NCBI GenBank assembly: GCA_015233045.1
Contig: JADFYL010000009.1
Span: 1-37,342, forward strand
Direction of reading: 5' to 3'
DNA from: Nitrospirota bacterium
GTDB taxonomy: Bacteria > Nitrospirota > Thermodesulfovibrionia > Thermodesulfovibrionales > Magnetobacteriaceae
DNA: 37,342 nt
Notes under the pieces: generated by a model
What the model saw: the letters and a program-made list of their open reading frames with translations, nothing else
What the model was told of the DNA's origin: nothing
Database searches by the model: none
Shown here: positions 1-37,342 of the stretch, one piece after another
Position numbering within the stretch: the first letter of the stretch is position 1
Layout: every line of letters starts with the position of its first letter
Position numbers and translations under genes: made by a program

Positions 1-74
1 CGGAGTACCTTGTAAAGCCGATAGACAAGAACAAACTCATTGACCAGTTAAAAAAGTACGGTTTCGTAGATTAA
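1..74 (+). CDS. Response regulator receiver domain, C-terminal end (partial)
   Basis: Only the last 23 codons are inside the window, in the frame starting at base 3 and ending with TAA at 72-74. The visible peptide contains YLVKPID followed by a short amphipathic helix. YLVKP is the end of beta-5 in CheY-like receiver domains, with the conserved Lys and the cis-Pro. The protein ends about 17 residues after this motif, so the receiver domain is at the C-terminus, as in a single-domain regulator or a hybrid protein. The phosphoacceptor Asp lies outside the window, so the partner kinase and output cannot be judged. Confidence 0.75.
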   Translation, partial: EYLVKPIDKNKLIDQLKKYGFVD

Positions 75-206
75 TTTGGCGGCTGAGGTTGCCCCGTGCG
101 AGGGGCTGGCCGTGATGGGTCAGCGGCAATTGGCCTTTGGGCACCCCACCCTATCACACCGTGGTCGGAACATGGTCGGCCCGCGGCCTTCCCGTGGAGT
201 TTCGCT
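75..206 (+). other. GC-rich intergenic stretch with potential RNA hairpins
   Basis: This GC-rich gap lies between the response regulator and the first glycosyltransferase. It contains a 5-bp hairpin (GCCCC at 91-95, GGGGC at 102-106). A longer imperfect stem pairs 112-120 with 148-157, with one bulged T. A reading frame is open through it in phase with the downstream GT9 gene, but the translation is unlike any GT9 N-terminus. There is no clear U-run after either stem. It could be a structured leader or a small RNA. I do not recognise a known family. Confidence 0.3.
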
Positions 207-1355
207 GTGAAACTCAATCCATTTGACGGCCTGTTGTGCCTTTCTATGAAGGCAGTGAAGCGCCTCGATAAAAGAGATAGCAGCGAGGGCAGTTTCTCCC
301 CTGACGGCGTTAAGACAATTTTAATAATCTCGTCAACCGCCCTTGGCGACACGTTGATGTCCACGCCCGCTATCAAGGCGGTTAGGGTTCGTTACCCTGA
401 GGCGCACATCACCGCGTTGCTCAACATAAGGTATGCCGCGCTCTTTCACAGCAATCCCCATATAGACACCATTTTGCCATATTACGGCGGCTACAGGAAA
501 TTCATTCGTACCGCACTGGCCTTACGCCGTATCAGGCCTGGCCTTGCCCTTATTTTCCATGGCAACGAGCCGCAGGCAACACCGCTTGCCTACATCAGCG
601 GGGCGCGGCATATCTTCAAAATACCCATATCCAGACAATACGGCTTCCTCCTGAGTAACCAATCAAACGGGTTTGATGACCCGTGGCAGTGTCACGCCAT
701 TGATGTAAGGTTAAAGACGGCGTCCTTCGCGGGCTGCGCCACAGACGATAGAGAGATGGTGCTTGACGCAGACGCCGAAGACATAAGGCACATAAAGGCC
801 GCCCTTGCGGCACTTGGCCTAAACGGCGCAAAACCAATTATCGGCCTGCAGCCCGGCGCCGCCCAGCCCTACAAGGCATGGCCTAAGGGAGATTTTATCG
901 AACTCGGCAGACGGCTACTCAACCTATACCCGGGGGCGGGAATTGTCATCACCGGCTCACACGAGGAGCATCGCCTGTGCGACGATATAGCGGCGGCGAT
1001 AGATAGCAAGGGCGCGGTTTCCCTTGCCGGAGCCTTGTCTTTAAAGCAGCTTGCCGCGCTCGTAAAGGTTCTCTCTGTCCTGGTCACAAACGACACCGGC
1101 ACTATGCACATAGCAATAGCCCTCGGCACGAAGACCGTATCACTGTTTTGCCCTTCCAACCACTGGGGAACGGGGGCGATTACAGGGCTGCACCTGCACA
1201 GGATAATAAGCGCAGAGCGGCCATGCAGCCCCTGTGTTACGAAAAAATGCAAGGCCCCGTACTGTATGTCCGCCATAACTGTGGACGAGGTCATGGCGGC
1301 GGTAACCGACTCACTAACGGAGATTTCTGAGATAAATGAAAATAGCCATCTATAA
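207..1355 (+). CDS. Glycosyltransferase family 9 (heptosyltransferase-like)
   Basis: This is a 382-residue cytoplasmic, membrane-associated GT-B enzyme of family 9. Members transfer heptose or related sugars from nucleotide donors onto LPS core or other glycans. Visible family signatures are LGDTLMSTPA near residue 47 (N-domain glycine loop), QPGAAQPYKAWP near 214, and NDTGTMHIAIALG near 294 (donor-binding C-domain). A Cys-rich tail (CSPC, then two more Cys) near 339 is common in GT9. The open frame extends up to 96, but I chose GTG at 207 because TGGAG lies 7 nt upstream. ATG at 246 is an alternative with a poorer ribosome site. The end overlaps the next gene by 20 nt, indicating translational coupling in a three-glycosyltransferase operon. 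The acceptor is unknown. Confidence 0.85.
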   Translation: MKLNPFDGLLCLSMKAVKRLDKRDSSEGSFSPDGVKTILIISSTALGDTLMSTPAIKAVRVRYPEAHITALLNIRYAALFHSNPHIDTILPYYGGYRKFIRTALALRRIRPGLALIFHGNEPQATPLAYISGARHIFKIPISRQYGFLLSNQSNGFDDPWQCHAIDVRLKTASFAGCATDDREMVLDADAEDIRHIKAALAALGLNGAKPIIGLQPGAAQPYKAWPKGDFIELGRRLLNLYPGAGIVITGSHEEHRLCDDIAAAIDSKGAVSLAGALSLKQLAALVKVLSVLVTNDTGTMHIAIALGTKTVSLFCPSNHWGTGAITGLHLHRIISAERPCSPCVTKKCKAPYCMSAITVDEVMAAVTDSLTEISEINENSHL

Positions 1356-2466
1356 TTTAACGACAACAACGAAGGCGGGCGGCGTGGAGTCCTTTACGCT
1401 TGGCATTGCCTGCGCCCTTGCAAAAAGAGGGCACACAGTCCATATTCATGGCGGCAGGGCGGTCGGCGGAGAGAATATCGTGGAGACGGTGCATGGGCAG
1501 ATGGAATGCGTTACGGTGTTTACCTACCCCTATCTGAACCGGAGATATGTCCCGAACTTTGGCACAAGATTCAGAAAATTTGTCGAGCGTCTCTCACTCA
1601 GTATATTTGCCCTTGTCCCTCTGATACGTGGCAAATACGATATAATATACATCCACAAGCCGTATGACCTGCCTGTGGCGCTTTTGGTTGCGGCAATATC
1701 GGGCGCCAAGGCGGTGTTTAACTCCCACGGGACGGAGTTTTTCCCGGGTTACCGCTGGATGGTTAAAAGGCTCTACAAGTTTTTCTCGTGCAGTACCTAT
1801 AACGCCATTGATGTCAGGCTCAACACATCCATCAGGCCGATAGTCTTATATAACGGCATAGACACAGAACGTTTCAGGCCGTTATCTCGCAGCAAGGAAT
1901 TAATAAAGAGACACTCTATCAATGGAGAACACATCCTTATAAGCATATGTCGGCTTGTTGGATGGAAGGGGTTGCAGTACGCGATTTCCGCCCTTCCACA
2001 TATCGATAAGTCCTTGTCCATTAAATATTTTATTGGCGGCGAAGGACCTTATGAAAACACCCTCAGGCAGTTGGCCGCCGATTTGGGTGTTGCGGATAAG
2101 GTAGTGTTTCTTGGGCGGCTTCCCAATGCCGAAATCCCTGCTTATTACTCCATCGCTGATGTTGCGCTGTATCCGAGCGTGGCTGATGAGACCTTTGGCA
2201 TATCCATAGCCGAGGCTATGTCGTGCGGTATGCCGGTAGTGGCCGGCAATGTTGGCGGCATACTGGAGGTTGTTGGAGATTCAGGATTGTTAATCCCTCC
2301 TAAGGACGAACTGGCAATTGCGAAGGCGGTCAATACGCTGCTAGTGAACGATGAACTGAGGCAGAGGCTTGGCATAAGTGCCTGCGACCGTGTCTTACAC
2401 AATTTTAACTGGGACATGATAGCTGAAAGGTTTGAACAGGAAATCGGGGTTATAGGCGGTGCCTAA
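1336..2466 (+). CDS. Glycosyltransferase family 4
   Basis: This is a 376-residue GT-B retaining glycosyltransferase. The N-domain starts with MKIAIYN and has the GGVES glycine-rich acceptor loop near residues 15-19. The C-domain carries the GT4 E-x7-E signature within DETFGISIAEAM near residues 283-292, followed by the GNVGGILE loop that binds the nucleotide sugar. The length is normal for GT4. The start lies inside the 3' end of the GT9 gene and the end overlaps the next GT4 gene by 8 nt. The three enzymes are therefore almost certainly made together, probably extending one surface glycan (LPS core, O-chain or exopolysaccharide). Sugar donor and linkage cannot be inferred. Confidence 0.88.
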   Translation: MKIAIYNLTTTTKAGGVESFTLGIACALAKRGHTVHIHGGRAVGGENIVETVHGQMECVTVFTYPYLNRRYVPNFGTRFRKFVERLSLSIFALVPLIRGKYDIIYIHKPYDLPVALLVAAISGAKAVFNSHGTEFFPGYRWMVKRLYKFFSCSTYNAIDVRLNTSIRPIVLYNGIDTERFRPLSRSKELIKRHSINGEHILISICRLVGWKGLQYAISALPHIDKSLSIKYFIGGEGPYENTLRQLAADLGVADKVVFLGRLPNAEIPAYYSIADVALYPSVADETFGISIAEAMSCGMPVVAGNVGGILEVVGDSGLLIPPKDELAIAKAVNTLLVNDELRQRLGISACDRVLHNFNWDMIAERFEQEIGVIGGA

Positions 2467-3628
2467 GAGGGTATTAATGGCAGCCGCCCCGGTGCACCCC
2501 GTACCGCCCTTGAAGGGGGCCGCCGTGGAGATGTGGATTTATGAAGTCTCAAAGAGACTGGTCGGATACGAGCCACATGTCGTGTGCCTTGCCGATGAGT
2601 TTTACCCGGACAAGGAATATAAAGACGGCATTTTTTTCCATAGGATTCGCTTCGGAAGGGTATATAAGCGGCTCTTTCAGAAACTCACGAGGCTTGACCC
2701 GTTTTCGTACAACGACAGAATACTCGGATTAATCAGGGAAATCTCCCCTGAGATAGTCCATATGCACAATTCAATAAAGCGCTTTACCCCGCTGATAAAG
2801 GCCGTTAGAGACGGCGGCCTCAGCCGTACGATGCTCCACGTGCAGAACGAATTCCCAGTTGATGAGCCGCTTGAGCTGGATGCCTTCACCGGCTGCAGCC
2901 AGTACATAATGAATCACTATGCGGGGAAACCCATTGCCGCCGCCCATAAGTTTTGTATCTATAACGGTGTTGATCTGGACAGGTTCAGGGATTTCAGGGA
3001 TGTGCCGGAGTTAAGGGACGCGATTCGGGGGCGTTTTGGCATAAAGAAAGACGACTTCGTAGCCATCTTTGTTGGTCGGGTGTCGCCGGAGAAGGGGGTT
3101 GAGCATTTTATTGAAAGCGCCTCTATTATTAATAAAAACATTAGTGAGAAACGGGGGATTGACGGCGTCAAATTTTTCGTAGTAGGCGAAGTTCAAAAGG
3201 GAAGCGGCGACAGGGCGAACTACGCCCGAAAGCAAATGGAAATGGCATCGGGGCTTCCCATCACATTTACAGACGTTTTCACACCGTCGAGGATACATCT
3301 GATTTACCTGCTTGGCGATGTGTTCGTATTACCATCGAATTTTGACGACCCGTTTCCCTTTGTTGCGCTTGAGGCGATGGCCACAGGGCTACCGATTGTT
3401 GCCAGAAGGAAGGGCGGCCTGACGGACTACATAGTGGACGGCGTAAACGGCCTCTTCGTGGACGAGTTCAACCCTGCAACAGGCATCGCCCAAAAGATCG
3501 AACTCCTCGCAAGCGACAAACCACTGAGAGCCACCATCGGCAAGGCGGGAAGGCAGACAATCGTGGAGCGTTTCTCATGGGACAAGATAGCACAGGAAGT
3601 GGAAAGTGCGTATAACATATTAGTTTAG
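2459..3628 (+). CDS. Glycosyltransferase family 4
   Basis: This is the third glycosyltransferase of the operon, 389 residues, starting with GTG inside the end of the preceding gene. Features include the N-terminal PPLKGAAVEMW acceptor-side loop, VGRVSPEKGVEHFIES at the start of the C-domain, and FPFVALEAMATGLPIVA near residue 298. That last segment holds the two conserved glutamates of GT4. A 25-30-residue insertion after VGRVSPEKG carries many charged residues (EKRGIDG, EVQKGSGD) and is longer than in the GT4 enzyme before it. The two GT4 proteins are not close paralogues, so they probably add different sugars. No terminator is obvious in the following 244 nt. Confidence 0.87.
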   Translation: MPKRVLMAAAPVHPVPPLKGAAVEMWIYEVSKRLVGYEPHVVCLADEFYPDKEYKDGIFFHRIRFGRVYKRLFQKLTRLDPFSYNDRILGLIREISPEIVHMHNSIKRFTPLIKAVRDGGLSRTMLHVQNEFPVDEPLELDAFTGCSQYIMNHYAGKPIAAAHKFCIYNGVDLDRFRDFRDVPELRDAIRGRFGIKKDDFVAIFVGRVSPEKGVEHFIESASIINKNISEKRGIDGVKFFVVGEVQKGSGDRANYARKQMEMASGLPITFTDVFTPSRIHLIYLLGDVFVLPSNFDDPFPFVALEAMATGLPIVARRKGGLTDYIVDGVNGLFVDEFNPATGIAQKIELLASDKPLRATIGKAGRQTIVERFSWDKIAQEVESAYNILV

Positions 3629-3866
3629 TTCTATTTATTCGATTTGTTTTTCCATAATGTTTCCCGACCATTTCCCTCTCATATGATAACTGGTTTCATG
3701 AAATGAATGAATACTAAAAGAATCGTCTCTTAATTTTCATGGGCGGGGGCGAATATTGGCCCTATTTATGAAATTTAGTAATTCAAGCCTTGTCAGTCTG
3801 TCCACTTTACTTTGTCCAGTTTTTGGGGAGTATCATATTTGATAACAACAAGACACGCAAAAAAGT

Positions 3867-3872
3867 TACAAT
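3867..3872 (+). promoter_or_regulatory. -10 box (TACAAT) directly before the ankyrin gene
   Basis: TACAAT abuts the first ATG (3873) and lies exactly 6 nt before the second in-frame ATG (3879). No Shine-Dalgarno sequence precedes either ATG. The -35 side is weak (ACAACA at 16-nt spacing). If the box is active, the transcript would begin at or next to ATG 3879 and be leaderless. Confidence 0.4.
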
Positions 3873-4787
3873 ATGGCTATGAAGAGTTGGTGGCAGGTCT
3901 GGAAAACAGTCAGAGATGTCAACGCAAGAAACAGTGACGGCTGGTCGGTGCTCATGCTTGAAGTTGACAGAGAGAACTCTGAAGGCGTCAACGCCCTTAT
4001 CGCCGCAGGTGCGGATGTCAGCGCAAGAAACAACGACGGCTGGACTGCGCTTATGTTTGCCGCTTCCAGACGTAATGTGGACATTGTCAAACTCCTTGTC
4101 ACCGCTGGCGCGGACATCAACGCAAAAAACAATGACGGCTGGACTGCGCTTATGTTTGCCGCCAACAAAGAGAGCGCTGACGCTGTAAGAACCCTTATCG
4201 CCGCCGGTGCTGATGTCAACGCGAAGACTGAGGACGGTGGTACGGCCCTAATGTTTGCCGCTAACACCGGAAGTGTGGATGTTGTAAGAACCCTTATCGC
4301 CGCCGGTGCTGATGTCAACGCGAAAAACAATGACTGCTGGTGTGCGCTCATCCTGGCCGCAACGGAGCGCTCTGTAGGTTGTATCAGGGCGCTTGCCGCC
4401 GCCGGTGCGGATATCAACGCGAAAAACAATAACGGTGTTACGGCGCTTATGGATGCCGCCGCTAGACGTAATGTGGACATTGTAAGAACCCTTATCGCCG
4501 CCGGTGCGGACGTCAACGCGAAAAACAATGACGGCACTACGGCGCTGATGGCCGCCGTCCCAACCCGCTCGGACTTAATACTGGAGTGGGAGGAGTATGG
4601 CCAGCCTATGGCGGCCTCACTTGAGGACTCCGCACGGTGCATCAAAGCTCTTGTCGCCGCTGGCGCGGACGTCAACGCGAAAAACAATAACGGTGTTACG
4701 GCGCTTATGTTCGCCTCCGACAAGGGCACTGTGGATAGTGTCAGGGTACTTATCGCCGCCGGTGCGGACGCAAGCTCAATCAGGTAA
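3873..4787 (+). CDS. Ankyrin-repeat protein (eight 33-residue repeats)
   Basis: The protein is almost entirely ankyrin repeats with the consensus NAKNNDGWTALMFAA then VRTLIAAGADV. Eight units are countable, and the seventh contains an insertion of about 20 residues between its two helices. There is no signal peptide or membrane segment, so it should be a cytosolic protein-binding scaffold. At DNA level the 99-nt units are very similar, with strings such as CTTATCGCCGCCGGTGC recurring nearly unchanged, which suggests recent expansion and possible copy-number variation. Start choice: ATG 3873 gives the longest frame, but ATG 3879 fits the adjacent -10 box as a leaderless start. Partner and role are unknown. 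A long reverse-strand frame here is only a shadow of the repeats. Confidence 0.85.
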   Translation: MAMKSWWQVWKTVRDVNARNSDGWSVLMLEVDRENSEGVNALIAAGADVSARNNDGWTALMFAASRRNVDIVKLLVTAGADINAKNNDGWTALMFAANKESADAVRTLIAAGADVNAKTEDGGTALMFAANTGSVDVVRTLIAAGADVNAKNNDCWCALILAATERSVGCIRALAAAGADINAKNNNGVTALMDAAARRNVDIVRTLIAAGADVNAKNNDGTTALMAAVPTRSDLILEWEEYGQPMAASLEDSARCIKALVAAGADVNAKNNNGVTALMFASDKGTVDSVRVLIAAGADASSIR

Positions 4788-4811
4788 GACTGATGGGTTC
4801 AAAAATATCGC

Positions 4812-4840
4812 TTGCAACGTGTATTGCCAAGTGATATACT
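4812..4840 (+). promoter_or_regulatory. Sigma70-like promoter for the 68-aa/nucleotidyltransferase pair
   Basis: TTGCAA at 4812-4817, a 17-nt spacer, then TATACT at 4835-4840. The -10 box ends 6 nt before ATG 4847, which would place transcription start on the A of the start codon. There is no Shine-Dalgarno sequence in between. Confidence 0.6.
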
Positions 4841-4846
4841 CTAATT

Positions 4847-5053
4847 ATGAATGGTCAACTGAAAGAGATAGAGACTCTATATCGCATTGCCTTTGAAAAA
4901 TATGGCGCGGTTGCCTTGTGGAGCAGCCACCCTGTGCCGAATCCTACCCGCGAAGATGCCTTAGCCATCGTGCGGAGCCTGAGAGTTGAAGGTGACCTTG
5001 CGGCACGTCGGCTGGCAGAGCAAATTGAGAAGGTCTGCCGTGCCGCTGTCTAA
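4847..5053 (+). CDS. Small protein paired with AbiEii-like nucleotidyltransferase
   Basis: This 68-residue, mostly helical protein has no membrane segment. It has LYRIAFEKYG near the N-terminus, a conserved-looking LWSSHPVPNPTREDAL centre and a charged C-terminal helix rich in Ala, Arg and Glu. It begins at ATG 4847, 6 nt after a good -10 box, and its last 14 nt overlap the GTG start of the nucleotidyltransferase gene, so the two are translationally coupled. The arrangement of a small upstream gene overlapping an AbiEii-type nucleotidyltransferase suggests a cognate partner or antitoxin. That role is inferred from context only, because AbiEi-type antitoxins are larger and wHTH-containing. I do not recognise a named domain. 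Confidence 0.65.
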   Translation: MNGQLKEIETLYRIAFEKYGAVALWSSHPVPNPTREDALAIVRSLRVEGDLAARRLAEQIEKVCRAAV

Positions 5054-5861
5054 AATTCAGACAGAGATTTTGTGTCTTCTGGCCACGTACCGTGACCCCG
5101 AAAGTTATGTTGCTGGCAGCGCGCCTTTAAACAAAGATGAGCCACGCTATTCAGGTGACATCGACATTTTCCATGACCGCGAAGAAAGGGTGGCGCAGGC
5201 GGTGGAGGTGGACAGCGCTGTCTTGCAGGCCAATGGTTACGCCCTCCAATGGCTGCGACGCGAGCCGACCTTCTACGCCACGCTGGCCTCAAAGGAAGAC
5301 AGTTCAACAAAGCTGGAGTGGGTGGTTGACAGCGACTTCCGGTTTTTTCCGACTGTGCGGGATGATACTTTCGGCTACATCCTTCATCCCGTAGATCTTG
5401 CCATGAATAAGGTAATGGCGGCAGCCGGGCGGCGAGAGCCGCGTGACGTGGTGGATTTAGTAACGATCAATGACCGTGTTTTGCCGATAGGCGCCGTTAT
5501 CATTGCCGCGGTTGATAAGTCCCCCGGGTTCACGCCCGAGGGGCTTATCAACGAAATCCGCCGCATTGCCCGTTATACGGAGGCCGACTTTCGGCGCGTT
5601 GCCAGCGAACCGCCTGTTGATGCCGCGGCGGCTATGACACGGTTGCGGCGAGTTCTGGATGAAGCCGAATCCTTTGTCGCCCTGATGCCGACCGATAAAA
5701 TAGGGCTATTATTCCTGAAGGATGGAGAAGTGGTTCAGCCTGACCCTTACCGCTTGGAAGACTATCAGACTCATACGGGGCAAAGGCGCGGCCAATGGCC
5801 TTCATCCCCTGAAATCGCCGCGGCTATGTTAGAAAAGTACAATCCACCAAAGCCGCTTTAA
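5040..5861 (+). CDS. Nucleotidyltransferase-fold protein, AbiEii/AbiGii-like
   Basis: This 273-residue protein has an N-terminal nucleotidyltransferase fold. It shows GSAPLN near residues 26-31, then PRYSGDIDIF near 35-44, where D40 and D42 form the metal-binding DxD pair of the pol-beta-type superfamily. FILHP-like YILHPVDLAMNKVMAA (around residue 120) and REPRDVVDLV match the helical segment seen in the AbiEii/AbiGii toxin family (PF08843). Known members are type IV toxins acting on tRNA or related targets. Whether this one is toxic is inference. The open frame extends to 4986, but GTG 5040 places the start just before the conserved LSKIQTEIL helix and within the end of the small partner gene. 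The next gene converges with a 9-nt gap. Confidence 0.75.
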   Translation: MPLSKIQTEILCLLATYRDPESYVAGSAPLNKDEPRYSGDIDIFHDREERVAQAVEVDSAVLQANGYALQWLRREPTFYATLASKEDSSTKLEWVVDSDFRFFPTVRDDTFGYILHPVDLAMNKVMAAAGRREPRDVVDLVTINDRVLPIGAVIIAAVDKSPGFTPEGLINEIRRIARYTEADFRRVASEPPVDAAAAMTRLRRVLDEAESFVALMPTDKIGLLFLKDGEVVQPDPYRLEDYQTHTGQRRGQWPSSPEIAAAMLEKYNPPKPL

Positions 5862-5870
5862 GAGGTGCCG

Positions 5871-6872
5871 CTATTGCTGGTATATATCTGGATATGTCAC
5901 GTAGACTATTTCATCCTCTATGCTCCCAGGCATGAGGTAGTGTTTAACAAATGCCGCTTCCCCTGTGTCTCCGAAGTAGGTCTTCATCCGGAACATTACC
6001 CTGATGGTCTCCACTTTTATATTCTTGTCCGTAGCGTCTATCACCACCTCAAGCGGGAAGGAATTGGCATGGTCAATGCCCGGGCAGGAGTTCTTACTTG
6101 TTACCCGATTTTCGCCGGTTATGGAAAACGCGGTTTTTTCAAGCTCCTTTTTTGAAATCCCAAGAAATGCCATCCCCTTGTCCGGCATATCAATTGAGTA
6201 AACCAGATAATACCCCTTTTTGTTTCGGGTTAGGCTGCGTTGTATGTACTTTGAAATAGTGTTTACAAGTCTTTCGCTTTTATATTTTGCCGTATAAATC
6301 CTGACGACGTTGTCTTCAATAACGCCACCGCCTATGCCTGGTATTCTGTTTTCATCAAGTTGTTGGCCCTCTTCTTTTGTTACATTTTTGCCGCTGACAG
6401 CCCCCTGCAACAACCCTGCCAGAGTCTTAACCGTCTCCAAAGACACGCTTTCAAGCTCTGGCGAAATCATCCTGTTTAGCGCCAACGGGTTGAGCAATGA
6501 TACATTCGTACCTTGCTCGTTACTGTAAATATTTATTTTTAAAGGATAAACAAACTTTGCATATGGAGATACCCCATATATTTTATTCCAGTATGTTTCG
6601 TTATGAATTATCAGTACTTTGGTTTTGAATTTACACATGTCCGGCACAGCGGGATAAAAAGCCCCCACCACTTCCCAGCCATTTGCCTTCAATGCCTCTG
6701 ATATTTTGGAAGATACCAGATCAACGCTGCCGCTTATCTTCTCAACCAGCTTGATGTATATTTTGTGACTTTCCTGAGGGACATTGCCGCTGTCCTTGTC
6801 TTCCCCAAACGCGCAAACCGGTACCAGTACCATCGCTAATAATAGGATGCAAATTCTGAGTCTATTTCTCAT
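5871..6872 (-). CDS. Secreted protein with DUF302-like N-terminal domain
   Basis: The protein has 333 residues. A signal peptide covers about residues 1-22 (positive start, hydrophobic core, cleavage after CAFG). Residues about 40-130 resemble a DUF302 domain: a helix (SSKISEALKANGWEVVGAF), then a strand with VLIIHNETYWNKI and a KFVYPLKINIYSNEQGTNVSLLNP segment, which match the alternating DUF302 pattern. The C-terminal 180 residues are unfamiliar. One Cys in the mature N-domain and one in the C-part could pair. A Shine-Dalgarno AGGAGG lies 8 nt before the ATG. The gene is monocistronic, converging with the nucleotidyltransferase and divergent from the DUF350 operon. Function is unknown. DUF302 assignment is by pattern only and moderately sure. 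Confidence 0.7.
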   Translation of the reverse strand: MRNRLRICILLLAMVLVPVCAFGEDKDSGNVPQESHKIYIKLVEKISGSVDLVSSKISEALKANGWEVVGAFYPAVPDMCKFKTKVLIIHNETYWNKIYGVSPYAKFVYPLKINIYSNEQGTNVSLLNPLALNRMISPELESVSLETVKTLAGLLQGAVSGKNVTKEEGQQLDENRIPGIGGGVIEDNVVRIYTAKYKSERLVNTISKYIQRSLTRNKKGYYLVYSIDMPDKGMAFLGISKKELEKTAFSITGENRVTSKNSCPGIDHANSFPLEVVIDATDKNIKVETIRVMFRMKTYFGDTGEAAFVKHYLMPGSIEDEIVYVTYPDIYQQ

Positions 6873-6901
6873 GCTGTTGTCCTCCTGTTGTCCACTTAAG
6901 G

Positions 6902-6946
6902 CTATTAATCACCTGCCTATTAACCACCTGCCTATTAACCACCTGC
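6902..6946 (-). repeat. Three tandem 15-bp repeats in the 5' leader of the DUF302-like gene
   Basis: Units are 6902-6916, 6917-6931 and 6932-6946. The last two are identical and the first differs at one base. Read on the minus strand the unit is GCAGGTGGTTAATAG, so the transcript would carry three AGGTG-containing motifs 30-75 nt before the start codon. They sit between the predicted promoter and the ribosome site. They could be a protein- or RNA-binding iteration or simple slippage product. Confidence 0.8.
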
Positions 6947-6971
6947 CGTTGCTGCCTCACCATGCCAGTAC

Positions 6972-7001
6972 ATGTTAATCTATCGCGTCCTTCTTTGTCA
7001 A
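6972..7001 (-). promoter_or_regulatory. Promoter for the DUF302-like gene
   Basis: On the minus strand there is a perfect TTGACA (plus-strand 6996-7001), an 18-nt spacer and TAACAT (6972-6977). Transcription would begin near 6965 and give a leader of about 93 nt that contains the 15-bp tandem repeats. Confidence 0.45.
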
Positions 7002-7031
7002 ATTATCCCTTAATTATTAACGGTGCCACGT

Positions 7032-7061
7032 TTGACTAAACAGCCGTCAATGTGGTAATTT
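7032..7061 (+). promoter_or_regulatory. Promoter for the DUF350/YgiB-like/ATP-grasp operon
   Basis: TTGACT at 7032-7037, an 18-nt spacer, then TAATTT at 7056-7061. Transcription start would be near 7067-7068, i.e. at the ATG of a 12-codon reading frame that precedes the DUF350 gene. Confidence 0.4.
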
Positions 7062-7066
7062 GTTTT

Positions 7067-7105
7067 ATGGAACGACGGCGTGATTACAGCTATGGCGTGG
7101 TGTAA
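7067..7105 (+). CDS. Possible 12-codon leader peptide (MERRRDYSYGVV)
   Basis: A short reading frame starts at ATG 7067, 5 nt after a candidate -10 box, and ends with TAA 5 nt before the DUF350 start codon. It would be leaderless and could couple translation into the operon. Coding evidence is weak at this length. The frame could be chance, and no attenuator hairpin is evident. Confidence 0.25.
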   Translation: MERRRDYSYGVV

Positions 7106-7110
7106 ACTGC

Positions 7111-7929
7111 ATGGAAAGGTTTTATTATGACTTGATAGATATTCTGATAGTCGTTTTTTTTCTTTTTGTCTCGAAAAAGACGGCGGATTTTCTTACGGGG
7201 TTTGATGATGACGATGCCGTAGAGAGGGGCGGCAACGCCGCTGTGGCGCTGTGGCGTTTTGGCCACTATTTTGGGATGGCCGTTGCAATGTCTGGTGTAA
7301 TTGGCGCTGAGACGGCATTGACAGACGTACTGTCTTTCTTTCTCATAGGGGCGCTTGTCACCGTGTTGTTCTTTCTTTCTCATTACATTAACCGCTACCT
7401 GTTTCTTAGGGGAATAGACCACAACAGACTCATCGGACAAGGCAATGTTGCCGTAGGCATGGTCGAGTGTGGGATTTATGTGGCGTCGGGACTGGTTCTC
7501 AACGGGGTACTGTCAGGGGGTGGCGGAGGGGTTATATCCACCGTGGCGTTCTTTGCACTGGCGCAGTGTGTCATGGCGCTGGTGTTTTTAATCACAGAAA
7601 AAATCTACCATATAGGTATCAAAAGTGAGATTGAATACGGAAATATCAGCGCCGGAGTCGTCCTCGCAGGGGGCATCGTCTCCTATGCGGTGATTCTCAG
7701 GGCCAGCGTGACGGGGGATTTTATTGGTTGGGGACGTGGAATAGTTGCCTTTTTTATCAGCGCCTTTATGGGGCTGGCCTTTTTGTTAGTAATCCAGAAG
7801 GCTGCCAATTATATCTTTCTTCCCAGGACTACCCTGTCCGAACAAATCAAAAACCGCAACACCGCCGCAGTGATAGTGGTTGAGGCAATTTCGCTCTCAA
7901 TTGCCATTGTCATTGGTCAGGTTATGTAA
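7111..7929 (+). CDS. DUF350 family inner-membrane protein (YjfL-like)
   Basis: This 272-residue polytopic protein has about eight hydrophobic segments. Four internal repeats are visible, each opening with an Asn-Ala/Val motif then a Gly-rich helix: GGNAAVALWRFG, QGNVAVGMVECG, YGNISAGVVLAGG and RNTAAVIVVE. This is the pattern of tandem DUF350 domains, as in E. coli YjfL but duplicated. In E. coli, yjfL sits with yjfM (YgiB-like lipoprotein) and yjfC (glutathionylspermidine-synthase-like ATP-grasp), the same trio seen here. The role of DUF350 is unknown. Context suggests a membrane component of an envelope system linked to peptide or polyamine ligation. The start ATG has only a weak GGTG ribosome site, 5 nt after a short leader frame. 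Confidence 0.85.
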   Translation: MERFYYDLIDILIVVFFLFVSKKTADFLTGFDDDDAVERGGNAAVALWRFGHYFGMAVAMSGVIGAETALTDVLSFFLIGALVTVLFFLSHYINRYLFLRGIDHNRLIGQGNVAVGMVECGIYVASGLVLNGVLSGGGGGVISTVAFFALAQCVMALVFLITEKIYHIGIKSEIEYGNISAGVVLAGGIVSYAVILRASVTGDFIGWGRGIVAFFISAFMGLAFLLVIQKAANYIFLPRTTLSEQIKNRNTAAVIVVEAISLSIAIVIGQVM

Positions 7930-7943
7930 TAGGATGATGTGAT

Positions 7944-8579
7944 ATGTCAATTAAGACCGCGTCGGTTGGCGGGATATTTTTCCTTGCTAATGCCTTGTTA
8001 ACGACATCAGGGTGTTCGCCGGAGCTGAAGGACTGCCCTCAACAATTTACAAACACTGCAACGCCTCTGCAGAAATACGGCGTTATTACGGAGGTTCAGG
8101 AAATCGAACAAGGACAGTTTAAAATAGTCAATGAGGTGCCGAGCAAATGCACAGGCGTTATGGTAACCCACATAGACGGCTCCGTCGAGACAATCCCCCG
8201 GCAGCAGGCCGAGATGATGGCCAGAGACGCCCCTAACGATTTTGGACTTGGTCTTGGGACGGTGCTTGCATCGGGGCTGTTCGGCTATATGCTTGGTAGG
8301 ACATCTTTCATCTCGTCGCATGTCTATGCCAACGATAGTATATACAGGCAAACCCTCGCCAACAAAGCGGTTATTACAAGGAAGACCGGACGTGACGACT
8401 CCCCGCAATACTCCTTCGGAAGCGGCGGATATGGCGGCTGGCAAAGAGGCGGCGGTTTTTCGGTAGACGGTGTCCCGGCAAGCGGCAGATATGGCGGCAG
8501 ACAATCCTACGGCACAGCCGGTTCGAGCGTGAAACGCGGCGGTTTCTTTTCAGGGCTTTTTGGCAGGGGATCAGGTTGA
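7944..8579 (+). CDS. YgiB/YjfM-type (DUF1190-like) lipoprotein
   Basis: The protein has 211 residues. An N-terminal hydrophobic stretch ends in TTSGC, a probable but imperfect lipobox, with Cys at residue 23. The middle has RQQAEMMARDAPNDFGLGLGTVLASGLFGYMLGR, and the C-terminus is Gly/Ser/Arg-rich and low-complexity (GGYGGW, RYGGRQ, VKRGGFFSG). The order of lipobox, GYMxGR-like segment and a final RGGF motif matches E. coli YgiB/YjfM (DUF1190). It lies 14 nt after the DUF350 gene and 6 nt before the ATP-grasp gene. An AGGA lies about 10 nt before the ATG. It is probably anchored in the envelope. The mechanism is unknown. Confidence 0.75.
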   Translation: MSIKTASVGGIFFLANALLTTSGCSPELKDCPQQFTNTATPLQKYGVITEVQEIEQGQFKIVNEVPSKCTGVMVTHIDGSVETIPRQQAEMMARDAPNDFGLGLGTVLASGLFGYMLGRTSFISSHVYANDSIYRQTLANKAVITRKTGRDDSPQYSFGSGGYGGWQRGGGFSVDGVPASGRYGGRQSYGTAGSSVKRGGFFSGLFGRGSG

Positions 8580-8585
8580 GAGCCT

Positions 8586-9770
8586 GTGAAAATCATAAAG
8601 ATTAATCCCATCCACGAAGGCATTTACAACGAAATCGGCTATACATGGTACCAGACGCCGGGGGCGTTGCCCTCCATAGCCGACGAGATAGTCTCTGTTA
8701 CTGAGACCGAGGGCGGCAATTATTATAAGGCCGCCGAAGAGCTTTACGACATGTTTGTACACGCGGCGGAGTTCGCCATCAAAAACCGCCTGTATCATCT
8801 GCTTGACATTGACGAGTCCCTCGCCGCGATGATTGAACACACGTGGGAGGATGAGCGGCATTTTCACCTCATAGGGCGCTTTGACTTTGCAGGGGGGCTT
8901 GATGGAATTCCTATAAAACTTATCGAGTTCAACTCCGACACGCCTTCTCTTATCTTTGAGACGGCAGTCATCCAGTGGATGCTCCTTAGGCATAACAAGA
9001 TGGACGAGACCATGCAGTATAACTCGTTATACGAGGCGTTAAAGGAATCGTTTATAAGACTACGGGGGCTGAATCCTGAGTTTGCTGGTAGTTCACGGGC
9101 AACTCCCCGCGCCCTGTTCTCGTCGCTTGACGGCTTTGCCGAAGACGAAAACACCGCGCGGCTGATAGAGGAGACTGCGTTAGAGGCGGGTTTTATTACT
9201 GATTTTGAGTTTGTTGACAAGGTTTTTTTTTCAAACGGCGATGGAATTTTCCTAAAAGACGCAGAACGTTATTACAGGTATGACTACTGGTTTAAACTCC
9301 TGCCATACGAGTTTATAAGCCTCTATGAACCGGACTTAGGGGCAATCCTCACCGATGTGCTGAGAAACGAGAGGGCTATCTTGCTCAATCCACCCTACGC
9401 GCTCCTGTTTCAGTCAAAGGGGTTATTGAAAATACTGTGGGATATGTACCGCGACCACCCACTGCTGCTTGAGACTTCGTGGCAACCCTTGGCCGGCAAG
9501 TCTTACGTAGAGAAAAAGACACTAGGAAGAGAAGGGCAAAACATCTCAATTATAGACAAAACCGGAAGGACTGTCCTTTCTAATGACGGCGAATACGGCG
9601 CGTATCGAAGCGTATATCAGGAGTATGCACGATTCCCTGATGACGGACAGGGGAGGTTTTACCAGGCTGGAGTATTCTTCTCATACGAGCCATGCGGGCT
9701 TGGTTTCAGGAGAGAAACGGGTATAATCCACAACAATTCCCAGTTCGCCGGTCACATTGTTGAAGGTTGA
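8586..9770 (+). CDS. Glutathionylspermidine-synthase-like ATP-grasp ligase (YgiC/YjfC family)
   Basis: This 394-residue protein matches the synthetase half of glutathionylspermidine synthase (PF03738) without the amidase domain. Visible elements are RFDFAGGLDGIPIKLIEFNSDTPS near residues 100-120 (substrate loop with E..N.DTP), SYVEKKTLGREGQNISI near 303-319 (ATP-contacting Lys and GREG loop), and the C-terminal FFSYEPCGLGFRRE followed by SQFAGHIVEG. Such enzymes make C-N amide bonds between a carboxylate and an amine. The YjfC/YgiC branch is not known to make glutathionylspermidine and may modify a peptide or polyamine in the envelope. Start is GTG 8586, 6 nt after the lipoprotein stop. It is the last gene of the trio. 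Confidence 0.88.
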   Translation: MKIIKINPIHEGIYNEIGYTWYQTPGALPSIADEIVSVTETEGGNYYKAAEELYDMFVHAAEFAIKNRLYHLLDIDESLAAMIEHTWEDERHFHLIGRFDFAGGLDGIPIKLIEFNSDTPSLIFETAVIQWMLLRHNKMDETMQYNSLYEALKESFIRLRGLNPEFAGSSRATPRALFSSLDGFAEDENTARLIEETALEAGFITDFEFVDKVFFSNGDGIFLKDAERYYRYDYWFKLLPYEFISLYEPDLGAILTDVLRNERAILLNPPYALLFQSKGLLKILWDMYRDHPLLLETSWQPLAGKSYVEKKTLGREGQNISIIDKTGRTVLSNDGEYGAYRSVYQEYARFPDDGQGRFYQAGVFFSYEPCGLGFRRETGIIHNNSQFAGHIVEG

Positions 9771-9800
9771 CGCCTATATTTTTATTACCCCTGCGTGAGT

Positions 9801-9830
9801 TTGACATGGGGTTGCACCTTGTTATACAAT
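9801..9830 (+). promoter_or_regulatory. Promoter of the 76-aa membrane protein
   Basis: Consensus TTGACA at 9801-9806 is followed by TATACA at 9823 (16-nt spacing) or TACAAT at 9825-9830 (18-nt spacing). TACAAT ends 7 nt before ATG 9838, so the mRNA should start at or within one base of the start codon. No Shine-Dalgarno sequence is present. Confidence 0.6.
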
Positions 9831-9837
9831 AGGCCCT

Positions 9838-10068
9838 ATGAGAAAGTTACTTATCGTATTGGCGGTCATAGTTGTGTTTCCGTTGTTGCCGTTGTTTTTG
9901 CCCATAGCGTTGGTTTACCTTTTAGCGGCTGTGAATATGAGCAAAGGCTACAGCAAGATGTTTTGCGGCGGCGTAAAGCCATCTACGAAGGACGTGATAA
10001 TAGAGGCTATGGCGTCTAAAGGGATACCTATTCCCACATGGCTGCTGTCCAAGCAGAAATCCTGCTGA
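9838..10068 (+). CDS. Small membrane protein, 76 aa
   Basis: The protein has two Lys/Arg residues at the N-terminus, then a hydrophobic stretch over residues 4-33 rich in Leu, Val and Pro. A short soluble tail contains two Cys (FCGGVKPS and the final KSC) and a WLLSK motif. It looks like a single, possibly hairpin, membrane anchor with a cytosolic tail. I do not recognise a family. It has its own strong promoter and follows the ATP-grasp operon by 67 nt, so it is probably separately expressed. The gene is supported by this promoter and by the terminator-like hairpin 68 nt downstream. Confidence 0.6.
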   Translation: MRKLLIVLAVIVVFPLLPLFLPIALVYLLAAVNMSKGYSKMFCGGVKPSTKDVIIEAMASKGIPIPTWLLSKQKSC

Positions 10069-10120
10069 GCACCAGCCCAAACTCAGGGGATGATCCCCCG
10101 TCCTGGCGATAGATAAAACG

Positions 10121-10170
10121 TATGCGAGATACGGGTGAAGGGGGGTTACCCCCCTTCGTCTTTATTAATC
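10121..10170 (+). repeat. Dispersed ~50-bp palindromic element, copy 1 (acts as terminator)
   Basis: The core is a 9-bp perfect stem (GAAGGGGGG at 10137-10145, CCCCCCTTC at 10149-10157) with a TTA loop. ATACGGGT precedes it and GTCTTTA follows. A near-identical copy lies inverted at about 21439-21492. Here it sits between convergent genes, where it can terminate both directions. The downstream side has a T-rich run (GTCTTTATT). A smaller hairpin (GGGGA/TCCCC) lies at 10086-10098. Confidence 0.8.
10137..10166 (+). terminator. Rho-independent terminator within the palindromic element
   Basis: A 9-bp GC-rich stem with a 3-nt loop is followed by GTCTTTATT. It closes the 76-aa gene on the plus strand and, being palindromic, could also stop transcripts of the GT2 operon from the other side. 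Confidence 0.7.
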
Positions 10171-10179
10171 CCTTCTTCT

Positions 10180-11118
10180 CTACGCAACGGTCTTCGTGCC
10201 GTGGACGATGACTTCGTAAAAGCCGCCTATCAGCCCTCTTAACTTATCGAAGTTATGTTTCTTAGGCGAGGCAATACAGACCAGAATGCGCGAGACAAAA
10301 TACCCCCAAAAGGCGTAATAAAAGAACAGCCACTGTATGGGCGACTTCTTTACGTGCGTCTTAAAGAAATAGTGTGTAAATATGACAAACATGAAAATTT
10401 CCTTATATCCATCGGGTCTCATCTGCGGTGCTTCGTAGTGGTAGAGCCTTGCGTATGGCGTGAAGATGAGCTTATAGGCCTTTGATACCCTGTAGGAGAA
10501 ATCCTTGTCTTCGCCCATACCGTAGTTAAGAAAATGTTTGGCGTCGAAGGCAAACTTACTAAACACCTCTTTTTTAAAAGAGCTAACCCCACCAGATAAG
10601 AAATCAACCTCTGTAATTTCTTTTATTTGAAAAGGTGTTGTGCCGTAGCTCGAGCAAAAGCCGGAGGATAGCACCTTGCCCTCCCTGACTCCAGAAACAA
10701 GGAAAGGAATCTCCAATATCTTCCTCAGCTTTTTTACTAGACTGAGTTTCTTGTGGTTTGCGATTGCCCCGCCCACCCCTCCGACGTCCTCTGATTTGGC
10801 GTATATGTCCATTATCCGTTCAATATAGTCAGGGAAAAGGACGACATCGTCATCAAGGAAAAACACTATATCACCGGTTGCAAGCTCAATCCCCTTGTTT
10901 CTTGAGGCGGTGAGGCCCGGCCTGTCTTTTTTATAATAAACGTAGTTAACGCCCATCTGCTCACTCTGGTCCTTTAGGGGCAGTTCGGTAAGGTTGCCGT
11001 CATCAACGACAATGATTTCATAAGGGGGCTGCGTCTGGCTTAATATTGACTCAATGCAGTTTTTTAGATCAACCGGCCTGTTATACGTGGGAATTATGAT
11101 TGAGGTTTTATATTTCAT
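10180..11118 (-). CDS. Glycosyltransferase family 2
   Basis: This is a 312-residue GT-A enzyme. The N-terminus SIIIPTYNRPVDLKNCIES, then VVDDGN and, near residue 85-95, DIVFFLDDDVV carry the nucleotide-sugar and metal ligands of inverting GT2 enzymes. GMGEDKDFSYRV later in the chain is the acceptor-side ED motif. The C-terminus has one or two hydrophobic helices (WLFFYYAFWGYFV), suggesting membrane association. The frame opens at GTG 11127, which overlaps the flippase stop. ATG 11118 is preferred because GAGAGG lies 9 nt upstream. It is the last gene of a minus-strand operon with a flippase and a deacetylase, so it likely builds an exported polysaccharide repeat unit. Confidence 0.88.
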   Translation of the reverse strand: MKYKTSIIIPTYNRPVDLKNCIESILSQTQPPYEIIVVDDGNLTELPLKDQSEQMGVNYVYYKKDRPGLTASRNKGIELATGDIVFFLDDDVVLFPDYIERIMDIYAKSEDVGGVGGAIANHKKLSLVKKLRKILEIPFLVSGVREGKVLSSGFCSSYGTTPFQIKEITEVDFLSGGVSSFKKEVFSKFAFDAKHFLNYGMGEDKDFSYRVSKAYKLIFTPYARLYHYEAPQMRPDGYKEIFMFVIFTHYFFKTHVKKSPIQWLFFYYAFWGYFVSRILVCIASPKKHNFDKLRGLIGGFYEVIVHGTKTVA

Positions 11119-11123
11119 AACAA

Positions 11124-12596
11124 TCACCCTCTCCTTCGTCTTATCAGATTTACTATTTTTTGATGTATAAAATCGGGACTCATCCAGGCGGAGACACCGT
11201 ACATAGCGAGGCAGTAGAGCACCGTTGACAGCGCGGCGCTGATATACTTATTAACGGGAACTATGGATGAGATATACGCAAGGGCGGCTATGACAAAAAC
11301 CATTATTAAAAAAAGGATAAAGACATCCCTTATCTTTATAAACCATGAGAAAAAAGAAATATTGCTGTAGAAACTCCGGACAAATATATACAGAGCGACA
11401 AACAGTATAAAAAAAGACAACGAGCTGCCGCAGGCAACGCCAACCGTGCCATACCCCATTTTAATAAAAGACACCGCCGCCAGACCATTGAACACCAGCA
11501 CCGCAGAGATGACTATTGAGGCATGAAACTGCTTATTGTGAGAGATAATAATGCCACGGGCTATGAAGGCAAGGGCAAAGAAATAACTCCCAATGGTAAC
11601 TATCTGTGTGGGCACTATACCCTGAATATACTTGGGAAGCACCAGATGAATGAAAGGCACAATTAAAAAGAACGATGGCCCCAAGAGAAACGGCATGAAA
11701 TGTGAGGTATAAGAGAGCGGTTTAAAAAAATAATCCTCCAATGTGTCCTCTCGCTTGCTGGTGGTAACGCTTCCCATGAGGTCAACCTCTACGACTTCCC
11801 TTGCGTCGCCGGGTATCTGCACAAGAAAGTTAAACACCAGCCCGGTTATAGAGTAATAACCCAGTTCTTTTACACCAAGCAGATACGCAATAATGATTTT
11901 ATCAATAGAGCTTATGAGATCGTTCGACACATTATAAACTAATATTGGCAGGCCTTTCTTAGTCAATTCGAAAAATACTGCCTTCTTAAAAGGCTCTATT
12001 AATTTAATCGGCGAGACCATGTGCATATAAACAACCATTATTAAAACAGAAAGCAAGGCGGAGAGATACATACCGTAGATACTCAGATAATATATCAAGC
12101 CGGCGTTTAAGATCACGGCAATGACAGATTTTTTGTAGTTTATTGAGCTAATCAGTTTAAATCGTTTATCTGCGCTTATCTCATTGAACTGGTAATCGAA
12201 GATACAATTCAGAATAATAAGTATGCCGACGGAGAGGAGTCCGGCCTGTTCCATTTTGTTTAAATTCGCGGAAAAGGCATAAATCCATACGCCGACGGTA
12301 ATAATTACAGACAGAAACATGGAGCCATAAAAGACGGCTGATTTTATGGCATTGCCTTCGGTGGTTTCATTTCTTGACTTATGGTAAGGCAGGAGATAAA
12401 ACATGGCGTTTCTGGTGCCGAGATGGGCGTACGTGGCATAGGTGGTTATGATAGAGATAAGATTCCATAATCCGTACAACTCCGGCGGCAGCAGCTTTGG
12501 TTTTATGAAGGTATTAACGATACCGCAGGCACGCTGAAACATGTTGCTTGCCGCGTAACGGGTTATATTCTTTACAAGGGTATCGCTATCTTTCAT
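11124..12596 (-). CDS. Polysaccharide/oligosaccharide flippase (Wzx/MATE-like)
   Basis: This 490-residue, very hydrophobic protein has about 12-14 predicted membrane helices and a typical opening (NITRYAASNMFQRACGIVNTFIKPKLLPPELYGLWNL). The start resembles the first helix of Wzx-type flippases in the MVF/MOP superfamily, where an amphipathic region is followed by a phase of two-helix hairpins. It should move undecaprenyl-linked oligosaccharide across the inner membrane. Its start overlaps the end of the deacetylase gene by 11 nt, and its stop lies 5 nt before the GT2 start, so the three genes are co-translated. The exact glycan is unknown. Confidence 0.85.
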   Translation of the reverse strand: MKDSDTLVKNITRYAASNMFQRACGIVNTFIKPKLLPPELYGLWNLISIITTYATYAHLGTRNAMFYLLPYHKSRNETTEGNAIKSAVFYGSMFLSVIITVGVWIYAFSANLNKMEQAGLLSVGILIILNCIFDYQFNEISADKRFKLISSINYKKSVIAVILNAGLIYYLSIYGMYLSALLSVLIMVVYMHMVSPIKLIEPFKKAVFFELTKKGLPILVYNVSNDLISSIDKIIIAYLLGVKELGYYSITGLVFNFLVQIPGDAREVVEVDLMGSVTTSKREDTLEDYFFKPLSYTSHFMPFLLGPSFFLIVPFIHLVLPKYIQGIVPTQIVTIGSYFFALAFIARGIIISHNKQFHASIVISAVLVFNGLAAVSFIKMGYGTVGVACGSSLSFFILFVALYIFVRSFYSNISFFSWFIKIRDVFILFLIMVFVIAALAYISSIVPVNKYISAALSTVLYCLAMYGVSAWMSPDFIHQKIVNLIRRRRG

Positions 12597-13599
12597 CCGG
12601 CTTCTTGCGTTGCAATGCCTTCTTCATTGATTTAAAAATATAGTTGTTTCTTATCTCTGTGTAGAATATCTGGTACCAGATTTTAGAGTTTGTGTCGTTA
12701 AAGTCTGTGAGCGCTATCCTATGCAGGTACGAATCAGACGGCGTATAATTGATTACCGGATAGGAGGAAAAGACCTTCTGCGCGCCAAGGGAAAGGCAAA
12801 GGCCGATTTGCCTTTCGGAGAAAGTTGTGCCGGGCTGGCCAAAGGGGAAGGCAAAGAGGTTTGTAAAGTTTTTGAAGGACTGTAGTTTTTCCATATTTTT
12901 CAGATAAGACTCCCTCAGCTCATCATCTGATAGAGTTAACGCCACGTCATGGTTATACAGGTGGTTTCCATAATAAATATACCGGCTGTGAGACGTCTTT
13001 ATGAGGTCATCCTCAGAGGCAAACGGGCCGACAAAACCTTCGACGGCATCCTGAAAATCCTTACCGCTAAGCTTTAAATATGAGTTCACAATCTCCCTTG
13101 TGCAATTAAGAAATAACGGGGTTATGATGTTTTCCCTACCTACAACGCTTAACAAATACTCTCTAAAACCCTCTTCCTTTTCGCAAAGATAGGTAATAAG
13201 GCCAGACTGGAATATCACGCCTGACACGGGTTCGGTGTTAAGAAAAATGACTGTTGGAACCGCGTTATTTTCTATTATCTCCGCGGCATCTGAAAAAAAA
13301 CCCTTTACGCCATCGTCAAATGTGACCATAGCGGCGCGCGGGGGCAGCTCACCGCTGATAAGCTCATCAGGTGAAACCACATTGAAATTATTTTTTATGA
13401 ACCTGAGTTGAAAGTCAAAGACATCGGGTGGGACATTTAATTTATACAGCTTGCTGAATTCACTTGGTGAGTGAGTAACGTCGTGGTATAAAAACACCGT
13501 CAACGCATCTTCCAGCTTAGCCTTCTTAAATAATCTGAAATACGCCCCGGCAAAAGACGCAAATACGCCCTTCAGAATTTTTTTACTGAACACATCCAA
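12586..13599 (-). CDS. Polysaccharide deacetylase (NodB-like)
   Basis: The protein has 337 residues. TFDDG at residues 93-97 is NodB motif 1, with the catalytic base and a metal Asp. GNHLYNHD at 211-218 supplies H213 and H217 in the H-x3-H spacing of motif 2. FAFPFGQPG further on corresponds to the motif 3 region. YHDV near residue 39 is also typical. It would remove N- or O-acetyl groups from a sugar polymer or lipid-linked intermediate. No signal peptide is obvious, although the first 20 residues are mildly hydrophobic. GAGGAG lies 5 nt before the ATG. It opens the minus-strand deacetylase-flippase-GT2 operon, 12 nt after the stop of the Uma2 gene. Confidence 0.85.
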   Translation of the reverse strand: MDVFSKKILKGVFASFAGAYFRLFKKAKLEDALTVFLYHDVTHSPSEFSKLYKLNVPPDVFDFQLRFIKNNFNVVSPDELISGELPPRAAMVTFDDGVKGFFSDAAEIIENNAVPTVIFLNTEPVSGVIFQSGLITYLCEKEEGFREYLLSVVGRENIITPLFLNCTREIVNSYLKLSGKDFQDAVEGFVGPFASEDDLIKTSHSRYIYYGNHLYNHDVALTLSDDELRESYLKNMEKLQSFKNFTNLFAFPFGQPGTTFSERQIGLCLSLGAQKVFSSYPVINYTPSDSYLHRIALTDFNDTNSKIWYQIFYTEIRNNYIFKSMKKALQRKKPDER

Positions 13600-13611
13600 C
13601 TCCTCAAACTG

Positions 13612-14124
13612 TTAATCGAATATATCTTTGATGTTGACCTGAAGTCCTTCTATTACCTTAGACGTAACCACGCCCTCAATCTCTGCAATGGAATATCGTT
13701 CGTATTTGTTGTCTTTGATGGTTAGGACTTCAACAGCCTTAAATTCGGGGATAACAATCCAATATTCAGGCACCTTATACTTCTCGTAAATCTCTTTCTT
13801 AGTGGCGGTATCTCTTATAAACGTACCGCGTGATACTATCTCGCACACCATATCCGGCACACCTCTTACCCAATCCTGAAAGATTGCCATGTTCTCTTTC
13901 CTGATGAACAGTATGTCGGGTTGAAGCCTGTTAAGGCTCTCTTCAAAAATTACATCAAGTGGGGAATAATAAACCTGCCCTAAATCTTTTGCTTTAACAT
14001 AATGATGAATAATATAGTTTAGCTTACTGCTGATACCCTGGTGCATTCCAAATGGACTATGCCCCACAATTTCCTCCCCATTGACAATCTCCGTTAAATC
14101 CAAATCTCTTTCTAAGGTTTCCAT
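13612..14124 (-). CDS. Uma2-family endonuclease (DUF820), copy 1
   Basis: This 170-residue protein has the PD-(D/E)xK restriction-like fold of Uma2. LQPDILFI near residue 67 supplies the Asp, VPDMVCEIVS near 89-98 the Glu, and the downstream KYKVPEYWIVIPE is the family hallmark. It is closely similar to the copy at 36050-36571, with long identical stretches such as NRLQPDILFIRKEN. Here the usual Ser-Pro after the CEI motif is Ser-Arg. Uma2 proteins are widespread, multi-copy and functionally obscure. Nuclease activity is inferred from fold. It has its own promoter ending 6 nt before the ATG and is downstream of a coiled-coil membrane-anchored protein. Confidence 0.82.
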   Translation of the reverse strand: METLERDLDLTEIVNGEEIVGHSPFGMHQGISSKLNYIIHHYVKAKDLGQVYYSPLDVIFEESLNRLQPDILFIRKENMAIFQDWVRGVPDMVCEIVSRGTFIRDTATKKEIYEKYKVPEYWIVIPEFKAVEVLTIKDNKYERYSIAEIEGVVTSKVIEGLQVNIKDIFD

Positions 14125-14130
14125 ATTGGT

Positions 14131-14160
14131 AGTATATCAACAGTCCTACGGTTTTGTCGA
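14131..14160 (-). promoter_or_regulatory. Promoter of Uma2 copy 1 (leaderless)
   Basis: On the minus strand: TCGACA (plus 14155-14160), 18-nt spacer, TATACT (14131-14136), then 6 nt to ATG at 14124. No Shine-Dalgarno sequence. Transcription start would coincide with the start codon. Confidence 0.6.
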
Positions 14161-14178
14161 GACGGCTGTTGTCGGGGA

Positions 14179-14502
14179 TTATTTGAGGAACGCCTTGAGC
14201 ATGGCGAAAAAAGCAACTAACTGCCCCGCCCAAAATATAAACATCCATTTCAATGTCTCAGACTTATTCGATTCAATTTTGAGTTCGAGGTCAGCTTTTA
14301 CAGATTCGATTTTGAGTTCGAGGTCGGCTTTTACAGATTCGATTTTGAGTTCGAGGCGCGTCATTTCCGTTTTTAAATCTAATTTGGTAGCCAAATCATC
14401 ACGAGAGCGCAAGCTCGATTCATTGATGACCGCAATCAGTGCGTCAACCCCGTCATCTCCCAGCCTTTCTCGTAATGGTCTCGGTATCGTTATAACGCTC
14501 AC
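14179..14502 (-). CDS. Coiled-coil protein with C-terminal membrane anchor (hendecad repeats)
   Basis: The protein has about 107 residues when started at GTG 14502 (SVITIPRPLRERLGDDGVDAL). The N-terminal 30 residues form a conserved-looking small domain, followed by a coiled coil built of 11-residue repeats (LKIESVKADLE). A C-terminal membrane helix (MFIFWAGQLVAFFAMLKAF) ends the chain. The plan of N-terminal domain, coiled coil and tail anchor resembles DUF1640/CCDC90-like proteins. A second protein of the same plan is encoded at 24891-25364. A TTG 36 nt upstream would add 12 residues but lies inside the -35 box. Function is unknown. Confidence 0.65.
   Translation of the reverse strand: MSVITIPRPLRERLGDDGVDALIAVINESSLRSRDDLATKLDLKTEMTRLELKIESVKADLELKIESVKADLELKIESNKSETLKWMFIFWAGQLVAFFAMLKAFLK
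14270..14355 (-). repeat. In-frame 33-bp tandem repeats in the coiled-coil gene
   Basis: Units run 14270-14302, 14303-14335 and a partial 14336-14355, with two mismatches between the full copies. Each encodes 11 residues of coiled coil, so copy-number change would lengthen or shorten the stalk without shifting frame. Confidence 0.85.
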
Positions 14503-14508
14503 GACTTC

Positions 14509-14538
14509 ATTATACCGTATAGGTTGTTTCTTTTTCAA
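14509..14538 (-). promoter_or_regulatory. Promoter of the coiled-coil gene (leaderless)
   Basis: Minus strand: TTGAAA (plus 14533-14538), 18-nt spacer, consensus TATAAT (14509-14514), then GAAGTC and the GTG start. The same TATAAT-GAA-A/G-TC-start layout occurs at the paralogous gene near 25364-25376. Confidence 0.65.
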
Positions 14539-14547
14539 CCGCCATCG

Positions 14548-17500
14548 TCAACTATAAAATATCCAACAGTCAAACCACCTGAGAGCCGCTTTAACATATG
14601 CCTTGCTCACAGGAATGCCGGTCAATATGGGATAAAACGCTATAAATAGCGCAACCGTCACAGTGCAATACGCATACGTCAACCATTTTAGGCCGTTTTT
14701 CCACTCTTCCAGCCATTTTATGGCATACGTTATACAAAATATGACAAACGGCACAGAGGCGTAAAAATGATATATAAACGTAAGGCGCGGCACCGCCACC
14801 CACGGCAGGAACTGCGCACACAGGCCAGTAAGGACGATAAAGACGCCGCCGCCGACCCTTTTCCTCGTTAAGGCTACCACTAAGACAAACGCAACCGCCG
14901 CTATCCCCACCCACCACACGGCAGGGTTTCCCATCGAAACAATACTCTGTACTTGCTGCCTTTCGGGTGGATTCCCATTATAAAGCCAGAGCGGCCTTTT
15001 CATTATCGGCCACTCGTACCACTTGGATGAAAAAGGATGCTCGGCTACCAGTTTACTATGGTAATCGTACATATCAGTTTGGCTTTGCTTTACGTAGCTC
15101 AAAAGCTCAGTCAACCCATGGTATTTTGCCGTTGGCACGTAGGATAAGACATAAATCACGGCGGGAATAAGTATAAAAAACAGCGCGGCGTACTGTATTG
15201 CCTTAATTGTTGCCGCGTGTATATGTTCAAAGTCTAATTGGGGCGTTTGCCGGATTTTTCGGGCAGAGCGTTGTCTTTTGCCCGCTTTCGGGGGTACTAT
15301 CAATTTGCCTGATTTGCCAAACTCTATATATCTTCTGATAACAGTCGCAAAAAAAATCACCGCAAGTCCACCGCCCGCGTAGATGGAAATCCATTTCACG
15401 GCCACACCCAATCCAAAAAATAGGCCGCTGCCGCCCAAATATAGATTTCCGCCTTTGAACACGCCTTCAATCTTACCACCTGAGACGGCTGAAAGCTCCC
15501 AGTACCTGTACATATAGTAGTACATGAGGATTATGAAGAAAACCGCGAATGTATCAACTGTGGCCATTCGCCCTTGCGCCACACGCATAAAGTCAAAGGT
15601 CATCAGAAGTGACGCTATCAGGGCATATCTCGTCTGCCCAAAGAGCCTGTACCCAAACACGTAGACAATGGCGGGTATAAACGCGGCAAATAACGCCCCT
15701 GTAAACCTCCAGCCAAAGGGATTCATTCCAAATGCGATAATGCCGGCTTCAATAATCACTTTCCCGAGAGGTGGATGTGTCGTTTCATACACCGGCAGGC
15801 CGTGGAGATACTCATAGGCCGTGCGCGCGTGATAGATTTCGTCAAAATACGTACTGTTTATATATGAAGGTGATGGCGGTACGGTTTGCTGTTCGTCAAT
15901 TAGATTGCTGGCCGAATCTTTAGCCGATTGGGTGGTGTTGTAAATCGGCTCATATGGCATTGCTGATTTTACCGGCAATGGGATCCGGGTACCCGTCTCG
16001 AAAAATGCTATCTCGTTGAGCATCGCCCCCGGCACCATGGCAGTCAACAGGATATAACGCCCCTTCATGTCCGCATTTACGCACTCCCATTCAAACACGG
16101 CATTTTGCTTGAGCGTGTTGACCAACTGCCAGTTCTGGAAATCCAGCGAAGACCGCATCTCGTATTGCCCGCCGCCTATGCCGCCAAAAAAACAGACCCT
16201 GCCGACTGAACGCTCCCCGCCAAAATCCACATAAGCGCTTTTACCTTTCTCTGCGGTGCTCCAGAAAGTCTCAGGCGCCTTTGAGCTACCGAGACCGTAG
16301 TACATAATGGCAAGATTTAAAATAGTTATTATCGTTATAGCGGCATAGTCTTTTCTCTTGAGCGTCAAAGGCGCAGTGGCGGGCGAAGGAGCGGGATTTG
16401 CGTCTTCTACTGGCCGGGCGGCATATCGCACAGCTTTTCTTATAGCGTGTGGCACAGGTCTTTTAATAAATATGTCCGCCCCCAGCTTTACAAGATAGAC
16501 AAGGCAGCCAACGTGTGCCAGTGAGACAATCCAAAGCACGCCGTCATGCGGGTCTAAGTTATAGATTCCCTTCGTGCCATAGTGAAGCACATAGGCCTCG
16601 TTTATAAAGAATGTCGCGCTTATAAACGCGTACAGATACAAGAGCCTTTTGTCTCGTATCGAGGTATAACTGACAAGCAGAAGTATCAGTCCTGGAAAAA
16701 GGTAACGCTCGTGCATCTTCACCGACGTGACGAACACAGAGGTTATCAGAAATGCGGCGATAAAATAATATATCCCCTCCGCGTCCCTTTTCTTATAAAA
16801 CAGATACGTACACCAAGCAACGGTTAAAACAATAAACACATAGCCCCACAACTCATATGTCACGCCAAGAACCCTGTCCGCAACCGACGCGAAATTCCCG
16901 CCCAACAGCGTAAAGAGATTAAACGCGTTTAGTGAGGCATAGGGGTACGACGAGAGTGTCTCATGGTAGTGTTTGACTATCCAGAGGGCCTCTTTATTAA
17001 TCGTAAAGGGCAGTATTGCCGCGATAAATACACAGACGGCGGCGCTGAGTGCGATGGCCGCTTTTTTGAGAGATACGCGGCTCAGTGCGAAAATCAGGAC
17101 AGGCGTAAATATAAGCCCCTGCGGCTTAATCAATACCGCAATGGCAAACACTATTGCCCCCGCGGTAAGCCGCCCGCCGGTGATTAGTATGATGAGCCCC
17201 AGAATGCAGAGGCTGAATACCGAATCCACCTGCCCCCACACGGCCGAATTAACTATAACCGCGGGGTTAAAGGCATAGGCAAGGGCAAGGGCCACCGCCA
17301 CAAATCCAGAAAAATTCCTGCGCGCCATTAAAAATACGAGATGTGCCGCCGCAATGTCTGTTATCATGGAAGGGAGTTTTACGAGATACAAAAATGACTT
17401 CGACGCGTCAGCAATATTAAGTACCGATTTTATCTTTCCTAACAGGTAAAATATATAGACATAGCCCGGTGGATAGTCGGCAAACACCTCCCCCGAATAA

Positions 17501-17685
17501 AACCCGGACAGCCCCACCGCCGCCGTACGCATAACCCATGCCTTAAACGTACCGATGTCTATTGGATGGCCTTCTATCGAAACCGCCAAAATGGAGCGCA
17601 TAACAAAGGCGACCATGAGGGCCGCAATATAGAAACTTATGCTTGCTGAGCGGCTCATCGCGGGCTGGCCGTTGGTTTTAGTCAT
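14548..17685 (-). CDS. Giant membrane glycosyltransferase: Gpi18-like half, F5/8C-like domain, PMT half
   Basis: The protein has 1045 residues in three parts. Residues about 1-420 form a multi-pass GT-C module with DYPPG near 71, WGQVDS near 150 and MHERYLFPG near 325, resembling COG5542 (Gpi18-related mannosyltransferase). About 465-570 is a beta-rich periplasmic segment (YVDFGGERSVGRVCFFGG, SLDFQNW) resembling a discoidin/F5-8C domain. About 610-1045 is a second GT-C module of the PMT family: FDEIYHAR near 614-621 holds the catalytic-type acidic pair and THPPLGK follows. It should use a polyprenyl-phosphate sugar to glycosylate a protein or lipid outside the inner membrane. ATG 17685 is chosen because AGGGC lies just upstream. 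The start overlaps the stop of the preceding membrane-protein gene by 8 nt. Confidence 0.82.
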   Translation of the reverse strand: MTKTNGQPAMSRSASISFYIAALMVAFVMRSILAVSIEGHPIDIGTFKAWVMRTAAVGLSGFYSGEVFADYPPGYVYIFYLLGKIKSVLNIADASKSFLYLVKLPSMITDIAAAHLVFLMARRNFSGFVAVALALAYAFNPAVIVNSAVWGQVDSVFSLCILGLIILITGGRLTAGAIVFAIAVLIKPQGLIFTPVLIFALSRVSLKKAAIALSAAVCVFIAAILPFTINKEALWIVKHYHETLSSYPYASLNAFNLFTLLGGNFASVADRVLGVTYELWGYVFIVLTVAWCTYLFYKKRDAEGIYYFIAAFLITSVFVTSVKMHERYLFPGLILLLVSYTSIRDKRLLYLYAFISATFFINEAYVLHYGTKGIYNLDPHDGVLWIVSLAHVGCLVYLVKLGADIFIKRPVPHAIRKAVRYAARPVEDANPAPSPATAPLTLKRKDYAAITIITILNLAIMYYGLGSSKAPETFWSTAEKGKSAYVDFGGERSVGRVCFFGGIGGGQYEMRSSLDFQNWQLVNTLKQNAVFEWECVNADMKGRYILLTAMVPGAMLNEIAFFETGTRIPLPVKSAMPYEPIYNTTQSAKDSASNLIDEQQTVPPSPSYINSTYFDEIYHARTAYEYLHGLPVYETTHPPLGKVIIEAGIIAFGMNPFGWRFTGALFAAFIPAIVYVFGYRLFGQTRYALIASLLMTFDFMRVAQGRMATVDTFAVFFIILMYYYMYRYWELSAVSGGKIEGVFKGGNLYLGGSGLFFGLGVAVKWISIYAGGGLAVIFFATVIRRYIEFGKSGKLIVPPKAGKRQRSARKIRQTPQLDFEHIHAATIKAIQYAALFFILIPAVIYVLSYVPTAKYHGLTELLSYVKQSQTDMYDYHSKLVAEHPFSSKWYEWPIMKRPLWLYNGNPPERQQVQSIVSMGNPAVWWVGIAAVAFVLVVALTRKRVGGGVFIVLTGLCAQFLPWVAVPRLTFIYHFYASVPFVIFCITYAIKWLEEWKNGLKWLTYAYCTVTVALFIAFYPILTGIPVSKAYVKAALRWFDCWIFYS

Positions 17686-18688
17686 ACGCCCTGAAATTTG
17701 AAAAGACAATCGGCCATGTCGCTATTATTATAAACACAATTATTAATAAAATGGAAATCTTCGTCCATCTCCTCTGGGCGTTGTGAATTTCAGTTCGTAT
17801 CGAATCAATTTTTTTAAATGGTTCGGTAACTGCCGCGGCCATGCTGAAAAGTATGCCGCCAAACAGGCTCCCATAGAGTGGATAACCTATGAACATATAC
17901 TGCTTCTGCAGCAAATCAAAAGGGCAGTGGTGCACTGGGGTCTCGTAATAGTAGATAGACACAAAAGATATTATGGACGCCACTGAAACGATAAAAAATA
18001 TCAACGACCACGCACCGGAAATATACCTTAAACTTGGTGAAGAGCCTGGTCTTTTCATAAGCAGAAATAGAAGTACAATCTCAACGGCACCCGCGCCATA
18101 AAACACATACATAGACGGCCCCACCGGCAGCGACGCCAGCGACGACGCCACCGTAATCCCCTCATCACTAAACAGCGAACTACAGCACGAGGTAATCACA
18201 TTTGCCCTAAGCCCAAGGAAATAATCAAGCTGCCAGTACGCCTCAAGCGCTATGACGGGGGCAAGCGCGATCAGATATTTATACTTGAACCTGACAAGCG
18301 GATAGTCCTCGGCCAGCTCATCGACACGATTAATGGCAAGCCACATGGTGCAAAGGAAAAAAATCACAATCTTTGCAAACAACACCGACCATCCGATGGG
18401 ATTGGCGTTAAGTGAGCCTGTTGCGCACATCGCCCCAACAAAGAGTTTGTGTATGTCGTCGGCCGTATATACAAACAGGAACAGGGACAGGATTTGAAAC
18501 CCCATTACGTATTTCATAATCGTTGCAACCAGATATGTCTGCCGCTCAAGTATGAGCTGTTTTGCCGTGCTTTTTGTAATGTCCCATCCAATGATTATCC
18601 TTAACGCGATGGCAACGGAAAACAAAGTCATGATGAGGACAATCAACGAGCCTGCGACAAGGGCGAGGACTCCCGTGTGGAATATCAC
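17678..18688 (-). CDS. Polytopic membrane protein with conserved-looking Cys pair, ABC-linked
   Basis: This 336-residue protein has about eight membrane helices. Cys residues are at 88 (GAMCATGS), 113, 168-169 (TSCCSS) and 255 (HHCPFDLL). Those at 88, 168-169 and 255 fall in hydrophilic loops that should face the periplasm, with His253-His254 beside the last. I do not recognise a named family. Its start overlaps the ABC ATPase stop by 4 nt (ATGA), and it lies in one operon with NosL. A thiol- or metal-handling membrane partner of the transporter is a reasonable inference, copper being the likeliest given NosL. The C-terminus is a final membrane helix after an amphipathic, charged linker (FKKIDSIRTEIHNAQRRW). 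Confidence 0.65.
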   Translation of the reverse strand: MIFHTGVLALVAGSLIVLIMTLFSVAIALRIIIGWDITKSTAKQLILERQTYLVATIMKYVMGFQILSLFLFVYTADDIHKLFVGAMCATGSLNANPIGWSVLFAKIVIFFLCTMWLAINRVDELAEDYPLVRFKYKYLIALAPVIALEAYWQLDYFLGLRANVITSCCSSLFSDEGITVASSLASLPVGPSMYVFYGAGAVEIVLLFLLMKRPGSSPSLRYISGAWSLIFFIVSVASIISFVSIYYYETPVHHCPFDLLQKQYMFIGYPLYGSLFGGILFSMAAAVTEPFKKIDSIRTEIHNAQRRWTKISILLIIVFIIIATWPIVFSNFRAYD

Positions 18689-19377
18689 AACAGGGCGGCC
18701 TCTTTCACCGCTCCGTCGCGCATCTCAATTATGTTGTCTATATACGGTTTTTCGTAGATTAACGGGTCGTGCGTGGCTATGACGATGGTCTTTCCCTCTG
18801 TGTTTAGTGAGGTAACGATGTTCAGAAAGTCCTCGGAGAGTTTGGTGTCAAGGTGGGCGGTAGGCTCATCGGCGAGGATGACGGCGGGTTCGTTTATCAT
18901 AGCACGGGCAATTGCAACGCGCTGCTGCTGCCCCCCTGATAGTTTTTCTACCCTCACCGCGCGTTTTGCTGTCAAGTCTAATTTATCAAGGATTTCCTCC
19001 ATGCGCCGCTCCATCTGCCCCCCATCTATATCGGTAGGATACAGCGGCAGCATGACGTTTTCCATGACGGTCAAGCCCCTGATAAGATTAAAATGCTGGA
19101 AGATAAACCCAAAGGTCTTGCGGCGGACATCTGTGAGAAAACGCTCCGGTAGTTTTGCCACGTCCTTGCCCTCCACAAAAATCTTTCCCTCGGTTGGCCT
19201 TGACATGCAGCCGATAAGCCCAAGCAGGGTAGTCTTGCCTGAGCCGCTTGGGCCTTTCAATACAGTAATTTGTCCACGGGATATTTCTATGGACACAGCC
19301 GAAATCGCCTTTATCTCATCGGCAAGCCCCGCGTTAAACACCTTCGACACACCCTCAGTCCTTATAATGGCATCCAT
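18685..19377 (-). CDS. ABC transporter ATP-binding protein (LolD/MacB type)
   Basis: The protein has 230 residues with every nucleotide-binding motif intact: Walker A GPSGSGKTT near residue 39, Q-loop in FIFQHFNLI, signature LSGGQQQRVAIARAM, Walker B VILADEPTAHLD and the switch His in ATHD. It belongs to the MacB/LolD/FtsE branch, which pairs with FtsX-like permeases rather than classical importers. It sits 3 nt after the permease stop and overlaps the next membrane protein by 4 nt. In the NosL context it likely powers extraction, folding or metal loading of a periplasmic or membrane partner (mechanotransmission) rather than solute import. That role is inference. Confidence 0.92.
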   Translation of the reverse strand: MDAIIRTEGVSKVFNAGLADEIKAISAVSIEISRGQITVLKGPSGSGKTTLLGLIGCMSRPTEGKIFVEGKDVAKLPERFLTDVRRKTFGFIFQHFNLIRGLTVMENVMLPLYPTDIDGGQMERRMEEILDKLDLTAKRAVRVEKLSGGQQQRVAIARAMINEPAVILADEPTAHLDTKLSEDFLNIVTSLNTEGKTIVIATHDPLIYEKPYIDNIIEMRDGAVKEAALL

Positions 19378-19380
19378 CCG

Positions 19381-20535
19381 TTATCGCATTACGGCGTCAG
19401 GGTCAGAGATAGCGGCCTTCCACGAAGGCACAACGGAAGCGGCAACGTACGGCACAACTGTTAAAAAAAACAAGACAAATATCTGATAAATATCTATGTA
19501 CGGCATCGGCTGAAACCTTGGAAATAACACAGACCAGCCCTTTAGTACAGGGGCAAGGAACTGGGCGTTAAAATAAAATACGTGTACGTATGCCAGTATC
19601 AATCCGGTGAGAAATGATCCCGTGGCTACAACGGCACCCTCCCAGAACTTGAGTGTGAGCACGTCGGCGGTCTCCCAGCCTATGGCCTTGAGAATCCCTA
19701 TCTCCCGCCTCTCCTGTGCGTTTATCCCTGTGGCCTTATCCCATACAAATATCATAAAGGCCGCTATTGCCCCGAAAAACATCGTCAGCACAATCCCACC
19801 GCGCCAGTTAAATATGTTGTCGTACGTGCGTATAAGCTCATTTTTTAGTATCGGCCTTGAGTTCGGGAAGGCTCGCCTGATTTTCCTTGCCACCATGGAG
19901 ACCTCGGCGGGGTTGTTTACCTCTACGGTAATGTCTGTTGCCTTGTCAGCAGGCATGTTGAAAAACTTAATAAGGCTATCCTTTGTCATGACGACGAGGT
20001 CATTTGTCAGTATGGCGGAGTTAGCAGTGAAAATCCCGACTATTTTTAGGTTGACGCTCAGTTCAGCGCCGGTGATTAGAAAGAAATCGTCTTTTAGTCC
20101 CGCCTGTCTGAGGTCTGCCACCCCCCTGCCAACGGCGCATTCGGTGTCTGTCTGTGGCATACGCCCGTCTATAAGTTGTATATCCCGCATGTTTTCGTCA
20201 ACGGCCATAAGGGTATAGTTGGCGCTCGTAAGCGAGTCATAGTAGTATCCCCAGTACCTGGGCGTTATCTGCCCCACACCGGCAATGCCCGAAAGGGTCT
20301 TGATATACTCTGTGGGAATGAGTTCGTGCCTGCCGCCTGACATATTCTGGAGAATTATCTCAGGGGAGTTATCAAGCAGTTTAAGCGTCTCGGTCTTATA
20401 CGCGTGTGTGAGAAACAAGATAGAACTAAGCACGGCTATTAAGGCGCTAAAGACAACCGCGATAGAAAAATTCTTGAACTTCCTTCTCGCTAAAGTTGAT
20501 AACGCATACTCGATGATTCGGCCATTGCCTTTCAT
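19381..20535 (-). CDS. ABC transporter permease, FtsX/MacB type
   Basis: The protein has 384 residues. One N-terminal membrane helix (about residues 20-42) is followed by a periplasmic MacB_PCD-like domain of some 200 residues. Three C-terminal helices lie around residues 250-370. The cytosolic segment QERREIGILKAIGWETADVLTLKFWEG is the conserved coupling region of FtsX-domain permeases. With the adjacent ATPase it makes a type VII (MacB-like) ABC module. It overlaps the 97-aa gene by 4 nt. A similar NosL-permease-ATPase arrangement is recalled from other anaerobes, but I cannot verify it here. Confidence 0.88.
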   Translation of the reverse strand: MKGNGRIIEYALSTLARRKFKNFSIAVVFSALIAVLSSILFLTHAYKTETLKLLDNSPEIILQNMSGGRHELIPTEYIKTLSGIAGVGQITPRYWGYYYDSLTSANYTLMAVDENMRDIQLIDGRMPQTDTECAVGRGVADLRQAGLKDDFFLITGAELSVNLKIVGIFTANSAILTNDLVVMTKDSLIKFFNMPADKATDITVEVNNPAEVSMVARKIRRAFPNSRPILKNELIRTYDNIFNWRGGIVLTMFFGAIAAFMIFVWDKATGINAQERREIGILKAIGWETADVLTLKFWEGAVVATGSFLTGLILAYVHVFYFNAQFLAPVLKGWSVLFPRFQPMPYIDIYQIFVLFFLTVVPYVAASVVPSWKAAISDPDAVMR

Positions 20536-20825
20536 CTGGTCACATGTCTTTGTGCGGGCGGCACGATAGAACCAGCCGGAAAATGGTCAACCGACGATGG
20601 GAAATCCTGAAATGGGGCAAAGAAATCAGCCTGTGAAGGGTGCCTCGTATATCTGGCCTCTGTCCAAAAGGCCACGTCGGTTAGTCTCATCACGCGCACC
20701 ATCTTACGCTTTAACGCCATCTCCGGCTCTTTTACATTGACCCTGTTGAGTGAGCCTGTATACAGGGCAAGCAGCACCACCGCCTCTATGGCTATAAACC
20801 CGGCGAATAGTCTTGTCTTTGACAT
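20532..20825 (-). CDS. 97-aa anchored periplasmic protein of the NosL-ABC operon
   Basis: A single N-terminal membrane anchor spans residues about 5-23 (LFAGFIAIEAVVLLALYTG), followed by a soluble periplasmic tail of about 70 residues. The tail contains a VAFWTEARYTRHPSQADFF segment with aromatic and His residues. The protein has no Cys. It lies 5 nt after nosL and overlaps the permease gene by 4 nt. No family is recognised. It is probably an accessory subunit of the ABC module. Confidence 0.7.
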   Translation of the reverse strand: MSKTRLFAGFIAIEAVVLLALYTGSLNRVNVKEPEMALKRKMVRVMRLTDVAFWTEARYTRHPSQADFFAPFQDFPSSVDHFPAGSIVPPAQRHVTR

Positions 20826-20830
20826 ATTGA

Positions 20831-21328
20831 TTAGTGTTTGTGTACAGCGTGCGACATGCCCGTTTCGCCTGATTGAAGGTCTGCGGCCTTTATCTCATCA
20901 AACTTAAAGGTCTTTTGTCCCTTGTGGTCAACCATAAAATTATTTGCCTTGTCAGGGGTTACGGGGACGAATTCCTTGCCCATAGGACCCATAACGTCGC
21001 TTCCTACCACATACAACGCAGTTTGCGCCTTCACCGGTTTGGCCGTATAGTATTCGGTAACGTATATATCTTCGATGTCGGCCTGAGTCTTGTTGGGGTT
21101 GTATTTTGGGATGTCGCAGTAGAACTTGAACATGTCCTTAGGGCCGTCAAAAAACGCGACCGTGCCGTCTTTAAAGATAATTTGAGCGAGCCATTTCGAA
21201 TGCGGGCCAACCAGCATACCACAAACGGCGCACTTATCAGACGGGGATGGTTTATGAGGCTCGGCGGCATAAGCGGTAACTGATATGGCCAAAAGCAATA
21301 GGGCACAAATCAACGATTTTTTCGACAT
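20831..21328 (-). CDS. nosL: NosL-family copper-binding accessory protein
   Basis: The protein has 165 residues starting at ATG 21328 (GGAGG 5 nt upstream). The frame extends further up but lacks a ribosome site. A Sec signal peptide covers residues 1-21. The mature part begins with DKCAVCGM (Cys33 and Cys36), the CxxCGM copper-binding motif of NosL, followed by KWLAQIIFKDGTVAFFDGPKDMFKFYCD, a typical NosL core. The tail is His-rich (MSHAVHKH). Known NosL proteins deliver Cu(I) to nitrous oxide reductase. No nosZ is in the window, so here it may serve another cuproenzyme. It is not a clear lipoprotein, unlike many NosL. It heads an operon of tightly packed genes. Confidence 0.88.
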   Translation of the reverse strand: MSKKSLICALLLLAISVTAYAAEPHKPSPSDKCAVCGMLVGPHSKWLAQIIFKDGTVAFFDGPKDMFKFYCDIPKYNPNKTQADIEDIYVTEYYTAKPVKAQTALYVVGSDVMGPMGKEFVPVTPDKANNFMVDHKGQKTFKFDEIKAADLQSGETGMSHAVHKH

Positions 21329-21652
21329 TGAAACCTCCGGCACTGCACATAAATAACCTTTTAATAAAGGATCCCTCACGGGCTATTATAATCAATTCCC
21401 CCGACATAAATAAACACGGCAACGGGGCAACAGCAAAAAGGATTAAAGACGAAGGGGGGTAACCCCCCTTCACCCGTATTTTCGCACACGCTTTATCAGT
21501 TGAATTCCATCTGCCGCTCGTTGGCGGCTTCCAAAACTCCGGCTAAAGGCTGCGTCTGTGTCAATTGTGTAAGCAGTGCTGCTTGCTAAAGTGCCGCGAA
21601 CTGTTATAGCATAGACAATGTGGTGTAATACAATAAATATGGAAGGAGTCAC
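21329..21652. other. Divergent intergenic region between nosL and cysS
   Basis: This 324-bp gap holds a consensus -10 box TATAAT for nosL on the minus strand (plus-strand 21385-21390), giving a leader of about 50 nt that can form a CCTTT/AAAGG hairpin. It also holds palindromic element copy 2 (about 21439-21492) and a cysS Shine-Dalgarno GGAAGGAG at 21641-21648. A 60-codon minus-strand frame ends exactly at the palindrome, but its composition gives no reason to call it a gene. Confidence 0.6.
21439..21492 (-). repeat. Dispersed ~50-bp palindromic element, copy 2
   Basis: This is the reverse-complement copy of the element at 10121-10170, with the same 9-bp GAAGGGGGG stem and TTA/TAA loop (21451-21471). 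Flanking ATACGGGT and GTCTTTA are also conserved. It lies upstream of both divergent genes rather than downstream of an annotated one. It therefore either insulates the nosL promoter or terminates an unrecognised transcript. Confidence 0.8.
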
Positions 21653-23110
21653 ATGGGATTAAAAATATATAACACTATGTCAGGCAAGAAAGAGGCATTC
21701 ATCCCCGTGGAGGGCAACAGGGTAAGGATGTACGTATGTGGCGTAACTGTCTATGACCTATGCCATGTCGGGCACGCCAGAAGCGCTGTTGTCTTCGACG
21801 CTGTAAGCCGCTACCTTCGCTTCAGGGGCTACGACGTAACATTCGTCAAAAACTTCACCGACATAGACGACAAGATAATAAACAGGGCAAATGAAGAGGG
21901 TAAAACATGGGACGAAATCGCAGAGACCTATACGAATGAATACTATACGGATATGGAAAAGTTGGGTGTTGCAAAGCCTGACATAGAGCCTAAGGCAACC
22001 GGGCATATAGCCGGAATGCTCGACATAATCGGCAAGCTGATGGACAAGGGATATGCCTATGAAACCGACGACGGCGTGTATTATGAGGTAGGGAAGTTCG
22101 CCGACTACGGAATGCTCTCCAAACGTGACCTTTCCTCAATGGAGGCCGGGGCGCGTGTGGAGATAGACCTGAAAAAGAGAAACCACTTTGATTTTGCCCT
22201 GTGGAAGCGCTCCAAAGAGGGCGAACCGGCGTGGGACAGCCCGTGGGGCGCGGGCAGGCCGGGCTGGCACATCGAATGCAGCGCTATGTCGCTTAAACAC
22301 CTCGGCGAGACGTTCGATATTCACGGCGGCGGCGCGGACTTAATCTTCCCGCACCATGAAAACGAAATCGCCCAGAGCTGCGCCGCCACAGGCAAGCCCT
22401 TCGCCAAGTACTGGGTTCATAACGGCTTCATCACAATAGACAAGGAAAAGATGTCCAAATCCCTTGGGAATTTCTTCACGATAAGGGATATACTGCAGGA
22501 ATTCGACCCCGAGGTACTGAGGGTCTTTCTCCTCTGCACACACTACAAAAGCCCCATAGAGTTTTCGCGCGAAAGCCTGAGGCAGACGGAGCCATCAATG
22601 GACAGGGTTTACTCCACAGTGCTTAGGGTAGAGGATTATTTGAATACGTTTAAAGAGAAGGCGAAAAATTCAAAGGACGACGCCGACTTCAGCATTATTG
22701 CCGACTCTTTTAGAGATAAATTTGTTGAGGCCATGGACGATGATTTTAATACCGCCGCCGCCGTTGCCACAATCTTTGATATTGTCAGGGAGATAAACCG
22801 CTATCTTGATAAAAAACCGGCGTCGCCAGAGAGTAAGCTCTCAATTGAAAAGGCAGCCGCGGATATAAAAAAATGTGCCGGGGTGCTGAACATATTTGCT
22901 AAAACACCTCAGGAGTGGTACCAGTCTTTGCTTTGCGCGCATAAGGCCGATATAACAGAATCTGAAATTGAACAACTGATAATAAAGCGGCGTCAGTCCA
23001 GGCAGGACAAGAACTGGAAGCTGGCCGATGAAATCAGGGGCAGTCTTGACGCAAAAGGCATTATTCTTGAGGACAAGGAATACGGCACTATCTGGAAGGT
23101 AAAGGTATAA
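21653..23110 (+). CDS. cysS: Cysteinyl-tRNA synthetase
   Basis: This class I aminoacyl-tRNA synthetase of 485 residues has normal length. YVCGVTVYDLCHVGHARS carries the first zinc-ligand Cys and the HIGH-type motif (HVGHA). HIECSAM and the following HHENEIAQS supply the other zinc ligands, and KMSKSLGN is the KMSKS loop. The C-terminal DALR-type helical domain and the RQDKNWKLADEIR anticodon-side motif are present. It charges tRNA-Cys in the cytoplasm. Shine-Dalgarno GGAAGGAG lies 4 nt before the ATG, giving a canonical leadered mRNA. The radical SAM gene follows after 3 nt. Confidence 0.97.
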   Translation: MGLKIYNTMSGKKEAFIPVEGNRVRMYVCGVTVYDLCHVGHARSAVVFDAVSRYLRFRGYDVTFVKNFTDIDDKIINRANEEGKTWDEIAETYTNEYYTDMEKLGVAKPDIEPKATGHIAGMLDIIGKLMDKGYAYETDDGVYYEVGKFADYGMLSKRDLSSMEAGARVEIDLKKRNHFDFALWKRSKEGEPAWDSPWGAGRPGWHIECSAMSLKHLGETFDIHGGGADLIFPHHENEIAQSCAATGKPFAKYWVHNGFITIDKEKMSKSLGNFFTIRDILQEFDPEVLRVFLLCTHYKSPIEFSRESLRQTEPSMDRVYSTVLRVEDYLNTFKEKAKNSKDDADFSIIADSFRDKFVEAMDDDFNTAAAVATIFDIVREINRYLDKKPASPESKLSIEKAAADIKKCAGVLNIFAKTPQEWYQSLLCAHKADITESEIEQLIIKRRQSRQDKNWKLADEIRGSLDAKGIILEDKEYGTIWKVKV

Positions 23111-23113
23111 TAT

Positions 23114-24055
23114 GTGGGCATTGTAACCACGCAACGCCTCTATAATTCCTTTGGCCTTCACATGAGAGAGCTATTTGGCCAGAGTGTCTATAAGGTCAAC
23201 GTAGACGCGGGGTTTACCTGCCCCAACAGGGACGGCACCGTCGGCGTCGGGGGGTGTGTTTATTGCAATAATGACAGCTTCCGCCCATCGTCGTGCAAGC
23301 CCGCCATAGGGGTAAGGCAGCAAGTGGAAAACGGCATATCATATCTATCGAAAAGGTATAAGGCCGATAAGTTTATCGCCTACTTCCAGCCATATACAAA
23401 CACATACGCGCCGGTTGATGAGCTGAGGCGGATTTACTATGAGGCGCTCGCCCACCCAAACATAGTGGGCATAGCGGTGGGCACAAGGCCGGACGCCATA
23501 GACGAGGAGAAATTCGAGCTTCTTCAGACCATAGCGAAGGACTATTTTGTCCTCATAGAGTTTGGCCTTCAGTCTATATACGACAAAAGCCTCTCGTACA
23601 TAAACAGGGGGCATGGCTATGCCTGTTTCCTCAATGCCCTTGACATGGCCTCAAACCATAGGTCATTACATATCGGGGCGCACATCATAGTCGGGTTTCC
23701 CACAGAGACAATTGATGAGATGCTCTCAATGGCCGAGGTGGTATCAGAACTTAGGTTAGGATTCCTAAAGATACATCAACTGCAGATAGTCAAGGGCACA
23801 GCGATGGCCGCGGAGTATGCAAGGAATCCATTTTTCGTATTTGATTACGAACAATATCTGGATTTCCTCGTAGAATTCGTACAAAGGCTATCGCCCGAAA
23901 TTGTCCTGCAGAGGATGTTTGCCACCGCCCCTGACGATATCCTGATAGCCCCCGTTTGGAACAAGACCAGACAGCAGATACTAATAGATATAGAAAATAA
24001 GTTCAAGTCAACCGGCGCGTCTCAGGGGAAAAGGTACTCCGGCACAAGGCAATAG
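23114..24055 (+). CDS. Radical SAM protein, YhcC/TIGR01212-like
   Basis: The protein has 313 residues, starting with GTG 23114. Cys36, Cys48 and Cys51 form the C-x11-C-x2-C cluster of the YhcC subfamily (FTCPNRDGT, then GGCVYC). The remaining sequence follows the radical SAM barrel: EFGLQSIYDKSLSYINRGH, GAHIIVGFPTET and the HQLQIVKGTAMA element typical of YhcC. These proteins bind a [4Fe-4S] cluster and S-adenosylmethionine. The substrate is unknown. The gene follows cysS by 3 nt and is likely co-transcribed. It converges with the PilZ gene with a 28-nt gap and no clear hairpin. Confidence 0.9.
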   Translation: MGIVTTQRLYNSFGLHMRELFGQSVYKVNVDAGFTCPNRDGTVGVGGCVYCNNDSFRPSSCKPAIGVRQQVENGISYLSKRYKADKFIAYFQPYTNTYAPVDELRRIYYEALAHPNIVGIAVGTRPDAIDEEKFELLQTIAKDYFVLIEFGLQSIYDKSLSYINRGHGYACFLNALDMASNHRSLHIGAHIIVGFPTETIDEMLSMAEVVSELRLGFLKIHQLQIVKGTAMAAEYARNPFFVFDYEQYLDFLVEFVQRLSPEIVLQRMFATAPDDILIAPVWNKTRQQILIDIENKFKSTGASQGKRYSGTRQ

Positions 24056-24083
24056 CCTTTGGGATGGCCTGTTGCGGCAATAA

Positions 24084-24584
24084 TCATGCCTTGAGGAAAA
24101 AACCAATTTCCATCTCTTCGTATTCACCGAGGTCCTTAAACCTTAGTCCCATGGTAACGGTTGTCTTTGTTTCCTCTGTTATGCGGACGATTTCCCCATA
24201 TACCTTGATTGGCTCTTCGCGCGGTGGTAAGACAAAGCTCAATGACATAACATTACCTATCTTTTCGTGGATGCTTTTTAGACACTTAAATCTCAGCCCG
24301 CCAATAGAGATATCTATGATATTTCCTTTTCTTGGCGGACGGTTGATACCTGTTATCTGGTAAGACGCCTCAATCTCAATATTTCTACGATAGGACTTCC
24401 GCTTATTCAAATTAATGACTATATGCTTTTTACACTTTGGGCAGGAGATAGCAAAGGCCTTCTCCGGCGGGTTTGCCTTTGTGATTTTGCCTTTGACGCC
24501 ACAGTGTGGACACACAATGTGCATTTCAGTAGATGGATAGACAGTTATAGACTTGGAGTCAGAGTCTTTTTCCACAAAATCCAC
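24084..24584 (-). CDS. PilZ domain protein with N-terminal zinc ribbon
   Basis: The protein has 166 residues, starting with GTG. Cys25, Cys28, Cys48 and Cys51 form a CPHC...CPKC zinc ribbon, as in MJ0042-type N-domains. R62 and R66 (RKSYR) and DISIGG at 91-96 form the RxxxR and D/NxSxxG cyclic-di-GMP-binding motifs of PilZ. It should be a cytosolic c-di-GMP effector, perhaps for motility or exopolysaccharide control. No obvious Shine-Dalgarno sequence precedes the start. It is monocistronic in this window. The zinc ribbon plus PilZ architecture is known in Deltaproteobacteria and Nitrospirota but the target is unknown. Confidence 0.85.
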   Translation of the reverse strand: MDFVEKDSDSKSITVYPSTEMHIVCPHCGVKGKITKANPPEKAFAISCPKCKKHIVINLNKRKSYRRNIEIEASYQITGINRPPRKGNIIDISIGGLRFKCLKSIHEKIGNVMSLSFVLPPREEPIKVYGEIVRITEETKTTVTMGLRFKDLGEYEEMEIGFFLKA

Positions 24585-24890
24585 TCATAACCAGAAGATA
24601 TATCATTGCCTCACCGATCTAAAAAATGAACGCATATTGTCCCCTATGTGTTTGCGGTATTTCCATGAATTGAATTTCTGCCGCTTCGTGAGACGCAGTG
24701 CCATGACCACTTTTGATTACGCCGACGGCACCTTCCGCAATAAGCCTTGATATGACTAAAGTCACGCTAAGTACCATAATTATATTATAAGGTATCGTAA
24801 TACCCTATATCAAGGCCAAAATGGTGTCAGGGCAGCCGTATTTTTGATAACCTAATATGGGTTTGATAACCTATATGGGTAAGGGAGCCG
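24585..24890. other. 306-bp intergenic region with short repeats
   Basis: No gene is supported here. The right end holds a tandem pair at 24844-24862 and 24863-24880 (TTGATAACCTAATATGGGT and the same without one A). Upstream is a small palindrome GGTAT-CGTA-ATACC near 24792. The central part has no clear coding potential. It may be a decayed gene. Confidence 0.5.
24844..24880. repeat. Tandem pair of 18-19-bp repeats
   Basis: Two adjacent copies differ by one inserted A and lie directly beyond the 3' end of the coiled-coil gene (stop at 24891). Function is unknown. They may be part of a mobile-element remnant or a regulator site. Confidence 0.7.
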
Positions 24891-25364
24891 CTATTTTACA
24901 AGGCCAAATAGTTTTGCAATGAGGTCGAGGGACTTGGGATTGGTTAAAAGTATGACGGAAATGATGACTATCAGGGATACTTTCATTCTCCAGTTCATGT
25001 CTGTAAATTTTTCGCTCATCTTGCCTTCAAGGGATGTAATTCTATCGTTAAGCCTGCCCTCAAGGGATGTAATCCGATCGTTAAGCCTGCCTTCAAGGGA
25101 GGAAATTCTCTCGCTAAGCCTGCCTTCAAGGGATGTAATTCTATCGTTAAGCCTGCCTTCCGACCTTGCTGAATCTTCTTTAGTTACCAGCTCTTTGGTT
25201 AACTCTTCTTTTATTTCTGCTTTCTTCTGAATAACAACGGTTTCTGCCCTTTTATCAATCGCGTCAAAAGAGGCCAATATTACTTTGCCGACCTCACGGG
25301 CGTCTTCTTTGCCAACCTTCTTTTCAAGCAGGTCGTATATTTCTATCGGCAACGTAGCAGGCAT
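24891..25364 (-). CDS. Coiled-coil membrane-anchored protein with hendecad repeats, copy 2
   Basis: The protein has 157 residues from ATG 25364 (PATLPIEIYDLLEKKVGKEDAREVG). A conserved N-terminal domain is followed by a helical stalk with 11-residue repeats (GRLNDRITSLE, 3-4 copies). A C-terminal membrane helix (MKVSLIVIISVILL) precedes a short tail. The plan is the same as the gene at 14179-14502, with unrelated repeat sequence. The longer frame back to 25400 would overlap the HAD gene's end and the promoter, so ATG 25364 is preferred. It lies 32 nt after the HAD stop but has its own promoter. It resembles DUF1640-type proteins. Function is unknown. Confidence 0.7.
   Translation of the reverse strand: MPATLPIEIYDLLEKKVGKEDAREVGKVILASFDAIDKRAETVVIQKKAEIKEELTKELVTKEDSARSEGRLNDRITSLEGRLSERISSLEGRLNDRITSLEGRLNDRITSLEGKMSEKFTDMNWRMKVSLIVIISVILLTNPKSLDLIAKLFGLVK
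25020..25160 (-). repeat. In-frame 33-bp tandem repeats in the second coiled-coil gene
   Basis: Units begin at 25050, 25083, 25116 and 25149 (partial), with a 5' partial from 25020. Copies differ by a few bases. They encode 11-residue hendecads, so the repeat is coding rather than CRISPR-like. Confidence 0.88.
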
Positions 25365-25370
25365 GATTTC

Positions 25371-25400
25371 ATTATAAATTAACGGCACAAGGGAAATCAA
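25371..25400 (-). promoter_or_regulatory. Promoter of the second coiled-coil gene (leaderless)
   Basis: Minus strand: TTGATT (plus 25395-25400), 18-nt spacer, TATAAT (25371-25376), then GAAATC and ATG 25364. Its -35 box overlaps the end of the HAD gene. Confidence 0.65.
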
Positions 25401-26095
25401 TTTCCAGCGATAGTACCGCCGTCAATGAGCGCCAGGACTGCATTTGTGTCAGACAGGTCATTAAGCACCGCGTCAGCTCCGGCATCAGCAAGCTCCGGCG
25501 ATGTGTACGGCCCTGTGGCCACGGCTATTGTAAACGCCCCGTGTGCCTTGCCCACATCAACATCCTTTGGTGTGTCGCCTATGATGACGCATTGGCTGAA
25601 CGAAAATCTTACGCCCGTATTCTTATAAAAATCTTCCACCGCTATGGGAAGCAGCCGGTTTCTGTCTTCATGGGCGTCTCCGAAGGCGCCTCCCTCGAAA
25701 TGCTGCCAGAGGCCCACAGACAACAGTTTTATCTCTGCCCCCACCCTCAGGTTTCCCGTGAGAAGCCCTATACGGTTTTTGCCACGCAGCCCCTCTATCA
25801 GGGCGGCAATGCCGGGCTTGATATGTTTTTTATCGGTATTGATTTCTAACCGGAGGCGGCTAAGATACTGCTCCCTGATAGACGCTATGACGCCGTTTCC
25901 ATCTGTGAGCTTGTGGTATTTCAGTCCCTCTTTAAATATTCGCAAGTCTGTCTTTCCATCAAATCTGATATTTTTAAAGGCGTCTTTTATGGAGAATAAC
26001 TCGTAAAAGGCATCGGTTAGGCTCCTGCCACCCGCGCCTCCAGCATCCATCAATGTGCCATCTATGTCGAATAGGATGAGTTTGCCGCTGACCAT
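25397..26095 (-). CDS. HAD-superfamily hydrolase (phosphoglycolate phosphatase-like)
   Basis: The protein has 232 residues from ATG 26095. DIDGTL at the start is motif I (nucleophile plus acid Asp), LLTGN is motif II, and VIIGDTPKDVDVGKAHG contains the motif III/IV acidic residues. The helical cap between residues about 15 and 95 is of the C1 type seen in phosphoglycolate phosphatases and beta-phosphoglucomutases. Substrate cannot be told from sequence. The frame opens at TTG 26113 within cobH. ATG 26095 leaves a 4-nt gap. It probably shares a transcript with cobH and cheV upstream. Confidence 0.85.
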   Translation of the reverse strand: MVSGKLILFDIDGTLMDAGGAGGRSLTDAFYELFSIKDAFKNIRFDGKTDLRIFKEGLKYHKLTDGNGVIASIREQYLSRLRLEINTDKKHIKPGIAALIEGLRGKNRIGLLTGNLRVGAEIKLLSVGLWQHFEGGAFGDAHEDRNRLLPIAVEDFYKNTGVRFSFSQCVIIGDTPKDVDVGKAHGAFTIAVATGPYTSPELADAGADAVLNDLSDTNAVLALIDGGTIAGN

Positions 26096-26099
26096 TATT

Positions 26100-26741
26100 C
26101 TATTGGGCGGCAAGTTTTATTATCGCGTTGATAATCGCCGCCGCTATAGGGCTTCCACCCTTTCTCCCCAGGCATGTGATATAGGGATATGGCTGTTTTG
26201 CAAGGGCTGCCTTTGACTCCTCCGCCCTGACAAACCCCACCGGTACCCCTACAACAAGTCCGGGACTAACCTTGCCGTCCTCAATTAGTTCCATCAATCT
26301 GATAAGGGCGGTAGGGGCGTTGCCAATTGCCGCGATTCCCCATTTAGCCGCGTTTTCATTATTTAAGAAAGCCTTCTCCACCGCGCACTCGGCCCTCGTC
26401 ATCGCCTTTTGCCCTGCGGCCATTTCTACATCCTCATCGGAGATATAACATACCACTGTGCCGCCAAACTGCGACAACGCCTTTTTATCTATGCCGGCTT
26501 CAACCATTCTCACATCTACAAAGATGTCCTTCCCTTCCCTGATTGCCGATATGCCGCTTCTTATAGCCCCAGCATGGAATTTCAGAATATCCTCAAACTC
26601 GAAATCTCCTGTGGCATGAATCACCCTTTTTACTACAGGAAGGCACTGCTCGTCGAAATGTCTCGTCATCCCGGCTTCAATAATCGAAAAGCTGTCTTTT
26701 TCTATTTTAGCGCCTTTGTCCATCATAGCGGCGCCACGCAT
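26100..26741 (-). CDS. cobH: Precorrin-8X methylmutase
   Basis: The protein has 213 residues. RVIHATGDFEFED, near residue 40, holds the catalytic His of CobH/CbiC, and the FVDVRMVEAGID and GNAPTAL segments fit the family, as does VGVPVGFVRAEESKAAL. It moves the C11 methyl to C12 of precorrin-8x (or cobalt-precorrin-8) to give hydrogenobyrinate or cobyrinate in B12 synthesis. No other B12 gene is in the window, so it stands apart from its pathway. It begins 1 nt after the cheV stop. ATG 26741 or 26726 are both possible starts. The aerobic (cobH) or anaerobic (cbiC) name cannot be decided from this gene alone. Confidence 0.92.
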   Translation of the reverse strand: MRGAAMMDKGAKIEKDSFSIIEAGMTRHFDEQCLPVVKRVIHATGDFEFEDILKFHAGAIRSGISAIREGKDIFVDVRMVEAGIDKKALSQFGGTVVCYISDEDVEMAAGQKAMTRAECAVEKAFLNNENAAKWGIAAIGNAPTALIRLMELIEDGKVSPGLVVGVPVGFVRAEESKAALAKQPYPYITCLGRKGGSPIAAAIINAIIKLAAQ

Positions 26742-26742
26742 A

Positions 26743-27714
26743 TCAATGGAAAAATCTCGACACCTCGCTTATGAGCTGTGCAACGTCAAATTTTATGAGA
26801 TACCCGTCAGCACCCACAATCTTTGATTTGTTCCTGTTCTCATCCCCGCTTAGAGAGGTATTTACAATCACTGGAAGACCCTGAAATCTGGGGTCGCTTT
26901 TTACGGCCTTAGTAAACGTCAGCCCGTCCATCTCAGGCATTTCAACGTCCGTGATGACCAGATTCAAGAAATTGGTTATCGGATTGTCGCCTATTTTATC
27001 AAGAAATTCATTTAATACCTTAAGTCCCTGCTTTCCATCGGCGGCTTCCATAATGGTGAGGCCGATGTTTTCAAGCGTGTCCTTCAGAATCCTCCGTGCC
27101 ACCATAGAATCATCCACTATCAGGACATTGCCGGACAATTTCTTCTTCTGAAGCCCCTTGATGTCGTCAAGGTTAATCCCCGTCTTAGGAACCAGTGCGC
27201 CAATACTCTGGATAACGCTCTCAAGGTCGAGTATCAGGAGCAAGTCATCGTTCTCTTCTATCTTGGTTACGCCGGTTATCCTTCCTCCGTGTTTGGACTG
27301 CAAAAACGGCGGGGGTGGTTTTATCTGGGTCCATTTTATCCTTCGTATCCTTTCTACTTCATGAACTACTATGCCCACCGTTGTGCTGAGCATCTCCAGG
27401 ACTATAACCTTTTGCCTTATGTCCTTAGATTCCGCTTGTTCGGGTACCACCAATTTCATCCACTTACCCAGGTCAATGATTGGAATGACCTCTCCACGCA
27501 CCTCCGCCAGCGCCTCCGCGTAATCCGGCAAGTCGGGAACTGTCGTAAGTACTGGCATCGGTATGATTTCTCTGACCTTTGCCACATTGACTCCATAGCT
27601 GCGCGTCTCAGGCTTGCCGTCTTGCAAGAGGCAGTACATCTTAAACACCACAAGTTCCATCTCATTGGCGCCAACCTTAAGAACCTCCGGTAAAGCACCC
27701 GCGTTTTGAGTCAT
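26743..27714 (-). CDS. cheV: Chemotaxis protein CheV (CheW domain plus receiver)
   Basis: The protein has 323 residues. A CheW-like domain spans about 20-175 (VAKVREIIPMP, LAEVRGEVIPIIDLGKWM), then a receiver domain about 195-323. The receiver has the acidic pair D201-D202, phosphoacceptor D256 in VITDVEMPEMDG, T286 and K308. The residue after that lysine is Phe (IKFD) where most receivers have Pro. CheV couples chemoreceptors to CheA and tunes adaptation. It has a Shine-Dalgarno GGGGAGG before the ATG and a divergent, overlapping promoter with addA. cobH follows immediately. Confidence 0.93.
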   Translation of the reverse strand: MTQNAGALPEVLKVGANEMELVVFKMYCLLQDGKPETRSYGVNVAKVREIIPMPVLTTVPDLPDYAEALAEVRGEVIPIIDLGKWMKLVVPEQAESKDIRQKVIVLEMLSTTVGIVVHEVERIRRIKWTQIKPPPPFLQSKHGGRITGVTKIEENDDLLLILDLESVIQSIGALVPKTGINLDDIKGLQKKKLSGNVLIVDDSMVARRILKDTLENIGLTIMEAADGKQGLKVLNEFLDKIGDNPITNFLNLVITDVEMPEMDGLTFTKAVKSDPRFQGLPVIVNTSLSGDENRNKSKIVGADGYLIKFDVAQLISEVSRFFH

Positions 27715-27743
27715 TTGACACCTCCCCTGTTAATCAGTATAGT
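27715..27743 (+). promoter_or_regulatory. addA promoter overlapping the cheV leader
   Basis: Plus strand: TTGACA (27715-27720), 17-nt spacer, TATAGT (27738-27743), close to consensus. On the minus strand a TATACT box (plus 27736-27741) overlaps it and suits cheV. Both polymerases would compete for the same site. Confidence 0.65.
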
Positions 27744-27809
27744 ATCTGTGTATCGGCACACCCATACATGATACCACAATATGTAACGAAGATTAAAGGG
27801 TCAGAAAAG

Positions 27810-30800
27810 ATGGAAGTAATAGAAAAAGATGACAGCATATCTTTTCCACACACGGTAATACTAAAGGCCTCTGCCGGCTCCGGCAAGACTCACGCACTGA
27901 CAAAGAGATTTGTCCAGTTCCTCCTGTCTGCCGCCGTGGCGCGTAACAGTATGAAAAACATCATGGCCGTAACATTCTCAAACAACGCGGCCAAAGAGAT
28001 GAAAGAGCGCATACTACGGTGGCTTAAGGACATCTATTTTGGTGACAAATCCAAACGCTCTGAACTCCTCCAATGTCTCTCCATAGACGAAGACACACTC
28101 CTTGCCCGGACGGCCGCCCTTATTGATGAAATATTGGACAACTATACGGATTTTCAGGTCAAGACCATCGACAGCTTTATGGCGTCGGTCTTCAAGGCCT
28201 CAGTAATTGATTTGGGATATAATCAGGACTTCGAGATACAATTAAACGGCAGCCCCCTTATGGACTATGCCTTTGAGCTGTTTCTCAGAAGAGTGAGGGA
28301 AGGCTCCAACGAGGGCAAGATAGTGGAGGACGCCATAGCTATACTGCTTGAAAACCGGCAGACTGACAGCCCATTCCTCTGGGAGCCGTCCAGGCCGATT
28401 CTCGCAGAGATAAAAAAGATATATAAAAAACTGGCAGCCGCTGGAAAAAGGCCGCGCACCCTTCATCTCGAAAAAAAGATCAGCGACATAAAGAACTCCA
28501 TCATGGAGGCTTGCGAGGCGTTGGAGGCCGCGATTGTCGGCTCTGAAAGCCAAAGACACGGCAACAGTTCCTATAAAAACATCCTCCTTGACGTAAGGGC
28601 GGGAAACTTTGCCGACATCCTGGGCAGAGGCGCCTCCAATCCACCCGTAAAAAAGCCAGGCGTCAAAGACAGGCATTCAGCCGCCCCCTATGCCCATATC
28701 TGCGACATGTGGACTGTCCTCACAGGGAAGATAAGCCAGTACGCTATCCTCTACGCGCACACATACTACGACCCTTATATCAGGGTCTATGAAGACTTCC
28801 ACGACACTCTGGCAAAGGTAAAAAAACACTACGGCACCGTATTTATCGAAGACATCAACATGATGCTTGCCGGCTATCTTGAGCGTGAGATAGTCCCTGA
28901 TGTGTATTTCAGGATAGGCGAAACGGTCTATCACTATCTCATAGACGAATATCAGGACACCTCGCCGATTCAGTGGAAAAACCTCTACCCGCTCATAGAG
29001 AATTCCATCTCTCAGGGCGGGAGCCTCTTTGCCGTTGGCGACACCAAGCAGGCGATTTACGGCTTTCGCGACGCCGACTACAGCATAATGAAGCGCTATG
29101 AACAACATAAGCCCTTTCCCGCCGCCGCACACTTTGTCAGGGAACTAGACACAAACTTCAGGAGCCTCCAGAGAATCCTTGATTTCAACGATGCCGTTTT
29201 TAAGCATACGCTGCCGCAAAACGACGATTTACGCGATGCCGCAAAAAGAAGCGGCCTCACCGATTTCACACAGAATGTCCGCCCCGGCAATGAAAACTCC
29301 GGTCATGTGGAAGTCACCGTGCTTCAGATACCAGACGCCGGAGACGATGCCCCGCCAGAACCTGAGAAGGTCAGGTTTACGGCGATTATCAAAGACCTGA
29401 TAATGCGTGGATATAACCTCAGCGACATAGCCGTCATTACTAAAAAAAATGACGACGTCCTCAGGGCGGCCTCATGGCTCAATGAAATAACCATCGCCGA
29501 AAAAAATATCGTGGGCGTTCCCTTCATATCCTTCAGCAGCCTCGACGTAAGAAAGTCAAAGATTACCGGAGAGCTTATCTCGTTATTAAATTTTCTGGAT
29601 TCCCCGATTGATGACCTGTCTTTTATCACATTTTGCACGGGTGAAATCTTTGCCGCCATTATTGACAGAGACAAACAAGAGACAAGCACGGGGGAGATAA
29701 ACGAGTTTTTCCTCCAAAAAAGGTCTAACACCCCCCTGTACAAGGCCTTTCAATCTCAATTTCCCACCCTATGGGACAAATATTTCGACGCTCTTTTCAA
29801 GGCCGCGGGGTTTTTTCCCCTTTATGACCTCGTCAGCGAAATTTACAGGGTCTTTAAGGTATTTGAGACCGTCGCCGAGAAAGAGGCCGTGCTTGCCAGA
29901 GTCCTTGAGGCCATAAAGGAGTTTGAAGACAAGGGCAGCAACAATTTAAGGGATTTCCTTACTATGGCTCTTGACGAGGACACTGCCGCCAACGGGACAG
30001 ACGCGACATGGACAATAGACGTGCCGACCACTACCGACGCCGTGCGCGTTATGACCGTGCATAAGGCCAAGGGGCTTGGCTTTCCGGTAGTCATAGTCCT
30101 GCTCTATGATGAGAGGGCCAAAGGGCCGGAGTTCATAACGTATGAGACCAAAGAGGGCATTAATCTCCTGAAATTAAACGAAAAGATACTTAAATCTATC
30201 TCCATAACAGACACGGACACATACAGGCTTCTCTATGATGAACAACGGTCTAAAGATGTTGTAAACCACCTCAACACCATCTATGTCGCCTTGACGAGGG
30301 CCATATCGGAACTCTATGTGATTGCCGTTGAGGGCAAGTCTGGCAAACAGACATCGGGGCTTTTTCGGGAAATATCAGCGCCCCTGGACGAGAAATCCTC
30401 GTCCATAATTCCCGCAACCCGCCACAGCGCCGTTGAGCAATTTTTTGTTCACCACCAGGCAACAAGCCCTGTCAGCTCTGTTTATACCGAACAGTCACTC
30501 AATGTTTTAGAAAAAAAACGGGGCGATTTCATTCACCGCGTCCTGTCATTTATTGATTACATTGAGGGCGGCTTAGAAGGCACTATTGATAGGACAGTTG
30601 CCATTGCAAACAGCGCATCCGCATTTAAATTTCCATCGGGCGATATAAAAAACACACTGGTGAGATTTCTAAGCAGCCCTTTTATTGTCCCATATTTCAC
30701 TAACAGGCCGGGGATGGCTGTAAAAAAAGAGCAGACATTTTCAAACTCAGAGGGTGCGCTGTTAATTATGGACAGGGTAGTGATAGAGCAGGGGGTTGTG

Positions 30801-30956
30801 ACGGTCATAGATTTTAAAACCGGCTCAAAAAAGAGCGAGACCTATATTTATCAATTAAGAGGCTATATCAATCTGCTGAAAGAACTCTACCCCGGACGTC
30901 GCGTGGAGGGTTTAATCGCATATGTTGATTTGATAGAAGGGGTGGCGGTTCAATGA
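27810..30956 (+). CDS. addA: AddA-like UvrD/REP-family helicase-nuclease
   Basis: The protein has 1048 residues from ATG 27810 (AAAGGG 9 nt upstream). The frame extends to 27768 without a ribosome site. Helicase motifs: ASAGSGKT (20-27), FSNNAAKEM, LIDEYQDTSP near 378, GDTKQAIYGFR, TNFRS, VHKAKGLGFPV near 749, and YVALTRA. The C-terminus has a RecB-family nuclease with GDFIHRVL and IDFKTG near 1000. These are the two engines of AddA, which unwinds and resects double-strand breaks with AddB for RecA loading. Slightly shorter than typical AddA. The stop overlaps the addB start by 4 nt. The addA-addB order is the reverse of the Bacillus order. Confidence 0.88.
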   Translation: MEVIEKDDSISFPHTVILKASAGSGKTHALTKRFVQFLLSAAVARNSMKNIMAVTFSNNAAKEMKERILRWLKDIYFGDKSKRSELLQCLSIDEDTLLARTAALIDEILDNYTDFQVKTIDSFMASVFKASVIDLGYNQDFEIQLNGSPLMDYAFELFLRRVREGSNEGKIVEDAIAILLENRQTDSPFLWEPSRPILAEIKKIYKKLAAAGKRPRTLHLEKKISDIKNSIMEACEALEAAIVGSESQRHGNSSYKNILLDVRAGNFADILGRGASNPPVKKPGVKDRHSAAPYAHICDMWTVLTGKISQYAILYAHTYYDPYIRVYEDFHDTLAKVKKHYGTVFIEDINMMLAGYLEREIVPDVYFRIGETVYHYLIDEYQDTSPIQWKNLYPLIENSISQGGSLFAVGDTKQAIYGFRDADYSIMKRYEQHKPFPAAAHFVRELDTNFRSLQRILDFNDAVFKHTLPQNDDLRDAAKRSGLTDFTQNVRPGNENSGHVEVTVLQIPDAGDDAPPEPEKVRFTAIIKDLIMRGYNLSDIAVITKKNDDVLRAASWLNEITIAEKNIVGVPFISFSSLDVRKSKITGELISLLNFLDSPIDDLSFITFCTGEIFAAIIDRDKQETSTGEINEFFLQKRSNTPLYKAFQSQFPTLWDKYFDALFKAAGFFPLYDLVSEIYRVFKVFETVAEKEAVLARVLEAIKEFEDKGSNNLRDFLTMALDEDTAANGTDATWTIDVPTTTDAVRVMTVHKAKGLGFPVVIVLLYDERAKGPEFITYETKEGINLLKLNEKILKSISITDTDTYRLLYDEQRSKDVVNHLNTIYVALTRAISELYVIAVEGKSGKQTSGLFREISAPLDEKSSSIIPATRHSAVEQFFVHHQATSPVSSVYTEQSLNVLEKKRGDFIHRVLSFIDYIEGGLEGTIDRTVAIANSASAFKFPSGDIKNTLVRFLSSPFIVPYFTNRPGMAVKKEQTFSNSEGALLIMDRVVIEQGVVTVIDFKTGSKKSETYIYQLRGYINLLKELYPGRRVEGLIAYVDLIEGVAVQ

Positions 30957-31189
30957 ACTATCGCTGGATTGCGCCTCATAGTGGGCTTATAGATGAGGTG
31001 CTCGCCAACCTGACAGGGAAGGGCGGGGATTATTCAGGCAATATCGTGGTGTTTCCCGGCAAGAGGCCGTCTCATTTTCTTAGAAAGGCCATTGGAAAGC
31101 GGCGGGAGAGCGCGTTTATCCCCCCCCTTGTCGCTGTCTATGGACGAGTTCATAGACTTTCTCTACGAGACAAAGCTGGGGATTTTTGA
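30953..31189 (+). CDS. addB: AddB N-terminal fragment, frame-shifted at a C8 tract
   Basis: This frame starts with ATG overlapping the addA stop and reads about 58 residues of genuine AddB N-terminus (IVVFPGKRPSHFLRK, RRESAFIPP). After the C8 run at 31120-31127 the frame becomes unrelated and stops at 31189. Removing one C would join it to the 31092-33773 frame without any stop. The start has no separate promoter and relies on coupling to addA. Confidence 0.75.
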   Translation: MNYRWIAPHSGLIDEVLANLTGKGGDYSGNIVVFPGKRPSHFLRKAIGKRRESAFIPPLVAVYGRVHRLSLRDKAGDF

Positions 31190-33773
31190 CCGGAAGACAG
31201 AGACAATAGACGCCGCCGCGATTCTTTATAATATTCACAGGAAGAGCCCCCTTGGCGGTGAGGGATTTTTTATAACCGCCGATAGCTTTTTCCCCCTGGG
31301 GCTGAAACTCTACCGCGATTTCGAGGAGTTCTGCATAGAGAAAATCCCCTATCAAAAGATACGCGAGATTGAGCTTATAGCGGACGAAAAAATCCCCTCG
31401 GAAACCCTTAAAAACCTCCAGTCGCTGTCATTGTTTTACAGAGAGTTTTATGAAGTCCTCGCGAAGTTGAATTTCTCGACCCGCTCAACGCGATACCGCA
31501 CTGTTGCTGATAGAGTTGGCGATATAGACCTGAGCGCCTTTGATAAGATAATAATTTCAGGATTTTTCGCCCTCACGAAATCAGAAAAAGATTTGTTTAA
31601 GGCACTGTCAGAAAAGACTAACGCCATGTTTATATTCCAGAGGGCAGACGGCGTCGCCCAAGCCCTTGCAGCCATCGGCATAGCCGAAGACGGCCCTGGC
31701 CCTGAGTCGCAACCTGACAATGCCGCGCCACCAGTAATAACAATCTACAAGAGCACCGACACGCACGGGCAGGTGTTTGCCCTCAGCCGTCTGCTCAATG
31801 ATAATCCGGGACACAGGGATTCAAACACCGTGGTTGCCCTGCCTGCCTCTGAGACCGTATTTCCCGTCCTTCACCACGGCATTTCAATGCTTGAGGCAAA
31901 CGCGTATAACGTATCCCTTGGTTACCCGCTTCTTCGCACACCCGTGTTTGGTTTTTTTGAGAATCTCATTGAACTCATCCTGTCAATTGATGGAGACCGG
32001 CTCTACGTGCCTGGCTATATAAGGTTCATCCTCCATCCATACACAAAAAATATCTATCTCAACGGCAGGGCGGACGCCACCAGGATAATGTTTCACACGC
32101 TGGAGGAGACCCTTAAGGGCAACTCGACAAAGACTTTTCTCACGCTGCAAGAGATAGAGGAAGACGCGGAATTCCTTGACTCCGTAACACAACAGACAAG
32201 CCGCGCCGGTATCGCGGCAGGCAAAAGCGAGATAAAGGCTCACCTCAGGGCAATCCACGACAACACGATAAGACAGTACCTGTCATTTAAAAACACGGGG
32301 GACTTCGCCCTAAAGACCATAGCGCTAATAACATACATCTATGAGCAGAGTACGGCGCGTCTGCACCCGTTTTTCTTTCCATTTTCAGAGGCGTTTACGC
32401 TGGCCGCGTACTCTATTTTCAATTCAATGATGCGCGATATAGTGTTTTCTGACACGGCCGGGTATTTTAATTTGTTTAAGCGCTACGTGGCCACATGTTA
32501 TTGTCCATTTGAGGGGATGCCGCTTAGGGGGGTGCAGATACTGGGGTTTCTGGAGACGCGCAATATCAGATTTGACAATGTCTATATCATGGACGTAAAC
32601 GAGGACGCACTGCCAGCTTTGTCGAAAGAGGACTCGCTCCTGCCCTTTAAGGCACGCCAGATACTTGGGCTTCCCACACACATTGACAGAGAACGCCTGT
32701 CTGCCAGCTATTTTGAGACCCTGATAGCCGGGGCAAAAGAGGTACATATATTCTTTGTCGAAAACAACAAGAAAGAGAAGAGCCGGTTCATAGAGAAACT
32801 CCTGTGGGAAAAGCAAAAAAAAGACCACACTTTAAGCGATCCAACTATCCCTATCCAGTACAATGTTGACCTGAAAAATACCCCGCCCTCTGCCATTGTC
32901 AAGACGCCATATCTACTTGGCGTGTTAAAAAACGAGCTTACTTATAGCGCCTCGTCACTCAATGCCTATTTAAAATGCCCGCTGATGTTTTATTACCAGT
33001 ATGTCCTAAGGCTTGAGAAAAGGGAGCAGCTCTCTGGCTCTCTGCTAAAAAAGGATATAGGCACTTTTATACACGAGGTATTGTACGAATATTTTAAGGC
33101 GCGGGTTGGCGTTGCCCTAACTGAAACTGATATAGATGAGGGCCGCATGTCAGAAATCGTTGACGCCAAATTTGATTTCCTCTACGGGAAAGACACTGTG
33201 GGTGCGGTATATCTGTTAAAGAAACAACTCAAACGGCGGATGTCTGATTATCTGAGGAAATACGCCCTACCGCTCATAAAAAAATCAGAAATAAAGATAC
33301 TGTCACTTGAGGAAAAAATAGAGCGCACCCACAGGGGCTACAAACTCACAGGGCGGCTTGATAAGGTAGAGCTGCGGGATGGGAATAAAATCTTTATAGC
33401 CGACTATAAGACAACGGCAGACAGACGCTCACTTGAGATAAACCATGACCGCCTTAATGCCGCAGACAGAGACACATGGCACTCGGCAGTGGGAACGATT
33501 CAAATGCCATTTTACCTGCTGCTGTACGCGATTAAAACGGACGGCAGCCCCGAAGACCTCAACGGCGTATTCATCCAGCTTGGGCGAACCTACATGGACG
33601 AAGACATTGAGATACCACTATTTAAAGGAGAGGGCCAGCGATTTGAGCCGCTTTTGGACGTGATTAACGGCACCCTTGACGAAATCCATGATTTAAACAC
33701 ACCGTTTAATCCTACCGCGAATTCAAAAGATGTCTGTCCGCAGTGTCAGTATAGGTATATGTGCGGGACGTGA
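31092..33773 (+). CDS. addB: AddB-like nuclease with Fe-S cluster, lacking its N-terminus by frameshift
   Basis: The frame encodes 893 residues and could be translated from TTG 31092, but true homology begins after the C8 tract (LSLSMDEFIDFLYETK). An inactivated UvrD-like region is followed by a RecB-type nuclease domain (GTFIHEVLYEYF near residue 656, FIADYKT near 768). C629 and the C-terminal C882, C885 and C891 (CPQCQYRYMC) match the iron-staple that holds the AddB nuclease together. With AddA it would form a two-nuclease resection complex. Together with the fragment above, full-length would be about 940 residues. The gene is intact except for one base. Confidence 0.82.
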   Translation: MESGGRARLSPPLSLSMDEFIDFLYETKLGIFDRKTETIDAAAILYNIHRKSPLGGEGFFITADSFFPLGLKLYRDFEEFCIEKIPYQKIREIELIADEKIPSETLKNLQSLSLFYREFYEVLAKLNFSTRSTRYRTVADRVGDIDLSAFDKIIISGFFALTKSEKDLFKALSEKTNAMFIFQRADGVAQALAAIGIAEDGPGPESQPDNAAPPVITIYKSTDTHGQVFALSRLLNDNPGHRDSNTVVALPASETVFPVLHHGISMLEANAYNVSLGYPLLRTPVFGFFENLIELILSIDGDRLYVPGYIRFILHPYTKNIYLNGRADATRIMFHTLEETLKGNSTKTFLTLQEIEEDAEFLDSVTQQTSRAGIAAGKSEIKAHLRAIHDNTIRQYLSFKNTGDFALKTIALITYIYEQSTARLHPFFFPFSEAFTLAAYSIFNSMMRDIVFSDTAGYFNLFKRYVATCYCPFEGMPLRGVQILGFLETRNIRFDNVYIMDVNEDALPALSKEDSLLPFKARQILGLPTHIDRERLSASYFETLIAGAKEVHIFFVENNKKEKSRFIEKLLWEKQKKDHTLSDPTIPIQYNVDLKNTPPSAIVKTPYLLGVLKNELTYSASSLNAYLKCPLMFYYQYVLRLEKREQLSGSLLKKDIGTFIHEVLYEYFKARVGVALTETDIDEGRMSEIVDAKFDFLYGKDTVGAVYLLKKQLKRRMSDYLRKYALPLIKKSEIKILSLEEKIERTHRGYKLTGRLDKVELRDGNKIFIADYKTTADRRSLEINHDRLNAADRDTWHSAVGTIQMPFYLLLYAIKTDGSPEDLNGVFIQLGRTYMDEDIEIPLFKGEGQRFEPLLDVINGTLDEIHDLNTPFNPTANSKDVCPQCQYRYMCGT
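31120..31127 (+). repeat. C8 homopolymer at the addB frameshift
   Basis: Eight C residues separate the two addB frames. Seven would restore the single frame (AFIPPLSLSMDEF). This is the classic place for slippage, sequencing error or phase variation. Confidence 0.85.
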
Positions 33774-33849
33774 TATATAAATTCGGTTCAGTGCCATCAA
33801 GTAGTGGGACGGCTACCTTAATCTCGTTAGTTCTTTTTATCTCGTCGCC

Positions 33850-33882
33850 GGGATTTGCTGTACGACATGCTGTACGAATCCC
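33850..33882 (+). other. Hairpin with internal direct repeat upstream of the SGNH gene
   Basis: GGGATT (33850-33855) can pair with AATCCC (33877-33882). Between them TGCTGTACGA occurs twice (33856-33865 and 33868-33877). It lies just before a -35 box and could be an operator for the downstream gene or an addB terminator without a T-run. Confidence 0.5.
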
Positions 33883-33883
33883 A

Positions 33884-33912
33884 TTGACATTGCTGGCATA
33901 AAAATATACTAT
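33884..33912 (+). promoter_or_regulatory. Promoter of the SGNH hydrolase operon
   Basis: TTGACA (33884-33889), 17-nt spacer, TACTAT (33907-33912). The ATG at 33922 is 9 nt further on. An AGGTGA ribosome-like sequence lies between the -10 box and the start, so transcription start near the ATG would leave it outside the mRNA. Confidence 0.5.
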
Positions 33913-33921
33913 AGGTGAGCG

Positions 33922-34518
33922 ATGTCTAAACTTTTGATAGCGGCTTTTGGCGACAGCCTTACCGTCGGGTTTCAGTCTCCTACGCGGGAAGAGCCGTGGT
34001 ACCGTGAGACGCCCTATACTGATTTCCTCATGGAGAAAATGGGCGGCGGGGCTGATTTTGTCGTCAAGGGGATTAGCGGCGAACTGACCGAGGACATGTT
34101 ACGGCGTTATGACAAAGACGTGCTGTCTCTTAACCCTGACTATGTTATTATACTTGGCGGCACTAATGACTTGGGATGGTCGGTGGAGTTAAGCGCCATA
34201 ATGTCTAACCTGTACTATATGTATAGAACCGCCCTTGACGCGGGGATTATTCCTGTGGCCGTTAGCGTGCCTTCTCTGAGGGGATATGACCCTCTGATAG
34301 CGCCGCGGGTTGAACTCAACAATATGATCAGAGAAAACGCGAAGGGCCTTAACATCCCGTTTGCGGATTACTTTACCGCCTCGTGCGAAACTCCGGTTCA
34401 ACGCCTTGCCATTGAATACTCTAACGACGGCCTTCATCTTTCCACGAAGGGCTATGAACTGCTGGCGGATGTAATATACAAGAACGTTTTCTCAAAAATA
34501 ATCTTTGAGGAGGTATAA
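33922..34518 (+). CDS. SGNH/GDSL hydrolase
   Basis: The protein has 198 residues. FGDSLTVG at the N-terminus holds the Ser nucleophile (block I), VKGISGE the Gly (II), GGTNDLGW the Asn (III) and SNDGLHLS the Asp-His pair (V). This is a complete SGNH catalytic set. It is probably a cytosolic esterase, thioesterase or arylesterase-like enzyme (no signal peptide). The BAX-inhibitor-like gene follows within 5 nt, with its Shine-Dalgarno GAGGAGG inside this gene's end, so they form an operon. Confidence 0.9.
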   Translation: MSKLLIAAFGDSLTVGFQSPTREEPWYRETPYTDFLMEKMGGGADFVVKGISGELTEDMLRRYDKDVLSLNPDYVIILGGTNDLGWSVELSAIMSNLYYMYRTALDAGIIPVAVSVPSLRGYDPLIAPRVELNNMIRENAKGLNIPFADYFTASCETPVQRLAIEYSNDGLHLSTKGYELLADVIYKNVFSKIIFEEV

Positions 34519-34522
34519 GACA

Positions 34523-35266
34523 ATGATGAGAACATCAAATCCGGCGTTAAGGGCAAAGGCCCTGAGAAGGCCGATGGCAGGTTATGGAGCCGAAGGGGCA
34601 ATGACAGTAAGCGGGGCGGTCAATAAAACGGCGTTTCTGCTGATTCTCCTCCTGTTCAGCGCATCATGGGTATGGCGGACATATTTCGACGAGGGACTAG
34701 TGGCCGTCACCCCGTTTATGACTATCGGCCTCGTCGGCGGGTTAATCACCGCGCTCGCCACGATATTTGTAAACAAATGGTCGCCGTTGACAGCACCGGT
34801 ATACGCGGTGTTTGAGGGACTTTTCCTAGGGGGCATAACGGCGGTTTTCGAGAAGAAATATCCGGGACTTGCCTTTCAGGCCGTAGCCCTTACGTTCGGC
34901 ACGCTGTTCATGCTGTTAGCGGCATATAAGGCTGGTATCGTGCGTGCAACTCAGAAATTCAAGGCCGGCGTGGTGGCAGCCACAGGTGGCATATTTATCG
35001 TCTATCTCGCGTCCTTCGTATTGGGGCTGTTCGGCGTTCAAATCCCGCACATTTATGGAAGCGGCGTAATAGGTATTGGATTCAGTGTGGTGGTAGTGGT
35101 AATAGCGGCTATGAATCTGGTGCTGGATTTTGACTTTATTGAGGGAGCGGCACGGGAAAACGCCCCGAAATATTTTGAATGGTACGGCGGATTTGCCATA
35201 ATGGTTACGCTTGTTTGGCTCTACATTGAGATACTGAACCTGCTTGCGAAACTCAGGGACAGATAA
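34523..35266 (+). CDS. BAX inhibitor-1/YccA family membrane protein
   Basis: The protein has 247 residues from ATG 34523 (34526 is equally possible), with GAGGAGG 9 nt upstream. It has about seven membrane helices. The N-terminal cytosolic arm has SNPALRAKALRRP and the C-terminus ends KYFEWYGGFAIMVTLVWLYIEILNLLAKL, matching the BaxI_1 subfamily (PF12811). The inner acidic pair in LVLDFDFIEGAA near residue 205 is typical. Members are pH-sensitive Ca2+-leak-type channels or protease regulators. A strong terminator follows the stop. Confidence 0.85.
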   Translation: MMRTSNPALRAKALRRPMAGYGAEGAMTVSGAVNKTAFLLILLLFSASWVWRTYFDEGLVAVTPFMTIGLVGGLITALATIFVNKWSPLTAPVYAVFEGLFLGGITAVFEKKYPGLAFQAVALTFGTLFMLLAAYKAGIVRATQKFKAGVVAATGGIFIVYLASFVLGLFGVQIPHIYGSGVIGIGFSVVVVVIAAMNLVLDFDFIEGAARENAPKYFEWYGGFAIMVTLVWLYIEILNLLAKLRDR

Positions 35267-35273
35267 ACACTCA

Positions 35274-35325
35274 CGGGCTGCCCGCGAAAAAACAGTGTCG
35301 CGCGCAGCCCGATAAGTTATTTTTA
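35274..35325 (+). terminator. Rho-independent terminator between convergent genes
   Basis: CGGGCTGC (35274-35281) pairs with GCAGCCCG (35304-35311) around a 22-nt loop that has its own small CGCG stem. TTATTTTT follows. It ends the SGNH/BAX operon and could serve the reverse gene too. Confidence 0.7.
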
Positions 35326-35892
35326 GTCGGCCTTATACACTTCGCCCGCTTTAATCAGTGTGCCGTTTGGCATCAGCCAATCTGCCACAAGAGTCGCTCT
35401 CTTAGGCTCTCCGTTTTCAAATTGCTCGAATTCCGTACCGGCCTTGGCTGTAATCCCATCTCGCCCGTAAAAATCCCGGGCGGGCACCGCTTTTTTCAAC
35501 AACCGGTTAGGGTGTATCTCGTGAACCGTGCCGGCCTTAATAACAAATCCATTTGGCAGCTCGAAATCTTTGGCAAGAACAGCTTTTTTTGTCTTTCCAT
35601 TTTCATAGAACTCTATCTCTTCTCCAGCCTTTATAAGCGGACCGTTTGGGATTTGCCAGTCAACCGCTAACGTCGCGCGTTTGGACTTACCGCTTTCGTA
35701 CTGCTCATACTCGGTGTCTTTTTTTATCACAAAACCATCTGGAGCAGTCTTATCACTGCTGAACTTTGTTATTCGAGGATTTCCGTTTTTGTAAGCCTCA
35801 ACTACAGCTTGGTCCTGAGCACTGGCAATTCCGCAAAGGAACCCAACGATTACAATAATCGCCGCCGACAACACACTTGTTGATTTTCTCAT
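35323..35892 (-). CDS. Secreted repeat protein (MORN/YwqK-like)
   Basis: The protein has 189 residues from ATG 35892 (AAGGGG 7 nt upstream). A Sec signal peptide covers residues 1-25, ending ASAQD. The mature protein consists of about four to five imperfect repeats of about 40 residues, each with a Y/F-ENGK-K-A core then a D-PNG-IKAGT strand (EFYENGKTKKAVLAKDFELPNG). The ENGK...K motif resembles MORN_2/YwqK repeats, which form beta-hairpin stacks. Cys occurs only in the signal peptide. It is probably periplasmic or exported. Role unknown. Confidence 0.75.
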   Translation of the reverse strand: MRKSTSVLSAAIIVIVGFLCGIASAQDQAVVEAYKNGNPRITKFSSDKTAPDGFVIKKDTEYEQYESGKSKRATLAVDWQIPNGPLIKAGEEIEFYENGKTKKAVLAKDFELPNGFVIKAGTVHEIHPNRLLKKAVPARDFYGRDGITAKAGTEFEQFENGEPKRATLVADWLMPNGTLIKAGEVYKAD

Positions 35893-36049
35893 CAATACCC
35901 CTTTCGTACACACGTTACTGGTTATTTAATAATACCTTCTTAAGGCAGCCTCAGGTGAGACGACACATTCTACCACAATCAATAAAAAAATAAACAGGTA
36001 GGTGTCAGGTACTGACATGTGACATAGTATCGCATCGTTTTGGGACAGT

Positions 36050-36571
36050 TTACCACGGTTGCCCGAATATTTCCTTAACATTAAATTGAAGCCCTTCTAT
36101 GACTTTAGACGTAACCATGCCCTCAAGCTCGGCAATACAGTGTTTCTTATACCTTTCATTTTCGATTGTTAACACCTCAACCGTTTGCAACTCAGGTATG
36201 ACAACCCAATACTCCGGCACCTTGTATTTCTCATAGACAGCCCTCTTCACTTGGGTATCTTTCTCGAAACTACCTGGAGATATAATCTCACAAACCATAT
36301 CCGGTACGCCTCTTATCCAATCCTGAAAAATTTCCATGTTTTCTTTCCTGATAAACAATATATCTGGTTGAAGCCTGTTCATCCCTTCCTCAAATATTAC
36401 GTCAAGGGGTGAAAATAACAACTTCCCCAAATGATTTTTCTTAATATGCTGACGCATAATATCAAACAAGTTGGCTGCTATGTCCTGATGCCTTCCAAAT
36501 GGACTGGGCCCCATGATTTCCTCTCCATTGATTATCTCAGTTAAGTCTAAATCCCTCACTAACGCTTCCAT
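36050..36571 (-). CDS. Uma2-family endonuclease (DUF820), copy 2
   Basis: The protein has 173 residues, a close paralogue of the 13612-14124 gene. LQPDILFIRKEN near residue 67, VPDMVCEIISPGSF near 89-102 and KYKVPEYWVVIPE near 117 form the PD-(D/E)xK signature, here with the usual Ser-Pro. It starts 7 nt after a TATACT box without a Shine-Dalgarno sequence. It stands alone between the repeat protein and a MITE. Divergence is mostly in the N-terminal recognition-side region (residues 26-60), consistent with different targets. Nuclease activity is inferred. Confidence 0.82.
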   Translation of the reverse strand: MEALVRDLDLTEIINGEEIMGPSPFGRHQDIAANLFDIMRQHIKKNHLGKLLFSPLDVIFEEGMNRLQPDILFIRKENMEIFQDWIRGVPDMVCEIISPGSFEKDTQVKRAVYEKYKVPEYWVVIPELQTVEVLTIENERYKKHCIAELEGMVTSKVIEGLQFNVKEIFGQPW

Positions 36572-36578
36572 AGTGTAC

Positions 36579-36584
36579 AGTATA
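36579..36584 (-). promoter_or_regulatory. -10 box of Uma2 copy 2 (leaderless)
   Basis: Minus-strand TATACT ends 7 nt before ATG 36571. The -35 region is poor (GTTCAA at 17-nt spacing). No Shine-Dalgarno sequence is present. It matches the start architecture of copy 1. Confidence 0.5.
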
Positions 36585-36616
36585 ACATATTTTCATGCAA
36601 ATTGAACTCTGGTTGG

Positions 36617-36626
36617 GCTTAAATGA
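36617..36626. repeat. Left 10-bp target-site duplication of the MITE
   Basis: GCTTAAATGA is repeated exactly at 36853-36862. Together they bracket the element and show that the empty site was one copy of this decamer. Confidence 0.85.
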
Positions 36627-36852
36627 CAGGGCAAACGCATTTGAAAAATAAAGCTGAAGATACCTATGCAATCATTCCGGCTTTGTTCCTTTCCATCATT
36701 CCGGTGCTGTTGCTGTCATTCCGGCTTGTCCGGAATCTTCCCTATTAGTGGGAGTTTCATAATGATTGTACATATTCTGAGGCATAAGGACAGATTCCGG
36801 ACAAGCCGGAATGACAAAAATAAGGGAGGCAATTTCTAATGCGTTTGCCCTG
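36627..36852. mobile_element. 226-bp MITE with 15-bp TIRs and 10-bp target duplication
   Basis: Terminal inverted repeats CAGGGCAAACGCATT (36627-36641) and AATGCGTTTGCCCTG (36838-36852) are perfect. Immediately outside, GCTTAAATGA occurs on both sides (36617-36626 and 36853-36862), a 10-bp target-site duplication. Inside is a perfect 24-bp inverted repeat (36715-36738 and 36792-36815) built on TTCCGG-CTTGT-CCGGAA, plus two more TCATTCCGG copies near 36672 and 36697. It has no reading frame for a transposase, so it must be moved in trans. A 10-bp duplication suits IS4-group enzymes, but the source element is not in the window. It lies 15 nt beyond the 3' end of the histidine kinase gene. Confidence 0.88.
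36715..36815. repeat. 24-bp perfect inverted repeat inside the MITE
   Basis: Arms at 36715-36738 and 36792-36815, spacer 53 nt. Each arm is itself nearly palindromic around CCGG. Transcribed, it would form a long hairpin, or two smaller ones. Confidence 0.88.
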
Positions 36853-36877
36853 GCTTAAATGATAGCCCCGCGGCAAG

Positions 36878-37342
36878 CTATATTATGTTGTGGTATTTGC
36901 CGCCGATGTCTTTGAAAGTTATCGTAACTGTTGTTCCGTTAGCGGAGTTTATCCTCGTTGTGCCTTTTAATTTACTTTGTACAAGGTCTTTTACGACTTG
37001 AAGACCGTGGTATGCGCCCCCCTTGTCAGAGGTGCCTTCGGCGAAGCCCGTGCCGTTGTCACTGACGATTAGTACGAGTTCACCATTTTCAGTCTGGTTA
37101 AAGGTTACTGTGATTATACCCTGTATGTCTTTTGCAAAGGCATGTCGTATAGAGTTTGAGACTAATTCGTTCAGAATAAGGCCACATGTAATCATGATGT
37201 TGATGCCAAGCGAGTTCATGTTTGAGACTATTGCCAGAGAGGGTACGGGCCTAGCCCCATAGGCCGAAACGAGTTCACTGAACAGGACATTTATAAAATC
37301 TTCGATATTTACCGACGAGAAGTCAATGCTCTCGCAGAGCTT
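36878..37342 (-). CDS. Sensor histidine kinase, C-terminal part (HisKA_2/HWE type, partial)
   Basis: The frame is open from the window edge to TAG at 36878, 154 codons. DFINVLFSELVSAYG is the second part of the dimerisation region. Then come GLILNELVSNSIRHAF (N box), DNGTGF (G1 box) and YHGLQVVKDLVQSKLKG (G2 region). The spacing, and the helix before the N box, fit the HisKA_2/HWE group. The His phosphorylation site and sensor lie outside the window. An internal ATG at 37219 is not a likely start. It would phosphorylate an unlinked response regulator. Confidence 0.85.
   Translation of the reverse strand, partial: KLCESIDFSSVNIEDFINVLFSELVSAYGARPVPSLAIVSNMNSLGINIMITCGLILNELVSNSIRHAFAKDIQGIITVTFNQTENGELVLIVSDNGTGFAEGTSDKGGAYHGLQVVKDLVQSKLKGTTRINSANGTTVTITFKDIGGKYHNII

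Follow-up and report, generated by a model that had tools for sequence, protein, structure and literature searches.

The 226-bp unit that lies beside a histidine kinase gene in this relative of Magnetominusculus raises the question of what kind of element it is, which enzyme could have placed it there, and whether its internal palindrome acts on the neighbouring genes. The window is the whole stretch of DNA that was analysed, 37,342 nucleotides long; it is contig C79 of G000, the window's own genome (a 2.61-Mb draft of 190 contigs, 73.6% complete), and the genus was sampled with seven genomes (G000-G006).

Anatomy of the unit

The features of the locus are listed below, with TIR for the terminal inverted repeats and TSD for the target duplications.

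36050-36571, minus strand: gene for a Uma2-domain protein (PF05685), left neighbour, outside the element
36617-36626, no strand: left TSD, GCTTAAATGA, read directly, with an exact second copy at 36853-36862
36627-36852, plus strand: MITE, very probably ISAs1-type (family A), 226 bp, without coding capacity, multicopy and with a 10-bp TSD
36627-36641, plus strand: left TIR, CAGGGCAAACGCATT, inner sequence ...TTTGAAAAATAAAGC
36714-36738, plus strand: core inverted repeat, arm 1, REP-like palindrome GTCATTCCGGCTTGTCCGGAATC
36792-36816, minus strand: core inverted repeat, arm 2, pairing with 36714-36738
36838-36852, minus strand: right TIR, CAGGGCAAACGCATT, inner sequence ...TTAGAAATTGCC
36853-36862, no strand: right TSD, GCTTAAATGA, identical to 36617-36626
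36878-37342, minus strand: histidine kinase gene, C-terminal 154 aa (HATPase_c), right neighbour, outside the element and cut by the contig end

The element follows the kinase stop at a distance of 25 bp and precedes the Uma2 start by about 55 bp, and its description in an earlier note as a unit beside a histidine kinase gene, with perfect 15-bp TIRs and a 10-bp direct duplication on both flanks, is exact in each of these points; the TIRs reach 20 bp with one mismatch when extended. The perfect internal inverted repeat, for which the same note had given 24 bp, is present and was counted correctly to within one base, because the 30-nt arms (36714-36743 and 36787-36816, 93% complementary) hold 25 perfect pairs. 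The two ends are unequal, with TTAGAAA at one and TTTgAA at the other. Exact matches to the TIR occur only twice in the 37-kb window, at both ends of the unit, and the core palindrome is found in this element only, where shuffled sequences predict 0. By rough arithmetic, an inverted repeat of 15 bp abutting a direct repeat of 10 bp at a spacing of at most 1 kb is expected by chance about 1e-8 times per 37 kb. The element contains no ORF of at least 80 aa, so that the unit is short, non-coding and bounded by TIRs, as MITEs are. The Uma2 gene is one of a large paralogous set in the genus, with dozens of DNA matches of about 70-78% at many loci of G000-G006, and a second MITE (C77, L011) likewise precedes a Uma2-like paralogue, at about 45 bp.

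Copies, target duplications and empty sites

If the unit is a non-autonomous MITE, as the earlier note held, other copies should exist, and the BLASTN comparison with the host and its relatives that it had proposed reveals them in number. In the own genome the search returned 85 matches, about nine of full length; about 12 copies have both ends and are accompanied by many fragments, so that the element is multicopy at unrelated sites. The closest copy (G000:C103) is 99% identical to the window unit, with 2 differences and an exact TSD of its own (AACCTCCCCG), and nine more copies with both ends exist besides these two. A 14-bp core of the TIR, with one mismatch allowed at most, occurs 51 times in the own genome; its reversed sequence, the control, occurs 0 times. 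Every one of the seven genomes of the genus carries the TIR; outside it, among the genera sampled, only one other genus of the family has it, in four genomes. MITEs with CACTA-type ends also occur in the window genome (C62:3569-3797, TSD TCTGGTCTCT); in G014, a single-contig genome of another genus, only MITEs of 217-308 bp were found at the fetched loci. In addition, TIRs or cores lie about 10-200 bp from the starts of several contigs (G000:C87, C90 and C48; G006:C28, C40, C67, C75 and C83), and these assembly breaks are consistent with MITE repeats as their cause.

Our TSD scan covered every TIR pair in the fetched loci, and the duplications it identified are of fixed length: 19 related MITE copies in seven genomes, including the window copy and the G014 elements, have exact 10-bp TSDs, and two further copies have exact 9-bp TSDs. 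Empty sites were searched by joining the 160-bp flanks of twelve copies and comparing them with the genus, where the closest relative, G003, shows 92-95% identity across most of these joined flanks. For the C58 copy, the orthologous site in G003:C44 is cleanly empty, with a single CCCGATGCCT and flanks matching at 94%; for the C147 copy, G003:C5 offers a nearly clean empty site with one AGACGCATA(C/G), the last target base differing. Sites with a single target copy, which the earlier note had suggested looking for, therefore exist in the family, and the window site is not among the clean ones. The G003 site of the C78 copy lacks the element and has several differences at the target, that of the C150 copy holds a 25-bp addition, and the C6 and C177 insertions look older because their flank matches in G003 are parted by an element-sized gap. 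The orthologues of two MITE sites, L239 (G003:C80) and L227 (G001:C110), carry insertions of 25 bp or somewhat more without an element, which could be footprints of excision or small repeats of another kind.

At the locus of the window itself (L186, G003:C28), both the MITE and the Uma2 gene are absent from G003 and the kinase runs straight to the next gene, so that the locus has also seen a gain or loss of Uma2 and G003 provides no clean empty allele of the window site. The recent insertion claimed earlier is upheld in the sense of a relatively late one: identity to the nearest copy is 99% and G003 has no MITE at the locus, and the insertion is therefore probably young, even though the G003 site is not a clean empty one.

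The palindromic core and its supposed functions

It is important to consider that a mobile element may also serve its host, and the earlier note had supposed that this one acts as a terminator or mRNA stabiliser at gene 3' ends. A domesticated regulatory hairpin between the kinase and Uma2 genes would be compatible with a MITE, and we regard it as improbable. The unit does sit between two genes on the same strand and the predicted fold of its transcript is very stable (-96.4 kcal/mol, z = -10.8), but any long perfect inverted repeat folds this strongly. An intrinsic terminator is a GC-rich stem followed by a T-tract, and no tract of this type occurs within the element on either strand, which leaves the transcript without a U-tract; nor is there a promoter within it, the one 9/12 match lying outside and at chance level. 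In a raw hand count, the copies face gene starts (about 33) more than gene ends (15). No ORF of at least 100 aa overlaps 22 of the 25 examined copies, and the ORFs that overlap the other three are small (112-154 aa). Over 33 cores, 27 changes affect one arm only and 2 affect both, where 1.9 would be expected if the arms changed independently, so that selection on the hairpin is not visible in this small test. The Rfam search of the element returned no family, and its microRNA-like matches were rejected as sub-threshold resemblances to a long hairpin. There is no evidence for a functional effect at the histidine kinase locus, and the hairpin is best seen as an inherited core that recurs in several MITE families rather than as a part of demonstrated use to the host.

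The earlier comparison with REP/BIME elements leads to a second alternative, in which a RAYT (Y1) transposase would spread the palindrome pairs as the mobile unit and the outer repeats would be incidental. The family does have CCGG-rich palindromes in inverted pairs in intergenic positions, as REP/BIME elements do: allowing two mismatches, the genome contains 84 occurrences of GTCATTCCGGCTTGTCCGGAATC, against 0 in the control, most of them forming inverted pairs whose spacing is fixed at 51-54 or 77-78 bp, and Y1_Tnp genes are present in four of the seven genomes of the genus. However, many pairs among those examined are enclosed by longer elements that have CAGGG-type ends and 10-bp TSDs, these TSDs abut the outer TIRs and not the palindromes, and no Y1_Tnp, the mark of a RAYT, appears in three copy-rich genomes, G001, G003 and the own one (a draft, 73.6% complete). 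REPs are not known to make TSDs. Membership among the REP/BIME elements fails on a defining point, the TIRs and the fixed 10-bp target duplications of the family; this alternative is largely refuted and, in our judgement, less probable still than a regulatory hairpin, and the idea of a REP-like regulatory action finds no support.

The pairs spaced at 77-78 bp belong to family A, that of the window element, and to family B, whose ends read CA[CG]GG[CT]AAATTTGTTCT and whose 10-bp TSDs, given on the strand read, are CGTTAATTAT at L022 and TAATATCCTG at L023; the 51-bp pairs occur in MITEs of the CACTA type, as well as in several copies that are degraded. A palindromic core common to MITE families with different ends is a new detail here. 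At least one copy, G000:C8:15334-15470 (L012/L052), looks like a chimera from MITE recombination at the shared core, because it has a B-type left end, an A-type right end and no TSD. Substitutions in the core cluster on its second CpG (positions 16-17, counted from 0), mostly as C to T or G to A, and nearly spare the first CpG, an unevenness that may reflect subfamily descent.

The transposase and the place of the family

The ISAs1 genes near these ends were located through DDE_Tnp_1_assoc matches in relatives. An intact element in a related genus (L100:1501-2733, G018:C277) is 1233 bp long, has the TIR CAGGGCAAACGCACTAT on both ends and an exact 10-bp TSD (CAGCCAATAA), and encodes a transposase in a 372-aa ORF at L100:1602-2720 that covers the whole ISAs1 model NF033564 (E = 5.8e-121). 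Its CACTA-type ends are a sister TIR to those of the window element, identical in the 13-bp start, and the TSD length of 10 bp is the same in this IS and in the MITEs. Within the genus, two broken ISAs1 copies come closer and have the TIR type of the window element. L132 (G004:C75) retains the N-terminal part, and its gene is preceded by CATGGCAAACGCATTAGAAA; L167/L175 (G006:C63) retains the C-terminal part, 80% identical in the overlap, with CAGGGCAAACGCATTTCAACA right after the stop. Together their ends show the TTAG/TTT asymmetry of the window MITE, and over its first 20 nt the right end of the MITE differs at one position from the end that precedes the ISAs1 gene at L132:1433.

The transposase with the same ends that the earlier note had called for was thus found as ISAs1 elements in relatives and not in the draft of the own genome, 73.6% complete, which has no ISAs1 match and, among TIR pairs separated by at most 1.6 kb, no autonomous element with both TSD and transposase. 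The one intact transposase recovered has the sister TIR and belongs to another genus, and none was found intact with exact CAGGGCAAACGCATT ends. One candidate for an autonomous element, C93:7003-7899 (897 bp), was rejected since it has no TSD, and the own-genome PF01609 match was rejected as an IS4-group transposase, since it is a single fragment, lies on a contig of 3 kb and has no TIR nearby. Homologues in Pseudanabaena and Spirochaetales (40-54%) showed no TIR and TSD pair under the settings used. The family is assigned to ISAs1, and not to IS4, because ISAs1 elements in relatives have ends of the same or a sister type, the intact one also with a 10-bp TSD. The IS4-group MITE proposed in the earlier note is very unlikely: the 10-bp TSD and the DDE_Tnp_1 domain (PF01609) that the IS4 group has in common with ISAs1 would be compatible with it, but all transposases beside these ends match NF033564, with the ISAs1-typical DDE_Tnp_1_assoc where the N-terminus is present, and none matches an IS4 model.

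On the strength of these sequence comparisons, we consider the window unit to be a non-autonomous MITE moved in trans by an ISAs1-family transposase (probability about 0.9), and an ISAs1 enzyme was very probably the mover of the window copy. Directly seen are the ends, the 10-bp duplications, the many copies, a clean empty site at one locus, and, in relatives, ISAs1 elements whose ends are of the same or a sister type and whose duplication is likewise 10 bp long. The transposase would bind and cut at the CAGGGCAAACGCATT ends, the element would be joined to staggered target cuts 10 bp apart, and host repair would then yield the 10-bp duplication; the helper would be an ISAs1 element with CAGGGCAAACGCATTAG/CAGGGCAAACGCATTTG ends acting in trans. 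The window family resembles the ISAs1 insertion sequences (NF033564; PF13808 and PF01609) in its CAGGG terminal repeats, its 10-bp TSD and the transposase family at these ends; the window element itself lacks a transposase gene, and what it shares with them is confined to about 16-20 bp at each end. The MITE is not an obvious deletion derivative of the IS, because their interiors show no visible similarity.

The element has the ends of a known IS and is in this sense a type I MITE (type I/II terms: PMC3542288). It agrees with prokaryotic MITEs (PMC10969869) in its 226 bp, its TIRs and TSD, its multicopy and intergenic occurrence and its size variation by internal indels, whereas its host lineage, Magnetominusculus, and the core shared in its family set it apart from those described. 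TIMEs (PMC4133298) are likewise small non-autonomous elements that form mosaics and are reported to be Tn3-derived, which separates them from a family with ISAs1-type ends. Searches of open-licence papers for Magnetominusculus with insertion sequences and for magnetotactic Nitrospirae with MITEs found none, which is weak proof of absence. The element kind is well known; its example in a Magnetominusculus relative is new.

The MITE family accounts for many short repeats in Magnetominusculus genomes, several of them at contig ends, and its insertions are usable as markers between close strains. Descent from one ancestor could explain the common core; it is a tentative and rather doubtful suggestion that the MITEs of the genus are modular, one core being swapped between families with CAGGGCAAACGCATT and CA[CG]GG[CT]AAATTTGTTCT ends. 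A core repeatedly given new ends would thereby gain access to different ISAs1 transposases, and such exchange, if true, would show that bacterial MITEs can survive the loss of one helper transposase.
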